A DNA stretch of 64,000 bases from Methanopyrus sp. SNP6. Its GTDB lineage: Archaea > JAADCQ01 > Methanopyri > Methanopyrales > Methanopyraceae. Position numbers and translations under genes: made by a program. The notes under the pieces are model-generated. The model was given only the letters and a program-made list of their open reading frames with translations, searched no databases and had not been told where the DNA came from. This document shows positions 1-64,000 of this stretch, one piece after another (within the stretch, counting starts at the first letter, position 1; each line of letters begins with the position of its first letter). The stretch is from contig NZ_CP019436.1 of the NCBI RefSeq assembly GCF_002201895.1, positions 261,456 to 325,455 of the forward strand. The letters are read 5' to 3'.

Positions 1-1017
1 GACCGCATGATGATCGAGCTCGACGGCACCGAGAACAAGTCTCACCTCGGAGCGAACGCGATTTTAGGGGTCTCACTGGCTGTCGCCCGGGCAGCGGCCA
101 AGTCGCTGGGAATCCCTCTGTACCGGTACTTAGGCGGTCCAACTGCGCGCCGACTACCCGTGCCGTTCATGAACGTCATCAACGGCGGCGAGCACGCTGG
201 TAACGAGCTCGACTTCCAGGAACACATGATCGTTCCACACGGATTCGAATCGTTTTCCGAAGCCCTTCGAGCCGGCGTAGAGACGTACCACGTCCTTGGG
301 GAGTTGCTGGAGGAGGAGTATGGGCCGATCGCTACAAACGTGGGTGACGAGGGCGGTTACGCCCCACCGATGAAGGATATGATGGAACCACTAGACGTCC
401 TCGTGGAGGCCATCGAGGAGGCCGGATATGCACCCGGCAGGGAGATCGCGTTGGCCCTGGACGCAGCCGCGAGCGAGTTCTACGACGAAGACTCAGGGAC
501 GTATAGGGCATACGGCCAGAAGTACACCCGCGACGAGCTGATCGACGTGTACAAAGATCTAGTAAGCCAGTACCCGATCGTCTCCATAGAGGATCCGCTG
601 CACGAGGAGGACTTCCGGGGATTCGCCAAGATCACCGAAGAGCTAGGAGACAAGATCCAGATCGTGGGTGACGACTTGTTCGTGACGAACCCGAACCGCT
701 TGCGGAAGGGTATCGAGATGGGGGCGGCGAACGCCCTGCTTCTGAAGGTGAACCAGATAGGCACCCTGACGGAGGCCCTGGAGGCGGGTGAACTCGCGCT
801 TCACCACGGGTACGGAGTAATGGTAAGCCACAGGAGCGGTGACACTGAAGACCCGTTCATCGCCGACTTGGCCGTGGCCCTTGGGTGCGGGCAAATCAAG
901 ACCGGAGCACCCGCTCGTAGCTCGAGGACCGCCAAGTATAACCAGTTACTCCGAATCGAGGAAGACCTGGCCGGGACGGCGGAGTTCGGACCTCGGAACG
1001 ACTTCTTCCTGCCCTAA
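1..1017 (+). CDS. eno: Enolase (5' end outside window)
   Basis: Converts 2-phosphoglycerate to phosphoenolpyruvate in glycolysis and gluconeogenesis. The reading frame is already open at base 1, so the N-terminal part (roughly 85-90 residues by comparison with the usual 420-430) lies upstream; 338 residues are visible. Family signatures seen are the loop ELDGTENKS, the INGGEHAGN segment, the metal-binding SIEDPL and GDDLFVTN strands, the catalytic lysine strand LLKVNQIGT, and the C-terminal SHRSGDTED and IKTGAPARS motifs. It ends in a normal stop. The next clear gene downstream is on the other strand, so this is the last gene of its transcript. Confidence 0.97.
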
Positions 1018-1215
1018 CTTCCGCTCTCCGGTATCACACATTCGACACCACACCGTCTCTACCACAATCTTGGGCTTAAACCAGCCTCAGGGAATACACG
1101 GTCTACTGGCATAACTGCGGCTATGGGGAGCGTGATCCACCATAGTTCCGAAAGACGTGATCGAACCCGCTAGAAGTATGGACAACGCGAACATCACTGA
1201 GAAAAGTCATCTTCA

Positions 1216-1971
1216 TCAATTCAGGGAGATCATGGCGATCACTAGTTTGACAACATCCGTAGGGTGCGCGGTTGTAGCGACTCGCGAAGCACCGCGGTCT
1301 CCGACAAGCTCCCGTGAAGGCAGGTACCCAACCCTGAGAATATCGAGATTATCGCCACCAAACCGAAAAAAACACATGAATTCCATGAAGCTCCGCGCTT
1401 CACGCGGTTGTTCACCGAGAACGACGACACCGTCGCCAAAATCCGAGGTGCAGCCGCGAGGAGGAAAATATGCCTTCGGCTCACAGTATTTCAACACGCC
1501 CATGATTACGGCCAGAAGCATCGGGAGTACCTACACTATCGGCAATATACGCAGGATTTCATTGATGCTGAACGCCAGACTCTGCCCTTCGGCGACCTCC
1601 TCGGTCGCGATCACGGTATCCACGGGATCCTCGCGCAGTGTCTGTCCCTTTGCAGCCTTAACCTGCAGAGAGGTCACGCACAGGAACTAGTACATCCACC
1701 TAGGCGCCCACCCGTCCCCGCGGCCCACAGTCTCCCGGCCACACGCTTCACGGACACCCATGTGCTTCGTGCAGGGCCGTTGGTTTACCGACGATGGGTC
1801 TCGTCTTCGTCTCTTGAGCTCGAGGTCCACACTAATCCAAGTGATCTCTTCCACGGGGACTCCCGCGACGTCCTTGTCGTAGATTATCAGCACTTTGTCC
1901 TCCCCGACGACTAGTCCATTCCTCCTCAGAACTCGTAGGTAGGTACAGCAGAGGCGGTAGAAGTGGTGCGA
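1216..1971 (-). pseudogene. Decayed gene, possibly RseC/MucC-like membrane protein
   Basis: One minus-strand frame stays protein-like over about 750 bp but is broken by two in-frame TAG codons (1687-1689 and 1531-1533). Pieces read VLIIYDKDVAGVPVEEITW, then LREDPVDTVIATEEVAEGQ, then a hydrophobic stretch interrupted by the second TAG and continuing VLPMLLAVIMGVL. The order (acidic segment, a V-EGQ segment, then a membrane helix with a Y-x-x-P core) resembles RseC/MucC-family proteins, where the second TAG would replace a Tyr codon by one base change. After about base 1490 a hydrophobic helix continues better in another minus-strand frame (through 1242), suggesting a frameshift as well. The family guess is inference; decay is the firmer part. 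Bases 1018-1215 and 1972-2155 hold no gene I can support. Confidence 0.4.
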
Positions 1972-2155
1972 CTATCACTGAGGGAGAGATTACTGTCGCT
2001 CCGACTACCGTTGGATAGTGTTTCTCCACTACTTACATCCCGACCGCGACAATGAGCCAAGCGGTTACGAAGTTAAGTGTCTCGACTATGAAGGATCCTA
2101 TGCGTTGGTACGATCGGTGGTCCATGGCTCTGGGTTTCACCCCCTCTTACCCCGA

Positions 2156-3511
2156 TCACTCAGGGACCGGGGTGGGATACTCACCCGTCAAACAACCTAC
2201 ACATAGCTCACGTTTCTTCAACCCGATCGACTCGACGAGACCCTCCAAGGACAGGTAAGCCAGCGAGTCCGCCGAGATTTTCTCACATATTTCTGGAACG
2301 TCTAAGTCTGCGGCTATGAGCTCCTCCTTCGTAGCCATATCAATCCCGTAATAACAGGGGGACACCACTGGAGGCGACGCGATCCTCATGTGGATCTCAC
2401 GGGCCCCTGCATCCCGCAACATCTCCACTATCTGTCGGGAGGTGTTTCCGCGTACGATGCTGTCGTCCACTACGCCCAGCGAGCATCCCTTGATCACATC
2501 CCGGATAGGGTTCAACTTCACCCGGATGCTCCGTACGCGCTCCTCCTGCTCCGGCATGATGAACGTCCTGCCCACGTACCGATTCTTGATCAGCCCCTCC
2601 TCCATAGGAACTCCCAACGACTCCGCGTACCCAAGCGCCGCCGTCCGGCCCGAATCCGGGACGGGGACCACCAGATCGCATTCAACTGGAGCCTCCTCGG
2701 CGAGTCGCTTACCCATGCACTTCCGGCATTCATACACGCATTTGCCTTCGATGATGGAATCCGGTCGCGCGAAGTACACGAATTCGAACATACAGACGGC
2801 TTTGCGTTCCCTTCTCACGACCTTACTTTCGACGTCGCCCTCCCGAATCCAAACTACCTCACCACGCTCCAGCTCGCGGCGTTCCTCCACGCCTAGCATA
2901 TCCAGACCAACCGTCTCGGAGGAAATGAAGAAGCCACGTTCATCCCATCCCAGGCACAGTGGCCGGAATCCCCAGGGGTCCCGAACCGCGATTAGGTCAC
3001 CGTGACTCGTTATCACGGTCAGGGAGTACGAGCCTATCAACCGTTCCATAACGTCCTCGAACGCCTCGAACATATCGTCGGTCTCGGTGAGGGCGACTGC
3101 GAGCAGTCGGGCGATGACCTCCGAATCAGTTTCGGAAACGAAAGCATGCCCGTCAAAAACGAGCTTCCTCCTTAGCTCCTCAGAGTTCACGATGTCTCCG
3201 TTATGGGCCAGAGCCAACTCGCCCTTCGAGTACCCCACTTTGAACGGCTGAGCGTTGACGAGCTCGGAAGTGCCGGTTGTAGAGTACCTAACGTGGCCGA
3301 TACCCACCGGGCCCGAGAGCTTCCGCAGGTCAGATCGATCGAAGACTTCGGTCACTAGGCCCATTCCCTTCTTCCCGATCAGTCGGAGTCCATCGTACAC
3401 GCAGATTCCGGCCGACTCTTGACCCCTGTGCTGGTTCGCATGGAGGATGAGGTAATTATAAACGCCCGCCTCGTTTCCCTCGAGCAGGTAACATCCGGAA
3501 ATCCCGCACAA
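2156..3511 (-). CDS. purF: Amidophosphoribosyltransferase
   Basis: First committed step of purine synthesis: glutamine plus PRPP gives phosphoribosylamine. TTG start directly followed by the nucleophile Cys2 (MCGISG), so there is no propeptide. The N-terminal Ntn glutaminase domain includes HANQHRGQESAG and GHVRYSTTG; the C-terminal phosphoribosyltransferase domain has the PRPP loop GVVDDSIVRGNTS. Cysteines in CMFEF, SPCYYG and the terminal CVGC match the Fe-S ligands of Bacillus-type enzymes, so a [4Fe-4S] cluster is likely. 451 residues, a normal length. It lies head-to-head with the gene at 3541, with start codons 29 bp apart and a G-rich SD on each strand. Confidence 0.97.
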   Translation of the reverse strand: MCGISGCYLLEGNEAGVYNYLILHANQHRGQESAGICVYDGLRLIGKKGMGLVTEVFDRSDLRKLSGPVGIGHVRYSTTGTSELVNAQPFKVGYSKGELALAHNGDIVNSEELRRKLVFDGHAFVSETDSEVIARLLAVALTETDDMFEAFEDVMERLIGSYSLTVITSHGDLIAVRDPWGFRPLCLGWDERGFFISSETVGLDMLGVEERRELERGEVVWIREGDVESKVVRRERKAVCMFEFVYFARPDSIIEGKCVYECRKCMGKRLAEEAPVECDLVVPVPDSGRTAALGYAESLGVPMEEGLIKNRYVGRTFIMPEQEERVRSIRVKLNPIRDVIKGCSLGVVDDSIVRGNTSRQIVEMLRDAGAREIHMRIASPPVVSPCYYGIDMATKEELIAADLDVPEICEKISADSLAYLSLEGLVESIGLKKRELCVGCLTGEYPTPVPE

Positions 3512-3519
3512 CCACTATA

Positions 3520-3532
3520 CCCCCCCGGGCGG
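3520..3532. promoter_or_regulatory. Back-to-back SD sequences between head-to-head genes
   Basis: A run of seven C (SD GGGGGGG for purF on the minus strand) abuts GGGCGG (SD for the plus-strand gene at 3541), forming a CCCGGG-centred near-palindrome. Only 29 bp separate the two start codons, so promoters cannot both fit in the gap. Confidence 0.5.
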
Positions 3533-3540
3533 TACCCTAC

Positions 3541-3957
3541 ATGGGCACGGCTTCGACCGTAGCGATTCTCCTGTGGTCGCTCATATCGTACCCGGTCAAC
3601 GCGGTCGAGCCGATAGAGCACTCCACCCACGGAGCCGAATCATTCGTGAACGAAGGTCATTACGCGGACCACCGATTCGATCGCGAGCTCCGGGAGCAAT
3701 CTACACTGGTCTGTCCGGAGCATCGCATCGATCTGACCGGCACCGAGGGAGTCGGAATGGAATCCAAAGAGAAACCAGATGGCAAGCATGGCAAAAACCG
3801 TGTGGGGCATCAGCATGTCGGAAGATATGCTGACGGGCGAGCGTCGGTGCGGAACGCCAAGTGGATCGGTGCCGGAGTGACTTTAAGCCTGTCATTATTG
3901 GGGGCTCTGATTATGTGGGAAAGCTCACGGGCTACGTCTCGCCGAAAAACTTCTTGA
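3541..3957 (+). CDS. Small exported, C-terminally anchored protein, unknown function
   Basis: 138 residues. Residues 1-22 are a typical signal peptide (hydrophobic AILLWSLISYPVNA). The middle is polar, rich in His, Glu and Arg, with no domain I recognise. Residues about 107-126 are a membrane helix preceded by Trp (WIGAGVTLSLSLLGALIMW) and followed by a short Arg/Lys tail, so the protein is probably held on the outer face of the membrane. The ATG follows an SD GGGCGGT. The last 26 bp overlap the end of polC tail-to-tail. It shares architecture, not obvious sequence, with the proteins at 36533 and 43072. Confidence 0.6.
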   Translation: MGTASTVAILLWSLISYPVNAVEPIEHSTHGAESFVNEGHYADHRFDRELREQSTLVCPEHRIDLTGTEGVGMESKEKPDGKHGKNRVGHQHVGRYADGRASVRNAKWIGAGVTLSLSLLGALIMWESSRATSRRKTS

Positions 3958-6900
3958 GTGACACGTCGTGGTCGCTTCCGAACAGCGTCTTCGCTTCTTC
4001 TTCCAGCAGCTCCACTTCCGATGCGATCGTCTTCCATTCCTCGTCGTACGTGCCGAATTCCTCCACTAATCGCTTAGCCGGTTCCAGGTACTTCGTAGCC
4101 GTCGCCGGATAGATAGTCAGCAGTATGTCACTACCGCACCGTGGGCACTTACCGCTGAGCGGTGGTACGTTAAACTTCGCGTTGCAGCGTGAGCAACGGA
4201 ACTTCTGACGCCCGAATTTCCGCAGGTTTCCTTTGATATCAGGCAAGAAGTGGGAGTCGAGAACTATCTTCGCGACGTCGGACTCGTTCACGGCTCGAAT
4301 CCTCTTGGCGAGGTCGAGCTGCTCCTCGAGTTTCTCCTCCATCTTCTCCAGCTTGGAGTACCGCGTTACGGTGGGTCCGAGGTCTATCGCCTCAGTATCG
4401 TGGGTGAATTGAAGTCCTCGGGGCAGGTCTAGCCTATCTTCGAGTCGTTCTATGAGCTCTTCCGCCTCCCCCGCGTCGGAGTACTCCAATGCCTTCCTGT
4501 ACAGCTCCAGCGGGTAGTCACCGCAGACGTCCATATTCCAGACCTCGTCGTCGATCTCGTACGGATCCACCACCGCGGTAAGCACCAGTGGGGCATCCAT
4601 CAAACCTCCACGTTTGTCCGGCAGGTACAGACGACTGAAGTTCAGGAGGACGTCGAGTAACAGCATAAAGGCATCCTCATCGCCGTCACAGTTCCTGCGT
4701 CGGGCCGCGTTGATTATAGGGTGGTTGTACCAGCAGTTAATATCCGCGATTCCGACTACTCGCCCCACCACGCCGCATGAGGTATGCGGCGCTAAAGTGA
4801 CGATCAAATGTCCGATCAGATCCTCAGGCTTCTCCACGCCGTACACGGGCTCGAGTCCGTAATACTTCCGCAGGAGATCATCCAAGTACTGACAGACGCG
4901 GACGGCCCACTCCGCGGCCTTCCTCGGTAGCACCACGTCCTGCGGGTATAGCTCGACCACCTGATTCTCCGAGATTACGGGGTCGCCGTTGATGTCACGC
5001 TCGAACCCCAAGAGTCTGGCTTTGAACGGTGTTAACCCTACCTCCTTCAGCCTCACATGCGTCAGCGGGCAGTCGTTACAGTCGAAGCGTAGGGTACCGT
5101 CCTTGAACACGAAGAGATCTCTCTTGGCCCTCAGGATCCCTTTTTGCAACGGTTCGGGCATTTTCAACCTGCTTGTCATTCCCTTGACTCCTTTGAGCGT
5201 GTCAGTGGTACCAACCTCCTCTTCCGCACGTCGGACCAGCTCCCTGACCGGCAGTGATGAATATGCGTCGTCGTTCCACTCGATGTCAGCACGGACGACG
5301 GGGTCGGGCTCTTCGCAATCACACTCGTCAGCCGGCTCATCACATCGGTTACAGTACTGCACGGTCTCCGTACCGCAGAACGGGCATACCCGATACGGTA
5401 CCAACCGGTCGCACTCAGGACAGATCCGATAGCAGACCTCGACGCGATCCGTGTCTTCCCACTCCCCTCGATGGAACTTCATGATATCTCTCTGATTACC
5501 ACCGGCTATACCGATTGGGAACAACACGTGCGGCGGTGGGCTCATCTTCCTCTCACGTGCCTTCTCCGGTCTCCCCATTCGGGCCCCTATTCTCGTCGGT
5601 GCCTTCTCACGGATCGGGAATCCAGCCAGCTTGGACACGTACCGGCACGTCTCGTCCCGTATCACGAGGTAGTCCAGCAGGTAATCCATATCCTCGTTCC
5701 TCTCGCGGAACTCTCCGCTCTCTGGGTCGTACCCGAGCTGTGCCAACAGCGCTGACGCCCAAGGTTCCTCCACCACGATCGTACCGTCTTCGATCCTGTG
5801 GGGGACAAGCAGATACTCCAATATGCGTTTGACCTTTCCGTCGTTCTCGAACTCGACTCTCAGGTTCCCCCATTCCGATCCGGCGACTTCGAGTGTTTCC
5901 CGGAGCTCGTCTACGTCCTCAGGTTCCACATCGTGCCACAGGAACGTGTACTTCGGATGGAACGGAACCCCGTACTCGAGCGACAGCTCGATAGCCTCCT
6001 CTACGCTCATACGCTCCGGAGAGCTAAGGCGCGGCATCACCTCCTTCCTCACTAGTTCGATGATGGAACGGGCGACCTTCACGGGACCGTTCAAGAAGTT
6101 GTCGAGATTGTTCCCGTTCCCGGACAGCCTGCTTGCTTCCTTCACCAATCGCTTCAATGGAACGTCCTTCAGCTTCTCGAAGACGTCGTTCGGGAGGTTC
6201 TTCTTAAGGCCTATCACCTTGATCACGTCCGGAACTTCCTTCACCCACCACTCCGGGCAGTACGCCGGAGGAACGAGTGGATGGTTGTTCTCTATGAACT
6301 CACCCACCGCGACCAACATCTCGCCTAGGTCAAGTATCTCCTCGATTTCATCCTTCTCGACGAGCTCCTTCGCCTTTTTCGGGTCGTCTAGACGCACGAC
6401 CGAACCGTCTCGAAGCCTCACCACCGGAGGTTCTATCTCGGTCACCGGCAACACACAAGCCGCCTTACCCGGCCGCTCCACCTTCAGCTGTGTGCCTATG
6501 ACTATGAAGCCCTTTGTAACGTACATCAGCGATGGATGGATTCCGACCGCAGCGAAACCGGTGTTCCTGGCTCGACCGTACCGGAGCCGGAAACCTCCTT
6601 TAGCCGACGGGTGAGAGAGTAGCGGCCTCCCCGCTACGAGCTCGCCCATGTACTTGTCATTGGGTTTGACTTTGGTCTCTCCCTCTTCTCCTTCTTCCTC
6701 TTCATCGTCGGATCCCTTGTTCACAAGTTTTTCCAGAAACTCCCATCCATCTATTCCGTACTTCTCGACACGCTTGATCAGCTTCGGGGCTTTCTGACAT
6801 ATGCCCTCACAGATAACCAAGAGGGCGCCTCCGCGGAGTCGGTTAGGGAGATGCGGGATGTCACGGTGACCTTGTACCTCCACCTCTTCCGTGGGTTCTC

Positions 6901-7657
6901 CGTCGATCTCGATCGGGATGTTCTTCGCGACTAGCTCGATCTCTTCCTCCGAAGGATTGTATTGGAACGATCCTACCTTATCCAGGTACGTCACGACCTC
7001 TTCCACGTACCGACCCACGAGGTCATGATCGAAGTCGTCCGGGTCGAACCTCGGTAGGCCGGCTACTTGACGAGCATAGTCGGCGAGGAGTGCGGAAAGA
7101 GCTGCCGCAGTACCACCGGCGGCCCGGATCGGTCCGGCGTATTTGACGGCTAAGTAGCAGTTCTCGGAATCGACTTCTTTCCCACACTCCGTGCACACGA
7201 GTTTCGGTTCCTCATGCGGAGGTTCCGATTCGTCAACGACTTTATGTCCCGTACCCCGTTCTCGGATCTCGACAGCCGCGATGCCTTCCAGTGGGGCCGA
7301 TACCACGGCTTCAGTGAGTATCGCCAGACCTATTCTGACCGCATAATCTATTCTCTTATGCATCGGTAAGTCGCCTTTGACCTTCAGCTCTCCCTTGATC
7401 ACCTCCTCTACTATGCGAAACGTGGCTTCCTCACGGTCTCCTAGCTCTTCCTCCAGCTCCTCCAGTCGATCCGCTACGTTTTCGACCTGGAGCAGACCCT
7501 CCACTCGCTCACCGATCGACGTAGCCAGCATCACCTCGGGTTCCGGTTTCGGATCCTCCCTACGCTGTCTGGCCTTCGTGGCGACCTCGACGAAGCGGGA
7601 AGAGACTTCCTCCAGCGTCTCCCGGTACCTGTCTAATTCCTCCCGCGCTCTGTTCAC
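3932..7657 (-). CDS. polC: DNA polymerase D large subunit (DP2)
   Basis: Catalytic subunit of the euryarchaeal replicative family-D polymerase, which works with the exonuclease subunit DP1 (not in this window). 1241 residues from a GTG start. Signatures seen include the KYAGPIRAAGGTAAA segment near residue 170, the active-site strand RNCDGDEDAFMLLLD with the catalytic acidic residues, a Cys-rich block CPECDRLVPYRVCPFCG followed by YCNRCDEPADECDC, and a C-terminal zinc ribbon CSRCN...CPRCG. The frame is continuous: inteins found in some relatives are absent. An acidic low-complexity stretch (EEEEGEEGE) lies about a quarter of the way in. The upstream gene at 7673 is 15 bp away on the same strand, so they may be cotranscribed. 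Confidence 0.97.
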   Translation of the reverse strand: MNRAREELDRYRETLEEVSSRFVEVATKARQRREDPKPEPEVMLATSIGERVEGLLQVENVADRLEELEEELGDREEATFRIVEEVIKGELKVKGDLPMHKRIDYAVRIGLAILTEAVVSAPLEGIAAVEIRERGTGHKVVDESEPPHEEPKLVCTECGKEVDSENCYLAVKYAGPIRAAGGTAAALSALLADYARQVAGLPRFDPDDFDHDLVGRYVEEVVTYLDKVGSFQYNPSEEEIELVAKNIPIEIDGEPTEEVEVQGHRDIPHLPNRLRGGALLVICEGICQKAPKLIKRVEKYGIDGWEFLEKLVNKGSDDEEEEGEEGETKVKPNDKYMGELVAGRPLLSHPSAKGGFRLRYGRARNTGFAAVGIHPSLMYVTKGFIVIGTQLKVERPGKAACVLPVTEIEPPVVRLRDGSVVRLDDPKKAKELVEKDEIEEILDLGEMLVAVGEFIENNHPLVPPAYCPEWWVKEVPDVIKVIGLKKNLPNDVFEKLKDVPLKRLVKEASRLSGNGNNLDNFLNGPVKVARSIIELVRKEVMPRLSSPERMSVEEAIELSLEYGVPFHPKYTFLWHDVEPEDVDELRETLEVAGSEWGNLRVEFENDGKVKRILEYLLVPHRIEDGTIVVEEPWASALLAQLGYDPESGEFRERNEDMDYLLDYLVIRDETCRYVSKLAGFPIREKAPTRIGARMGRPEKARERKMSPPPHVLFPIGIAGGNQRDIMKFHRGEWEDTDRVEVCYRICPECDRLVPYRVCPFCGTETVQYCNRCDEPADECDCEEPDPVVRADIEWNDDAYSSLPVRELVRRAEEEVGTTDTLKGVKGMTSRLKMPEPLQKGILRAKRDLFVFKDGTLRFDCNDCPLTHVRLKEVGLTPFKARLLGFERDINGDPVISENQVVELYPQDVVLPRKAAEWAVRVCQYLDDLLRKYYGLEPVYGVEKPEDLIGHLIVTLAPHTSCGVVGRVVGIADINCWYNHPIINAARRRNCDGDEDAFMLLLDVLLNFSRLYLPDKRGGLMDAPLVLTAVVDPYEIDDEVWNMDVCGDYPLELYRKALEYSDAGEAEELIERLEDRLDLPRGLQFTHDTEAIDLGPTVTRYSKLEKMEEKLEEQLDLAKRIRAVNESDVAKIVLDSHFLPDIKGNLRKFGRQKFRCSRCNAKFNVPPLSGKCPRCGSDILLTIYPATATKYLEPAKRLVEEFGTYDEEWKTIASEVELLEEEAKTLFGSDHDVSLKKFFGET

Positions 7658-7672
7658 AACGTGGCGTCCCCT

Positions 7673-8077
7673 TCAGCGGTTTTCCTCCCGCCAGCTACGG
7701 TCTCGCCTCTCCAGCTTTAGCGGGACTCCCCCGACGTCCACGACTCCTTCGAACATTTCCGAGGACATCTCTTCTCGGGGTTCCGGTTCGTGTTCCTCCT
7801 TCTTTTCGTCTCGCTCTTTCTCGAGCGGGAGTTCCTGAATACGCCCTCCGGTATCGGCTGGCAGCTCGAACTGGAACGTCTCAACCCGGATCCATCCTCC
7901 ACCGGGCAGCTTGATCTCCTGGACGTTACGGTCGGTGCTTCCTTCGCGCTCTAGCCGTTCAAGCTCCTTTTCCATCTCCTCACAGAGCCGTGCTATCTCC
8001 CGCTCCATCTCACGCATCGCCTCCTCCATCGAGCGATCGATCATTCTGAACAGCGTACGGAACAAGTGATCGAACAT
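7673..8077 (-). CDS. Coiled-coil acidic protein, unknown function
   Basis: 134 residues from ATG with SD GGGGGATC. The first 50 residues are heptad-like and charged (MEREIARLCEEMEKELERLE), predicting a coiled coil. A short beta-like stretch follows (GGGWIRVETFQFELP), then an acidic linker and a C-terminal segment MFEGVVDVGGVPLKLERRD. The order helix then beta segment is loosely reminiscent of small heat-shock proteins but no alpha-crystallin signature is visible, so I leave it unnamed. It lies between the radical SAM gene and polC, all on the minus strand with short gaps, consistent with one transcript. Confidence 0.6.
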   Translation of the reverse strand: MFDHLFRTLFRMIDRSMEEAMREMEREIARLCEEMEKELERLEREGSTDRNVQEIKLPGGGWIRVETFQFELPADTGGRIQELPLEKERDEKKEEHEPEPREEMSSEMFEGVVDVGGVPLKLERRDRSWREENR

Positions 8078-8089
8078 TTCAGGATCCCC

Positions 8090-9046
8090 CTACGCAGGAC
8101 AGGCGGGATTCCCACACTCGGTACAGAAGGGGCCTTCCCAACACCGGTTCGGGCAAGGTATCCGGGCGGCACTCGCGCACGCGCAGCACGCGGCTCCGAA
8201 TGGGGTCAAGCCGACTTCTCGTGCTATCCTGAGGAGGCGTTCCTTGATGTCGCCGGTACGCACGTACACCTGCTTCCTGCCTCTAGGTATCGGTCTATCG
8301 ACCCTATTAACTATTTCCGAGACGTCAAACCCGAACCGCCTCAGCCTGTTCAGTATGCCCTCGTTCACCCGGAAACCTCCCACTACGACACCTCGAGCTC
8401 CGGCATCGCGGGCCAGCCGGAAAAGTTCTTCCGCCTCCTCAAGACCGACTATTCCCGGCAATATCGGCCTGAAAAAGAGGTCGATCGTCAAACCGGTCCT
8501 CGAGAGTTCTGCGATTGTCTCCAACCGCTCTTCAGGTGTAGGGGCCCGTGGCTCCAGCCTTGAAGCTTTCTCTCCGTCCGGTGTGAGAATCGTGACGAGG
8601 CCGTTCAGTGGTAGATCCAGTTCCGCAAGTGATTCGGCCACCTCCACGCCGATCACGGATTTCGTGGAGAACTGTGTGGGATTACCCAACCACCGCGAGA
8701 ACGCCCTCAGATACTCAAGCGTTTTATCCGCGAGCTCCGGGAGGAACGGGTCCGTCACGCTACCTACCGCTATGAACGTCCCTTCACGACCTGGTTCGAA
8801 GGCTCGGTTGTAGAGCAAGGCTAAGGTCATACCCTCTCCTGAAAGCTGGTAGGGACGTGCGCGCTCGAATTTGAACCCAATTTCCGGTATATAGCAGTAA
8901 GAGCAAGCCCTAGGGCACCCATGGCCTGGGTGGACCGTCATCCCACAGGGCCTCGGACGTCGACGAGCGTGAGAATCTCTGCGAGCTTTCTCGATCTCTC
9001 TCCGGTCGAGACGTGATTCGAGCTCCTCGATTAATTTCCGCCTCAT
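8090..9046 (-). CDS. Radical SAM protein, spore-photoproduct-lyase-like
   Basis: 318 residues. The radical SAM motif is C-P-R-A-C-S-Y-C (CxxxCxxC), which binds a [4Fe-4S] cluster, within a context (MTVHPGHGCPRACSYCYIPE) like that of proteins annotated as splB-type DNA repair photolyases; the true substrate is not evident. The C terminus holds eight cysteines (CC-x-C, then C-x3-C, C-x2-C, C), which could bind an auxiliary cluster or zinc. A longer frame opens at 9205, but the ATG at 9046 overlaps the transporter stop as ATGA and is preferred, implying translational coupling to that gene. Confidence 0.8.
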   Translation of the reverse strand: MRRKLIEELESRLDRREIEKARRDSHARRRPRPCGMTVHPGHGCPRACSYCYIPEIGFKFERARPYQLSGEGMTLALLYNRAFEPGREGTFIAVGSVTDPFLPELADKTLEYLRAFSRWLGNPTQFSTKSVIGVEVAESLAELDLPLNGLVTILTPDGEKASRLEPRAPTPEERLETIAELSRTGLTIDLFFRPILPGIVGLEEAEELFRLARDAGARGVVVGGFRVNEGILNRLRRFGFDVSEIVNRVDRPIPRGRKQVYVRTGDIKERLLRIAREVGLTPFGAACCACASAARIPCPNRCWEGPFCTECGNPACPA

Positions 9047-10377
9047 TTCATCGCGCCCCAGGCCCACAGAATGGTACTCCACACTAACGTCGGTACCGTC
9101 AAGTACATCGAACCCAACAGACTTCTCCGCATAACCTGCTTCTCGTGACATCTCACAGCCGCCGCGGCCACGGCGACGTTGTAAGGACATGCGGCCGCCG
9201 CGCAAGCCGCACCGGCCAGCGTGATCTCCGGGTGCGGTGTCCCAGACGCGAAAGTCGCCATCACCGCGGTAGTACTACCGACGACCATCTCCCCTACGAA
9301 CCCCATCAGGAAAGTGACAAGCGGAGAGGCGGCGTAGGGTCTGATCGCACTTGGGAGTTCGGAATAGGATATCAACGTTCCAAGGACCATTAAAAGCACG
9401 ATCGAGAGCAGCTCCTCCCAAGTCTTACGGAGTACGCGGATAAGTGCTACGATCATCCGGGCCCACCGCGGACTCGCATACAACAGTACGGCAGCCCACA
9501 GCAACATCCACGGTTGCACCCACTCCACCTTCAGGACCTTGGCCACCCCTATACCGATGACCGCCAGCCCGTAGACCGCCATTCCCTTGACGGTATCGTT
9601 GCTGATCTCGAGACTAGTCTCCTCACCTGTAACTCGCAGATACCAAAAGAAGCCGGAAGTTACGCCCAAAACCAAGAGCGGACCTACGATACTGGGAGAC
9701 GTAACCCACCAAACGGCCAGCAAGGAGGCGGTAGTCATAATCCACATGGTCATCAGTAGAGCCTTCGACACCCTCAGGTCGGCGGTCTCCGCCACAGCAT
9801 AGGGCAGTATCAGCAAGCTCGGCGCGATGCAGAGGGCGACATCAAGGCTCAACTTTTTGGGATCGATCCCTAAAACTCCTGAGGTGACGAGAATCGGCAC
9901 ACCGAAGGCAGCAAACACTCCGAACGGAGCGTGTCCTACGAGAGCTGCGGCCGCAGCAGTCGTCTTACTCAGCCCCGCTTCGACGAGGAGCGGACCTACT
10001 AAAGTGGCGGGCGTTCCGAAACTGGCCACGCTCTCGAAGGCACCGGTGGCTACGACGTTGAGACCTACCAGGCACGGACCGCGCAGCTGGCAGATCTCCT
10101 TCAGAACGTGCACGATGTCCTCCAGTACGCCGTCTTCACGCATCATTTCCACAAGCGTGAGGCTGGCCAACACGACGGCTAGAATCTCAACACCTTTTAG
10201 CGCGGAATCGACGACCCGAACGCAGGGTACCTGAACGGTGAACGGAGTGAATGTTGAAGCTATAAGGTAGAGGGCTAAGGAAATGGAGGACGCTCGGAGT
10301 AGTCCCCAACCGCGGAGTGCGGCCACGATCAAAGCTGAGATAGACACCAGGGGGACAACCAGTGCGAGCGATGGCAA
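9043..10377 (-). CDS. L-lactate permease (LctP) family transporter
   Basis: 444 residues with about 12-13 hydrophobic segments, so an integral membrane transporter. The segment FGTPATLVGPLLVEAGLS followed by ALVGHAPFGVFAAFG matches the LctP family; lactate or glycolate are the known substrates, but this organism is an autotroph and the substrate here is open. TTG start with SD GGGGGATC. Its first 16 bp overlap the start of the divergent gene at 10362. The stop overlaps the radical SAM start, suggesting the two act together. Confidence 0.8.
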   Translation of the reverse strand: MPSLALVVPLVSISALIVAALRGWGLLRASSISLALYLIASTFTPFTVQVPCVRVVDSALKGVEILAVVLASLTLVEMMREDGVLEDIVHVLKEICQLRGPCLVGLNVVATGAFESVASFGTPATLVGPLLVEAGLSKTTAAAAALVGHAPFGVFAAFGVPILVTSGVLGIDPKKLSLDVALCIAPSLLILPYAVAETADLRVSKALLMTMWIMTTASLLAVWWVTSPSIVGPLLVLGVTSGFFWYLRVTGEETSLEISNDTVKGMAVYGLAVIGIGVAKVLKVEWVQPWMLLWAAVLLYASPRWARMIVALIRVLRKTWEELLSIVLLMVLGTLISYSELPSAIRPYAASPLVTFLMGFVGEMVVGSTTAVMATFASGTPHPEITLAGAACAAAACPYNVAVAAAAVRCHEKQVMRRSLLGSMYLTVPTLVWSTILWAWGAMK

Positions 10378-11321
10378 CGGTGATCCCCCTTCTGATGACG
10401 ATAGCGATCGGGGTTCAAGGTCTCGACGTCTGTATAACCTCAGACGCTATCAACGGGAGTACTTCTGATATCGCATTCCTGAAGGAGTTCGCAGTCGCCT
10501 TACACGATAAAGCTCCCACCTATGGCCTCCGGATAGACAGGATTTACGTGAGTTACAGCTCAGCTGGCGGCGCGGAGTATCTATACGAGCTGAGCGAGGG
10601 TGAGTTAAAGCTACTGCAACAGTATCGGCGTATAGGGGAAGTACCACGAGGGTTCCGTATCTGCTCCGAGTTAGGTTTGGACACGCTGATCTGGATCGCA
10701 GGTAGGGATGGGTCCTCGTACTACGAGCTTAAGAGGATCCTCCTGACCGAGAACTCCACGGTGAGGCACGTCGTCTACGTGAATGTATCTCCGGACTACC
10801 TGGTAACCGACGACCCGAACTTGCCCGGATACTTCAGCGTTAACTGCTATTGGAACGGGCCGGATAAGATCTGGTACCCGTACTATTATCTTAAGCTACT
10901 GGGTGTGGAGGTCGTCAACGTAAAGGACGTCTACCCCGCTTACAGCAGCACGACCCAACTCATCTCATTGGCGGATATACTCGCCGACGCCGTTCTGAGG
11001 GCACTAACTAAAGCCGTTAAACACGGGCTGATCAGCCAACAGCCGCCCGAAGTTAAAGCCGAAGTGAGTCGCTTACTGTCTGCCCTAGAAGGTCCGGAAC
11101 CACCATCACCGTCGGCCTTAGAGGAGGTGATGCGGAAAGGTGGGACGCCCAAAGAAGTCATTGAGAACGTCCTAGAGGACTTGGGGAAGTACTGGAGCGG
11201 TAGCATGGACATAAGGACTCCGCAAGAGTCCCCTGTAAATATTATATACACCCTTTTGACCCTCATTCCATGGCCGCGGAGACGCCCCGGCGGTGTAGCC
11301 CGGTCAAGGGCCCGTGGGTGA
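10362..11321 (+). CDS. Secreted protein of unknown function, runs into tRNA-Glu
   Basis: 319 residues. GTG start with SD GGGGGAC (an ATG at 10371 is an alternative). Residues 1-20 form a signal peptide (MATVIPLLMTIAIGVQG), and the rest is soluble with no second membrane helix. The middle is Tyr-rich (WYPYYYLKLLGVEVVN). No family recognised. The last 38 nt lie inside the tRNA-Glu gene, and the tRNA TATA box is inside the coding region; the final residues are basic (PWPRRRPGG). Either the overlap is real or a recent mutation has extended the frame from an earlier stop. Confidence 0.6.
   Translation: MRAMATVIPLLMTIAIGVQGLDVCITSDAINGSTSDIAFLKEFAVALHDKAPTYGLRIDRIYVSYSSAGGAEYLYELSEGELKLLQQYRRIGEVPRGFRICSELGLDTLIWIAGRDGSSYYELKRILLTENSTVRHVVYVNVSPDYLVTDDPNLPGYFSVNCYWNGPDKIWYPYYYLKLLGVEVVNVKDVYPAYSSTTQLISLADILADAVLRALTKAVKHGLISQQPPEVKAEVSRLLSALEGPEPPSPSALEEVMRKGGTPKEVIENVLEDLGKYWSGSMDIRTPQESPVNIIYTLLTLIPWPRRRPGGVARSRARG
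11237..11248 (+). promoter_or_regulatory. TATA box of tRNA-Glu
   Basis: AAATATTATATA is a good archaeal TATA element; start of transcription would fall near 11270, about 15 bp before the tRNA. It lies inside the 3' end of the upstream coding region. Confidence 0.6.
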
Positions 11322-11413
11322 CCGCGGGCCCGCCGATATCATGCGGGACTTTCGAGGCCCGTCCGGGCCGGAGACATCCCGCGACCCGGGTTCAAATCCC
11401 GGCCGGGGCACCA
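11284..11413 (+). tRNA. tRNA-Glu(UUC) with two introns
   Basis: Acceptor stem GCCCCGG/CCGGGGC, T arm CCGGG-TTCAAAT-CCCGG and encoded CCA (11411-11413). The anticodon loop is CTTTCGA, giving anticodon TTC. Comparison with the usual archaeal tRNA-Glu shows two insertions: 31 nt at 11308-11338 in the D loop just before the 3' D-stem strand (with inverted repeat GGGCCCG/CGGGCCC), and 21 nt at 11355-11375 at the canonical 37/38 site (hairpin GGCCC/GGGCC). Removing both leaves 78 nt including CCA. Position 8 is C (11291) where T is expected, the site of C-to-U editing known in Methanopyrus. The exact splice points could shift by one or two bases. Confidence 0.9.
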
Positions 11414-11418
11414 AACCC

Positions 11419-11441
11419 TAAATCGTTACGAGAGCGATAAC
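11419..11441 (+). other. Post-tRNA AATCGTTA...TAAC element (tRNA-Glu)
   Basis: AAATCGTTACGAGAGCGATAAC begins six bases after the CCA end. The same AATCGTTA core with a following TAAC occurs right after the tRNA-Ser and tRNA-Arg genes. A role in termination or 3' processing is inferred. Confidence 0.4.
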
Positions 11442-11464
11442 AATAACCAGGGGACGAGCTTAGT

Positions 11465-12169
11465 CTAAGACCCCTCGGCGTCGAGTTCTTCGGGACTCAT
11501 TTCCCTCTCTATCCTACCGTCTCGAAGCAAAACCACCCGATCAGCCCAGCGAACTAAGGAGAGATCGTGAGTGACCATCACAATAGTATGACCGGAGTCA
11601 TTAAGCTTCTCAAGGAGCTTCATAATGCGCTGGGAGTTTTTCGTATCGAGCTGCCCGGTGGGTTCGTCGGCTAAGATTACTTCTGGATCGTTCGCCAGAG
11701 CTCGAGCAATAGCTACACGCTGCTGCTCGCCACCACTCAATTGGCTCGGAAACTTGTCGAAGTGTTCCTTTTTAAGTCCTACTTTCAGCAGTAGATCCTT
11801 GGCCCTCTTCTCATCCTCCTCTCCGGCCAATGTCATGGGAAACATGACATTTTCTAACACCGTAAGTGATTCGATTAGATTACACTGTTGAAACACGAAA
11901 CCAACGTATTTATTCCTAATTTCAGCAAGCTCTTCATCACTAAGGTTAGTCATATTCTTACCCGCAATTTCAACGCGACCTGACGTTGGTGTATCCAAAG
12001 CCCCCATGATATGAAGTAGCGTTGATTTGCCAGATCCCGAAGGTCCGACTATCATTAGGAACTCCCCATTTTTTACTTCGAGACTCACTCCTCTAAGCGC
12101 TTCTACCTTTGTCGACCCCGAATTGTAAACTTTCCGAACGTTTTCCAATCTTATTACGTAGTCTGACAT
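11465..12169 (-). CDS. ABC transporter ATPase, MacB/LolD type
   Basis: 234 residues with Walker [11 protein letters not shown]-loop FVFQQCNLI, signature LSGGEQQR, Walker B VILADEP and the switch histidine MVTHD. The sequence is that of the MacB/LolD subfamily, which powers extraction or export with an FtsX-like permease rather than import. ATG with SD GGGGGCG, 11 bp after the permease gene, so they form one operon. Codon use is AT-richer than the neighbours, as in the permease, which fits acquisition of the pair by transfer. Confidence 0.93.
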
Positions 12170-12180
12170 TTAGACGCCCC

Positions 12181-13293
12181 CTACTCGTACCTGAGAGCTT
12201 CGACGGGGTCGACTCTAGCGGCTTTCCACGCCGGATATAGGCCCGAGACTACCCCGATCGCTAGGGCTAGAGCCAGTCCGAGCCCCAGTACTTCAGGCGT
12301 TATGAGTACCGATACCGTCTGATGCTTTATGTACGACAGGACGTGGACCAACAGCCGTGATCCTAACATCCCGAGAACGCATCCTATGATTCCTCCCGAC
12401 AAGGATAACACTATCGACTCCATTAAGAACAGTTTCATCACGTCTCTGTTCGTCGCTCCTACGGCTTTCATAACACCTATTTCGCGTTTTCTCTCAAGCA
12501 CTGACATAAGCATGGTGTTGGCTACTCCGAGCGCTCCTACAACTCCGGCGATCCCGGTGAGTGCTATAGCAGCAAGTTCAACTGTTCTCAAATTATTCAA
12601 CATCCCTTGAACAGCCTTGCTAGTAGTGATGGCCTCAACACCCTCTATCCTTGACTCTATCTCTTTCCTCACTCGCTTCGGGTCTGACGTTTGGACGAAC
12701 ACACAGCTAATACTCTTCCCTCTAATTCTATTGACACTATCCATGGTAGTAATCGCACACATATTAGCGAGTTGCGACGATGTTTTGAACGCTCCAGACA
12801 CCCTCAGCTTTTGTCCGGACAAGTCCACTACTTCCCCTATCTTAGGTTGTAATTTTCTCCACACGAGGCTTCCAAAGGCCATTTCTCCATGTTTAGGGAG
12901 GTGGCCTTCTATTGGCTCTATTTTGGATCCCATCACGAATTCATAATCTCCATTTTCCACCGCTGCGATCAGTATAGGCTGACGTTGTTTGCCTACTGTA
13001 ATCATTCTATTGTTAAACCAGACAGCGACTGTGCGCTTTACTCCTGGTATCTTTCTCACTTCGTCCTCAACACTTTCATCAAGTACACTAGATAGTGGAT
13101 CAGGTGCCGCCTTTGATTTCACTATTAGTGAAGCCGATCCGCTGATTGCTACCTTAACATCATGTTGCAATCCCTTCGCGATCGCTGAGACGCCCACTAC
13201 GGCAGCAACTCCGATAGCAACCCCTAAGATCGTGAGTAGTGAGCGAACACTCCTTCGAGCTATGTTCCTGATCGCTACCTTTATTGTTATCAA
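12181..13293 (-). CDS. ABC transporter permease, MacB/FtsX type
   Basis: 370 residues from TTG (SD GGGGA). N-terminal membrane helix near residues 15-38 (SLLTILGVAIGVAAVVGVSA), a large external periplasmic-core-like domain up to about 240, then three helices in the FtsX domain (ELAAIALTGIAGVVGALGVA; IVLSLSGGIIGCVLGMLG; VLGLGLALALAIGVVSG) ending in the typical YPAWKAARVDPVEALRYE tail. Substrate unknown. Partner of the ATPase at 11465. Low GC for this chromosome. Confidence 0.9.
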   Translation of the reverse strand: MITIKVAIRNIARRSVRSLLTILGVAIGVAAVVGVSAIAKGLQHDVKVAISGSASLIVKSKAAPDPLSSVLDESVEDEVRKIPGVKRTVAVWFNNRMITVGKQRQPILIAAVENGDYEFVMGSKIEPIEGHLPKHGEMAFGSLVWRKLQPKIGEVVDLSGQKLRVSGAFKTSSQLANMCAITTMDSVNRIRGKSISCVFVQTSDPKRVRKEIESRIEGVEAITTSKAVQGMLNNLRTVELAAIALTGIAGVVGALGVANTMLMSVLERKREIGVMKAVGATNRDVMKLFLMESIVLSLSGGIIGCVLGMLGSRLLVHVLSYIKHQTVSVLITPEVLGLGLALALAIGVVSGLYPAWKAARVDPVEALRYE

Positions 13294-13306
13294 GCATCCA
13301 TTCCCC

Positions 13307-14023
13307 TTATATGGATTCTAATGACTTCTTAGGCGTTCCTCTCCTGACAGGTCTTCCGTATATTCTTTTTATCTCATCAGCTTTGACCGACTTACCCTCA
13401 CGTTTTACTGTAGGGCGACCCTCAGGTTTTATCGCATGTACCCTGAACAGCATCCCATCGAGTTCGTATATCTCTCCAACCGTAAACTCCTCATCCCTAT
13501 TAACCTCAATTTTCTCAGAAATTGTGTATCCTGATGGGAGATTGATTGAAACTCCAATTCGGGCCGGGATGTCCAGTGATACTCCCCAGACCGATACGAT
13601 GTCCTTGACCTTGGCTTTCTTCACGCTGTCCTCTTCGTGTGTAGATATATTTGTGATTTCCACCCTTTCCCCCTCCACCTCGATCACATCACCAACTTCA
13701 ATCTCCTCTAACGGGTCCATCTCTACTTCTTTACACTCCGACTCCTCGTACCTGCTGATAGTGACTTTAACCTTCTTGGGAGCGTAGAACACTAACCTTA
13801 CGGGATTCACGGTACCGCAGCTCTCACACCGAGCGAGGACGTTCGCTACGAACCTCGGAACACCTTTCTCGTCGGGTCCTTTCCTGTGTACCGTAGCGCG
13901 GACAACCTCTTGTGGGACTTCTTCGTCGGGAGAGCAGCCTTTGCAGGGCGCGTATATTATCCTGCCTTCCACGTCCGACTCAGACAGGTCCCCTACTGTA
14001 GTTTCAGTATCCAGGGTGATCAT
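13307..14023 (-). CDS. HVO_0476 family zinc-ribbon protein
   Basis: 238 residues. Near the N terminus the pattern C-K-G-C is followed after about 55 residues by C-E-S-C, together a likely zinc site, in the context typical of the archaeal HVO_0476 family; the rest is beta-rich with conserved acidic patches (EVGDVIEVEGERVEITN). Function unknown for the family. It ends 13 bp before the ABC permease and may share its transcript. Head-to-head with the DUF371 gene, start codons 26 bp apart. Confidence 0.75.
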   Translation of the reverse strand: MITLDTETTVGDLSESDVEGRIIYAPCKGCSPDEEVPQEVVRATVHRKGPDEKGVPRFVANVLARCESCGTVNPVRLVFYAPKKVKVTISRYEESECKEVEMDPLEEIEVGDVIEVEGERVEITNISTHEEDSVKKAKVKDIVSVWGVSLDIPARIGVSINLPSGYTISEKIEVNRDEEFTVGEIYELDGMLFRVHAIKPEGRPTVKREGKSVKADEIKRIYGRPVRRGTPKKSLESI

Positions 14024-14032
14024 CGACGAGTA

Positions 14033-14042
14033 CCCCCGGGGG
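14033..14042. promoter_or_regulatory. Perfect CCCCCGGGGG palindrome formed by two opposed SDs
   Basis: The C run is the SD of the minus-strand gene starting at 14023; the G run is the SD of the plus-strand gene starting at 14050. Confidence 0.5.
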
Positions 14043-14049
14043 ATGTGGG

Positions 14050-14472
14050 ATGGAGGTCACCTTCGAGGCCCGAGGTCACGAGAACGTGACCGGACGTCAT
14101 CGGAGTACGTTCGAAGTCACGAAAGACCCAGAGATCGGGACAACGGCTGACTGCATAATAGGTGTTCGCGCCGATATGGCCTGCGCCGACCTGCCGGAAA
14201 ATTTCAAGCTGATGTTGCGGCGGGGAGCGAGAGTAGAAGTAATTCTGCGAGCCGGCGGTACGGAGGACAGGGTAATCGGCGTCGGACACCCGAAAATGAC
14301 CCTACAAGACGGTAGGAGTATGGTGTTCCGGACGAGCGACTACGTCGACGATCGCACCGTGTTGATAAAATGCGACAAAGCGGCGAGGGACCTGAGTCGT
14401 GATTTGGTTCGGGCACTTAAGGACCCGAGGACCGTCCTGACTGTAGAGATGCGGGTACTCGATGTTCGTTAA
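14050..14472 (+). CDS. DUF371 family protein
   Basis: 140 residues. The N-terminal pattern ARGHENVTGRHRSTFEVTKD followed by DCIIGVRADMAC is characteristic of the archaeal DUF371 family; function unknown. ATG at 14050 with SD GGGGGAT. The gene converges on tRNA-Arg and the two are separated by 22 bp containing a GTTAT/ATAAC palindrome that could serve both. Confidence 0.8.
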   Translation: MEVTFEARGHENVTGRHRSTFEVTKDPEIGTTADCIIGVRADMACADLPENFKLMLRRGARVEVILRAGGTEDRVIGVGHPKMTLQDGRSMVFRTSDYVDDRTVLIKCDKAARDLSRDLVRALKDPRTVLTVEMRVLDVR

Positions 14473-14473
14473 T

Positions 14474-14488
14474 GTTATCATAACGATT
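14474..14488 (-). other. Post-tRNA AATCGTTAT...ATAAC element (tRNA-Arg)
   Basis: Read on the minus strand, AATCGTTATGATAAC starts six bases after the CCA of tRNA-Arg and contains the palindrome GTTAT-G-ATAAC. It also lies just past the DUF371 stop, so it could end both convergent transcripts. Confidence 0.4.
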
Positions 14489-14494
14489 CCAAGC

Positions 14495-14572
<78 letters not shown>

Positions 14573-14600
14573 TCTCCCAATCCGCCCTCTGAGGTTGTGG

Positions 14601-14610
14601 GTATAATAAG
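14601..14610 (-). promoter_or_regulatory. TATA box of tRNA-Arg
   Basis: CTTATTATAC on the minus strand, 29-38 bp upstream of the tRNA 5' end, the usual spacing for an archaeal promoter. Confidence 0.55.
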
Positions 14611-14620
14611 ATTGCGGAGG

Positions 14621-15235
14621 TCACCGTCGCCTCCCGCCACCCCGGAACTCCGGCACGAACAGCCTGTACTTGTCCCGGGTCTCTCCTTTGAGCTCCACCA
14701 GAACGCGCTCTTTGATCATGTCTTTGGGGTGCATTCGGAGGCCCTTAACTCTCTCCTTGATATCATCCAAGGACTCGAAAGGTTCCTTCTCACGTTCCTC
14801 CAAGATACGCTCGAGCGTTTTCCGGCCTATCCCAGGAAGAAGCTCGAGCTGGTGCAACCTCGGGGTGATAGGCCTAGCCTCGTTGAAGAACCTGACGAAG
14901 TCCTTTTCGTTATCCTCGATGATCTTCTCGACGGCGTGGGGGAGTTCCTCACGGGCCGTCGCGGTGAGCTCATCGTACCGTAGTCGTCGGTTCACGTGGT
15001 GAATCTTGTCACGCTTACCACGGCCTACGTACACCTCTTCATGAAGCTCCAGGAATGCCCCTTCTTTGGGAGCTAGCTCTAGGAGCACGAAGAAGTCTTT
15101 CCCCACCGCCTGCGCCACGGGCTGTCGCTTATGAGGTGGCTCCTCCGCCCTGCCGTACGGTAAGAAGTCCAGTATCAGCGCATACTCTTCATAGGGCCGT
15201 TTCCCCTTCGGCTGCTTGTACAGTATCTCCACCAT
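14621..15235 (-). CDS. DUF655 RNA-binding-type protein
   Basis: 204 residues. N-terminal S1/OB-like part (residues 1-75) with the typical YALILDFLPYGR segment, and a C-terminal helix-hairpin-helix region around LELLPGIGRKTLERILEER. This is the DUF655 family, which in many archaea sits directly after rpoF and near ksgA, implying a role in RNA or ribosome metabolism. ATG with SD GAGG, three bases after the rpoF stop, so cotranslated with it. Confidence 0.88.
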   Translation of the reverse strand: MVEILYKQPKGKRPYEEYALILDFLPYGRAEEPPHKRQPVAQAVGKDFFVLLELAPKEGAFLELHEEVYVGRGKRDKIHHVNRRLRYDELTATAREELPHAVEKIIEDNEKDFVRFFNEARPITPRLHQLELLPGIGRKTLERILEEREKEPFESLDDIKERVKGLRMHPKDMIKERVLVELKGETRDKYRLFVPEFRGGGRRR

Positions 15236-15238
15236 CGT

Positions 15239-15628
15239 TTACTCCTCCTCCACGATTCGTTCAGATACCTCCAAAATAGCGTGCACCACATCTTCATCGG
15301 CACGACGGAGGAGACGTTTTCCGGCAGACTCGAGTAGGATTTTGATCTCCTCCTCACTCCTGGGTTGAACCTCCAAGATCTTGTTGACGAGGACCTCCAC
15401 CGTGCGCTCGTTGGTCGTGAGCTCACCGAGAATAGACCTGAGCTCTTCCCTCACTTCCTCCAGGTCCTCCGGCTCCAGCGATCCGAACTTCTTCAGGTAC
15501 CGAACTGCCTCGCGCTGGTCGTAGGTTAGTTCCGGGTCCCGCTCCTTTAGGACCTTCTCTACCACTTTGCGGGCCTCGTGTACATTGGTCGGATTCCTCT
15601 CCCGGGCCCGAAGGGATATCGTGGGCAA
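15239..15628 (-). CDS. rpoF: RNA polymerase subunit F (Rpo4/Rpb4)
   Basis: 129 residues from TTG with an upstream GGGG. The core YLKKFGSLEPEDLEEVREEL and VNKILEVQPRSEEEIKILL is the archaeal Rpb4/RpoF signature; it pairs with subunit E (Rpb7) in the polymerase stalk. The order L21e, rpoF, DUF655 is widely conserved in euryarchaea and supports the call. Confidence 0.92.
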   Translation of the reverse strand: MPTISLRARERNPTNVHEARKVVEKVLKERDPELTYDQREAVRYLKKFGSLEPEDLEEVREELRSILGELTTNERTVEVLVNKILEVQPRSEEEIKILLESAGKRLLRRADEDVVHAILEVSERIVEEE

Positions 15629-15640
15629 GGCCGGAGACCC

Positions 15641-15952
15641 CTATCGTCGGAGCTCGGGCTGCTTCTGGGGCTTCAAATGCTCGGGGTACACGATTAGTTT
15701 CTTCTCCTTCCCTCCATCCCTGATCTTCACGATGTAAGCTCGGCCTTGGCGTCCCACGACCACTCCAGTTCTCCCGTGGTACCTCGGATGGGGCATACCT
15801 TTGTGGACGCTGGGATCGATTACGATGTGTACTTTCTGACCCTTCTCGAACTCTTGCATCATCGGACCCAACGGGGAAAGACCGCGCTCTCTGGGCTTCT
15901 TTCGGAGTTTTTTCCGTGTACGACTCCGGAAACCTTTGGACCTCCTCACCAA
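15641..15952 (-). CDS. rpl21e: 50S ribosomal protein L21e
   Basis: About 103 residues beginning (L/M)[14 protein letters not shown], the conserved L21e N terminus, with [15 protein letters not shown] in the SH3-like barrel. A longer frame reaches 16021, but the first 23 codons overlap the upstream gene and do not belong to the family. The TTG at 15952 has SD GGGGGG eight bases upstream; GTG at 15949 is the alternative. Confidence 0.95.
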
Positions 15953-15953
15953 C

Positions 15954-16367
15954 TCAAGTTCCCCCCAACTCGTACAATACGACAGCCAACGCAGCCAGCT
16001 CTCCGACGGGAGCGTCGACACCGACGGTGAGATCGGGATCTATATCGACCTCTTCGAGTAGCTCCACTGGGACTGTGAGCAGCACGTCTGACGGCTTTAA
16101 TTTCTTGATCCCTCCATCTGCCGGGGGATCCAGCAGCGCTACCCGGCCGTTAACAACTTCCAGGGCATCGTCCAAGTCGTCGACCACCATCACCGGAACG
16201 CGTCTTCTCTCCTCGGGGTGTTCCAGCACTTGTGTGATACCGTCCAGGGCTGCGCGTGACTTCGGTTCCGAGTAAACGAGGAGCTTCGCTCCGAGGTTGC
16301 CCGCGATAAGGGCCACGTGGTTGACGCGGAAGTGACTGAAGGGGCGGTGGTATACCACGACGACCAC
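15954..16367 (-). CDS. Trm56-like SPOUT protein (short)
   Basis: 137 residues. The N-terminal [19 protein letters not shown] and C-terminal [20 protein letters not shown] correspond in pattern to the start and the knot end of archaeal Trm56, the tRNA C56 2'-O-methyltransferase, but the protein is about 40 residues shorter and the family's exact signature residues differ. It may be a diverged paralogue with another RNA target. It lies 3 bp after pgk and 1 bp before L21e, so it is cotranscribed with translation genes. The assignment is by pattern only. Confidence 0.45.
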
Positions 16368-16370
16368 ACC

Positions 16371-17591
16371 TCAGCACCCCGAGAACGGGCAGGTGAGGAT
16401 GGCATCTATGGCCGGTAGTCGCTCCCCGGCGAGCATTCTGAGCATCGCTCCGCCACCCGTGCTGACGTGATCTATGTGGTAGTAGGCACCACAGGCCTTC
16501 GCCGCCGCAATTATGTGGCCTCCTCCGATCACGGAGAAAGCGTCCGAATCGGCGATGGCGTTAAGGAGCTCGTACGTTCCCTTTTCGAATCCGGGTTCCT
16601 CGTACACGCCCATCGGCCCGTTAGCGACCACCATACCCGCTCTTTCGACTTCCTTGCAATACCGTTCGATCGTTCCGTTACCGATGTCGAACACGGGAGC
16701 GTCCGCCGGTAGTTCACCTACGTCTATCTCCTCGCGTTCCCCACCGCGGTTAAGAGCCACGTCTTCTGGTACGAGGATCACGTCGTCACCTTCCTCGAGG
16801 AGCTCCCGTGCTTCGTCCAAATAACCAGTGTAACCCTTCATATCCAGGAACTTCCGTGACGGCTTCCCTAGATCCACTCCGGAAGCCCAAAGGAAGAGGT
16901 TGCCTACGAGACCTCCAAGTAACACGCGACGTACGTTGTCCATCTCGATGGCTCGGCGTATGACCTTGATAGAGTCCTCGATCTTGGATCCACCGATCAC
17001 GAAGACGCCATCTTCCATCTCCTCTCTGACCATGGTTTCGAGGACTTCGATCTCCCGTTCCATCACACGGCCGACGCAAGACGGGAGTCTTCGAGTGAAC
17101 CCGACCAGTGAAGCATTCGAGCGATGGGCCGCGGCGAAGGCGTCGTTCACGAAAATGTCGAACAGCGGAGCCAGGTTCCGCACCAAATGTCGGCGTGCGT
17201 GCCACTCCGGGTCCCGGTTGATACGTTCCTCGGAATAGAACCTCACGTTTTCCAGCAAGATAACCTCACCGGGCTCCAACGACCGAATCTTCTTCTTCGC
17301 GGTGGGCCCAAACACGTCGGGCACGTACTCGAAGTTGTCGAGTTCTTCGGACATGATTTCCGCGTGTGGTTCCAGTGTCGTGAAGTCGTCCTCACCCGGT
17401 CTTCCTTGGTGTGCCAGAATGGCCACTCGAGCGTCGTGTTCCGTCAACTCCTTGATCGTCCTGAGATGTCTTCTAATACGTTCATCATCCTTAATTTTAC
17501 CATTAATAACCGTAGAATTTATATCAATTCGTAACAGAACCCACTTATTTTCAAACTCGAAATCGTCCATAGTAGATATATCTTCGTACAT
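16371..17591 (-). CDS. pgk: Phosphoglycerate kinase
   Basis: Interconverts 1,3-bisphosphoglycerate and 3-phosphoglycerate with ATP. 406 residues, a normal length. Seen are the N-terminal substrate-binding strand VLLRIDINS, LAHQGRPG, the segment IFVNDAFAAAHRSNAS and the C-terminal nucleotide-binding loop FSVIGGGHIIAAA. SD AGGGGCG precedes the ATG at 17591; an ATG seven codons in is possible. The first 130 bp are strikingly AT-rich (about 30% GC by eye at 17461-17520), like the neighbouring phi gene. Confidence 0.96.
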   Translation of the reverse strand: MYEDISTMDDFEFENKWVLLRIDINSTVINGKIKDDERIRRHLRTIKELTEHDARVAILAHQGRPGEDDFTTLEPHAEIMSEELDNFEYVPDVFGPTAKKKIRSLEPGEVILLENVRFYSEERINRDPEWHARRHLVRNLAPLFDIFVNDAFAAAHRSNASLVGFTRRLPSCVGRVMEREIEVLETMVREEMEDGVFVIGGSKIEDSIKVIRRAIEMDNVRRVLLGGLVGNLFLWASGVDLGKPSRKFLDMKGYTGYLDEARELLEEGDDVILVPEDVALNRGGEREEIDVGELPADAPVFDIGNGTIERYCKEVERAGMVVANGPMGVYEEPGFEKGTYELLNAIADSDAFSVIGGGHIIAAAKACGAYYHIDHVSTGGGAMLRMLAGERLPAIDAILTCPFSGC

Positions 17592-17611
17592 CGGTGTTCG
17601 CCCCTAATCTT

Positions 17612-18154
17612 TTATTGTATTTTAGCGTGCCGTTCCCACATATCTGATTCATCAACTCCTAATTCCTCAGCGAGCTGAGCCGCAAATCCGTCCAAGAACG
17701 ATAACATTAACATCTCCGAGAATGTGCGAAGAATTATCTCTTCTGGTTCCGGAAGGACGACTACAACATCCGCCTTTTCAGCTATTTTCGAGTCCGCATT
17801 CATAGTTACTGCAAGCACATCTGCACCTTCATCCTTCGCCACATTCGCCGCGTAATTGACGAACGCAGTGTTGCCAGAAACGCTCAGTGCGATGAGGAGA
17901 TCATCGGATTTTATCGCCCGCTCCGTGCTGTGACCGACCACGTAGCACCGGGCACCCATCTGCACGAGCCTGACGGCGAAGCACTCACCGATGAGCCCAG
18001 TTCTACCCATCCCTACGATGAATATGCCATTGTCATTCCGTATCTTCTCCACAACTAGATCCAAAGCTTTCTTAACATCTTCTTCGGGTAGATTATTATA
18101 CGCATACTCTATTACTTCAGCCTCCCTCTGCATGATTTTACGTATACGATCCAA
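17612..18154 (-). CDS. phi: 3-hexulose-6-phosphate isomerase (SIS domain)
   Basis: 180 residues forming a single SIS sugar-isomerase domain: IFIVGMGRTGLIGECFA, the Ser-rich LIALSVSGNTAF loop and the late helix with MWERHAKIQ, all as in archaeal Phi (HxlB). In methanogens it links fructose 6-phosphate to hexulose 6-phosphate, which formaldehyde-releasing synthase converts to ribulose 5-phosphate. Placement between pgk and tpiA-rpiA fits ribose supply. TTG start; the in-frame stop just upstream rules out a longer protein. AT-rich compared with tpiA. Confidence 0.88.
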   Translation of the reverse strand: MDRIRKIMQREAEVIEYAYNNLPEEDVKKALDLVVEKIRNDNGIFIVGMGRTGLIGECFAVRLVQMGARCYVVGHSTERAIKSDDLLIALSVSGNTAFVNYAANVAKDEGADVLAVTMNADSKIAEKADVVVVLPEPEEIILRTFSEMLMLSFLDGFAAQLAEELGVDESDMWERHAKIQ

Positions 18155-18167
18155 CTCCCATCATCCC

Positions 18168-18848
18168 CTACTCTAAGCCGGAGATGAGGTCTAATAGCGC
18201 CTCCTTAGGGTCGTCCGCTAACACTACTCCAGAAGCTACCAAGACGCCATCAGCACCCAATTCCAGGGCGGCACGCACATCGGATCTGTCAGTGATCCCG
18301 GCCCCGCACAATACGGCCGTCTCCTCCGAGACCTCCTTTACGACCTCGACCGATCGTTCAACTACTTCGGGGTCAGCCTTCGACACCGGGGTCCCAGTAC
18401 CGATGAGCTCCGGCGGTTCCACGGCCACCGCGTGGGGCGAGAGAGCCCCAGCCGCACGGGCAGCGAGCGCGTCGCTCGCACAGACGATCGTGATGAGACC
18501 CTCGTTCATGCACGCGCGGCAGACGTCCTTAAGATCCTCCAGCAGCATCCGACGTTCTGAATGGTTCAGAAGCGTCCCATCGGCGCCTGCTTCAACCACC
18601 ATCTCGGGAGTTACATGCCCAGTCCTCCCGCCGGGCTCAGCTGCGTCAACCGCCTGCGCTAGGACTGTGACTTCACCGCCCACCTCCCTAACCACGTCGC
18701 GCAAGTCGACGTGAGGAGGACAGATCCCGACCTCGACTCCGGTTTCTTCCGACACTTCAGCGGCTACTCGAGCCAGTCGTAGTGCGTTCTCACCGATCGC
18801 CTCCGAGTACGCCTTGAAATTCACGATAACGGAAGGTACACGCAACAT
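18168..18848 (-). CDS. tpiA: Triosephosphate isomerase (archaeal short form)
   Basis: 226 residues, the short length typical of archaeal enzymes (bacterial about 250). Signatures: N-terminal VIVNFKAYSEAIG with the catalytic Lys, LLNHSERRM with the catalytic His, phosphate-binding LCGAGIT and GVLVASGVV. ATG next to SD GGGGGTG. Eight bases separate it from rpiA and thirteen from phi, forming an operon for sugar-phosphate interconversion. Confidence 0.96.
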   Translation of the reverse strand: MLRVPSVIVNFKAYSEAIGENALRLARVAAEVSEETGVEVGICPPHVDLRDVVREVGGEVTVLAQAVDAAEPGGRTGHVTPEMVVEAGADGTLLNHSERRMLLEDLKDVCRACMNEGLITIVCASDALAARAAGALSPHAVAVEPPELIGTGTPVSKADPEVVERSVEVVKEVSEETAVLCGAGITDRSDVRAALELGADGVLVASGVVLADDPKEALLDLISGLE

Positions 18849-18856
18849 CTCACCCC

Positions 18857-19495
18857 CTACGACCTCCCGACGATGATCCTATCTACCTTGTCCCCGGGGA
18901 ATACGCCGCATTCAACTACGCCGGGGACGGAGTTCAACTCGCGTTCTAGCTTGGCGGGATCCCAGTCATCCACGTGCAGGTCGACGATGGGGTTGCCCGA
19001 GTCCGAAACCACGGGCCCGTATTTTCCATCACACGTTCTCGGTCTGACCTCACCGAACTTCTCCAGCGCCCGAACTGTTAACTCGTAGCAATCGCGAAGT
19101 ACCTCCACGGGTACCGGAAGCTCCCAGAGGTTCTCGACTATCTTCGACTCGTCCACGACGACCCAGAATTCGTCAGCGGTGTAATCTATCGCCTTCTCCA
19201 ACGAGTGGCAGGCCCCTCCTCCTTTCAGCAGGTTACCATCGGGATCCACGGCGTCAGCCCCGTCGATAGCGACTGGGAGCTCTTCGGGCGGTATTGTAGT
19301 CACGTTCAGTCCGATGCGGCGACAAGCATCGATCGTCCCGGGTATCGTGGTGAACACCAGTACGTCGGCTCCTCTCTTCACCAGCTCTTCGAGGAAAGCC
19401 TCGATTGTGGTGCCGGCACCGACCCCGATCACCTCGAACCCGCGTCGGCAGACTTCTTCTGCGGCTTTCCTGGCCGCATCCCGTTTGCCGCTCAA
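18857..19495 (-). CDS. rpiA: Ribose-5-phosphate isomerase A
   Basis: Interconverts ribulose 5-phosphate and ribose 5-phosphate. 212 residues; motifs VIGVGAGTTIEAFLEEL, AIDGADAVDPDGNLLKGGG and the WVVVDESK segment match RpiA. TTG start with SD GGGGGTT. First gene of the minus-strand rpiA-tpiA-phi-pgk run; its product feeds prs across the divergent promoter region. Confidence 0.95.
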   Translation of the reverse strand: MSGKRDAARKAAEEVCRRGFEVIGVGAGTTIEAFLEELVKRGADVLVFTTIPGTIDACRRIGLNVTTIPPEELPVAIDGADAVDPDGNLLKGGGACHSLEKAIDYTADEFWVVVDESKIVENLWELPVPVEVLRDCYELTVRALEKFGEVRPRTCDGKYGPVVSDSGNPIVDLHVDDWDPAKLERELNSVPGVVECGVFPGDKVDRIIVGRS

Positions 19496-19557
19496 AACCG
19501 AACCCCCGAGGATTTCTTAATCCGGCGCGTGGGCCCTCACGCGCGGGTACTTGGGCG

Positions 19558-21186
19558 ATGCCCGATAAAATCCTCGTGATAGGCGCGGGGCCCAACCGCA
19601 TCGGGCAGGGTATCGAATTCGACTATTGCACAGTTCACGCCGTGTGGGCGATCCAGGAAGAGGGCTACAAGGCGATCATAGTGAACAACAACCCGGAAAC
19701 GGTTTCCACGGACTACGATACCTCTGACAAACTGTACTTCGAGCCGATAACACTCGAAGACGTGTTGAACGTCATCGAAAAGGAACGACCCGTCGGCGTA
19801 CTGACGCAGTTCGGGGGACAAACTTCTGTCAACCTAACCGTGCCACTCGCGGAACGTGGTGTCCGTGTTCTCGGCACCGATCCCGACGACGTCGACCGAC
19901 TCGAGGATCGGGACAGGTTCTCGAAGCTCCTGAAGAAGCTCGGTATCCCGCAGCCCGAGAGCGGAACCGCCAACGACCCAGAAGAAGCCGTTGAGATAGC
20001 GGAAGACATCGGTTATCCGGTCCTTGTGCGCCCATCGTACGTGATAGGTGGCCGAGCCATGGAGATAGTGTACGATGAGGAGGACCTCCGTAGGTACATC
20101 GAGGAGGCCGCCAAGGTATCCCCAGAGCACCCGATCTTGATAGATCGGTTCATCGAGGGTGGCATAGAGTGTGAGATCGACGGTGCACGGGATGAGGCTG
20201 GGAACGTGCTCATCCCCGGGATCATGGAGCACATTGAGGAGGCTGGTGTGCACTCCGGTGACTCCGCCTGTGTCGTACCACCACAGACGCTCCCGGAGCA
20301 CGCGCAGGAAACCATCCTCGAGTACGCTGAGGACATCTCCGAGGAAGCTAACGTGATAGGGCTTATTAACATCCAGTTCGTCTACGATCCTGAAGAGGAC
20401 GAGGTTTACGTTATCGAAGCCAACCCGCGCGCCAGTCGAACGGTGCCTTTCATCAGCAAGGCTGTTGGGGTACCGCTCGCCAAAATCGGAACCAAAGCCA
20501 TCCTCGGATATGAGATCCCTGAGATCTTGGACGAGATGGGAATAGAGCCTCCGGACGGTGATCCCGGAATTGTAGCCGTCAAAGAGGCCGTATTCTCCTT
20601 CGAGAAGTGGCCAGGAGTGGATCCTGTGTTGGGTCCCGAGATGAAGGCTACGGGGGAGGTTATGGGGATCGACAAGACGTTCGGTGCCGCCTACTGGAAG
20701 GCTCAACTAGCGGCAGGACACGAGCTTCCTCTCGAAGGTACTGCAGTCATATCGGTTGCCGACCGGGACAAGCCCGACATCGTCTCGATCGCTCGAAAGC
20801 TCCATCGGTTAGGGTTCGATCTGCTCGCGACTCGTGGTACCGCATCGCACCTGCGCGAGCACGGGATCGAGTGCGAAGTGGTGAGGAAAGTATCGGAAGG
20901 TAGTCCAAACATAGTCGATCTCATCCGCGAAGGTGAAATCGACCTGATTATCAACACCCCGACGAAAGGGAAGGACGCTCGCCGCGATGGGTACGCCATC
21001 CGTCGGGCGGCTGTGAAGTTCAAGGTTCCATACATCACTACGATCGCGGCAGCAAAGGCGACTGTTGAGGCGATAGAACTGGTGAAAGAGGAGGGAATCA
21101 CCGTCAACTGCCTTCAGGACATCCACAAGGGTGATTGGACACCTTGCGAGATGAAACCCGAAGAGTTAACTCGCTATGGAGGATGA
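19558..21186 (+). CDS. carB: Carbamoyl-phosphate synthase large subunit, C-terminal half
   Basis: 542 residues, about half the length of bacterial CarB. It begins with MPDKILVIGAGPNRIGQGIE, which is the start of the second (carbamate-phosphorylating) ATP-grasp half, and ends with the MGS-like domain (LLATRGTASHLREHGI, TPTKGKDARRDGYAIRR). Split carB genes are known in methanogens such as Methanocaldococcus and Methanopyrus; the other half must be elsewhere. The frame is open from 19405, but those codons are antisense to rpiA; the ATG at 19558 is the family start. Confidence 0.95.
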   Translation: MPDKILVIGAGPNRIGQGIEFDYCTVHAVWAIQEEGYKAIIVNNNPETVSTDYDTSDKLYFEPITLEDVLNVIEKERPVGVLTQFGGQTSVNLTVPLAERGVRVLGTDPDDVDRLEDRDRFSKLLKKLGIPQPESGTANDPEEAVEIAEDIGYPVLVRPSYVIGGRAMEIVYDEEDLRRYIEEAAKVSPEHPILIDRFIEGGIECEIDGARDEAGNVLIPGIMEHIEEAGVHSGDSACVVPPQTLPEHAQETILEYAEDISEEANVIGLINIQFVYDPEEDEVYVIEANPRASRTVPFISKAVGVPLAKIGTKAILGYEIPEILDEMGIEPPDGDPGIVAVKEAVFSFEKWPGVDPVLGPEMKATGEVMGIDKTFGAAYWKAQLAAGHELPLEGTAVISVADRDKPDIVSIARKLHRLGFDLLATRGTASHLREHGIECEVVRKVSEGSPNIVDLIREGEIDLIINTPTKGKDARRDGYAIRRAAVKFKVPYITTIAAAKATVEAIELVKEEGITVNCLQDIHKGDWTPCEMKPEELTRYGG

Positions 21187-21198
21187 TGGGGGAGAGAA

Positions 21199-22077
21199 GT
21201 GTTGATAGTCCTCGTCACGTCGGAAGGCGTCAAGCTGGGTCGGCGTCTCGCAGAGGAGCTCGACACGGAGCTGGCGCCGGTCGAGGAGGACAGGTTCCCC
21301 GACGGTGAGCAGATTGTAAGGATCCCTCCGGAGCTCGACGGGACGGTCGTCGTCGTACACTCGATGAGCCCACCCCAGGACGAGAACCTTGTGAAGGCTA
21401 TAATCACTCTCGACGCTGCTCGGGAGAGCGGGGCCGAGGAAGTAATCGCCGTCGTCCCTTACCTGGCATATTCCAGACAAGATCGTAGATTCGAACCCGG
21501 AGAGCCCATCTCGTTCCGCGCCGTCGCTAAGGCAGTGTCCGCGAACGCTGACGCTCTGATAACCGTCGACCTCCACGAGCCGGACACGCTGGAATACTTT
21601 GATGTACCTGCCGAAAACGTCAGCGCGGCTAAGGAGCTGGGCAAGTACCTGGCAAAAAGGTTCGAGGGAGAAGATCTCGTAGTCATCGGACCGGACGAAG
21701 GGGCCCGAGAACTGGCTCGCGAAGTCGCCTCGGTATGTGATGCAGAATACGATCATCTGGAGAAGAAGCGGCTTAGTGGGGATAAGGTCGAGATTTATCC
21801 AAAGGAGCTGGACGTCGACGGGCGGACGGTGGTACTGGTCGATGATATGATCGACACCGGAGGGACCATGATCGAAGCCGCCCGAGCGCTTCTCGATCAA
21901 GGTGCCGGAACACTCTACGCTGCGTGCACCCATGCGCTCCTCACCAGGAACGCCGCCACTAGGCTTTTGGCTTCGGGATTCGAGGATATCATAGCCACCG
22001 ACACCGTCCCAAACCCGTTCGAGAAAGTGAGTGCGGCCCCACCGGTAGCCGAGGCTGTTGAGAATCTCATCGGGTGA
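21199..22077 (+). CDS. prs: Ribose-phosphate pyrophosphokinase
   Basis: Makes PRPP from ribose 5-phosphate and ATP for purine, pyrimidine, His and methanopterin synthesis. 292 residues; motifs RFPDGEQIVRI, the ATP loop YLAYSRQDRRFEPGE, and the PRPP loop VLVDDMIDTGGTM. GTG with SD GGGGGAG, 12 bp after carB, so probably cotranscribed, which suits joint supply of carbamoyl phosphate and PRPP for pyrimidines. Confidence 0.96.
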   Translation: MLIVLVTSEGVKLGRRLAEELDTELAPVEEDRFPDGEQIVRIPPELDGTVVVVHSMSPPQDENLVKAIITLDAARESGAEEVIAVVPYLAYSRQDRRFEPGEPISFRAVAKAVSANADALITVDLHEPDTLEYFDVPAENVSAAKELGKYLAKRFEGEDLVVIGPDEGARELAREVASVCDAEYDHLEKKRLSGDKVEIYPKELDVDGRTVVLVDDMIDTGGTMIEAARALLDQGAGTLYAACTHALLTRNAATRLLASGFEDIIATDTVPNPFEKVSAAPPVAEAVENLIG

Positions 22078-22087
22078 GGCCCGGGAG

Positions 22088-22099
22088 AAATACTTAAAA
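22088..22099 (+). promoter_or_regulatory. TATA box of tRNA-Ser
   Basis: AAATACTTAAAA lies 32-43 bp upstream of the tRNA-Ser 5' end. Confidence 0.5.
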
Positions 22100-22130
22100 C
22101 CCAGCTTCATACTTGCACAGTGGGAGAAGC

Positions 22131-22222
22131 GCCGGGGCGGCCGAGCCCGGTCTAAGGCGCGGGACTGCTAATCCCGTGGCCCGTAACGGGCCGCCCGGGT
22201 TCAAATCCCGGCCCCGGCGCCA
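22131..22222 (+). tRNA. tRNA-Ser(GCU)
   Basis: Acceptor GCCGGGG/CCCCGGC, anticodon stem CGGGA/TCCCG with loop CTGCTAA (anticodon GCT), a long variable arm (GGCCCG-TAA-CGGGCC) typical of tRNA-Ser, T arm with TTCAAAT, discriminator G and encoded CCA. No intron. Position 8 is C (22138), a predicted C-to-U editing site. Confidence 0.96.
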
Positions 22223-22228
22223 ATCCGA

Positions 22229-22251
22229 AATCGTTATAAAACCAATAACGA
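22229..22251 (+). other. Post-tRNA inverted repeat (tRNA-Ser)
   Basis: TCGTTAT (22231-22237) and ATAACGA (22245-22251) form a perfect 7-bp inverted repeat with a 7-nt loop, eight bases after the CCA end. It shares the AATCGTTA core with elements behind the other two tRNAs. The TTATAAAA inside could instead be the TATA box for the gene at 22277. Confidence 0.45.
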
Positions 22252-22276
22252 TCTACGGCGACGAGGGGGACGCCCG

Positions 22277-22546
22277 TTGACCGAACTACAGGTCGGAGAC
22301 CATGCCCGATACGTGCGGACCGGAACGGTGGGTAAAGTGGTCGATGTTAAGGAGCGTGAGGATGGTCGGTGGATTCAGCTCGACTCAACGGGACTGTACT
22401 ACCACGAGGACTACGTCGAGAAGGTGGAAAAGAAGGAGTCGAAGGAGAAGGAAAAGGCCGACATCGAGGAAGTCGTGGAGAGGATTAAGGAACTCAAGGA
22501 AGCGTTCGAACACGTCGACGAGCGGGTTTGCGAAGGAGGTGGTTGA
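22277..22546 (+). CDS. DUF2098 family protein
   Basis: 89 residues from TTG with SD GAGGGGGA. The N-terminal half is a small beta domain (VGDHARYVRTGTVGKVVDV ... LYYHEDYVE) as in the methanogen DUF2098 family; the C-terminal half is a charged helix. Function unknown. It converges directly on the PRC-barrel gene with no gap. Confidence 0.75.
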   Translation: MTELQVGDHARYVRTGTVGKVVDVKEREDGRWIQLDSTGLYYHEDYVEKVEKKESKEKEKADIEEVVERIKELKEAFEHVDERVCEGGG

Positions 22547-22786
22547 CTACCTTCTCGGTCGGATTTTCGACTCGTCCACTAAAACGTACTTGCCCACCGC
22601 CAGCACGGAGCTCCACGGAACCTCCACGACGTCGGCCTTCACCTGCTGAGCGTATTCCTTCGACGGCTGCACTAGCAACGCTTTGATGCACTTATCTTTC
22701 CAGGCCAACTCCACCTCCATGACGATACCTAAGTCGTGACCGCGGTTGGTGATCACGTGTCGCTGCAGCAGTTCCGAAACCCTCAT
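22547..22786 (-). CDS. PRC-barrel domain protein
   Basis: 79 residues starting MRVSELLQRHVITNRGHDLG, with VVEVPWSSVLAVGKYVLVDE at the end: a stand-alone PRC-barrel of the type common in methanogens, possibly an RNA- or protein-binding adaptor. The frame is open to 22873, but the ATG at 22786 overlaps the cobY stop as ATGA and begins at the domain edge. Translationally coupled to cobY. Confidence 0.8.
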   Translation of the reverse strand: MRVSELLQRHVITNRGHDLGIVMEVELAWKDKCIKALLVQPSKEYAQQVKADVVEVPWSSVLAVGKYVLVDESKIRPRR

Positions 22787-23454
22787 CTCGTTTTTAGCAC
22801 CTGAAGCCCCCGGGCCTGCTCCTCTCTCGGGCAACTCCGAAGCACCCCTTCCACCTTCCGGAGATCGTGCCACGTGTTGACGTTGTAAGCCAACCGTGGC
22901 TCGTCCAGCAAGAGTTTGAACTCATCGGTTTTCCGCAGGTCTCCTACTACATTTAATCCTACGACCACTGCCCGGACGTTCCCCACAATTGACTCAAATC
23001 TCCGCCATAGGCTCAATCCGGCCTTCACGATCAAGCTTTGTGGAACCCAGACAGAGAGCGAAGGCTCCGGAACGGCTGCCCACACGGCGATAACAAAGTC
23101 CACGATGTCCGCGGCTAGACACGGCAAATCCGCGGTAACTGTCAGTGCCGGCGTCCCTACGTTCTCTAGTGCGAACCTTAAGTCATGGATGTACCCGCGT
23201 CCCGGGGTGATTACGACCTCGGTTCCCGAACGCTTCGCGATGGATCGGGTAACCCTCGCGTCCCGCGATACCGCCACAATGATCTCCTTCACGCAAGAGC
23301 AATCCTGAAGTGCCTCGAGCACCCACACTAGCAGCGGTTTACCCGCAACTTCTACGGCCGGCTTCTCCACTCCACCCATGCGCTTCGCCCGGCCGCCGGC
23401 CATCACCAGGGCAGGGAGCTTAGGCAAACGGCGTTCAGGACCCGTGACGCCCAT
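22783..23454 (-). CDS. cobY: Adenosylcobinamide-phosphate guanylyltransferase (archaeal)
   Basis: Activates adenosylcobinamide phosphate with GTP for nucleotide-loop assembly; CobY is the archaeal non-orthologous replacement of CobU. 223 residues with the nucleotidyltransferase signature LVMAGGRAKRMGG followed by KPAVEVAGKPLL. ATG at 23454 has SD GGGTG, so it overlaps the end of cobS by 52 bp; a start nearer the motif is possible. Sits in a cobS-cobY arrangement. Confidence 0.9.
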   Translation of the reverse strand: MGVTGPERRLPKLPALVMAGGRAKRMGGVEKPAVEVAGKPLLVWVLEALQDCSCVKEIIVAVSRDARVTRSIAKRSGTEVVITPGRGYIHDLRFALENVGTPALTVTADLPCLAADIVDFVIAVWAAVPEPSLSVWVPQSLIVKAGLSLWRRFESIVGNVRAVVVGLNVVGDLRKTDEFKLLLDEPRLAYNVNTWHDLRKVEGVLRSCPREEQARGLQVLKTR

Positions 23455-24119
23455 ATCGATGCACCCAAGAAATCACCGTTCACGCCTCTTACGGTACGGC
23501 GTGCTGCCTCCAGACAGGCCCAAGCGACAACCGCCGAGCAGACCGCACATGTTAGGGTGGCTACGGGTGAAAACGGCAATGACACGACCGTTGACAGAAG
23601 CCCCCCCAACAGAACCTGCTCAGCGTCCACGTACTCCGTGAACACCCTACCGGAGTAGCTAGTAGGCGCGGGCTCACCAACCGCCGCTATCGAGAGCACG
23701 GTGAAACGTGAGAACACTTCGATGGGTACCAACACCTCGAAAGGTACCCACCCGAACGACGTGACTGCCAAGAAGAGTGTCATAGACCCCACCGCTAAGC
23801 CTCCCACTCCCACTCTCGGATCACGCATCGCCTTCGCGGTACCTTCTTTGGAGGTTACGCCCGCCATCAGCGCGTCACCCACATCTACGATGCCATCGAA
23901 GTGCTGCGCCCCCTCAAGCGCGAGCAGTGTCAAGACCACCAAGCAACCTCTAACCGGAGTCCCGACGAAGGCCCACGCCACGATTCCTGCCAGCAACCCA
24001 CTAACGAGCCCGACCGCGGGAAGCCCCAACCATGCTTGCTCACCGATCTCACGCGGACTTTTCGGGTGTTCGCCGATCGGGAGGACGGTCAGGAACCTGA
24101 AAACTTTCAGGAACTCCAT
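23403..24119 (-). CDS. cobS: Cobalamin 5'-phosphate synthase
   Basis: Membrane enzyme joining adenosyl-GDP-cobinamide with alpha-ribazole (phosphate). 238 residues, hydrophobic, with family motifs FLTVLPIG, QHFDGIVDVGDAL and the MRDPRVGVGG segment that carries the acidic and basic active residues. ATG at 24119 follows SD GGGGTGA; a frame open further upstream overlaps cbiZ and is not used. Part of the cobamide salvage run. Confidence 0.93.
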   Translation of the reverse strand: MEFLKVFRFLTVLPIGEHPKSPREIGEQAWLGLPAVGLVSGLLAGIVAWAFVGTPVRGCLVVLTLLALEGAQHFDGIVDVGDALMAGVTSKEGTAKAMRDPRVGVGGLAVGSMTLFLAVTSFGWVPFEVLVPIEVFSRFTVLSIAAVGEPAPTSYSGRVFTEYVDAEQVLLGGLLSTVVSLPFSPVATLTCAVCSAVVAWACLEAARRTVRGVNGDFLGASIWASRVLNAVCLSSLPW

Positions 24120-24124
24120 CCGAA

Positions 24125-25198
24125 TCACCCCGGGCGGAACGCGACGGTCATGGCACCGGCGATTAGACCTGCGAGGACGTCGTCCAGCATAACCCATCTC
24201 TCGTCGACTTCCTTCAGGATCCCGGGCTTCTCCTCGTCGTACCGTTTGAAATTGAACAGCGCCCCGTAGCCCCCCAACTCCATAGCCACGAACTGGCCTA
24301 GGACCTCATCGAAGTAAATCCAACCCGGATCCTCCTGCAATTCACCGCACTCCTTCGGGTAAGAGCCTAGTCTCACAAATCTGTCGACGAGTAACGCCGT
24401 GAACACGGCCAGAGCCACGTTCGGATTCTCCAGACCCCGCTCGAGTTCCTCTAGGACTCTGGAAGCGTATTCCTCCTCCCACTCACTTACAAACAACTCC
24501 CGGCCGGCCTCAACGAGGTCATCCAGTTCGATCCCTTCCTCTTCAAGGATCGTTTTTATCGAGCGTGTCGGGGAATAACCCGTGCGCTCCCCCGCGGTGA
24601 CCACAGCTTCCTCGACCGCGCTCATCAGGCGCCGACCGAGCTCCGTCGCGGGTCCACAGAAAGAGTCCAGCTCGTCTCCCTGTGGACACAAGACGGCGAC
24701 GGAGTCCGTAGTCGTCCCTAAGCAAGGTCCTTCGTTACCTAGAACTATGCGCAGGACCCCATGGCATTTCGCCTCCACAGCCCACGCCAGGGCCTCGACC
24801 AGGGAGCGTGTGGTCAGGGGTCGCCCTACCACGACGACCACGTTCACGGTCCCTGGTCCTCCTAAGTCGTGCTCTTTAGTCTTAGAGCAGTAGGCGTTAC
24901 CGAACCCGGCGGTCGCGACGGCGAAGACGTCACCCTTTTGAACCATAGCGGCTTGCTCGACGTCGGCGGCCGTCAGGAACGCCAGCGTGTCCTCGGGTTC
25001 GAGTCCCAGTTCATGAAGTCTCTCCTCAATGTAACCCCAAGGATCATCGTGCGACCAGCCTTTCTCGACCCGGATGTTGGCCACCCACTTCACCTCTCCC
25101 ACACCGTCCGAGTAGAATGCGCTCGAAACGTATTTCACGGGGCTCTCGAACTCGAGCACTACCGCCCGCTCGTCCTTGATCACGTGAAAGAACTCCAC
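24125..25198 (-). CDS. cbiZ: CbiZ-CobZ fusion (cobinamide amidohydrolase plus PgpA-like phosphatase)
   Basis: 357 residues with two modules. Residues about 1-200 are CbiZ-like ([57 protein letters not shown]), the amidohydrolase that trims incoming pseudo-cobamides to cobyric acid. Residues about 215-357 are PgpA-like ([33 protein letters not shown]), the domain of archaeal CobZ, the alpha-ribazole-phosphate phosphatase. The frame is open to 25351, but the GTG at 25198 has SD GGGGGAG six bases upstream and avoids overlap with divergent atpB. Confidence 0.82.
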
Positions 25199-25202
25199 AA
25201 AC

Positions 25203-25217
25203 ACTCCCCCAGGGAGT
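25203..25217. promoter_or_regulatory. ACTCCC-CCA-GGGAGT inverted repeat of opposed SDs
   Basis: Lies in the 25-bp gap between the cbiZ and atpB start codons. The left arm is the minus-strand SD, the right arm the plus-strand SD. Confidence 0.5.
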
Positions 25218-25223
25218 GATACC

Positions 25224-26645
25224 GTGGCCGAGACTAAGAGGCCGGCTGGTAAGGAGTACACAACCATATCTGAAGTCTCCGGACCACTGATGGTAGTCGA
25301 GGGCGTCGAAGGCGCGAAGTACGGTGAAGTAGTCGAAGTGGAGACTCCCACCGGTGAAGTCCGACGAGGTCAAGTTCTGGAAGCCCGTAAGGACGCCGCC
25401 GTCGTGCAAGTCTTCGAAGGTACTTCGGGTCTCGACGCCACCTCGACGAAGGTCAGGTTCACGGGAGAGACGCTGAGGACCCCTGTGTCGACCGACCTAC
25501 TGGGACGCATCCTAAACGGCCGTGGTGAACCCATTGACGGCGGTCCCGAGATAGTGCCGGAGAACGAGCTCGACATCCACGGGGCTCCGATCAACCCGGC
25601 CGCCAGGAAGTACCCGAGCGACTTCATTCAAACGGGTATCTCGGCTATTGACGGTATGAACACCCTAGTACGCGGTCAGAAGCTTCCGATCTTCTCTGGC
25701 TCCGGTCTTCCGCATAACGAGTTAGCGGCTCAGATCGCACGCCAGGCAACCGTTCCAGGTGAAGAGGAGGAGTTCGCTGTAGTGTTCGCGGCTATGGGTA
25801 TCACGCACGAGGAGGCTGCGTTCTTCAGGCGAGAGTTCGAGGAGACCGGTGCCCTGGACCGTGCCGTGCTCATCCTCAACCTAGCCGACGACCCGTCGAT
25901 GGAGCGAATCATTACCCCACGCATCGCACTGACGATAGCCGAATATCTGGCATTCGAGAACGACATGCACGTTCTGGTGATCCTGACGGACATGACGAAC
26001 TACTGTGAGGCCCTGCGTGAGATTTCGGCGGCTCGTGAGGAAGTTCCGGGCCGGCGTGGCTACCCAGGGTACATGTACACGGACTTAGCGACCATCTACG
26101 AGAGAGCCGGATGCATCCGTGGTCGGAAGGGTTCTATCACTCAGATGCCGATCCTCACTATGCCTCACGACGACATCACGCATCCGATTCCGGACCTAAC
26201 GGGATACATCACCGAGGGCCAGATAGTCCTCAGTAGAGACTTACACCGGCGCGGTATCTACCCACCGATCGACGTGCTACCCTCGCTGTCGCGTCTTATG
26301 GATGAAGGTATCGGTAAGGGTAAGACGCGCGAGGATCACCCGGATCTCTCCAACCAACTGTACGCGGCGTACGCCGAGGGTCGCGACCTGCGCGACCTAG
26401 TAGCGGTAGTAGGTGAAGAGGCGCTGACGGAGCGGGACCGCAAGTTCCTGAAGTTCGCGGACGAGTTCGAGCAGCGGTTCGTGAAGCAAGGCCGCGATGA
26501 GAACCGGAGTATCGAAGAAACTCTCGACCTGGGATGGGAGCTACTGGCGATCCTACCGGAGCGTGAGCTCAAAAGAGTCAGCGATGAGCTGATCGAGAAG
26601 TACCACCCGAAGTACAGGCAGGAGAAGGAGGAACAGGGAGAGTAG
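25224..26645 (+). CDS. atpB: A-type ATP synthase subunit B
   Basis: Non-catalytic regulatory subunit of the A1 head. 473 residues from GTG with SD GGGAGTGA. Typical segments: [66 protein letters not shown] and [17 protein letters not shown]. The frame is uninterrupted, with no intein. Followed after 54 bp by atpD; the remaining ATP synthase genes are outside the window, so the usual single operon is split. Confidence 0.97.
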
Positions 26646-26699
26646 TGTAAGGATCCCCCGCCACATTTCCACTCAAACCCACCTAGGTGGGGGATACCC

Positions 26700-27398
26700 G
26701 TGACTCAGGAGATCCTAGAGGACGTCAATCCTACCAGGATGGAATTACTGAAACTCCAGGACAGAATCGAACTGGCGAAGAAGGGCCACAAGCTACTCAA
26801 GGAGAAGCGAGACGCCCTCATCATGGAGTTCTTCGAGATGGTGAAACGCGCCTCCGAGATCAGGGAGCGAGCCGTCGAGAAGTTGATGGAGGCGTACAGC
26901 AAGTTGGCTGCTTCCAAGGTGACCTTAGGTGAGATCGGAGTGGAGCGCGCCTCTATGGCCACAGGCGAGGAGATCAAGGTAGATATAGGATCAAGGAACG
27001 TGATGGGTGTAGTTGTACCGATCATCGAGCGCGTAAGCGAAGATGGCGGTTCGAAGGTTGTCTATGGCTTCGCCGACACGTCCGGCGCACTCGATGAGGC
27101 GATGCGAGCCTTCACGGAGGCTATCGACGCCGTGCTGGAGCTGGCCGAAATCGAGGAAACCCTACGTCTCATGGCCGAGGAAATCGAACGCACTAAGCGC
27201 AGGGTGAACGCGTTAGAACATATAGTCATCCCGCGCCTCGAGAACACCGAGAAGTACATCGAGATGAAACTCGACGAGCAGGAGAGGGAGAACTTCGTAC
27301 GGCTGAAGCGTGTGAAGGACTTGATCGAACGGAAGAAGTTGAGAGAGGAACTCGAGCAGGTCGTCGAAGAAGAGATCGAATTCCCATCCTTCGAGTGA
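26700..27398 (+). CDS. atpD: A-type ATP synthase subunit D
   Basis: Central stalk (rotor) subunit. 232 residues from GTG with SD GTGGGGGA. It starts NPTRMELLKLQDRIELAKKG and ends with a long coiled coil containing RVNALEHIVIPRLENTEKYI, both diagnostic. Downstream DUF22 and DUF61 genes are in the same orientation with short gaps. Confidence 0.96.
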   Translation: MTQEILEDVNPTRMELLKLQDRIELAKKGHKLLKEKRDALIMEFFEMVKRASEIRERAVEKLMEAYSKLAASKVTLGEIGVERASMATGEEIKVDIGSRNVMGVVVPIIERVSEDGGSKVVYGFADTSGALDEAMRAFTEAIDAVLELAEIEETLRLMAEEIERTKRRVNALEHIVIPRLENTEKYIEMKLDEQERENFVRLKRVKDLIERKKLREELEQVVEEEIEFPSFE

Positions 27399-27416
27399 GG
27401 TGTGGGTGAGTAGAGA

Positions 27417-27797
27417 ATGGTCTTCGTCAGCGTCGCCAAGAGGAAAGTCACTGAACGTGTCCGCCGGCGCCGCGAGCCATACGACTTCAAAACCGATACG
27501 TTCGAGGGGCGGTTTAAGCCACTGATAGCGGCCGAGGATGTGACCGTCGAAGAAGGTGAGGACGTCATTATTAAGGTAGAACCGATTGAAATTCCACCTC
27601 ATACAATGGTACTACTGTCACCGTACGCCCGGAATCCCTACGGCCACGTTCTAGCCGTAGCCGAGGAGTTTCCCAAAATGATGGAACTGGGTCGGAAGGT
27701 GGAACAAGTGTACTTCGTCGCCGTAAGACACGGTCGAATTCGTAAGGGTGACGTGCTGGGAGTGCTCATACTGATCGAGTTGAAAGGTGAAGAGTGA
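27417..27797 (+). CDS. DUF22 family protein
   Basis: 126 residues. The beta-rich sequence with EGEDVIIKVEPIEIPPHT, LSPYARNPYGHVLAVAEE and RKGDVLGVLILI matches the methanogen DUF22 family, function unknown. Its TGA overlaps the next start (GTGATG), so translation of DUF61 is coupled. Confidence 0.75.
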   Translation: MVFVSVAKRKVTERVRRRREPYDFKTDTFEGRFKPLIAAEDVTVEEGEDVIIKVEPIEIPPHTMVLLSPYARNPYGHVLAVAEEFPKMMELGRKVEQVYFVAVRHGRIRKGDVLGVLILIELKGEE

Positions 27798-28240
27798 TGC
27801 GCGGCGAGTCGCGCCTCGACAGGTACGTGATCAAGGAAATACTCCGAATCAACCGACACCTACCTCGACGTCGTAAGACCCTTGAAGAGCTGTTGAGGGA
27901 AGAGAGACCGCACGTTGTTAACCGGGACGGTACCAAGCACTACTTTGACCGGGATGAGCTGGAACGCCTCGCCGACGTATTACCACGGTATCTTCACGGC
28001 CGCCTCAAGCTCCCGATACTCATCGAGCTTGGATACTCGGGAGCAGCGGTGATCCGTGGTAAGGCGGAAGTTCGGGTAGTGTGTGAGGTGCTCGGTGAGG
28101 AGTGGCGGTTTTCCCAAGATCGAGTGGAGCTGAACATGTTCGAAGTTCGAAAGCTCCGCCGCGAATTCCCTACAGCTACCCAGTACATGTTCAGCTCCGA
28201 GCATATCGTGGGGAGGCCGAAAGTTGAGAGAAGAAGATAA
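27794..28240 (+). CDS. DUF61 family protein
   Basis: 148 residues, starting at GTG 27794 or ATG 27797. RINRHLPRRRKTLEELLREE, HYFDRDELERLA and LKLPILIELGYSGAAVIRG are typical of the archaeal DUF61 family, function unknown. The last 17 bp overlap the small membrane protein that follows. Confidence 0.8.
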   Translation: MMRGESRLDRYVIKEILRINRHLPRRRKTLEELLREERPHVVNRDGTKHYFDRDELERLADVLPRYLHGRLKLPILIELGYSGAAVIRGKAEVRVVCEVLGEEWRFSQDRVELNMFEVRKLRREFPTATQYMFSSEHIVGRPKVERRR

Positions 28241-28364
28241 GCGGAGGTTGATGGTGGCTCTCGTTCGAGTTGCCCCTATCGTGGCAACGGTAACCCTAAT
28301 CGTGGGTTTTACGGTATTCGTGATACTGGTACTGACAGGGCACTCCGGAACCGTAACCCGTTAA
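28224..28364 (+). CDS. 46-residue single-pass membrane protein
   Basis: Short frame from TTG with SD GGGGAGG nine bases upstream, overlapping the DUF61 stop. A charged N-terminal stretch (REEDKRR) precedes one long hydrophobic helix (VRVAPIVATVTLIVGFTVFV ... ILVLTG). The SD, the overlap and the clean helix argue that it is a real gene and not noise. No family recognised; an ATG at 28251 is an alternative start. Confidence 0.5.
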   Translation: MREEDKRRLMVALVRVAPIVATVTLIVGFTVFVILVLTGHSGTVTR

Positions 28365-28482
28365 ACTCTTTCGAAACTGGAGTCGCCGGAAGGTCGCCCT
28401 ACAACACCTAAAACCTAAAGATGACCTCCTCCCCGGAAGCTATTGCCACTGCATGTACTAACGTCATATGGGGGAGAACCGT

Positions 28483-28947
28483 ATGGCCGTGGAGTTACCC
28501 AAGGCTGCCATCGAAAGGATCTTCCGGCAGGGTATTGGTGAGAGACGCCTGAGCCAGGATGCGAAGGAGACCATCTACGACTTCGTCCCAGCAATGGCGG
28601 AGTACGTAGCCAACGCGGCTAAGTCTGTATTAGATGCCTCCGGTAAGAAGACGCTGATGGAGGAGCACCTGAAGGCGCTGGCCGACGTCCTCATGGTGGA
28701 AGATGTGGAGGACTACGACGGTGAGCTGTTCGGCCGAGCGACGGTGCGCCGCATCCTAAAGCGAGCTGGGATTGAGAGAGCTAGTTCGGACGCCGTCGAC
28801 CTGTACAACAAGTTGATCTGCCGTGCCACGGAGGAGCTGGGTGAGACGGCCGCTGAGTACGCGGACGAAGACGGCAGGAAGACCGTGCAGGGAGAAGACG
28901 TCGAAAAGGCCATCACATACTCTATGCCCAAAGGTGGGAAATTCTAA
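28483..28947 (+). CDS. hmk: Archaeal histone with two fused histone folds (HMk type)
   Basis: 154 residues. Two histone folds in one chain: the first about residues 1-70 (MAVELPKAAIERIFRQGIGE ... HLKALADVLMVEDV) and the second about 75-150 (GRATVRRILKRAGIERASSD ... VQGEDVEKAIT). Most archaeal histones are single folds that dimerise; this one folds as an internal pseudo-dimer, a hallmark of Methanopyrus. The ATG at 28468 is rejected because the SD GGGGGAG lies between it and the ATG at 28483. Confidence 0.95.
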   Translation: MAVELPKAAIERIFRQGIGERRLSQDAKETIYDFVPAMAEYVANAAKSVLDASGKKTLMEEHLKALADVLMVEDVEDYDGELFGRATVRRILKRAGIERASSDAVDLYNKLICRATEELGETAAEYADEDGRKTVQGEDVEKAITYSMPKGGKF

Positions 28948-28965
28948 GCCTTTCTTCCCCCGACC

Positions 28966-28982
28966 GAATTGTTATAAGAACT
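28966..28982. other. GAATTGTTATAAGAAC element between convergent histone and hef
   Basis: Resembles the post-tRNA elements (AATCGTTAT followed by AAC) but with one change in the core. It lies in the 55-bp gap between two convergent genes, where a terminator is expected. Confidence 0.3.
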
Positions 28983-29002
28983 TGAACGATTCGCGCTGTG
29001 GC

Positions 29003-31228
29003 TTATCCCCAAAAGAAACGCCGTATTTCCCTGGCCTTCCGTTCTCCTATCCCTTTGACGCGTTTCAGCTCAGATGGACTAGCGTTCACGACGTCACCTA
29101 TGGATCCGAACTCGTCCAACAGTCTCCGAGCCAGCTCCGGTCCAACTCCTGGGACACACGACAACATCTCAACCCGGAGATCCTCGGTCGATCTACGCTT
29201 CCGTGGCCTCGGCCTCTGTCGCTCTTCGAACCTTCTAGCCATCCGATAGAGCAGCTCCGCGGTTTCCTCCGGTCCCGAAGACTGAAGCACGGAGATTCCG
29301 AAATCGACGGCGAGCGTCGCCAGCGCTCCATCAACGGACTCCGGCTCGATCTCCTTCCTCGGGTTCCCCTCCACGATAATTACGGCACGGTCAAACTCTC
29401 GGGCCATCTCTTGAGCCTGATCCATTAACCTACCGTCCAGGAGAGACCGGGCGAAATCGGATTCAGACTTGCGCTCTACTCCGACGCCCTCACCTACAAT
29501 GTAGTCAGCTAGCTCTAACGTGTCTCTCTCGAGGATCACGGGCTTTCTCCTGAGGTGTTCCACAACCTTGGTGTTGATCTCACGCGAATCCACTACGATG
29601 ACGGGAGCCCTGCTCGGTGGACGTACTTCATCGCGTTCATGTTTGCTACGACCACCGCCCACGAATTGATCGAGCGTCCTCGCCCTCGAACGCAACTTTT
29701 CTGGGTTTTTGCTCGCAGCAGCCATCTTCCTTTTTCTCCTCCGCAACCATTCCCGCACGCGCATCACTGCCTCCAACATCTTCTTCTCACGACGCCTTGC
29801 TACGTGAAAGTAGATCTCGTCCAAAGTAGGGAAAGAACCTCTAGCGACGAGAACGTGAGCGTTACCCACGGCACCATCCCTCGCAGTACGTCCGATCCGC
29901 TGGATCGTCCTTATCTCCGAGGGAACCGGCTCGTACAGCACCACCTCCTCGCAGGTCGGAAGGTCCAGTCCCTCCTCCCCTACGCTCGTCGACACGAGAA
30001 CGCGACATTCTCTCCGTCTGATCGATTCTATGGCATCCAGCTGCTCGCGCTCCTTCATGTGTTCCTTGCCGAGCAACACCACGACTGACATTCCGCTCTC
30101 CTTGAGGTAATCTGCGATCAGCTTGGCTGTATCCACGTACTGTGTGAATACCAGAGCGGACTCGACGTCTTCCACTAACTCCTCAACTTCGGGCAGTTTC
30201 GGGTGATCCGGTTCGTCTCGGAGTGACGCCGATTTGCACTCCCGTACGGCGCGCTGGAAGTTCGGATCTCCGAGTATCCTCCGTAGCGAGGAACCGCCGC
30301 TAGATCGTTTGCGTTCCGTGAGGCGCTCGACGTACCGTAGGAAAGGTCCGATTCCTTGGGTTTCCAGGATCTCCCTCGCCCTAGCTATCCGAAGGGCTTC
30401 CGCTACGACTCCAAGAGCCCGTGAGCACCAACTGGCGCGCTCTCGGCGCTTCGCCATCTGCTCCCTGATCTCCTCCCTGAGCGATAGCAGCTTCCCAACC
30501 CACGCGTTACGCGAGGATCGTAGGAATCCCATGTCCTCTAGCAACTCCAACCTGCGCTCGAAAGCTCGCTGCAGCTCCCGTCTAGCGTTGTCGAACCATT
30601 CCGGTAGTTCGACGTCAACCCACTCAACTTTCACTCTTCCTAAGTACTTTTTAACATCTGGATCCTTCTCTGTTTTAACTATAATACGTTCTATCCCAAG
30701 GTTTTGCACTACCTCTTTTATACGTTTCACATCCGATCCTGGTGACGCTGTAAGGCCAACTTTCAGGCAATTAAACTCCTTTGATACATACACGTATGGG
30801 TAACCTCCGACCGCTCTATGCGCCTCATCAAATACTACTATGGACGCCTCATCGGGGTTAATTCTACCTTCTATAATGTCATTACGGATTACATGCGGTG
30901 TTGCAACAATTACGTCAGACTTCTTCCACTCGACTTTCCTTCGTTCAGGTCGCACCTTACCCGTGAGTGCTTTCACGTCCAATCCTCGTGTGACTCGCTC
31001 TATGAATCGGGCGTGTTGATTCACTAGCGGCACGGTGGGGGCCAAGAACACGGCCCGACCTTCGTCCACGAGTTCCGAGAGTACCATTACACCGATCGCG
31101 GTCTTACCAAGGCCAGTGGGTATCACCACCAGGGTGTTGTCCCTTGAATCGAGAATCTCAGCTGCAACCGACACCTGGTACTCACGATACTCCAGGACGT
31201 CCCAGTTCACCCGTCTCCATTCAGGCAT
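29003..31228 (-). CDS. hef: Hef helicase-nuclease (FANCM/XPF family)
   Basis: 741 residues. N-terminal SF2 helicase: [10 protein letters not shown] (Walker A), DEAH box in [14 protein letters not shown], and motif [13 protein letters not shown]-terminal XPF-type nuclease: VVDSRE and the catalytic VERKSESDF, then tandem helix-hairpin-helix ([31 protein letters not shown]). A PIP-like ARTLDQFV lies between. It processes stalled or branched forks. Starts 22 bp inside the PSTK gene with SD GAGGTGA. Bases about 30640-30930 are unusually AT-rich. Confidence 0.95.
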
Positions 31229-31974
31229 TCTCGGATCACCTCCTCGGCCCGACGCCGGAACTCCCGGACTGCCTTTTCCGGATCCTCCACGGAAGATACT
31301 ATCTCACGGCGCAGTTCACTGAGCTTGCGCCCTAGTTCCTGGGTAGCCGCGCCTGTCTCGGAGAGACGACGCATCAGCTCTCCCATGACCCGACGTGTGC
31401 GCACGTCGACTTCATTCACGGAGGAGGCATCGGCGCGCCGACGTCTCTTTTTAGGCTTCTCGACGCGTAGACCCGACTCGACGAACTCGAGAACTTCATC
31501 GGAAACCCGAGAGTCGTCTAAAACCAAGGTCGCACGCTCCCACCACCGATCCGGCTCGGGTGGTTCGAACTTCTCATAGATCCTACGAACGACCTCCTCC
31601 GGGATAGGTTCGCCTCGCTCGCGGTTCCTACGTAGGCATGTGTCTAGGTCGACACGAAGGTATACTATTCCCCATGGAACCCTCCTCTCCATAGCCAGGA
31701 GAGCCAACTCACGCCGCATGCTGGAATAGTAATTAGTATCGTCCGCTACCACCAGGTCTAGCTCAGCGTCCAGACACGTTTCAACGGACTTCAAAAAGAG
31801 TTTCCGGGCCACCTGCTCGAGCTTCGGGTCGAACTCGTCCCATAGGAATCCGCGTAGAGTGTCCGCCTCCACATGTGCCACTCGCCAGCCTTCCTGCCGG
31901 AGTTCCCGAGCTAGCCCCTGTGCGAAACACGTTTTACCTGAGCCGGGCGGGCCGGTGAGTATCAGCAGTCGCAA
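31207..31974 (-). CDS. pstK: L-seryl-tRNA(Sec) kinase
   Basis: Phosphorylates Ser-tRNA(Sec), the archaeal step before SepSecS makes selenocysteinyl-tRNA. 255 residues: P-loop [36 protein letters not shown] and [20 protein letters not shown] match PSTK. A frame open to 32151 overlaps the divergent ATPase; the TTG at 31974 has SD GGGGGAG seven bases upstream. Its presence implies selenoproteins in this organism, as known for Methanopyrus. Confidence 0.9.
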
Positions 31975-31981
31975 CCGCTGT

Positions 31982-31998
31982 GACTCCCCCAGGGGGTC
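31982..31998. promoter_or_regulatory. GACTCCCCC-A-GGGGGTC, opposed SDs
   Basis: Between the PSTK start (31974) and the ArsA start (32001), 26 bp apart. C run serves the minus gene, G run the plus gene. Confidence 0.5.
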
Positions 31999-32000
31999 TG

Positions 32001-33005
32001 ATGATGGGCATCTCGGAGAAACTCGGGCTTTCGAAGGGTCAGCGGTACGTCTTCTTCGGCGGTAAAGGAGGAGTAGGAAAAACAACCTGTGCCGCGGCCA
32101 CTGCCGTGTGGTTATCCGAGGAGGAAGGTAAGGAAGTACTAGTAGTCTCAACAGACCCGGCGCACTCGCTTTCGGATATTTTCGATCAGGACATCGGTTC
32201 GGAACCTACCCAGATCGAGGGTGTAGAGGGACTCAAGGCGATCGAAATCGATCCGGAGAAAGCCGCGGAAGAGTATGTAGAGGTAATGAAGCGAGTGTAC
32301 GAGATGTCGAAGGATAAAGGAATGGAGGATATGTTCGGAGGCGAAGATCTGCTCAAAGAGCAAGAGGAACTGCTAAAATCATCGCCGGGTATCGACGAGG
32401 CGGCGGCGTTCCAGAAGTTCATGGAACTGATGAAGTATGACTCGTACGACGTGATCGTGTTCGATACCGCCCCCACGGGTCACACTCTGAGGTTCCTCTC
32501 GTTACCCGAGACGTTGGAACGCCAGGTGAAGACGATGATCAAAGTTAGACGGACCCTGCGTCAAGTCAGCAAGATGCTGAAGGCGTTGATACCGTTCGCC
32601 GACTCGGATGAGGACGAGGAAGACGAGATCCTGGAAAACCTAGAGAAAATGAAGAAGGAGGTAGAGGAAATACGAGAGACGCTAAGCGACGCATCGCTGA
32701 CGGCCTTCCGGCTGGTGATGACACCTGAAGAGATGGCAATTTACGAGGCACACCGTGCCCTACGTACGCTTAACCACTACGAGATTCCCGTCGATATGGT
32801 CATCGTGAACAAGGTAATGCCGAAACGAGCGGACGAGTGCGAGTTCTGTCGCACTCGTCGTAAGATGGAAGAGAAGCGTCTCGAGCTGGTGGAGAAGTAC
32901 TTCGGAGACAAGGAAATACTTCAGATTCCGATGTTCGCGGAAGAGGTGCGCGGTCTGGAGAAGATCCGTCAAGTCGCTGAGATACTGTACGGTGAGCCGG
33001 CCTGA
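32001..33005 (+). CDS. ArsA/Get3-family ATPase
   Basis: 334 residues. Deviant Walker [16 protein letters not shown], switch [13 protein letters not shown], switch [17 protein letters not shown], and a CEFC pair that in Get3 binds zinc at the dimer interface. An acidic/Met-rich helical region ([20 protein letters not shown]) is in the client-binding position. Get3-like targeting of tail-anchored proteins is likelier than arsenite export because no arsB is nearby. ATG at 32001, or 32004, both after SD AGGGGG. Confidence 0.92.
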
Positions 33006-33016
33006 GGGTCAGTGCC

Positions 33017-33700
33017 TTGGTCAGGAGGCCGAAAAGGTTCCCAAAGCGCCGGTACGAACTCCACGCCCACACTTACTTGACCGACGGTGAGCTACTGCCT
33101 GCCGAGTTCCTACGGCGCGCGGAAGAGCTGGAGCACGAAGCGCTAGTGTTCACGGAGCACGTCGATCCGTCCAACCTCGAGGACACCGTGTCCAGACTCG
33201 CCGAGACTTGCGACGCGCTCCGAGGTTACTACCGAACAGAACCCGTACCCGGAGCCGAGTTGACCCATGTACCGCCGGACTTGATTCCGGAACTCGCGGA
33301 GGAGGCCCGAGATAACGGTGCCAGAGTGGTCCTCGTGCACGGGGAGACACCCGCGGAGCCCGTCAAGCCAGGGACCAACGAGGCAGCCGCCAGTTGTGAC
33401 GCCGTCGATGTGTTAGCCCACCCAGGACTTATCGATCCAGAAACCGCTAGAATGGCGTCAGAGAATGGTGTTGCACTCGAGATTACAACTAAACACGGAC
33501 ACTGCCTTGCTAACGGATGGGTGGTCCGAGTTGCTTTAGAAACGGATGTAGAGTTAGTGTTGAACACGGATGCACACCTCCCGGAAGACCTCCTGAAGCC
33601 CGAGGAAGCCGCCACGGTGGCCATGGGAGCGGGATTTCCAGAAAGAATGTTGAAATGGGTGCTCGAAAAGGTGCCTAGAAAGATCCTGAAAAAGCGCTAG
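33017..33700 (+). CDS. PHP-domain phosphatase-like protein
   Basis: 227 residues from TTG. PHP signature: ELHAHTYLTDGEL with metal-binding His, VFTEHVD, VLVHGE, DVLAHPG and LNTDAH. The family (histidinol-phosphatase-related) are metal-dependent phosphoesterases; the substrate is not evident. It follows the ArsA-like gene by 11 bp and its stop overlaps the rtcB stop by 4 bp. Bases 33440-33560 are locally AT-rich. Confidence 0.85.
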   Translation: MVRRPKRFPKRRYELHAHTYLTDGELLPAEFLRRAEELEHEALVFTEHVDPSNLEDTVSRLAETCDALRGYYRTEPVPGAELTHVPPDLIPELAEEARDNGARVVLVHGETPAEPVKPGTNEAAASCDAVDVLAHPGLIDPETARMASENGVALEITTKHGHCLANGWVVRVALETDVELVLNTDAHLPEDLLKPEEAATVAMGAGFPERMLKWVLEKVPRKILKKR

Positions 33701-35217
33701 CCCTTGACCACACCGATCGGCCTTAGTCTCACGACGGGATCTGAAATTCCAGCCTCAGCGACCGCCCGCACCACCTCATCGACGTCCTTATACGCCGGAG
33801 GAGCCTCCTCCGCGACCACCGGCATACTCGCGGCCTTCACTAGGATCCCTTGACGCTCGAGCTCCCTGGCCACGTCTTCACCCCAGAACTTCCGCTTCGC
33901 TGCGGCCCTGCTCATGGTACGTCCCGCTCCGTGACAGGTGCTGCCCCAGGTCTCTTTCATCGCCTTCTCAGTGCCGATCAGGATGTACGAGCCAGTCCCC
34001 ATGTCTCCCGGGATGAGTACCGGCTGCGGCAGCCCCTCGAACGGTACGGGCTCTCCGTGCTTCTTCAGGGCCTCCTCCGAGAAGGCTCGGGTGGCACCCT
34101 TCCTGTGTACCACGAGCCACCGCTCCTCGCCGTTGACCGGGTGCTTCTCTATCTTGGCCATGTTGTGGGCGATGTCGTAGATCACCTCGATACCCATGTC
34201 ATCGGCGTCGCCGTAGTCATCTCCGAACACCTCCACGAATGACTCTCTGGTCCAGTGCGAGATCATTTGACGGTTTGCGAACGCGTAGTTGGCCGCGGCG
34301 TTCATCGCGTTGAAGTACCTCTTGGCTTCGTCGGTACCCATCGCGGCGCACGCTAGCTGACGGTCCGGGATCCTCACACCGAACCTTCGCTCTACGTCAC
34401 GCATGGACCGCTCCATGATCCTGAGATGGTCGGAGCAGACCTGATGACCGAATCCTCGGGAACCCGTGTGAACCATGATGGTAACTTGTCCCTCCTCGCG
34501 GATTCCTATCTTCTCGGCCGCTTCCTCGTTGTAAATCTCGTCAACGACCTGCACCTCGAGGAAGTGGTTACCCGAACCTAGCGTGCCCAGCTGCGGTCGA
34601 CCGCGCTCGATCGCACGCTTGCTGGCAACATCGTCCCTGGGCCCGTACTCATCCCAACCGATGGTCTCGTAAGCGTGGGTCATGTTACCACGGGATTCGA
34701 TATGGTCGAGATCCTCCTCGAACCCGTACCCTTCTTCCACGGCCCACTCGGCACCGTATAGCATGACCTGTCGGAGCTCCTGCGTCGACAGACGGACGCG
34801 ACGATGCCGCGATCCCAGGCCGGCAGGTACGTTGCGGAAGATGGTTTCTAAGAGTTCCCTCAGTTTAGGTCGCACATCGTCTTCGGTTAAGTCAGTTTTC
34901 ATCACTCTTACACCGCAATTGATATCGTAACCTACGCCACCGGGGCTTACAACCCCCTCTTCAACGTCGAATGCTGCAACTCCACCTATCGGGAACCCGT
35001 ATCCGTAGTGGGCATCTGGAAGTGCTATTGAGTATCCGTAAATGCCAGGTAGGCAAGCCACGTTTGCGACCTGGTCGAATACGCCTTTCTCCATTTCGTC
35101 GATGAGCTTCTCCGTCGCGTAGAGGCGGCCTGGAACCTTCATACATCCCTTATAGTCTTCAGGCAGTTCCCACACGACGTTGTTACGAATATGCTTTAGC
35201 ATCGACTTCGGGGCCAC
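33697..35217 (-). CDS. rtcB: RNA-splicing ligase RtcB
   Basis: Joins 2',3'-cyclic phosphate and 5'-OH RNA ends with GTP, as needed after tRNA intron removal. 506 residues from GTG (SD GGGGGAAG). Metal and active-site motifs: LPDAHYGYGFPIGGVAAFD, GGVGYDINCGVR, HTGSRGFGHQVCSDHL and TCHGAGRTMSR, whose His is the guanylylation site. The DINCGVR site that holds an intein in some archaea is intact. Positions 34890-35040 are AT-richer than the rest. Confidence 0.97.
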   Translation of the reverse strand: MAPKSMLKHIRNNVVWELPEDYKGCMKVPGRLYATEKLIDEMEKGVFDQVANVACLPGIYGYSIALPDAHYGYGFPIGGVAAFDVEEGVVSPGGVGYDINCGVRVMKTDLTEDDVRPKLRELLETIFRNVPAGLGSRHRRVRLSTQELRQVMLYGAEWAVEEGYGFEEDLDHIESRGNMTHAYETIGWDEYGPRDDVASKRAIERGRPQLGTLGSGNHFLEVQVVDEIYNEEAAEKIGIREEGQVTIMVHTGSRGFGHQVCSDHLRIMERSMRDVERRFGVRIPDRQLACAAMGTDEAKRYFNAMNAAANYAFANRQMISHWTRESFVEVFGDDYGDADDMGIEVIYDIAHNMAKIEKHPVNGEERWLVVHRKGATRAFSEEALKKHGEPVPFEGLPQPVLIPGDMGTGSYILIGTEKAMKETWGSTCHGAGRTMSRAAAKRKFWGEDVARELERQGILVKAASMPVVAEEAPPAYKDVDEVVRAVAEAGISDPVVRLRPIGVVKG

Positions 35218-35230
35218 GGTGCTTCCCCCT

Positions 35231-35887
35231 TTATGGCGTTACGATTCGACTTGCTGACTCAGCTTCCGCCCCCTCCCTTAAGTATCGAACGGCCGTTTTC
35301 AACGCTTCGACTAAGTGTTCAACCTCCACCCCCGGCACACCGTGCGCGAGTAGGAGCACACGCTCGGTTTCATCGGTCACCGCCGTCCTACGGGCATCGC
35401 GGTAAGGAGACACGGATACGAGTCCATCCTCGTCTGCGACTACGACGAAACGGTCGTCCAATTCCATCCGCTCTCCGGCGATATCCACCATGACTTCCTC
35501 ACTCTCTGCGGGCCTGATGACCAAATCCCCCGTTAGCTTATCGGCGTCGAAACAGCTGATCGGCACACGGTACTCGGCGGAGGCAAGGTTGTAGTAGTCG
35601 ACCACCGCGTTGATCCTCGGGAAGTTACCTCGCAGAGCGCGCCGTAGCAGTGCCTCTCCGGCAGGCCTAACCTTGGTAGGATCTACGTCGATCGACCATA
35701 AGTAATCCCGGTACGCGCGAACTATCGGATCGTCCTTCAAACCGTTCAAGTCGAACTGTTCTCGTAGCCTCGCCGTGACTCGGTCTACGAGCTCTGAAGC
35801 GTCGGCCCCGGGATCGACACCCTCGACTCTGACGTACGCGTAGCGTAGTCCCCTATCGTTGACTTCCGGATCCACTTCGACCCGCAT
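35231..35887 (-). CDS. B3/4 domain protein (PheT-like editing domain)
   Basis: 218 residues. The stretch VVDYYNLASAEYRVPISCFDADKL with flanking VRPAGEALLRRALRGNFPRI is typical of free-standing B3/B4 domains homologous to the editing domain of phenylalanyl-tRNA synthetase beta. It may act on misacylated tRNA or a free amino-acid derivative. It starts 35 bp before the end of the methyltransferase gene and stops 13 bp before rtcB, so the three are probably one transcript. Confidence 0.85.
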   Translation of the reverse strand: MRVEVDPEVNDRGLRYAYVRVEGVDPGADASELVDRVTARLREQFDLNGLKDDPIVRAYRDYLWSIDVDPTKVRPAGEALLRRALRGNFPRINAVVDYYNLASAEYRVPISCFDADKLTGDLVIRPAESEEVMVDIAGERMELDDRFVVVADEDGLVSVSPYRDARRTAVTDETERVLLLAHGVPGVEVEHLVEALKTAVRYLREGAEAESASRIVTP

Positions 35888-36461
35888 TTTTCGAACCCCG
35901 CTTCTCCATCGTTATCAGAACGCGCTTGCCGGCCGATTGAAATCGGACGAGTTTCCAGCTCATATCCCTCATGATACCGACCACGGTGTCCGGAGATACC
36001 CAAGCGTTGTTACCGGTGAGAACGTGGATCAGTCTCGTGGCCACGCGGGCAGCTCGGCTCGTAGGGTCGGGCAACACCACGGTCATCCTACAACCACGAG
36101 CCGCTACCCTGTCTACTTCCTTCAGAGCCTTAATCACATCGAGATGCTGGAGTATTTCGGAAAGGACGATGCCATCGAAACATGCGTCCGGGAAAGGTAA
36201 ATTATGAGCGTCAGCCCGAACGAACTTAACGTTGGGTAACCGATTTCGAGACTTTGAGATTTCTACCATTTTCCTGTTGATGTCCACACCCACGGCGCAG
36301 TCACACACGGCGGCGAGCTTACGCGTCAAGTAACCGGTCGCGCAACCGACGTCAAGGACTCGACAACATCCTTTAAGATCTCGCAGGATCTCATTGACAA
36401 GGCGTTTCGGCAGCGAGAGGGGGGAACGCTCGTATACTCGGGAAAGTAGCTCGTAAAACAC
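35853..36461 (-). CDS. Class I SAM-dependent methyltransferase
   Basis: 202 residues. Motif I VLDVGCATGYLTRKLA, acidic end of strand 2 AVGVDIN, motif VRADAHNLPFPDACFDGIVL and a motif-III-like MTVVLPDP. This is a small-molecule or lipid type (UbiE-like) methyltransferase by pattern; substrate unknown. First gene of the run leading to rtcB. Confidence 0.85.
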   Translation of the reverse strand: MFYELLSRVYERSPLSLPKRLVNEILRDLKGCCRVLDVGCATGYLTRKLAAVCDCAVGVDINRKMVEISKSRNRLPNVKFVRADAHNLPFPDACFDGIVLSEILQHLDVIKALKEVDRVAARGCRMTVVLPDPTSRAARVATRLIHVLTGNNAWVSPDTVVGIMRDMSWKLVRFQSAGKRVLITMEKRGSKNAGRSGSGSQR

Positions 36462-36532
36462 CCTCTGCCGTGTTCCTTCTACAGCAGCACGTATCTCTTA
36501 CACCCCCCTTGTGCGGCGCGGGGTGAACGGCC

Positions 36533-37330
36533 GTGATCAAAAGAATACTCCCGTGCACTGTGCTAGCCACGATGATCTGTACCGTGGTAGGGCTCCAACC
36601 AGCCCACTCAGAGAAAGCCCCCGTACCGAAACCGCCGAAGCTGGAGAAGGAGGAGAAAAAGGAGAAGGAAGAAGAAAAAGAAAGGAAAGAGTCGACCTTG
36701 AAACCGGGCAAGTACAGGGTCGCGAAAGCGGACATTAGGAAAGGAGTTGTATACTTAAAACCCCTGTACAAGCCCAAGCCGACTATCTCAGTGAAAGTTC
36801 CTCAACAAGTTATCCGACAGCTACGCCCCGGCACCGTCGTCGAAGTTCACCAGCGAGGTAATAGTACCGTGATCAGGACCGCAAGTAGGACTGCGGAAGG
36901 CTCCACGGTGACAACCAATACAGGACCCTTGGCCTCTTCGAGTGGGACTCTTCAAACTAGGTCAACATCGTCATCAACACCATCGACACCGTCACGCTCG
37001 GCAGGTGCGGGAACATATTGGGTCACCACAGTGAAAGCGAGGGAGAAAACTGTACCGTCAGAGGGCGGAAAAACGGCGGGATCGTCCAAATCGGAGGAAA
37101 GCAAGGGTAAAAAGGAAAAGAAGGAGAAGGAGCGGGGCAGCAAGGAGAAGATGAAGGTGAAAGGGCCGAAGAGTTCCGGATCGTCCGATCTAGAACTACA
37201 GCGTGAAGCGCGCAGCGAAAACTCGTCAGGATGGGCGCCCTATCTAGTGGCTATCGCCCTGGTAGGGGCGGCCACCGGCGGCATGTGGCTCGTTAAGCAG
37301 CGGAGGTCGATGACGTGGGAGTGGGAGTAA
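36533..37330 (+). CDS. Exported, C-terminally anchored Ser/Thr- and Lys-rich protein
   Basis: 265 residues from GTG. Signal peptide about 1-26 (ILPCTVLATMICTVVG ... AHS), a Lys/Glu-rich stretch, a small predicted beta domain at about 55-115 (GKYRVAKADIRKGVVYLKPL ... RPGTVVEVHQRG), a Ser/Thr-rich linker (SSSTPSTPSRS) suitable for glycosylation, a second Lys/Glu-rich stretch, then a membrane helix after SSGW (APYLVAIALVGAATGGMWLV) and a short basic tail. Function unknown. Same architecture as the protein at 43072. Confidence 0.65.
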   Translation: MIKRILPCTVLATMICTVVGLQPAHSEKAPVPKPPKLEKEEKKEKEEEKERKESTLKPGKYRVAKADIRKGVVYLKPLYKPKPTISVKVPQQVIRQLRPGTVVEVHQRGNSTVIRTASRTAEGSTVTTNTGPLASSSGTLQTRSTSSSTPSTPSRSAGAGTYWVTTVKAREKTVPSEGGKTAGSSKSEESKGKKEKKEKERGSKEKMKVKGPKSSGSSDLELQREARSENSSGWAPYLVAIALVGAATGGMWLVKQRRSMTWEWE

Positions 37331-37382
37331 GGACCGCGAACATTTTGATCTCCAAGCACTGATTTTTCGCACGGGGAGCACG

Positions 37383-37754
37383 ATGTTTGGAGGGACAGGG
37401 TTTGGATGGGTAGAGTATGGCGGCGAGAGATACAATCATGATGTTTACGTGACAACCGAAGGGAAGGTTCACCGGCGCGAGAAAGGACTCTCAAGGAGCA
37501 AATTCGGTACTAGCCACAACCTGGCGGCCGACGAGTTGAGACGACTCCTAGAGTTGTGCGACGAGGAACCGGAGATCATCGTGGTAGGGACGGGTCAGAG
37601 TGGTGTTCTGTCCGTCACGGATGAGGCTCGAGAGTTCTGCGAGGAGCGAGGGATAGAGCTCGTGGAAGCTCCGACTCCGGAGGCAATAGAGAGGTACAAC
37701 GAACTCAAAGATGAGGGCAAAAAAGTAGCAGCCGTGATTCACACGACGTGCTAG
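37383..37754 (+). CDS. Mth938-like domain protein
   Basis: 123 residues; [18 protein letters not shown] at the start, [18 protein letters not shown] in the middle and [20 protein letters not shown] near the end match the COG1504/Mth938-like fold (AMMECR1-neighbour type, DUF498). Function unknown. Its end overlaps that of pstB by 4 bp. Confidence 0.8.
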
Positions 37755-38515
37755 GAGGGTCCGAACTCCACCTCGATGTATTCTTTCGTGCGTTCGTCCT
37801 GAGGGTCGGTGAACAACTTTTCGGTGTCGTTCGCCTCGACCAGCTCGCCATGTAGGAAGAACGCGGTGTAGTCACCAATCCGATACGCCTGGGGGAGCAA
37901 GTGCGTGACGAATACTATAGTCACTTCTCCCTTGAGCTCCATGACTGTCTCCTCGATTTTCCTCGTCGCAATCGGATCGAGGTCGGAGGTAGGCTCGTCC
38001 ATCAGCAATACCTCGGGACGCATCGCTAGAGCTCTCGCGATACAGAGTCTCTGCTGTTGACCACCGGACAGTGCTGAAGCCGGGTCATCGAGTCTGTCTT
38101 CCACTTGGTCGAGTAGCGCGGCCTTCTCTAGTGCCTCGTACACTCGGTCTTCGATCTCATCTTCATCCATACCCATTAGCCGGAGTCCGTAGGCGACGTT
38201 GTCGTAGATGGACATCCAGGGGAACGGGTTGGGGTGCTGGAATACCGTCCCAACACGGCGCCGGTGAGCGATGATATCGGCTTCATCCTCGTACTCCAGG
38301 ACGTTCTCGCCGTCAAAGATCACCTCTCCTTCCGTACGCGCGTACGGGATTTCTTTGATCATTAAATTGAGGCAACGAAGGAACGTGGACTTACCGCAAC
38401 CGGATGGTCCTATTATGGTAGTAATCTCCTTTTCTGGAATGTTCAAAGTGATGCCCTTTAGTGCCTCCTTATCGCCGTAGTACACGCGTAGATCACGTAC
38501 CTCGAACGCCGTCAT
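37751..38515 (-). CDS. pstB: Phosphate ABC transporter ATP-binding protein
   Basis: 254 residues; Walker [17 protein letters not shown], signature [14 protein letters not shown], Walker [21 protein letters not shown] and [15 protein letters not shown], all typical of PstB. Starts 4 bp after the permease gene. Last gene of the pstS-pstCA-pstB operon; no phoU is present here. Confidence 0.96.
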
Positions 38516-38519
38516 TGGC

Positions 38520-40304
38520 TCAACCCCGCCGACCGATCTTCCTTTCGAACTTATCCCTCATGTAGATCGCCAAAAAGTTCAGTCCGAGCGTCACCGCGAC
38601 TAGAACGGTCGCCGCGGCGAACGCCGTGGCGCGTGCTCCAGGCTCCATTAAGTACTCCTTGGCGATCAGATAAATGCGGAACGCTAACGCGTCGGTAGGC
38701 TGAAGAACGTGAACGAACGGGTTAGTGCTGATCAATCCTATCATAACCGCTGTCAGGATAATCGGCGCGGCCTCCTCCGCCGCTCGACACATCGATAGTG
38801 TGATTCCGGCCGTGATTCCCGGCTTCGCCATCGGTAGCAGCACGTCCCTGACAACGTGGAACCAAGAGGCACCCATGCCTCGTGCCGCCTCGACGTACTC
38901 CCGCGGTACTGACCTGAAGGCCTCCTCCGTTGTCCTCACTATCACTGGGAGGTTCATGACTGCCAACGTTAACGCTCCCGCGAGGACCGAGTATCCCATC
39001 CTCATGTAAACCACGAAGAGCATCGCACCGAACAGTCCGTAGACGATAGAGGGGACTCCAGCGAGGGTGTCGATCGCGAACCGGACCGCGCGGGTGAAGG
39101 CCGTATCGCCCGCGAACTCCGCGAGGTAGAGCGCCGTCGGAACTCCGATCAGTGCCGCGAAAACCGTCGAGTAGAACATCAGCGCTAGGGTTCCCAACAG
39201 GGCGGGGTACAACGAGCTGTGGACTGGGTCCCCGATGTTGATGGGGCCGAACAGGATGTTCCAGCTGAGTGCCCCTACACCGTTGGCGAAGATGTAACCT
39301 GTTATCCCCACCAGAGCGGCCGCAGCTATCGCACCGGCCATCACCATCAATCCGGTCATCAGTTTACTCATGGTCACCGGATTTAGCCGAGCGCGATGCG
39401 ATTTGCGCTTCCTGACACGGACACGACCAGTACGCCTCCGGTAATGGTACGCCAGAACGATCACGCCGGTTACCATCAGCATCAGCACGAGACCTCCGAA
39501 ATACAGCGCGTAATATCCGGGCGAGCCCACCGGTAGTACGGTAGCCTGAAGCAGGATATGAGCCGAAAGCGGTCGACATGGATCCAGCGGTGAGGTAGGT
39601 ATCATCAAGGCGGCACCGGCGACCAACGCTACGGCGACGGTCTCACCCATCGCTCTCAAAGTGCCCAGCATGCCTCCGGCTGTGATACCGGACCTAGCCG
39701 CTGGCCACAGTACCGTCCTCACCACCTGCCATCGAGTCGCCCCCACCCCCAACGCGGCCTCCACGTACTCTCGCGGGACCGCCCTCATCGCTTCCATCAT
39801 CACACTTGTCATGTAAGGGAGGATCATGACGGCAACTATGATGCCAGCTACGAGTACCGAGTAACCCGTTGGAGCTCCGAGATACTCCCTGGCAAACGGG
39901 ACGAGGGTTAGGATACCGAACAGACCATACACGACCGAAGGCACACCGGCCAGCATGTCGATCGCGGGTCGTAAGGTTCGTCTGATAACCTTGGGGGCAA
40001 ACTCAGCCAGATAGGTCGCGCAAAGCAGTGAAATCGGGAAGGCTGTCACCACGGCTATTAGCGTCACGTATAGTGTCGAGATTATCATCGGGAGCAATCC
40101 TAACCGCGGAGGGCAACTGTCAGGCCTCCAGACGGTACCGAATAGTATGTCGATCACGGAGTCATATTGTAGGGCTTTGACGCCGTTCATCGTGAGGAAC
40201 AAGTAGATTCCGATCACCGCGGCGATCGAGATGGCGGCCGACGCGGTGACTGACTTAATTAGGTTCTCAGACTCCTGAGCTTGCTTCGCGGCGATTTCCC
40301 GCAT
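38520..40304 (-). CDS. pstCA: Phosphate permease, PstC-PstA fusion
   Basis: 594 residues, twice the usual permease. Two homologous halves with six or so helices each, and each with a complete EAA loop: [20 protein letters not shown] in the first and [20 protein letters not shown] in the second; [13 protein letters not shown] recurs as [13 protein letters not shown]. The halves are joined by a basic linker around residue 310 ([19 protein letters not shown]). So PstC and PstA are one polypeptide. The ATG at 40304 has SD GGGGGA; an upstream open frame to 40364 is not used. Confidence 0.93.
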
Positions 40305-40373
40305 CACTGGTCCCCCAATGAGATTCGATAAAGATCTGTGGGAGGGGGTCGAAGAGGTAGCCACCCAACCCCG

Positions 40374-41348
40374 TTACTTAACTAGCGGTTTGATCTCTAT
40401 GTACGGCTTCTTGGAGAATAGTGGTGCGTCCTCGGGCACCGGGACGTACCCAACCTTCTCTGCGAACTCCTTGTTGATGTCCGGCTTCCTGATCCACTTG
40501 ATCAGGGCGATTACGGTCTTCGAGGCGTTGTCCCTGTCAATTATCAAGTACTCGGCTCTGACCATCGGGTACTTCTTCGTAATAATCGTCTGTGTGTTAG
40601 CCTCGATACCGTTGACTTTCAGCGGCTTCACCTCACCCGGTATTTTGCCGCCCTTCTTGGCCTTAACGATGTAAGCGTAGTCCACGTAACCTATAGCGTA
40701 CGGAGTCTTCTCTACTTTCTCCAGGACCTCCGAGTTAGACCCACAGAGAATCGCATCCTTAACGTAATCCTGGATGTTTAGATACTTGTCGAACGTAGCC
40801 CGCGTACCTGAACCCTTCGCACGGCCGATTACAACGATCTTCTTATGTGGCAAACCTGGCCTCACTTGATCCCAGTACTTGATCTTGCCCGTATAGATGT
40901 CCTTAAGCGTCTTCGGGTCAATGTCATCTAGCTGGCCCAGTGTCTTCCCATTCACAATCGGAACAATCGCTGACAGAACTACAGGACACATCACAGGGTC
41001 ACTCAACTGCTGGACTTCTTCAGGCTTTAGTGGTCTTGACGCCATAGCGATATCGAACGTCCCTTCGATGAGACCCTTAACACCTGCAGAGGATCCGCCG
41101 TCGGAAACCATTAACTGCACAGGTTCGTCAGGTAGCCCTTGAACACCTACTTGTTCACCGAGCTGCTTCCAAGTCATTCGGTGTTCTTCACCGACATAAG
41201 CAGCGATCTTCATCATAAATGGCATCAAACTCGTCGATCCTCCTATCCTTAGTTGTGTTTTCACCGCACCCGCTGTAGAGTAGTAGTAAGCCGCGCCTCC
41301 TACGATGACTGCGATCGCGACCACAGCCGCGATTAAGTACTTCTTCAA
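40374..41348 (-). CDS. pstS: Phosphate-binding protein
   Basis: 324 residues from TTG with SD GGGGGTGG. N-terminal helix (YLIAAVVAIAVIVGGAAYYY) without a lipobox Cys, so it is probably anchored by an uncleaved signal helix. Phosphate-contact motifs: RIGGSTSLMPFM, SDGGSSAGVKGL, IAMASRPL and GRAKGSGTRATFDKY. CTTTATAATG on the minus strand at 41380-41389 is a TATA box about 32 bp upstream of the start. Confidence 0.94.
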   Translation of the reverse strand: MKKYLIAAVVAIAVIVGGAAYYYSTAGAVKTQLRIGGSTSLMPFMMKIAAYVGEEHRMTWKQLGEQVGVQGLPDEPVQLMVSDGGSSAGVKGLIEGTFDIAMASRPLKPEEVQQLSDPVMCPVVLSAIVPIVNGKTLGQLDDIDPKTLKDIYTGKIKYWDQVRPGLPHKKIVVIGRAKGSGTRATFDKYLNIQDYVKDAILCGSNSEVLEKVEKTPYAIGYVDYAYIVKAKKGGKIPGEVKPLKVNGIEANTQTIITKKYPMVRAEYLIIDRDNASKTVIALIKWIRKPDINKEFAEKVGYVPVPEDAPLFSKKPYIEIKPLVK

Positions 41349-41379
41349 GGTCCCACCCCCTGTTGAACCATAAGAGATT

Positions 41380-41389
41380 GCATTATAAA
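41380..41389 (-). promoter_or_regulatory. TATA box of the pst operon
   Basis: CTTTATAATG at the usual distance from the pstS start. Read on the plus strand it could also drive the PP-loop gene, in which case transcription would begin near 41411. Confidence 0.5.
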
Positions 41390-41390
41390 G

Positions 41391-42323
41391 TTGACGGAAC
41401 CTGATCGGAAGTTCCTAAAATGTGAAGGGGGGTTTGCTCTGCGGCAGTGCCGGATCTGTGGTATACCCGAGACGGTCGATGGGGTAAAACTGGACGAAAG
41501 CGGCGTGTGCAGAGCCTGCCGACGACAGATCCGGCACATACCCAGTAGGAGGGAGCTCCGAGAAGAAGTTCGAAAGGCCCTCGAAAACTCGGAGAAGGTC
41601 CTGGTGGCGGTTTCAGGTGGTCTGGATAGCCTCGCTGCGTTGGGGTTAGCCTTGAGAATTTGCGACGAAGTAGTAGCGCTGACCGTGGATACCGGCGCGC
41701 TCCACCCGGAAGCCTGGCGGAGGATAATCCTGGCTAGGAGGAGGTCCGATATAAGGTGGGAGATCATCGGCGACCAAGAGCCGTTCCTGAAGTTGTTCGA
41801 AGAGAGACTGACTCGGGCCGAGTCACCGTGTGGACCATGCTCACGTATGATCACGCGGAGATACGAACGGAGGGCTAGGGAGCTCGGTGTGGACGCTATA
41901 GTAACTGGACATGAGTTACCACACGGGACGTCACCTGTGGTTCCTAAAGACCCGCCTGTGATTAGAGCTATGTGTGGAATGACGGAAAACGAGCGCCAAG
42001 ATATCGTCGAAGAGGAGTTCGGACTGACTGTTGATAAAATATCGGGTTATACTTCAAACTGCGTCGTACTACCGTTTGCCTTGAAGCTATTCTACATGAA
42101 ATATGGATACAGCTTCGAGGCACCTCGGTTAGCAGCGATGGTACGATATGGATACATTTCTAGGGAAGATATGGAACAAATTATGACACCTCCGACGTTA
42201 TCTGACCTCAAAAAGCTGTTAAGGGAGTGTGAGGAATGGGTTCCAGAAATCTTAAAACAGATGTTACAGAAGGCTATCAACAAGATATCGAATTCGGATC
42301 TTGGACGCGAAAATGGGGGTTAA
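41391..42323 (+). CDS. PP-loop ATPase with N-terminal zinc ribbon (first of tandem pair)
   Basis: Up to 310 residues. Zinc-ribbon CRICGIPETVDGVKL ... CRACRRQ near the start, then the N-type ATP pyrophosphatase loop VLVAVSGGLDSLAALGLA and CGPCSRMITRRYERRA, as in enzymes that thiolate tRNA or activate sulfur via adenylation. The drawn start is TTG 41391, which lacks an SD; CTG at 41439 sits six bases after GGGGGG and just before the zinc ribbon, and may be the real start. Composition falls to AT-rich after about 42000. The 3' end overlaps the next gene by 88 bp. Confidence 0.8.
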   Translation: MTEPDRKFLKCEGGFALRQCRICGIPETVDGVKLDESGVCRACRRQIRHIPSRRELREEVRKALENSEKVLVAVSGGLDSLAALGLALRICDEVVALTVDTGALHPEAWRRIILARRRSDIRWEIIGDQEPFLKLFEERLTRAESPCGPCSRMITRRYERRARELGVDAIVTGHELPHGTSPVVPKDPPVIRAMCGMTENERQDIVEEEFGLTVDKISGYTSNCVVLPFALKLFYMKYGYSFEAPRLAAMVRYGYISREDMEQIMTPPTLSDLKKLLRECEEWVPEILKQMLQKAINKISNSDLGRENGG

Positions 42324-43135
42324 AGTCATTCTCAAAACTTTTGGAGCTTTTGAGGGAAAAAGTCAGTGGTAAAAAAATTTGCGTTCTAATTTCAGGTGGA
42401 ATGGACAGTGCTGTTGCAACGAAGGTTTTACAGCTGTCTGGTGCTGATGTAAGAGGACTTCATATAACACATAGGTGGATGTGGTTCACGCCAAAGATTG
42501 AAATTAAACGAATATCTAAAATGCTCGGGATTAAGGTAGATATTGTTGATATAACTGATGAGTTAAAGCGTAGGCTTCGAGGTGCTAAGGGCAGATCTGT
42601 GTGTAAGATATGTAAGAAGATCATGTTAGAGGTAGCTGTTAGTAGGGCTAGCGTTGTGGCAACGGGAGAGTGTGGTATGGACACCATAGCGGGTGCAGTC
42701 CTGGATGTATCAAGGCGAACCGGAATCGAACCGGAGTTCGTCCAGTTGCCTAAGAGGTACTTCGACGGGGACGATCGTATCATCGTGCGGCCACTGATCC
42801 GTATCCACGAGAGCGACGTGAATAAGCTCGCCACGCTTCTAGGTGTGAGAGTACGGCGGGTCGGGGAGACCGGGGATCTCCGTAGGGGACGCCGTGAAGG
42901 GTGTCCGCTTCAACACCTGGACCCGTGGGTGGACGTTACCGATGAGCTGATGGACGAAGTCCGGGACGTCAACGTGGAGGCGTTAACCGTGGCCAGGAGA
43001 TTAGGGCGTCGGGTATCCGTAAAGTGGCCGTCGTTCAGGATCATATTGGAGGGAAGTCCTGAAGAGCGACGTCACGTCGCGGAGTGCGTCTGGTACAGCT
43101 GGGTCCGAGCTGGGAGACCCCGTCGGTACAAGTAG
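42236..43135 (+). CDS. PP-loop ATPase, second of tandem pair
   Basis: 299 residues if started at ATG 42236. PP-loop VLISGGMDSAVATKVLQLSG, a CKICKK pair near residue 122, AVSRASVVATGECGMDT, and a Cys in REGCPLQHLDPW. Resembles sulfur-transfer PP-loop proteins; substrate unknown. The 5' two thirds (to about 42700) is close to 40% GC by eye and the remainder about 57%, an abrupt change inside the gene. The start is uncertain because 88 bp overlap the previous gene. Ends overlap the 43072 gene tail-to-tail. Confidence 0.75.
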   Translation: MGSRNLKTDVTEGYQQDIEFGSWTRKWGLKSFSKLLELLREKVSGKKICVLISGGMDSAVATKVLQLSGADVRGLHITHRWMWFTPKIEIKRISKMLGIKVDIVDITDELKRRLRGAKGRSVCKICKKIMLEVAVSRASVVATGECGMDTIAGAVLDVSRRTGIEPEFVQLPKRYFDGDDRIIVRPLIRIHESDVNKLATLLGVRVRRVGETGDLRRGRREGCPLQHLDPWVDVTDELMDEVRDVNVEALTVARRLGRRVSVKWPSFRIILEGSPEERRHVAECVWYSWVRAGRPRRYK

Positions 43136-43857
43136 AACCCCACCGTGGCTATCAACGTCACGGCGATTATCAGCGCCGCCACCGATCCCCAGCTCGAGAC
43201 CACAGGTTCCGGCCTTTCACGTTCCATGACTCTGGCCGAGCCTGAAGGATGCTCGCGGGTCTTCTCACGTACTTTCTCGGCGGATTTCTTGACGGAAGAG
43301 CCGGTAGTCCCAGTCCCGCCCACACTCGACGCTTCCCCTTTGGCCCCGGATAAGGTTTTACCGGACTTCCGTTCGGTGATCATCGATGCTGTTCCGCGAC
43401 CGTATCCGCCCGCACCGGTGTTCGAAGCGCCTCCCCTCGCGACAGTCCGTTCTGGTGATGCCCGGGTCGTTGTAGACCTCGAGGTGGAGTACGCTGACGC
43501 TGGACGTTCCTTAACCGTGGCAGCCGCGCCATCGTGGAGATGCTCAGATTGTGTCACGGTTCTTCCGGAAGACTGTCTACGTTCCGTCGGCGTAGCAAGC
43601 GGTGTAGCACTCACCACCACCCCGTCTACGACTTTTAACTTGACCCTCTGTCCGATCATGTCGGAAAGACGTACACGCACGTTGGAATCGACTTTGAGTC
43701 GGAGTACTTCATCATCGCACCGCACGATGACAGTATCGTCTTGGATCCCCAAAATCACGCCCTCGATGACGAACGTCTCGTGCGGTATCTCCGGAGGTGA
43801 CGGTACCGGTGAGGCGACTGTAGCCAAGGTTAGGGCGAGGGTTAACCCGATCGGCAA
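43072..43857 (-). CDS. Exported, C-terminally anchored Ser/Thr-rich protein
   Basis: About 261 residues from TTG 43857, which has SD AGGGGAGG; GTG 43887 is an alternative. Signal peptide (PIGLTLALTLATVASPVPS), small beta domain at about 25-85 (FVIEGVILGIQDDTVIVRCD ... RVKLKVVDGVVVS), long Ser/Thr/Gly-rich linker, then SSWGSVAALIIAVTLIATVG membrane helix and a YRRG basic turn. Function unknown. Architecture parallels the 36533 protein, including the SS-x-W before the helix. Its 5' end overlaps the upstream gene slightly. Confidence 0.6.
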   Translation of the reverse strand: MPIGLTLALTLATVASPVPSPPEIPHETFVIEGVILGIQDDTVIVRCDDEVLRLKVDSNVRVRLSDMIGQRVKLKVVDGVVVSATPLATPTERRQSSGRTVTQSEHLHDGAAATVKERPASAYSTSRSTTTRASPERTVARGGASNTGAGGYGRGTASMITERKSGKTLSGAKGEASSVGGTGTTGSSVKKSAEKVREKTREHPSGSARVMERERPEPVVSSWGSVAALIIAVTLIATVGFYLYRRGLPARTQLYQTHSAT

Positions 43858-44333
43858 CCGGACCCTCCCCTCATCGAGCGGCACCACCTCTCGGCTCGTC
43901 GTAGTATTATCTTGGTGGTAGGGCCGGATACAGACTCATGTTGGAGTACTTCTCGGGCCCGATAAGCGGAGGGCGGTCGTGACGCCAAGATTACTGTCGA
44001 GTGAAAGATCCGCGGGTGCTCCCTCACTGCGTCGATGAGCATTGACCTCCAAAATTTTTCTCTACCCAGGGAAAACCAGTCGTCGTGGATTATTCCGAGA
44101 GCCCCTAAGTCGTGAGCTGTTAACTCTTCTCCGAGAGGGAGTAGCTCACGGGCTAATTCCTCACCTCGTCGGTAGACCAGCTTAGCCACCGACGCGGGCA
44201 CGCGGGCTTCAGACCGAATACGCGTCCAGTGTCTTCCGAAACAGTTTACACCGAAGCGTAGAAAGATCTGTTTAGAGTAGTGAGGAGCCGTCTTGCGCAG
44301 TTCCGCGTACACGTCTACATCAGATGTGAACAT
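43842..44333 (-). CDS. Unknown protein coupled to rtcA
   Basis: 163 residues, basic, soluble, no recognised domain. It starts ATG 3 bp after the rtcA stop and ends inside the start region of the gene at 43857. Predicted mostly helical, with a basic C terminus (TTKIILRRAERWCRSMRG). Given the tight linkage with rtcA it may act on RNA, but nothing in the sequence proves this. Confidence 0.45.
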   Translation of the reverse strand: MFTSDVDVYAELRKTAPHYSKQIFLRFGVNCFGRHWTRIRSEARVPASVAKLVYRRGEELARELLPLGEELTAHDLGALGIIHDDWFSLGREKFWRSMLIDAVREHPRIFHSTVILASRPPSAYRAREVLQHESVSGPTTKIILRRAERWCRSMRGGSGCRSG

Positions 44334-44336
44334 TGC

Positions 44337-45398
44337 TCAACCCTCAGGCCGAACCTCGACTGTCGCGGGCTCCCCCTCTTTCCCGCGGATTTCGATGCTC
44401 ACGGGGAGGAATTTCTCCACCACCCATGCGTTCGTCGGGAGGTGTGGATCGACGCCGGTCACACCGAAGACCGATTCACCGTCAGCAATCGCTAGGAATG
44501 GCAGAATCTGATCTCCCATGTGCTCGTCGAGGGCCATTCCAGTGCGAAGACGCTGCACGAGCTGCTCCGCGGCCTCTCTTCCCACAATCTCTGCGGGCTT
44601 TCCCTTCTCACCCAGCGCATCAGCACCGATCCTGTTCCCACGATCGTCTTCCGCCCACAAGACGATACCACTGCCGGGACCTAAGTGCGGATCGCGGCCT
44701 TTAGGGTACGTCTCGATCTCGATTTCAGGTCTGATCCCGAGTTCTCTCTCGACAATTTCCGAAGCCGCCTTGGCCTGACGTTCCGCCACATGGGGAGGCA
44801 ACCGCACGCAGTGGGAGATCCCTCGAACACTCTCCAGCTCGCCGAACTTCACGGCTTCCAGCGGTTTCATCCGCTTTGGGGGTTCAATCCTGGCCCTGAC
44901 TATCCCCCCACCTCGAGGGTAATGGCCGCGTCGCAGGACCTCCAACTCATACCGGTAACCGATTCGGTCTAGGTAGTGTGCGTTGACGTTGATCTCGTAG
45001 TCCACAGGCGGTGACCACTTGACGTCCGTCCCGCCTCGTACTTCCATCTCCACTGGCCCGTCTGCGGCTATCGCCGCGAGCTTGACGGCCTGAAGCAGTA
45101 AGGTCACGCTGCCCGCGGTACCGATATCTACCTCGTACTCCCCTCCCTTCGCCTTCCCAGGCTCGAACACGATCTCGGTCGAACCTATCTCAAGCCCCTC
45201 ACACTCCGCGTTGCAAACCTCGGCCACGGCCTTCACTGCATGTAGGTGCTGGTGTGAAAGGCCTGGGCGTGGCCTGTTGGCCCGGATATTGTATATTCGA
45301 ACCTGTTCGCCGGTCAGTGCCGACATCCCGACCGCCGTCCGGAGTATTTGACCTCCACCTTCTCCATAGGAGCCGTCGATCTCTATCAAGCTCATCAC
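44337..45398 (-). CDS. rtcA: RNA 3'-terminal phosphate cyclase
   Basis: Converts RNA 3'-phosphate to 2',3'-cyclic phosphate with ATP. 353 residues; IDGSYGEGGGQILRTAVGMS, RANRPRPGLSHQHLHAVKA, HYPRGGGIVRARIEP and the nucleophile region near VDPHLPTNAWVVEKFLP are all family signatures. GTG or the adjacent ATG may be the start. Both rtcA and rtcB occur in this window but are 9 kb apart and not in one operon. Confidence 0.96.
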   Translation of the reverse strand: MMSLIEIDGSYGEGGGQILRTAVGMSALTGEQVRIYNIRANRPRPGLSHQHLHAVKAVAEVCNAECEGLEIGSTEIVFEPGKAKGGEYEVDIGTAGSVTLLLQAVKLAAIAADGPVEMEVRGGTDVKWSPPVDYEINVNAHYLDRIGYRYELEVLRRGHYPRGGGIVRARIEPPKRMKPLEAVKFGELESVRGISHCVRLPPHVAERQAKAASEIVERELGIRPEIEIETYPKGRDPHLGPGSGIVLWAEDDRGNRIGADALGEKGKPAEIVGREAAEQLVQRLRTGMALDEHMGDQILPFLAIADGESVFGVTGVDPHLPTNAWVVEKFLPVSIEIRGKEGEPATVEVRPEG

Positions 45399-45476
45399 CG
45401 CACCGGCGATGAGGAGGGTCCGGATGGCCGCGCTCGTGAGGAGAGAACCCGGGACTGAGCCGGGGTTTTAACGCCG

Positions 45477-46007
45477 TCACCCCTCCTCCATCGGTTTTAC
45501 TTCTATCTCAGTTACTTCTATCTCACTAGCTTCCGCCTTCGGTGCCTTCACGACCAGGAGACCACGACCGCACTTCGCACTGACGGCGTTCGGGTTGATT
45601 TTCCCTGGTAGGTCTATCCTCCGTCGGACTTCTCCGGTCACGCGTTCTCGCGTTTTAGCCTCACCTTCTCGCATCTTCGGGATGTTAGCCGTGATCTCTA
45701 CGAACCTCTCACCCGCCCTGACTTGAACGTCTTCCGGGCGGGCGCCGGGGACCTCCGCGATGATAACGAACTCCTCCGAACGTTCGAAAACGTCCACGGC
45801 GGGCGTGTGTAGCGATCTTACCATTCTGATAAGCTGGCTCGAAGTCCCTTCTAGTATTTCCGTTATCTCCTCGGGCTCCATTTCCTTCAAGATAGACCCT
45901 ACCAGCCGCCCGTCCTCCCGGAATAGCTTTATCAGCTCCTCCGTGACCTCGAGACCGGCCTTAGCGCTTTTCATCCAGATCTTCATCATATCCTCGATCA
46001 CACCCAC
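45477..46007 (-). CDS. Hsp20/alpha-crystallin small heat-shock protein
   Basis: 176 residues from GTG with SD AGGGGGT. A helical N-terminal arm of about 70 residues precedes the alpha-crystallin domain (EEFVIIAEVPGARPEDVQV, FVEITANIP, VRRRIDLPGKINPNAVSAKC, GLLVVKAPK). The C-terminal tail repeats I-E-V, a possible oligomerisation motif. The start lies 47 bp inside the preceding GTPase gene, so the two are cotranslated. Confidence 0.9.
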   Translation of the reverse strand: MGVIEDMMKIWMKSAKAGLEVTEELIKLFREDGRLVGSILKEMEPEEITEILEGTSSQLIRMVRSLHTPAVDVFERSEEFVIIAEVPGARPEDVQVRAGERFVEITANIPKMREGEAKTRERVTGEVRRRIDLPGKINPNAVSAKCGRGLLVVKAPKAEASEIEVTEIEVKPMEEG

Positions 46008-47019
46008 TGTAGTACCCCCTAGCCAAATCGTTCAGTATCTCACGAAGCTTTTTCAATCCGGTTCTTTCCGTCGCCGAGACCTTATAAACGGGTTCCCCCT
46101 CGAGGTTGGGTTCCTCCCACAGGTCCCGTAGGTCGGCTTTCGTCAGCACCACGTAGGTCGGTACGTCGAACTCCTTCCGGACACGACCCAGCAACTCCAA
46201 CTGCTCCTCTACGGGATATCCGCATGTCCCGGTGGGGTCTATCAGGAAAAGCACGACGTCCGTCACGTGCTTCAGGGCCGCGATCGCCTGCCTCTCGACC
46301 GGATTGCGCTCCTCCTCCGGTCGTTCCAGCAAACCCGGGGTGTCGAGCATCTGCACTGGATACGGGTCCTCTATGTATCCTACTTGGATGCCCTTGGTAG
46401 TGAAAGGATATGGGGCTATCTCCGGCTTTGAGCCCGTAAGAACCGTCATGAGGGTGGTCTTACCGACGTTGGGGAACCCCGCCAAGGTCACGGTGAACAT
46501 CTCGGTGTCGATCGCGGGTAGGTCTACGAGCTTCGGCTGCACCTTCCGGAGGAACCTGAGCGCGTCTCCAGCTTTCCTGCGAATCGTCGAAGCCAGCCTC
46601 CCGAACGCCTGACGTCTCAACTCCGCGGCGGTCCGGGGGTCCTTCGCCCGCTTGATCTTACGAGTGTATTCCTCCCGGATCAACCTGGCTATCTTGGCGA
46701 CAGTGTGCACGTCTGCCAGACTGCTTTTCAGCCTGTCAACGCCCGCCAGCGCATCCGCCAACTCCCGGTAGAACGGGTGGAGCTCGTCGAGGTTGGGTGT
46801 CTTCCTCACGATCTCCCAAAGGCGGTCCTGCACTAACTGGCACGCCGTGTTGACACGTGCTATCTCGATGGACCTTGCCCTGACTTCAGGCGGTGTTTTG
46901 GTACCGTAGAACGATTTCCTGGTGCCTTCAGCGGCTCTCTCCGCACGACGGAAGGCGACGTCGATCAGCTCTTCCGGATCCGGTACCTCGGGCATATTCC
47001 GAAACGGGTTCCCGGACAC
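45961..47019 (-). CDS. NOG1-type GTPase
   Basis: 352 residues from GTG (SD GGGAGG). An N-terminal helical domain of about 165 residues is followed by a GTPase domain with G1 AGFPNVGKTTLM, G2-region PYPFTTKGIQVGY, G3 LDTPGLLERP, G4 LTKADL and G5-like VSATE. This domain order and switch sequence match archaeal Nog1, linked to large-subunit ribosome assembly. It faces ribosomal L12, in keeping with that role. Confidence 0.9.
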   Translation of the reverse strand: MSGNPFRNMPEVPDPEELIDVAFRRAERAAEGTRKSFYGTKTPPEVRARSIEIARVNTACQLVQDRLWEIVRKTPNLDELHPFYRELADALAGVDRLKSSLADVHTVAKIARLIREEYTRKIKRAKDPRTAAELRRQAFGRLASTIRRKAGDALRFLRKVQPKLVDLPAIDTEMFTVTLAGFPNVGKTTLMTVLTGSKPEIAPYPFTTKGIQVGYIEDPYPVQMLDTPGLLERPEEERNPVERQAIAALKHVTDVVLFLIDPTGTCGYPVEEQLELLGRVRKEFDVPTYVVLTKADLRDLWEEPNLEGEPVYKVSATERTGLKKLREILNDLARGYYSGCDRGYDEDLDEKR

Positions 47020-47093
47020 GATATCGCCTCCCGTAAACCTTTTTGAGTCGACAGAGGCCGTCCGGCAAGAAAACGACGACGGGGGTTCCGCGA

Positions 47094-47411
47094 ATGGAGT
47101 ACATTTACGCGGCGTTGCTGCTTCATGCTGCAGGTCAGGAGATTAACGAGGACAACCTACGGAAGGTCCTAGAGGCAGCAGGTGTGGACGTCGACGACGC
47201 CAGGCTGAAGGCGACCGTGGCCGCCCTAGAAGAAGTCGACATCGACGAGGCTATCGAAGAAGCCGCAGTCCCATCCGCCGCACCGGCAGCCGCAGCGCCA
47301 GCAGCCGAAGAGGAGGAGGAAGAAGAGGAAGCGGAAGAAGAGGAGGAAGAAGAGGAAGAGGAGGAGGCGGAAGAGGAGGCGGCAGCTGGCCTCGGTGCAT
47401 TGTTCGGGTAA
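47094..47411 (+). CDS. rpl12: 50S ribosomal protein L12 (P1-type)
   Basis: 105 residues: helical dimerisation N terminus [20 protein letters not shown], Ala-rich hinge, very acidic Glu run and the ending GLGALFG typical of archaeal/eukaryal stalk proteins (normally MGLF-like). ATG at 47094 has SD GGGGG; the frame open from 47043 is not used. It stands apart from the usual L10-L1 operon. Converges with rfcL. Confidence 0.95.
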
Positions 47412-47414
47412 ACC

Positions 47415-48944
47415 TCAGAAGAACGCGTCTAACGTCCTCTGTTCACCTTCTCCTTCCTTCTTCTTTTCCTTCTTCTCCTCTTTTTCCGCTTCTTCCACGG
47501 CTTCTTCGATCTCCTCCACTTCTTCCTCTATCCCAGATTCCTCACGTTTTCTCTCGAGCATTGACTCTACCGCACCTTTCGCCCGTTCTCTGCGGATCTT
47601 CCGCAGCTTCTCGCGAACGCGCAACGCCCGCTGATATACTCGCTGAGCCACCTGTGGATCGCCGCAGAGGAACCCGATTTCCCGTTTGGAGAGATCTAAA
47701 TAGCCGGCGATTCCTCCTAGGATTTCCAAACCGCGATCGGTGGGGTTATCCGCGACCTCTTGGAACGTGATCTCAAGCACTGGGATCACGTCCATCTTAG
47801 CACGGCGTGTGGATATATGCATCCGTTCCGCGATTTTTTTCGCTATGGAATTCCGGACATCACGCTCTTTGCGGGTGGCCCCCAGTTTCCGTAGGATCTT
47901 GGGAGGTTGGAACCGGACGAATCCCGGAGGTTTACTCTCCCGGGCCGCGGCCACACCTGACGTCATGAGGTCGGTGGCGTAGACGTACTTGAACCTCCAG
48001 TCTCCGGTTTCTATCGCACGATTCGAGAATACGTCAGCTTTGGACAGGTAATCGTACGCGCGAGCGATCTCTTCCGGGTCTCGGTACGCTCGAGGTATGT
48101 TCTGAGCTATCCACAGGATCACGTCATCCGGATCCTCGTCTAAGTTCCAGAACGCGCGTCTGGCCTGTCTAGGCGGTTTGTTGAAGATCCTACCCAAGGC
48201 CTCGAAGATAGTGATTTCCTTATCACGCCATCCGAGCGCTTCCACGTCATCGGACGTCACCCTACCAGTAGGCCTCGCGAGCGCCTCCAGATCATTGATC
48301 GCGGCCCTGAGGTCCCCTTTCGCACGTTTGGCGATTCTACGCAGGGCCGTCTCCTCATACTCGATACCTTCCCGCTCACAGATACGACGTAGTACTCCGA
48401 CGATGTCATTAACTCGGAGCCGACGGAACTCGACCATCCGGACGCTGTCACGTAGGGATTTGGGCAACGTCCACGGATCGTTGGCTACTAGGACCATGGG
48501 GTTGCGAGTCTGACGTACGGCCCGAGTTAGCGCGGTAATCCCACCTCTATCCTCCCTGGGATCGATTCCGTCTACCTCGTCCACGAGGACTAGGACCCTG
48601 TCCGACTGTCCCTTTACACGCTCGTAGTCCCCTCCGGTTTCCCTGATAATTCGGAGGAGGGAGTGTGACGTGGAAGCGCCCCCCACTACCTTTTCGATAA
48701 CGTTTCGAGTGCGCTTGTCCGACGCGTTGAGTTCGATCACGTCCCAGCCGAAGTCGTGAGCCAGAGCGTACGCGGCACTCGTCTTTCCAGTCCCTGGTGG
48801 CCCGTGAAGTAGTACGGCACGCGGTTCCGGAATGCTACCGCGCGCCCACTCGTTCGCCCATGCGGCTAGCTCCTTCTTGGCCTCATCCTGGTTCACCAGC
48901 TCTTTGATCGACTTAGGCCGGTACTTCTCAACCCAAGGTACCAA
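47415..48944 (-). CDS. rfcL: Replication factor C large subunit
   Basis: 509 residues. Clamp-loader AAA+ ATPase: LLHGPPGTGKTSAAYALA, Walker B LVDEVDG, sensor 1 VANDP. The C terminus ends with the PCNA-binding motif EQRTLDAFF after a Lys/Glu-rich linker. It follows rfcS by 5 bp, giving a complete RFC operon. Confidence 0.97.
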   Translation of the reverse strand: MVPWVEKYRPKSIKELVNQDEAKKELAAWANEWARGSIPEPRAVLLHGPPGTGKTSAAYALAHDFGWDVIELNASDKRTRNVIEKVVGGASTSHSLLRIIRETGGDYERVKGQSDRVLVLVDEVDGIDPREDRGGITALTRAVRQTRNPMVLVANDPWTLPKSLRDSVRMVEFRRLRVNDIVGVLRRICEREGIEYEETALRRIAKRAKGDLRAAINDLEALARPTGRVTSDDVEALGWRDKEITIFEALGRIFNKPPRQARRAFWNLDEDPDDVILWIAQNIPRAYRDPEEIARAYDYLSKADVFSNRAIETGDWRFKYVYATDLMTSGVAAARESKPPGFVRFQPPKILRKLGATRKERDVRNSIAKKIAERMHISTRRAKMDVIPVLEITFQEVADNPTDRGLEILGGIAGYLDLSKREIGFLCGDPQVAQRVYQRALRVREKLRKIRRERAKGAVESMLERKREESGIEEEVEEIEEAVEEAEKEEKKEKKKEGEGEQRTLDAFF

Positions 48945-48949
48945 CGGTG

Positions 48950-50857
48950 TTACCCACCGGAGTACTCATTACCGAGCGCGTGAATTCTGGCTAACAAAGC
49001 CTCCAACTGGATCCGCTCGTCCGAGCCACGGACCAGGCGGTATTCGAAGTCACCGACGGCGTTCACGAGCTCCGGAATAGCCTCGTCCGGTATCTCGTCC
49101 ATGTCGAAGATTTCTCGGTGTACCTGGCGGACGACGTCTTCTCCCGACATTCCGTACTTGGTAAGGAGCTCGTGTAGTAGTTCTCTGGCCCGATCGAAGT
49201 CCCCGTTCCAGGCGTGGTGGATCATCTCTCGCACCTCCTCGGGGCGAGCCGTAGCCGCGATCTGGAACACCGTGTCCTCGTCGATCTCCCGTCCGAGCGC
49301 CGCGGCAGCTTGGAGCACGTTAATAGCACGCCGCATGTCGCCCTCGGAGACGTAAACGATCGCGTCCAGGGCATCCTCCGTTATCTCGACTCCTTCACTC
49401 TCGGCGATCTCCTTTAACCGCTCCTTGATGGCGCTCTCGGGTAGCTTGGTGAACTTGAACACTACACACCGGCTCTGGATGGGGTCGATGATTGCGGACG
49501 AGTAGTTCGCCGCGAGTATGAACCGACACGCGTCAGAGTACATCTCCATGATTCTACGGAGGGCCTGTTGCGAGTCCCTAGTCAGGTTATCCGCCTCGTC
49601 GAGGAAGATTATCTTGAACTGGGCCCCTCCCATCGGCCGGGTCCTGGCGAAGTTCTTTACCTTGGTCCGGATTACATCAATGCCTCTCTCGTCGGAGTTG
49701 TGCAGCAGGACCGGGACCTCACCCGCGAAGAACATCTCGTTGCCGGGTACGCTCACGTCGTAGACGTAGCCATCGTAGTCCATGACGTCCAGATCCTCGA
49801 CCTTGACTGCGTGTACGTCCGATCGTATGAGCGTCCTGAGCATCCGGTACGCTCTCTTAGCGTCCCCACGGAGATTTTTCGGATTGACCGAGGAGAGGAC
49901 ATTTCGAACTGTCTCCTTCGAGATCCGACCGTCGAACACCCACGACTCGAGATCGTCCACGAGGTCAGGTTCGAGCCTTTCGACGAGTTTCAGAACCGGA
50001 TCGGCCGGCAACAGGTCACCCGTACGGGTCTCCCAAATCAGCTCGACACCGTCGTTCGTCACACGGCTCTCGACACCCGAGATCCTAGCCAGCCACGCCA
50101 GATCCACCGACACGTCCTTCGAAGCATCGATTACACCGTCATCGGCTAACTCACGTAGGAGCTCGACCCGGACTTCCACGGGCAGGTCGTAGATGGTGTT
50201 CGAGATCCGGGATCCGGACCCGACCGACGTGACTACTGTGCCGCCGTCGGTGGGTTGTTCGTCGAATTCCGCGACGAAGCTGAGTAGAAACGAACCCCTC
50301 TTAATCTCGGATGCCCTAGTCGCCCGGAGGCCGTCCTCATCAAGTACCATCACCGAGTGGTTACCCGTGAGCTCGATCGTTCCGTTCTCGAGATGGACGC
50401 GCAGGATCTTACGTGTACGATGTCTGATGAGCTTGGAAACGCGGGCCCAAGTCACCCTTAAGTTACTATCGACAGTCAAGACCTCCAGATCGCTCACGTC
50501 CACGTACTCGCCACCACGATCCCCGAAGTACCAGCTATCGAGGTCCTCGAAGGTCACTCGGCGAACTTCGCTGTCCCTTCGCACGAGGATGGGAGTATCA
50601 GCGGACACAGAAGCGTTCAATTCGAGGAAATTGTCCCTCCAGTGTTCACCGAACAGTTCACGCGATAAGCACAGAGCCGCCGTCGTTTTGCCGGTTCCGG
50701 GTGGACCGGCGAAGAGTAGGTTGGGCATGTCGCCGCGGTTCACGTAGGCCTTCAGACGCTCGACCACGTGCTCCTGGTCGACGATGTCGTCCAAACGCCT
50801 AGGTCGGTACTTTTCCACCCATGGTATCTCAAGAACGCGTAGCTCGTGCTCGGCCAT
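48950..50857 (-). CDS. rfcS: Replication factor C small subunit precursor with intein
   Basis: 635-residue precursor. N-extein residues 1-82 carry WVEKYRPRRL and Walker A FAGPPGTGKTTAA. The 305-residue intein interrupts the invariant LNASDERG between Ala and Ser. The 248-residue C-extein begins SDERGIDVIRTKVKNF and contains FLDEADNLT, AANYSSAIIDPIQSRC. Spliced product 330 residues, normal for archaeal RFC-s. The ATG at 50857 has SD GGGGA; a frame open to 50887 is not used. Confidence 0.96.
   Translation of the reverse strand: MAEHELRVLEIPWVEKYRPRRLDDIVDQEHVVERLKAYVNRGDMPNLLFAGPPGTGKTTAALCLSRELFGEHWRDNFLELNASVSADTPILVRRDSEVRRVTFEDLDSWYFGDRGGEYVDVSDLEVLTVDSNLRVTWARVSKLIRHRTRKILRVHLENGTIELTGNHSVMVLDEDGLRATRASEIKRGSFLLSFVAEFDEQPTDGGTVVTSVGSGSRISNTIYDLPVEVRVELLRELADDGVIDASKDVSVDLAWLARISGVESRVTNDGVELIWETRTGDLLPADPVLKLVERLEPDLVDDLESWVFDGRISKETVRNVLSSVNPKNLRGDAKRAYRMLRTLIRSDVHAVKVEDLDVMDYDGYVYDVSVPGNEMFFAGEVPVLLHNSDERGIDVIRTKVKNFARTRPMGGAQFKIIFLDEADNLTRDSQQALRRIMEMYSDACRFILAANYSSAIIDPIQSRCVVFKFTKLPESAIKERLKEIAESEGVEITEDALDAIVYVSEGDMRRAINVLQAAAALGREIDEDTVFQIAATARPEEVREMIHHAWNGDFDRARELLHELLTKYGMSGEDVVRQVHREIFDMDEIPDEAIPELVNAVGDFEYRLVRGSDERIQLEALLARIHALGNEYSGG
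49697..50611 (-). other. Intein in rfcS
   Basis: 305 residues starting with Ser (SVSADTPILVRRDSEVRR), block B TGNHSVMVLDEDGLRATRA, block F YVYDVSVPGNEMFFAGEVP and ending LLHN followed by Ser of the extein. So the nucleophiles are Ser at position 1 and Ser at +1. Between splicing blocks about 150 residues are present, but no clear LAGLIDADG dodecapeptide is seen, so the homing endonuclease is probably degenerate. Confidence 0.93.
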
Positions 50858-50915
50858 CTCGGCGTCCCCGTGGGATCGCATCACCAAGCTAATAAAAACC
50901 GTCGGTCGGGAGAGA

Positions 50916-52283
50916 TCAGCCGGTTAGGTACTTCATGACAGGTAGTTCCCTCCGCATGCGTTCCATGTACTCGACACTGTCCGAAACGTCGGTGAAGACT
51001 TCTTCAACACGCTCCACGTGCTTCTTCTCCACGACCTCGGACCCTTCCTTCTCAGCCACGATTCGAGCGGGCTCCAAGAGTCGCGTCGCGTACCGTATGG
51101 ACTTCTCCTCGCCAAGATCCGTCAAGTACTCATGAGCTTCGTCCGTCAGCTGGATGTCTTGGACTCGGGCCCTGATTCCGATGATCTCGTAGATTTCATG
51201 ACGTTCGAAGGGCCTGGTTCTCGCGATCAGCATGCGGTCCAGCAGATCGCCCGGAATCCCGTGGGGAGCCTCCTCGTCCGTCCCTCGTACTTTCGCCATG
51301 GCCCTGTTAGTAGCCATTACGAGGATCGGAGCGATTTCCTCCTCCAGTGACCTGTTCAAGAACGCGAAAGCCTCTATGTCCAGCATGTGCGCTTCATCTA
51401 TGAACAGTACTCCCGGAACTAGGCTGGCCTCCCCTTCGTCGACCATCTTCTGGACCCGTTCGTCCACTTTCTGACGAATCTCGTCGGTGATCTCTTCTTC
51501 ACGGAAGCCCAAGAGTCGACCGGCCCGCACGTTGGCCATGTCGAGGTCGTGCAGGGTCACCACGCGCTTGATCTCTTTCTTCTTCTGCACTGGACCTTCC
51601 GGGAGCTCTACCGCGTGAACTCCTAGTAGTTCTTCCTCTTCCTCCTCGAGCGCATCCTTCGCCCGTCCGAGTTTCGTCACGTGACCGCTTTCCACGTCGA
51701 TCTGGATTACGTCTCCCTCACGAACACCGGCCTGCACCAGCTGGATCGCTATCTCCTCAGGTACCTTGAACCTTCGGTGGTCGTCCTGAGTTTTAAGCTC
51801 GATGATGGCCCCGCTAGGTACCTCCATATACGGGGAAAGTGGGTGCTTAGCGCGCTCTATCTCGAGGCTTTCAACCTTCCCTTCAATTACCTCCCGAGTC
51901 TCCGTGAACTCGACACCGATAGCACGCCGTATCCCCTGCTGTAAAAACTCCGTTTTGCTGAGGTTCGTGCCATAGATCTCGGAACCGGAGATAGATACGA
52001 ACGGAACGTCTTCACCGAGTTCTCTGGCTATACCGTACGCGATCGCCGTCTTACCCGTGCCGGGCGGACCTATGAGGAGGAGACCGTGACCCGCACGCCG
52101 ACCCTTCTTGACCATCTCGACAACTATTCCGGCGGCTTCACGGGCCTCTTCCTGTCCCACCAAACCGTCTCCGACTGGCTTCGCCTTGAGGTTCTCATCG
52201 AGGCCGAGACCGGTGATGTGTGAGTGCGCTCCCGGTGATGTTTCCTCCGTAGAAACTTCGCCGATCTCCTTGATCTCCACCAA
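50916..52283 (-). CDS. TIP49/RuvBL-type AAA+ ATPase
   Basis: 455 residues. SHITGLGLDENLKAKPVGDG at the start, Walker A LLLIGPPGTGKTAIAYGIA, an inserted OB-like domain II (about 120-270, SGAIIELKTQDDHRRFKVP), Walker B PGVLFIDEAHMLD and arginine-finger region SGIPGDLLDR-like GIPGDLLDRML match pontin/reptin. Its partners in archaea are unclear (chromatin or RNP assembly in eukaryotes). TTG at 52283 has SD AGGGGGT; starting at 52310 would run into the promoter. Confidence 0.92.
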   Translation of the reverse strand: MVEIKEIGEVSTEETSPGAHSHITGLGLDENLKAKPVGDGLVGQEEAREAAGIVVEMVKKGRRAGHGLLLIGPPGTGKTAIAYGIARELGEDVPFVSISGSEIYGTNLSKTEFLQQGIRRAIGVEFTETREVIEGKVESLEIERAKHPLSPYMEVPSGAIIELKTQDDHRRFKVPEEIAIQLVQAGVREGDVIQIDVESGHVTKLGRAKDALEEEEEELLGVHAVELPEGPVQKKKEIKRVVTLHDLDMANVRAGRLLGFREEEITDEIRQKVDERVQKMVDEGEASLVPGVLFIDEAHMLDIEAFAFLNRSLEEEIAPILVMATNRAMAKVRGTDEEAPHGIPGDLLDRMLIARTRPFERHEIYEIIGIRARVQDIQLTDEAHEYLTDLGEEKSIRYATRLLEPARIVAEKEGSEVVEKKHVERVEEVFTDVSDSVEYMERMRRELPVMKYLTG

Positions 52284-52310
52284 CTTTCGGTACCCCCTGC
52301 CGATCAACAT

Positions 52311-52330
52311 ACACTTATATTTATTATTTT
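52311..52330 (-). promoter_or_regulatory. AT-rich promoter of the TIP49 gene
   Basis: Very AT-rich stretch (TTATATTTATTATTTTT on the plus strand; AAATAAATATAA on the minus) 28-47 bp upstream of the TTG start, with the spacing of a TATA box. Confidence 0.45.
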
Positions 52331-52415
52331 TGGGTAGCTATCGAAGTTCGTAATCGTCATTTGAATAGTTTCAAGCAACATTTATCCGCGGGACCTCGCG
52401 GGGACACTTGAGGGG

Positions 52416-52763
52416 ATGGACGTGATCACAGTGGTAATCTCTGAAGCTCCATACGGCCAAGAACGTGCATACACTGCGCTGAGATTCGCTCTCACTGCCC
52501 TTGTCGAGGGAGAAGAGGTCAAGATATTCCTAATAGAGGACGGGGTGTTCCTAGGGAAGAAAGGACAAGATCCTGACGAGGTTCCCAACTACTTGGAGAT
52601 CCTGAAACAGTGCATTGAGCAGGGAGCCGAAGTGAAGGCCTGCGGGCCATGCTCCAAAGCCCGAGGGCTGAGCGAAGAAGACTTCATCGAGGGAGTCGAG
52701 CTGGCCACTATGCATGATTTGGTGAACTGGGTGAAGGAGTCCGATAACGTCATTTTCTTCTGA
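52416..52763 (+). CDS. DsrE/DsrF-like sulfur-relay protein
   Basis: 115 residues; VVISEAPYGQERAYTALRFA, EEVKIFLIEDGVFLGKKGQ and a C-terminal ELATMHDLVNWVKESDNVI match the DsrE fold. The ACGPCSKARG loop provides the Cys pair positioned for sulfur transfer. In methanogens such proteins are implied in persulfide relay for tRNA or cofactor thiolation. ATG; monocistronic by spacing. Confidence 0.88.
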   Translation: MDVITVVISEAPYGQERAYTALRFALTALVEGEEVKIFLIEDGVFLGKKGQDPDEVPNYLEILKQCIEQGAEVKACGPCSKARGLSEEDFIEGVELATMHDLVNWVKESDNVIFF

Positions 52764-52853
52764 CGGATTCTTTCTGACGGAGCCACCTCTCAGTGCCAAC
52801 GGTGTGCGAAAAAGGGATATCAGCCCCTCGGACCGGTACGGGCAGGGATCTCC

Positions 52854-54065
52854 GTGCTGCGGTGGTCGTCGGCTCTTACTCTTCTCGTCCTCGCGACTCC
52901 GGCTTCCGCGACGGTGTACGTGGCGACGTGGACGGGACCCGGTCTAGACACCGACCCGAATCCTGAGACGAACTGCTGGACGACGAGCGTCTGGGACGTT
53001 AAGTGGTGGAATTCCCATCTCGACGAAATGCCGGTCAAGGAGCAAATCGAACTCATACCTGTCAAGAGTTCCTCCAGATGGCGCCAAATCTTGTACACAG
53101 GCGTCGATCCAGTGACAAAGCATAGAATCGATGTGATCTACGTTCCAGGGGGATGGAGGCCCGAAGAACACTGGGGCAGCGATTGGGACGATCTCCTAAG
53201 GTGGGCCCAGTTGCATCTCGGGATCGGATACGTGGGGATCTGCGCCGGTGCGACGACGTTCATTCGGGCGTTCCCATGCGTATGGAGCGTCGATGGGCTG
53301 AAAGGGCATGCGCTTCCCAAGGTGTTGTTGTTACCTCATCCAGCGAACCCACTAGTGAATGAGGGTGAGAGTAAGGTCATCAGGATGTACTACGCCAACG
53401 GTCCCGGCATGGAGTGGAAGCGTGGCTGGTACACGGTAAAGTACTACATCGACAAGAAGCTGCGCGAGATTAAGGCGTACTGTGACGTTCAGGGTGTAAT
53501 GAAGTACCTGGAACACGTGAAAGGATGGGCCTACGTGGCCGGTCGGTGGATCGTGGACGGTGTCGAGAAAGGTCGGTTCGTTGTGATGAGCGTGCACCCC
53601 GAGATAATGGGTCGGAAGGACAAGGACCCTGACATGGTAAAGACATTCATCTACGCGATTCTCTGGGCGGCGAAGCGACTACCTTCGGGATGGAAGATAC
53701 ACTTGACTCTGGACAAGACACTGGTAAGTGTGGGAGAAGCCGTCAGGGTCGTCCTGAGGCTGGTGAACTCCGTGGGAGCTCCGATAGCGGACTTCTCCCC
53801 TGTCTGGGTGAAGGTGATAGGGCCAGAAAGCGAGGAAGAACACGTACTTAAGACCGACGAGAGGGGCAAGGCGACACTGACGGTAGTACCAGAATTGGAG
53901 GGGCTGTACCGCATCGAGGCTTCAGCCGTGGACGTTCAAGCCACGGGATCTTTCTCGGTGGGTATACCACCGGTGCCTTTCCCAGTGGTCACGGGAGTTC
54001 TGATAGCAGCGATATTAGGAACCGTCGTCACCCAGAGATGGATTCGACAGATTTTTCAAGGCTAG
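52854..54065 (+). CDS. Exported glutamine-amidotransferase-like protein with membrane anchor
   Basis: 403 residues from GTG. Signal peptide 1-19 (SSALTLLVLATPASA). Residues about 90-255 resemble a class I GATase/BPL_N-type fold: VIYVPGGWRPEEHWG, nucleophile elbow GIGYVGICAGAT with Cys130, and VVMSVHPEIMG placing His248 and Glu250 where the triad is expected. Residues about 275-375 are an Ig-like beta sandwich (SVGEAVRVVLRLVNSVGAPI, GKATLTVVPELEGLYRIEAS). A membrane helix (VVTGVLIAAILGTVVTQ) and basic tail close it. So it is an outward-facing hydrolase candidate; the substrate is unknown. Overlaps hcgE tail-to-tail by 51 bp. Confidence 0.7.
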   Translation: MLRWSSALTLLVLATPASATVYVATWTGPGLDTDPNPETNCWTTSVWDVKWWNSHLDEMPVKEQIELIPVKSSSRWRQILYTGVDPVTKHRIDVIYVPGGWRPEEHWGSDWDDLLRWAQLHLGIGYVGICAGATTFIRAFPCVWSVDGLKGHALPKVLLLPHPANPLVNEGESKVIRMYYANGPGMEWKRGWYTVKYYIDKKLREIKAYCDVQGVMKYLEHVKGWAYVAGRWIVDGVEKGRFVVMSVHPEIMGRKDKDPDMVKTFIYAILWAAKRLPSGWKIHLTLDKTLVSVGEAVRVVLRLVNSVGAPIADFSPVWVKVIGPESEEEHVLKTDERGKATLTVVPELEGLYRIEASAVDVQATGSFSVGIPPVPFPVVTGVLIAAILGTVVTQRWIRQIFQG

Positions 54066-54689
54066 CTCGGCCAGCTTATCCGCAACGCGTTCTAACACCA
54101 TCGGTGAAATAGGGTCCGGGTCCCGGATGTACCGTCCGGTCGTAACCAACACGTGATCTGATGGTGCCCCGCACTCCATGAGCTCCTTCGCCACGGGTCC
54201 TTCGGCATCCTCGAGCCGTACGACTCGCACATCTTCACTGCCGTATCCGAAGACCCCTCCGGTGCTCACGGTGATTGCTCCGAACCGCCGTGCTTCTCGG
54301 ACCAGAGTGGCGGTAACCGGGGTCGTACGACCTCCAGCGATGGTGATCACGACTACGTCCGGCTCCCACGAGTTAACTAATTCGGATGCGTTTTCTTCAG
54401 TCACGAACTCGGGTTCTGCATGAACCTCCCTAAGGGGATGAACACGCCCAAGTCGCGCGGCGAACTCCGCTTTATTCTCCCCAACTCTAGCCCCATGTCT
54501 TAGGTGTATGATATCGTCCGGCTCGACCCTCTGGCCGTCAACGCATACGATCCTTTTGGGGCCTCCTCGGTGAGTTTCAAGCAGTCTCAAGAATACTCGG
54601 AAACCGAGCCTACCTATGCCGCACAAAAGGACGGTGCCGCGGGGACGCTTGCGGAGCTCGAGCTCCTCGATGAATTCATCAGACTCCAC
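54015..54689 (-). CDS. hcgE: HcgE, ThiF-like adenylyltransferase for FeGP cofactor
   Basis: 224 residues. E1-like fold: LLCGIGRLGFRVFLRLL (nucleotide loop), CVDGQRVEPDDIIHLRHGAR and ENKAEFAARLGRVHP. In FeGP cofactor synthesis HcgE adenylylates the carboxylate of the guanylylpyridinol. A frame is open to 55130 but there it is antisense to mtd; GTG 54689 has SD GGGGGA. Divergent from mtd. Confidence 0.85.
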   Translation of the reverse strand: MESDEFIEELELRKRPRGTVLLCGIGRLGFRVFLRLLETHRGGPKRIVCVDGQRVEPDDIIHLRHGARVGENKAEFAARLGRVHPLREVHAEPEFVTEENASELVNSWEPDVVVITIAGGRTTPVTATLVREARRFGAITVSTGGVFGYGSEDVRVVRLEDAEGPVAKELMECGAPSDHVLVTTGRYIRDPDPISPMVLERVADKLAELALKNLSNPSLGDDGS

Positions 54690-54780
54690 GCGTCTGGTCC
54701 CCCATAATGGTCGTTTTGGTATGCAATTGAGACGTCGTAGTAATAAGACCGTGAGGGAACCTATGGGCGAGGGGACACCG

Positions 54781-55632
54781 ATGACTGTGGCTAGAGCGAT
54801 TTTCATCAAATGCGGGAACTTGGGTACCTCCATGATGATGGATATGCTGCTAGACGAGCGCGCCGACCGCGAGGATGTGGAGTTTCGGGTAGTCGGCACG
54901 TCCGTCAAGATGGATCCGGAATGCGTGGAAGCGGCTGTCGAGACGGCGCTCGACATAGCCGATGACTTCGAGCCGGATTTCGTAGTGTACGGAGGTCCGA
55001 ATCCTGCCGCTCCGGGCCCCTCCAAGGCCAGGGAAATGCTGGCGGACTCTGGGTACCCAGCGGTCATCATCGGCGACGCTCCGGGCCTTAAGGTGAAGGA
55101 CGAGATGGAGGAGCAAGGGCTCGGATACATCTTAGTTAAGCCCGATGCGATGCTCGGGGCTAGGCGGGAGTTCCTAGACCCAGTCGAAATGGCGATTTAT
55201 AACGCCGATCTTATGAAGGTGCTCGCGGCGACCGGCGTGTTCAGGGTAGTCCAGGAAGCGTTTGACGAGCTGATCGAGAAGGCTAAGGAGGGTGAGATCT
55301 CCGAGGACGATCTACCCAGGTTGATTATTAGTAGGAACACCCTACTGGAACGCGAGGAGTTCGAGAACCCGTACGCCATGGTCAAGGCCATGGCGGCCCT
55401 GGAGATCGCCGAGAACGTCGCCGACGTCTCAGTCGAAGGATGCTTCGTAGAGCAGGATAAGGAGCGTTATGTGCCGATCGTGGCGTCCGCTCATGAGATG
55501 ATGAGGAAGGCGGCGGAGCTCGCCGACGAGGCGCGCGAACTCGAGAAGTCGAGCGATGCCGTCCTCCGGACACCGCACGCTCCTGACGGGAAGATCCTGA
55601 GTAAGCGAAAGTTCATGGAAGACCCAGAGTAA
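54781..55632 (+). CDS. mtd: F420-dependent methylene-tetrahydromethanopterin dehydrogenase
   Basis: Oxidises methylene-H4MPT with F420, or reduces methenyl-H4MPT with F420H2, in CO2 reduction to methane. 283 residues starting TVARAIFIKCGNLGTSMMMD; VYGGPNPAAPGPSKAREML and KPDAMLGARREFLDPVEMAIYNAD are diagnostic. ATG 54781 with SD GAGGGGA. With Hmd it forms an H2-dependent F420-reducing cycle. Ends 20 bp inside hcgF on the other strand. Confidence 0.97.
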   Translation: MTVARAIFIKCGNLGTSMMMDMLLDERADREDVEFRVVGTSVKMDPECVEAAVETALDIADDFEPDFVVYGGPNPAAPGPSKAREMLADSGYPAVIIGDAPGLKVKDEMEEQGLGYILVKPDAMLGARREFLDPVEMAIYNADLMKVLAATGVFRVVQEAFDELIEKAKEGEISEDDLPRLIISRNTLLEREEFENPYAMVKAMAALEIAENVADVSVEGCFVEQDKERYVPIVASAHEMMRKAAELADEARELEKSSDAVLRTPHAPDGKILSKRKFMEDPE

Positions 55633-56161
55633 CTTCTTCCACCCACTCTTCTTCTAACAGCTCGTCCAGCTCGTCCCGAAAGTACGCCCGGAACACTATC
55701 AGGGAGCGTTTTATTCCTTGCAGTTGTCGTTTCCTAATTCTCTTATCAGGTTTCAACAAATTAGCGTGCACGTCCGTCCTGCCCAAGAGCGTGATCTCAC
55801 CGTCATCGAGGCAGATCGCGCCCCTGCCAATACCCGCCGTGGTGCCGATTCCGACGTCCGCTCCGGTACGCTCACGGACTGCCCTAGCCATCATGACCGC
55901 TACCTTCCTGTCGGTCTCCTCCCGGTAAGCTTTGGCACCCGACTTCGAGACCTCATCGGGTTCCGGCGGGTCTATGCCCAGAAGAGATCTCAGTCCGGAC
56001 ACAGTCGGAATGAAACACACCGCCACCACGGAGACCTTCCCTTCGAGTTCCGTACCTAGTATCTCGGATCCTAACTCGCCTGTATACCCGCTCGCGGAAG
56101 CATGGATCTCGCGACCGACGAAACCATGGGTGAAACACTCCGCGGTTGCGACCCTGATCAC
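55613..56161 (-). CDS. hcgF: HcgF, guanylylpyridinol-carboxylate thioester protein
   Basis: 182 residues from GTG with SD GGGGGA. VATAECFTHGFVGREIHASA has Cys at position 9, the residue reported to form a thioester with the guanylylpyridinol acyl group. GADVGIGTTAGIGRGAICLD is the second signature (UPF0254). Lies between mtd and hmd on the opposite strand; GGTTAAATACA at 56184-56194 on the minus strand is a likely TATA box. Confidence 0.9.
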   Translation of the reverse strand: MIRVATAECFTHGFVGREIHASASGYTGELGSEILGTELEGKVSVVAVCFIPTVSGLRSLLGIDPPEPDEVSKSGAKAYREETDRKVAVMMARAVRERTGADVGIGTTAGIGRGAICLDDGEITLLGRTDVHANLLKPDKRIRKRQLQGIKRSLIVFRAYFRDELDELLEEEWVEEVTLGLP

Positions 56162-56293
56162 CCAAGGTCCCCCACCATGACGTGTATTTAACCGTTATCA
56201 CGTTGAAGCAGTCGGTGCGCTAATTAATCTCACTACCTGTAAGGACGACGCACTGGTAAGATATGAACGCCCTAAACGACGGGGTGCCTGCGC

Positions 56294-57370
56294 ATGGTGG
56301 AGATCAACAAAGTCGCAATTTTAGGCACCGGATGTTGGAGAACCCACGCCGCGACGGGTATCACGACGTTCAAACGTGCATGTGAGGTAGCCGACGAGAC
56401 CGGCATTAAAGAGGCCGCTCTCACGCACTCCAGCGTGACGTACGCCGTCGAGCTGAAGCACCTGGCGGGCGTTGACGAGGTGGTCCTATCCGACCCCGTA
56501 TTCGATGCCGACGGCTTCACGGTCGTGGACATCGAAGAGGACTGCGGCGTGGATCTGGATGAGTTCATCGAGGCGCACCTCAAGGGCGACCCCGAAGACG
56601 TGATGCCTAAGCTAAGGGACTACGTGAATGACATCGCCGACGACGTTCCGAAGCCGCCCGAGGGCGCCATCCACTTCCTGAGCCCCGATGAGATGGAGGA
56701 CAAGCTCGACATCGTTGTGACCACAGACGACGCGGAGGCCGTCGAGGACGCGGACATGATCATCTCCTGGTTGCCCAAGGGCGGCGTTCAGCCCGACATC
56801 TTCAAGAAGATCATCGACAACATCCCGGAAGGCTGTATCGTGGCCAACACCTGCACGATTCCGACGCGACAGTTCAAGGAGATGTTCGAAGACCTGGGCC
56901 GCGACGACCTACAGGTGACCTCCTACCATCCAGCGACCGTGCCGGAGCATAAGGGCCAGGTATTCGTGGCGGAGGGTTACGCGGACGAGGAGGTCGTCGA
57001 GGCCGTCTACGAGATAGGTGAGAAGGCCCGTGGACTGGCGTTCAAGGTCCCGGGTTACCTGCTGGGCCCGGTGTGCGACATGGCCAGCGCTGTCACGGCG
57101 ATCGTGTACGCCGGTCTGCTAACGTTCAGAGATGCATGTACCGACATTCTAGGAGCCCCAGTGGACTTCACCCAGAACATGGCCGTAGAAGCGCTGAAGA
57201 TGATGGCAAAGTTCATGGAGGAGGAGGGTCTGGACAAACTGGAGGAGGCTCTGGACCCGGCAGCACTCACGAACACGGCCGACTCGATGAATTTCGGCCC
57301 GCTGGCGGACACGGAAATCCTGCCGAAGGCCCTAGAAGTCCTGGAGGAGTACTCGAAGAAGGCAGAGTAA
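56294..57370 (+). CDS. hmd: [Fe]-hydrogenase, H2-forming methylene-H4MPT dehydrogenase
   Basis: Reduces methenyl-H4MPT with H2 directly, using the iron-guanylylpyridinol cofactor and no Fe-S cluster. 358 residues. N-terminal Rossmann domain VAILGTGCWRTHAATGITTF with His18 (equivalent to catalytic His14 of Methanocaldococcus), iron-ligand Cys187 in CIVANTCTIPT, YHPATVPEHKGQ, and the C-terminal helical dimer domain FKVPGYLLGPVCDMASAVTA. ATG with SD GGGGTGC. The hcg genes follow on the same strand. Confidence 0.98.
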   Translation: MVEINKVAILGTGCWRTHAATGITTFKRACEVADETGIKEAALTHSSVTYAVELKHLAGVDEVVLSDPVFDADGFTVVDIEEDCGVDLDEFIEAHLKGDPEDVMPKLRDYVNDIADDVPKPPEGAIHFLSPDEMEDKLDIVVTTDDAEAVEDADMIISWLPKGGVQPDIFKKIIDNIPEGCIVANTCTIPTRQFKEMFEDLGRDDLQVTSYHPATVPEHKGQVFVAEGYADEEVVEAVYEIGEKARGLAFKVPGYLLGPVCDMASAVTAIVYAGLLTFRDACTDILGAPVDFTQNMAVEALKMMAKFMEEEGLDKLEEALDPAALTNTADSMNFGPLADTEILPKALEVLEEYSKKAE

Positions 57371-57413
57371 GCCCCTTTACTTTCCCACAACAGTCCCTTT
57401 CCAGGGGAGCTCG

Positions 57414-58166
57414 TTGAAGGAGCCGGGAATAACTGATCTCACGGAGACAGTTCGGTCACGTCCGTTCTGGGACGTCGTCAAAGAAATCGGGTTAGCTAAG
57501 GCCGAGGAAATCGCCGAAGTTGTTCCGGAAGGTTCCCGGGTACTCGTGTTGGGAGCGTACCTGACGGGAATCTTCGTGGCAGAGCTCCTCTCGGAGGAGC
57601 ATGAAATCACTGTCCTGGATCCCGAACCCGCGCTTCGGAAGATCTTACCCTCGGGTGTGAGGTTCAGGGCAAGTCGAGTACCTCCTCCCGGACGCTACGA
57701 CGTCGTGATAGATTTGACGGGATTAGGCGGAACGAACCACCGGGCGCTACGTAGACTGAACCCCGACGTACTCGTGGTGGAAAACCCGGCCGGAAACATG
57801 AACGACCCTCGAATCGAGGAGTACAACGACACCGAAGAGCGTCTGGAGGCCGGGAAAGAATCCTACGAGCTCCGACTGTTCGACGCCCCGTTCGAGGCCA
57901 AGACCTCCGGCACGTTCACACTTTCCGTGAGGGCCGTACGTGAGGCTGCGAACAGGCTGGAACGCCATTACGGTGTCCTTTACGCCGTCCCGGGCGCGGT
58001 TAACCTCGAACGATGGACCTTCAGGCTGAGGAGACCCGAGGAGGGAGTCGAGCGAGCTCGAGAGAAACCGGCAGTGACGGTATCGCAGCTCACCGGTTCC
58101 TCGGACCCGGACGAGGTCATCGGGGAAGTCCTTGATGAGATCCTCTTCGAAATCCGTGAGCGTTGA
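57414..58166 (+). CDS. hcgC: HcgC, pyridinol C-methyltransferase
   Basis: 250 residues from TTG. VLVLGAYLTGIFVAELL is a Rossmann-like SAM-binding loop, DVVIDLTGLGGTNHRALRRL and VVENPAGNMNDPRIEEYNDT are family motifs. HcgC uses SAM to methylate C3 of the pyridinol ring. Starts 43 bp after hmd; the next gene starts 32 bp before its stop, so translation is coupled. Confidence 0.88.
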   Translation: MKEPGITDLTETVRSRPFWDVVKEIGLAKAEEIAEVVPEGSRVLVLGAYLTGIFVAELLSEEHEITVLDPEPALRKILPSGVRFRASRVPPPGRYDVVIDLTGLGGTNHRALRRLNPDVLVVENPAGNMNDPRIEEYNDTEERLEAGKESYELRLFDAPFEAKTSGTFTLSVRAVREAANRLERHYGVLYAVPGAVNLERWTFRLRRPEEGVERAREKPAVTVSQLTGSSDPDEVIGEVLDEILFEIRER

Positions 58167-58896
58167 AGACGTTCTGGGAACCCTTGAGGAACTGGCACCG
58201 TTCGATCTAGCCGTCGAAGGGGATGAGGTAGGTCTCGTCGCCGGGGATCCCTCCGACTCCGTGGACCGTGTGGTAGTATGCCTAGACCTCACACCTCGGC
58301 TCGTTCGTCGGCTGTCCTCCGAAACACTCGTGATATCACACCACCCCGTCCCCGAACCTCTGCTCGAACGCGTACGATCCCCTGTGATCGTGTTTCATTC
58401 GAACTGGGATGTAGCTCGAGCCGCGGAGGCCCTAGCCGAATGGTTAGGGCTAGAAGATGTCCGTAAGCCGGATCCGCTAGCCGCCGAAGGCAGGTTCGAC
58501 GGTACGCTCGAGTACCTGTTGTCAAGGGTTGAGGACGTTCTTAGCCCTCCGGAAATACGAGTAGTCGCCGCGAAAAACCGCATACGCGACGTGATCGTGG
58601 TCCCCGGGTTTGGACTATCCACGGAACGTTTCGTTCGTCTCGCGGTAAAGGAAGGAGCTGACGCTGTCGTCTCCGGTGATCTGACCCACCGAACGGCCAT
58701 CGTAGCCCGTGTTCTCGATGTGGCTTGTGTGGATGCCACTCATGCACGTACCGAGCTGCCCGGGTTGAAGGAACTCTCGGAGGAACTCTCGAAGCGCTTG
58801 CAGGTGCGGGTGGAGCTGAGGCCACCCGAGCATCCGGTGGGGGACCACTATCATGCGTTTCAAAGACGCACTGCGCGAAGTCAGGATGGATCGTGA
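58135..58896 (+). CDS. hcgD: HcgD, NIF3-like metal-binding protein
   Basis: 253 residues. NIF3-type metal ligands: LVISHHPVPEPLL near residue 65 and VDATHARTELPG near 205, with FGLSTERFVRLAVKEGADAV between. HcgD is proposed to deliver iron for the FeGP cofactor. ATG 58135 with SD GGGGA inside hcgC (TTG 58132 is adjacent). Overlaps hcgC by 32 bp and hcgA by 44 bp. Confidence 0.87.
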   Translation: MRSSSKSVSVEDVLGTLEELAPFDLAVEGDEVGLVAGDPSDSVDRVVVCLDLTPRLVRRLSSETLVISHHPVPEPLLERVRSPVIVFHSNWDVARAAEALAEWLGLEDVRKPDPLAAEGRFDGTLEYLLSRVEDVLSPPEIRVVAAKNRIRDVIVVPGFGLSTERFVRLAVKEGADAVVSGDLTHRTAIVARVLDVACVDATHARTELPGLKELSEELSKRLQVRVELRPPEHPVGDHYHAFQRRTARSQDGS

Positions 58897-59923
58897 GTTG
58901 GCGGATATCGAAGCCATCGTCCGCTTACTCTCCGCTAAATCGGTTCGGGTACATGACCTGTTCCGAGCCGCCCTGAGCGAGAAACTCCACCATCGCGGAG
59001 AGCTGGTAAAGCTCACGTCAACAATACACGTAACCAATGAGTGCCGTATCCGGCCGAGATGTGCGTACTGCGGCTTCGCCTCGGGAGCATCCCCGGAGGG
59101 CTACTTCAAGGGATTTACACGGAGCTACGAGGAGATCGCGGAGGCCGCGAAAGCCATCGAGAAATCGGGAATCACACGCATCAGCTGTTCGGGAGCCTAT
59201 CGTGGAGACGGAGGTAAGCTGGCCGTGACCGCCGCTAGGGCGGTGAAGGAGAACACCGACCTGGAACTCCTCATCAACTTCGGTCACGACCTGTCCGAGG
59301 ATACCATAAAGGAGCTCGCGAGGTTAGGTGTGGAGACCATCTGCTGTAATTTAGAGACCACCAACAGGGAGCTGTTCGAAAGGCTGAAACCTGGAGACAG
59401 CTTCGAGGAGCGCGTCCGTGTGTGCGAGACAGTATGTCGATACGGCATTGACCTATCGAGCGGCCTTCTGGTGGGAATCGGTGAGAACTACAGGGATCGA
59501 GCCGAGCATCTGAGGTTCCTCGCGAAGTTCGAAACCCTCGCGGAAATACCCGTTATGGGGTTTAACCCGTATCCCGGTACGCCGATGGAACACGTACCCC
59601 GTTGTTCGCTGATGGAGCAGGCGAAGGTCATGGCCGTAGCCAGGCTGATGTACCCCGACTTGATGATCACCGCCCCAACACCGACCGTGGGACCGGAGGA
59701 GGTTGAGGTGGCACTAATGGCGGGTGCCGACAACCTGGCGACCGTGATACCGGACAACCATCCGCACGAGGTTAAGGGTGTCGGAAACCCGAGAACTGGT
59801 AACCTGGATAGGGTCGTGGAGCTCATTGAGGGGTTCGGGCTGGAGCCCGAGCTCAGGGGTGACCGAGCTTGCTCGACCTCCTGCACGAGGCCTGCGAATC
59901 GCTCGACGCAGCGCTCGAGCTGA
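58853..59923 (+). CDS. hcgA: HcgA, radical SAM protein for FeGP pyridinol synthesis
   Basis: 356 residues. Related to biotin synthase but with the unusual cluster motif C-R-I-R-P-R-C-A-Y-C (CX5CX2C), the known mark of HcgA. Also ISCSGAYRGDGGKL, LLVGIGENYRDRAEHL, and PVMGFNPYPGTPMEHVPRC. Believed to act in building the pyridinol skeleton. Its last 55 bp overlap hcgG, giving a probably unstructured basic tail (TRPANRSTQRSS). Confidence 0.92.
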   Translation: MRFKDALREVRMDRELADIEAIVRLLSAKSVRVHDLFRAALSEKLHHRGELVKLTSTIHVTNECRIRPRCAYCGFASGASPEGYFKGFTRSYEEIAEAAKAIEKSGITRISCSGAYRGDGGKLAVTAARAVKENTDLELLINFGHDLSEDTIKELARLGVETICCNLETTNRELFERLKPGDSFEERVRVCETVCRYGIDLSSGLLVGIGENYRDRAEHLRFLAKFETLAEIPVMGFNPYPGTPMEHVPRCSLMEQAKVMAVARLMYPDLMITAPTPTVGPEEVEVALMAGADNLATVIPDNHPHEVKGVGNPRTGNLDRVVELIEGFGLEPELRGDRACSTSCTRPANRSTQRSS

Positions 59924-61404
59924 AACGGCTGGCCTACGAGGGGAAGTTGAGCGTCGATGAGGTGATTACGGACCTAGGAGAACTAACGGATCGGGAACTT
60001 GAGACCCTTGGCGACAATCTTCGCACGTTTCCAATGGGATGTGATCTGATCGAGTTAGCCGTAGGACCCTGTGCCTCCGATTACTCACCGGATGTCCTTC
60101 TCTCGAACGCTATCCTGGCGGACCGGATGGGATTACCACTACACGTGTGCGCGTATGCGGTGGCGGACGTAGCCGAGAACTACGGGATGAGACCCATCGA
60201 GTTGTTCCGTCGCCTCGTGAGGAACGTTCGCGTGCCGGTGGACGTGGATCACATCGGAGTTCACGGTCCGATGCGGTTCCCGAGGGACATAACCGCGTGT
60301 GAAGGGACCTGTTACCTGGAAGGACCGCCGTTCAAAGAGTGTCCCAGAGGTAGAATACATCGACGGTTGATCGACAAGGAGAGACAGCAGGGAGAGGATC
60401 TAGAGGAATGGGCGGAACTGGCGGCATCGATCTGTGTGAACGTCACGGGAGAAGGAGGACAGGACGCTGAAGCCCACGCCGCTCCACTCGACGAGATGAA
60501 ACGCGTCGCCGAAACGGCCCGACACGCGGGCGCGGGTGTCGGAGCTATCCTGCACGTCGCAGACGGCGAGGACGAGTTCGCCGACGGCCTCAAAGCGGCC
60601 GTCGAGGAGGTGAAAGCGGATTACCTTGCGGTCGAAGGAGGCCCGTTCAACCGAGCCGAAGATAGACTCTCGGCCTTCCGACTGGCCGTAGTAGCATGCA
60701 GGATATTCGCGCCGGGAAAGGTCGTCTTGACCAACGGGGCTTACGAGGACGAGCTCGTCGTGGGACTGAGAGCGGGCTTGAACGGTGTCCTCTCCGGATT
60801 CCCCAAAAATCACCATGGATACATGGTCGGGTACGAACCCGGAACGGCGCGACGTGGTAAATTCGGACTCCCAAAGGTTCTCGCAATCATGCGGAAGACG
60901 ATGGGCTCAAGGTACGGGGACACCAAGGTGCCTGCCGGGTGGGAGGAACTCGAAGGGGTCACGAGGGCAGCTCTCTTCTTGGGATCCGACTTACTGTACC
61001 CACGAGATGTGGCAGGCATCCCAATCGGGGACGTTCATTGGGTAGCTACCCTCCGATCCAACGCTGCCCGTGAGTTGTCCGGCGAGGTTAAGTCCGTCGA
61101 AGACGTCGTATCGAACGTGGACGCGGGCACGGTCGCTTTGCTGGGTGGGAGGTTCCCCGCCTGGGGTCTGGCCATAGCTCTCGACGAACTCGGCGTATCC
61201 GAGATATTGATCAGCGACCTCGATGCGTGGGTGGAGAGGGTCACTGTACGGCTGCTGAACGAGGAACTCGACGCTACGGTTCATGCGATGGCTGGGGACG
61301 ACCGCAAAGCGATGAAGGAAGCCGATGTGGCGTTCGTGACCGCTGTTCTACCTAAGGTAGCGGAACGCCTAGCTGAGAGGACCGGGGCGAGAACCGTGTG
61401 CTAA
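59869..61404 (+). CDS. hcgG: HcgG, FeGP cofactor assembly protein
   Basis: 511 residues from TTG. Domains visible: an N-terminal helical and barrel-like region (GCDLIELAVGPCASDYSPDV, VPVDVDHIGVHGPMRFPRDI) with conserved Cys around CEGTCYLEGPPFKECPRG, and a C-terminal Rossmann/fibrillarin-like part (LLGGRFPAWGLAIALDELGV, EADVAFVTAVLPKVAERLA). HcgG is implicated in forming the acyl-iron part of the cofactor. Ends 7 bp into hcgB. Confidence 0.88.
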   Translation: MLDLLHEACESLDAALELKRLAYEGKLSVDEVITDLGELTDRELETLGDNLRTFPMGCDLIELAVGPCASDYSPDVLLSNAILADRMGLPLHVCAYAVADVAENYGMRPIELFRRLVRNVRVPVDVDHIGVHGPMRFPRDITACEGTCYLEGPPFKECPRGRIHRRLIDKERQQGEDLEEWAELAASICVNVTGEGGQDAEAHAAPLDEMKRVAETARHAGAGVGAILHVADGEDEFADGLKAAVEEVKADYLAVEGGPFNRAEDRLSAFRLAVVACRIFAPGKVVLTNGAYEDELVVGLRAGLNGVLSGFPKNHHGYMVGYEPGTARRGKFGLPKVLAIMRKTMGSRYGDTKVPAGWEELEGVTRAALFLGSDLLYPRDVAGIPIGDVHWVATLRSNAARELSGEVKSVEDVVSNVDAGTVALLGGRFPAWGLAIALDELGVSEILISDLDAWVERVTVRLLNEELDATVHAMAGDDRKAMKEADVAFVTAVLPKVAERLAERTGARTVC

Positions 61405-61886
61405 GGGAGACACTGCTCAAAGCCTGGCAGGAGTCATGGGAGGGCACCCGCAGGGGTGACGAGAAGCGGGAGGTCGAGAGACTCCGCGAGTACCTGACCT
61501 CGGCAGACCGGCTCGCAGTGGTAACAGGCAACGAGAACAAGCTCCGGGCTGTGAACAGGGTTCTCCGTAGGTTCGGGTTGTCTGAGGCCGAAATGGTACG
61601 TGTGCCGACGGAAATGGCGGATGCGACGCTGTGCCCCGCCATCTTCAAGGCGATCATGGGAGTTCAGGCGTCGAACGCCGACGTAGTGATCGCTAGAGGG
61701 AGGTTAGGGGTCCCGGGATCCGGAGCCATGACCGTGTTCATGGATGCGCGATGTAGGTTGCTGACGGCGGCCCTTTCTCCACCTCACGTCATCCACGAGA
61801 TGTCGGTGGAAGAGGCTATGGAGCGCGAAGTGGAGGAAGCCTTGCGGCGTCTGGGTATGAAGGAGAACACGCCCCATTTGCGTTGA
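61398..61886 (+). CDS. hcgB: HcgB, guanylyltransferase of FeGP cofactor
   Basis: 162 residues from GTG overlapping the hcgG stop. LAVVTGNENKLRAVNRVLRR, ADATLCPAIFKAIMG and VVIARGRLGVPGSGAMTVFM match HcgB, which joins GMP from GTP to the pyridinol to make guanylylpyridinol. Last gene of the hmd-hcgCDAGB run; followed by GAATCGTTACACGCATAAAC, similar to the post-tRNA elements. Confidence 0.9.
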   Translation: MLRETLLKAWQESWEGTRRGDEKREVERLREYLTSADRLAVVTGNENKLRAVNRVLRRFGLSEAEMVRVPTEMADATLCPAIFKAIMGVQASNADVVIARGRLGVPGSGAMTVFMDARCRLLTAALSPPHVIHEMSVEEAMEREVEEALRRLGMKENTPHLR

Positions 61887-61890
61887 TCTA

Positions 61891-61910
61891 GAATCGTTAC
61901 ACGCATAAAC
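61891..61910 (+). other. GAATCGTTAC...TAAAC element after the hcg operon
   Basis: Shares the AATCGTTA core with the elements behind all three tRNA genes, starting four bases after the hcgB stop. Possibly a terminator. Confidence 0.3.
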
Positions 61911-62129
61911 TCCCCAATCCCAGTGGTAAGAAAAAGTGAGTTCAGCAGAGCGAGTCCGATGTTTGAAGAATTGGTAAAGCCCCGGGCACGTTGACGTATC
62001 GAGTCATCGAAGTATCAGCCACAGTACTATTACACATCCGTTTTACTCATGCCACCACCTAATCTTTACCACGTCATCCGACCTCAAGGATCGTGGATGG
62101 TCCTGTGCCCTTCGCGCTGACCACAGGGA

Positions 62130-62400
62130 TATAATACGATGGTTTTAAATAGTTAGCGATGGACGTAGTATGTGGTGGGCATATAACGCGAGTTAGGGTG
62201 ACTCGTAAAATCCGTACACGCGATGCAGCCACTGACTCTTGTAGGTAAGTCGCCCGAAAACCGTGGTGGGAGATAGATGCCGCGGGACAGGCTGTACTGT
62301 ACCCGGCAGGAGGACCGGCCACCGCCCGGCTCGCCACGCGGACCATGTGCCGGGCGGGTTTACCCGCCGTCATCGTAGTCCGGCGGGCCGCCAATCTTTC
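62130..62400 (+). ncRNA. Possible structured RNA in 527-bp intergenic region
   Basis: Bases 61887-62413 hold no convincing gene. The left part is AT-rich; GGTTTTAAATAG at about 62143-62154 is a good TATA box on the plus strand. Downstream, GC rises and several self-complementary stretches appear, notably GGCGGG-TTTA-CCCGCC at 62353-62368 and CGGCGGGCCGCC beside it. I looked for RNase P, SRP and tRNA signatures on both strands and saw none. A new small RNA is only a possibility. Confidence 0.2.
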
Positions 62401-62413
62401 AGCCATTTCAGGT

Positions 62414-62668
62414 TCACTTCTTAAGTGCTTTCGGGAAGAACTCGCGGCGGGCCTCACGTAAGGTGATACCCTTGACGCGTGCGTACGCTTTCCTCAGTGT
62501 TTCGGCTCTTATCTCCATATGTCCTTCCTCTTCGGATATGCGTACGGCTTCACGTACGACATCTTCCAGTATATCAGGGTGGTCGTCTTCCAGCCTCTTG
62601 AGATATCGGAGTGCCAACGGGCGAACCTCGAAATCGTCAGGGATGAGATCCAGAGGCTTTAACCTCAT
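62414..62668 (-). CDS. Small helical protein, unknown function
   Basis: 84 residues, no Cys, strongly helical and charged: RPLALRYLKRLEDDHPDILEDV followed by ETLRKAYARVKGITLREAR. The pattern is loosely like small DNA-binding or PCP-red-type helical domains, but I cannot place it. Starts with an ATGA overlap of the methylthioadenosine phosphorylase stop, so it is translated from the same messenger. Confidence 0.65.
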   Translation of the reverse strand: MRLKPLDLIPDDFEVRPLALRYLKRLEDDHPDILEDVVREAVRISEEEGHMEIRAETLRKAYARVKGITLREARREFFPKALKK

Positions 62669-63435
62669 ACCTCAGCGCCCTCCAGCGCTCGGGAACATGG
62701 ACACGATCGTTCCGGTGGGATGTACTCGATACAGCGCTCAACGAGTTCCACTACCTTAGGTCTGAGCTCCTCGACCAGCTCGAACACTTCGTCGATCGTG
62801 CGGCGGCGATCGTCGATGCCTGCGGCGTAGTTGGTGCACAGGCACACGGAGGCATAGCAGATCTCGAGCTCCCTGGCGAGCACGACTTCCGGGAACCCGG
62901 TCATCCCGACGATATCACCGCCGAGCTTCCGAAAGGCACGTATCTCAGCAGGAGTTTCGAACCTGGGTCCTTCAGTGGCCACGTATATAGCGCCTTCCTT
63001 GACCGTGTACCCTAGGTCGTCCGCGGCCTTCAGTAGCGCTTCACGTAGCTCCGGACAATAGGGTTCGGTGACATCGACGTGGACGACCTTCTCGTCGTAG
63101 AACGTCGTCGGTCTGCGCTTAGTGAAGTCGAGGAAGTCCACCGGAAGGACGATGTCTCCCGGCTCGTACTCGCCGGAGTTGATCACGCCTACGGAATTCG
63201 TCGCTAATATCCGTTTCACGCCGAGCTCCCGCATCGCCCACACGATGGCTCGATAGTTGACACGGTGTGGGGGCAAATCGTGGCCCTTACCATGCCGGTT
63301 TATGAAGTATACCAGATGGTCTCCGACCCGAGTGATGTCCACGCGTACGGTGCCGTATGGCGTGAACACCGTCCGCCTGCGTTCTGGCAGACCGGGTCGG
63401 AAACCCGTACCGCCTATCACTCCTACCTCTGTCAT
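62665..63435 (-). CDS. mtnP: S-methyl-5'-thioadenosine/thioinosine phosphorylase
   Basis: 256 residues. GVIGGTGFRPGLPE, RHGKGHDLPPHRVNYRA, ATNSVGVIN, ATEGPRFETPAEIRAFRKLG and VGMTGFPEVVLARE are MTAP/PNP-family signatures. In methanogens related enzymes act on methylthioinosine after deamination, so the base preference (adenine or hypoxanthine) is open. CPCS near the end may form a disulfide. Overlaps cmk by ATGA. Confidence 0.9.
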   Translation of the reverse strand: MTEVGVIGGTGFRPGLPERRRTVFTPYGTVRVDITRVGDHLVYFINRHGKGHDLPPHRVNYRAIVWAMRELGVKRILATNSVGVINSGEYEPGDIVLPVDFLDFTKRRPTTFYDEKVVHVDVTEPYCPELREALLKAADDLGYTVKEGAIYVATEGPRFETPAEIRAFRKLGGDIVGMTGFPEVVLARELEICYASVCLCTNYAAGIDDRRRTIDEVFELVEELRPKVVELVERCIEYIPPERSCPCSRALEGAEV

Positions 63436-64000
63436 GGGTCCTCACGCTCCAGTAGCGGATCTATCGCCGCTTTGAGGATGGAAAACGTCTCTGCCTCGGA
63501 CCATCTAGAGGTGTCGAGGACGAGATCGTACAAGGAGAGGTCCGTCGGGTCGACGCCGTAGATCTCTTTATACCGCTTCAACTCGCTCTTTTCCCGCTCC
63601 TGAATGCGCCGGCGAGCCTCTTCCACGTCGATCTTTTCGCGCTTCGCTACCCGTTCGGAGCGCACTTCTAACGGAGCTTTGAGCCATATCTTGAGGGTAG
63701 CCAGGTCAGGTCCTTTCACATGGTCCAGTTCGCCGGCTGCCACGAAAGCCGCTAGGCGTCCCTCGAGTATTACGTCACCCTTCTCAGCGGCTTCCCGCTG
63801 CCTCCGATCGATTTCAAGGTCGATCTCCGGATTGTTCTCCGCTACCTTAGAGAATTCCTCTATGCCCATATCCCGCTCTTTAGCCATTTCCCGGAATATC
63901 TTACCGGCGTACACGTGCTTCAGGTCGTAGTGCTCGGCAAGCCGCCGGGCCATGGTGGTGGTGCCGGAACCCGGGAGGCCGCCGATAGTGATGACTACGC
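63432..64000 (-). CDS. cmk: Cytidylate kinase (5' end outside window)
   Basis: Archaeal CMP kinase. The frame runs off the right edge of the window; the visible start VVITIGGLPGSGTTTMARRL contains the P-loop, so only a codon or two is missing. HVYAGKIFREMAKERDMGIE, VILEGRLAAFVAAG and VAKREKIDVEEARRRIQERE match the family. The ATG at 63953 is internal, after the P-loop. It heads the cmk-mtnP-helical protein operon with ATGA overlaps. Confidence 0.92.
   Translation of the reverse strand, partial: VVITIGGLPGSGTTTMARRLAEHYDLKHVYAGKIFREMAKERDMGIEEFSKVAENNPEIDLEIDRRQREAAEKGDVILEGRLAAFVAAGELDHVKGPDLATLKIWLKAPLEVRSERVAKREKIDVEEARRRIQEREKSELKRYKEIYGVDPTDLSLYDLVLDTSRWSEAETFSILKAAIDPLLEREDP

Follow-up and report, generated by a model that had tools for sequence, protein, structure and literature searches.

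A two-intron tRNA-Glu(UUC) gene in Methanopyrus sp. SNP6 and inserts at the same D-loop site in the Hadesarchaea-containing phylum

Results and discussion

The window analysed here, a stretch of 64,000 nucleotides from the genome of Methanopyrus sp. SNP6, carries at 11284-11413 (+) a tRNA-Glu(UUC) gene that reads as three exons and two inserts. We put at roughly 95% the probability that this is a functional Methanopyrus gene with two protein-spliced archaeal introns. The gene is the known case in a sister species, since a D-loop intron in tRNA-Glu was already known from the heat-loving Methanopyrus kandleri, where it was reported for two tRNA-Glu (PMC3695527) and where the two tRNA-Glu genes of strain AV19 had been predicted by Marck and Grosjean (2003, cited in PMC3695527). 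The AV19 and window genes have the same anticodon, intron sites, lengths and C8, and they are 98-99% identical over 130 nt; one base of the D-loop intron hairpin differs, forming a G-U pair in the window copies instead of the G-C pair of AV19. A textbook oddity is hereby confirmed in a further Methanopyrus species.

Anatomy of the gene

The initial annotation had described a tRNA-Glu with two introns, one of them in the D loop, and its coordinates proved exact to the base. All parts of the gene lie on the forward strand. The 5' exon (positions 1 to 20b; 11284-11306) is delimited by sequence, by alignment and by a 5' half like that of the intronless tRNA-Asp, and its sequence holds C8 at 11291. 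It is followed by a 31-nt D-loop intron (11307-11337), assigned from motif geometry, folding and its retention in all Methanopyrus copies read, and by a middle exon (positions 21 to 37; 11338-11354) with the anticodon UUC at 11351-11353, assigned from sequence alignment and motif geometry. Motif geometry also delimits the canonical 21-nt intron at 37/38 (11355-11375), behind which the sequence of the 3' exon runs from position 38 to the encoded CCA (11376-11413). The two insert lengths agree with those first proposed, on the evidence of the sequence and of the alignment of copies, as does the 78-nt tRNA with encoded CCA that results when the exons are joined.

The D-loop junction can be located by comparison within the genome. 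Up to this junction, the intronless tRNA-Asp reads GCCCCGGCGGTGTAGCCCGGTC-T-ATCAT where tRNA-Glu reads GGTC-A-ATCAT, and the rejoined D arm of tRNA-Glu equals that of tRNA-Asp except for one base. Exon geometry and bulges place the junction at 20b/21, and not next to position 22 as originally suggested; a shift of one base would leave the product unchanged because an A stands on both sides. The 5' half of tRNA-Asp, the conservation described below and the folding of the D-loop insert together establish that the tRNA-Glu with two inserts is real and not a chance pattern.

A TATA-box-like element, tattatata (11240-11248, +), precedes the tRNA 5' end by about 40 nt and is a putative promoter of tRNA-Glu; GTAAATATTATATACACC at this element recurs at the syntenic M. 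kandleri copy. An upstream open frame (10362-11321, +) crosses the tRNA promoter and the 5' exon and ends at a TGA stop (11319-11321) inside the D-loop intron, and the syntenic M. kandleri copy shows the same arrangement.

Bulge-helix-bulge motifs and folding

Both inserts had been proposed as bulge-helix-bulge substrates, a description that stands in full for the 37/38 site. This site has the canonical hBHBh' structure, comprising the 5-bp anticodon stem, a 4-bp central helix between CUUU (11349-11352, +) and GGAG (11370-11373, +), the 3-nt bulges CG^A and AC^A, and a 5-bp h' (GGCCC/GGGCC), and its geometry is identical in all alleles. For the D-loop site the description holds in part. A 4-bp central helix joins the exon strand CGGU (11301-11304, +) to the intron's H' strand GCCG (11332-11335, +), with two predicted 3-nt bulges, CA^A (11305-11307, +) and AU^A (11336-11338, +), and a 10-bp h' (11308-11317/11322-11331, +), but the exon helix does not adjoin: an internal loop comes between the D stem and the central helix, so that the motif is relaxed rather than canonical. 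All named pairs of both motifs are standard in the five alleles.

The D-loop insert folds to -24.5 kcal/mol, against a mean of -13.7 kcal/mol for dinucleotide shuffles, and it beats 500 of 500 of them; the fold of the 37/38 insert is only moderate, with 36 of 500 shuffles equally good. At 37 °C the bulge-helix-bulge cloverleaf is less stable than the computed minimum by about 11 kcal/mol, which weighs only slightly against it because this program misfolds mature tRNA-Glu as well. For the same reason the unconstrained minimum-energy fold, which contains no cloverleaf, was used neither for nor against the proposed structure.

Conservation across Methanopyrus

Both inserts are present in all eight tRNA-Glu copies read from five Methanopyrus genomes, the window genome included, and the exons of the eight copies are identical except for one D-loop base in one M. 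kandleri AV19 copy. The inserts themselves vary. For example, the 37/38 intron helix GGCCC/GGGCC has become GGTCC/GGACC in genome G004, a compensatory change, and the D-loop intron of that genome is 34 nt long with a longer hairpin. In genome G002 the 37/38 intron measures 26 nt and its H' strand reads GAGG instead of GGAG, with the pairing to CUUU kept. Covariation was judged by eye from the alignment, and the D-loop central helix CGGU/GCCG is invariant in Methanopyrus and thus provides no covariation evidence. Variation of this kind is what functional introns should show.

Processing machinery and proposed pathway

Two genes of the window genome match the tRNA endonuclease family. Their products correspond to residues 191-359 and 14-176 of the chain in PDB 5x89, the M. 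kandleri endonuclease (E 7.5e-118 and 1.4e-112, respectively), and the genome accordingly encodes both subunits of an (alpha-beta)2 splicing endonuclease, with alpha as the catalytic subunit and beta as a separate structural one. A further protein, of the deaminase-THUMP type, matches PDB 3g8q (E 1.5e-168) and is identified as CDAT8 on the basis of its domain make-up and the literature. Both elements of CDAT8-dependent C8 are at hand, the base at 11291 and the CDAT8 gene. C8 occurs in 30 of the 34 tRNA genes of the window genome (26 of the 30 listed, together with Asp, Trp and the two Glu), and M. kandleri likewise has C8 in 30 of 34 (PMC3695527).

The primary transcript of tRNA-Glu would be trimmed at both ends, and CDAT8 would edit C8 to U8. 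The (alpha-beta)2 endonuclease would cut the canonical 37/38 intron first; its cleavage of the D-loop intron, at the relaxed bulge-helix-bulge, would follow at a slower rate, and a tRNA ligase would join the exons to give the 78-nt tRNA. In M. kandleri, the D-loop intron appears to be removed later than the canonical one (PMC3695527), and we infer by analogy the same processing in the window species, along with the precise positions of the cuts and the joining of the exons.

The difficulty of this pathway lies in the enzyme. Introns outside 37/38 with relaxed bulge-helix-bulge motifs are likewise found, together with an (alpha-beta)2 enzyme, in Crenarchaeota and other archaea with broad-specificity endonucleases; unlike those, the M. 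kandleri enzyme has no Crenarchaea-specific loop and is classed as constrained in specificity (PMC6379350). In vitro its cleavage of pre-tRNA-Glu(UUC) at the relaxed motif is slight (Kaneta et al. 2018, cited in the review PMC6379350). Both tRNA-Glu genes found in the window genome depend on the loss of a D-loop intron on which the M. kandleri enzyme reportedly acts only slightly in vitro. A helper as yet unknown, or some in vivo condition, may be needed for D-loop cleavage, because cleavage in vitro is slight and yet no other tRNA-Glu gene was found.

Alternative explanations

The gene could in principle be a pseudogene, a tRNA-Glu copy broken by insertions while another gene supplies the cell. 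Gene finders do pass over it: ARAGORN returned two other tRNAs in the window and nothing for tRNA-Glu at 11284-11413, and the Rfam tRNA model returned 31 tRNA genes for the genome with tRNA-Glu absent among them, an omission that we attribute in both programs to the split D arm. Against a broken gene, the exons are intact and the inserts are shared by both copies of the window genome and by every copy read from the other four Methanopyrus genomes, and transcripts of M. kandleri tRNA-Glu are edited at C8 (PMC3695527). The supply by another gene is also hard to reconcile with the genome, a single contig of 1,421,521 bp in which tRNA-Glu was found twice, as identical 130-nt copies at 272739 and 34510. 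The initial annotation had named an alternative tRNA-Glu gene as one finding that would count against it; the sole other copy found has both introns, and no intronless tRNA-Glu was found in this complete genome. We regard the pseudogene explanation as extremely improbable.

Retention of the D-loop insert, as an expansion of the D arm in a working tRNA, is also very improbable, although it draws on two observations from M. kandleri, namely the slight in vitro cleavage of the relaxed motif (PMC6379350) and edited reads still with the D-loop intron (114 and 294) in RNA-seq (PMC3695527). The same study reports the insert in edited precursors, which falls short of retention in mature tRNA, the other finding named at the outset as adverse. 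Moreover, joining of the exons gives a D arm that differs from that of tRNA-Asp at one base only, and the insert has the central helix and the pair of 3-nt bulges that an endonuclease substrate should show. These features favour a gene with two spliced introns.

D-loop inserts beyond Methanopyrus

The survey looked in archaeal genomes for tRNA-Glu genes whose D arm is interrupted by an insert. When each species was represented by a single genome, the scan returned Methanopyrus relatives and one Hadesarchaea MAG. Among the sampled archaeal genomes, true cases were found in six members of the Hadesarchaea-containing phylum (G079, G119, G210, G246, G299 and G396) and in G076 outside this phylum, at loci L087, L122, L123, L120, L086, L088 and L095; G246 was taken to be the same Hadesarchaea MAG, given the same sequence at the same contig position. 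A control run of the survey with the pattern reversed returned almost none. Matches in G237 (L094) and G397 (L121) were dismissed as chance occurrences of the pattern, each having a D arm of ordinary form and, further along, another ATCAT. The statement in the initial annotation that D-loop introns are rare agrees with this sampling, in which a single true case lies outside both Methanopyrus and the one phylum.

The inserts occupy the Methanopyrus site in the same tRNA and are 15-34 nt long, with hairpins that differ. Those of G079, G119, G210 and G396 share with Methanopyrus the central helix CGGU/GCCG and the bulge CA^A but are shorter, at 15-20 nt compared with 31 nt in the window, whereas G246, G299 and G076 have a 3-bp GUC/GGC helix in place of the 4-bp helix of Methanopyrus. 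Unlike in Methanopyrus, no C8 is present in the tRNA-Glu genes read from the phylum and G076. An intronless tRNA-Glu-like D arm also occurs in 18 of 28 genomes of the Hadesarchaea-containing phylum, so that several of these, in contrast to Methanopyrus, could do without the split gene.

The genomes with split genes also differ in their endonucleases, having a single gene wherever one was found, compared with two in Methanopyrus; no endonuclease gene was found in G210, and since these genomes are 67-94% complete a subunit may have been missed. One of these endonucleases, checked by sequence, can be aligned from end to end with the alpha4 enzyme of Methanocaldococcus (1a79), and the active-site His and Lys are kept in the alignment of the endonucleases from genomes with split genes.

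No report of D-loop inserts in tRNA-Glu of the Hadesarchaea-containing phylum was found in the literature searched. As far as that literature shows, the inserts in these six genomes and in G076 are new. It is possible, though we hold the view only tentatively and think it somewhat less probable than its opposite, that the D-loop tRNA-Glu intron is no peculiarity of Methanopyrus and that its site is common to two deep lineages. On this view, if the inserts are spliced, relaxed-motif introns can be removed by an alpha4-type enzyme, or else there is a partner subunit yet to be found. Splicing by an alpha4-type enzyme would conflict with the rule, as stated, that confines efficient removal of such introns to (alpha-beta)2 and epsilon2 enzymes, and a site common to two deep lineages would have arisen through common descent, transfer or repeated insertion. 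By providing genomes with a seemingly single alpha-type gene and D-loop inserts, the survey makes it testable which endonuclease architectures remove relaxed-motif introns.

tRNA gene count and a motif behind tRNA genes

The window genome has 34 tRNA genes, made up of the 31 recognized by the Rfam tRNA model, the two tRNA-Glu and a tRNA-Trp that has a long intron. For each of Methanopyrus sp. KOL6 and SNP6, tRNAscan-SE gave 31 tRNAs (PMC5504354), and this count probably missed the same three genes, the two tRNA-Glu and the tRNA-Trp. Two tRNA-like matches were rejected as further tRNA-Glu: that at 920196 is a tRNA-Asp, and that at G000:359166 is the tRNA-Trp. The latter locus, L076 (G000:359000-359400), is a tRNA-Trp(CCA) with a long intron of the 37/38 type, which resembles the archaeal C/D-box-guide intron of tRNA-Trp. 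Other Rfam matches in the region (mascRNA-like and BjrC68) scored far below their gathering scores and were set aside.

Behind tRNA-Glu, at 11425-11441 (+), stands a 17-nt palindrome-like motif, GTTACGAGAGCGATAAC, that is also found at 22233-22249 and at 14484-14468 (minus). Its consensus, GTTAYGA-N3-TCRTAAC, lies about 10-15 nt behind tRNA genes of the window genome, with all 34 of the 34 genes scoring at least 11/14 against it, compared with fewer than 1% of random stretches. In M. kandleri the motif has been described behind about half of the tRNA genes, with a guessed role in 3' maturation (PMC5217627).
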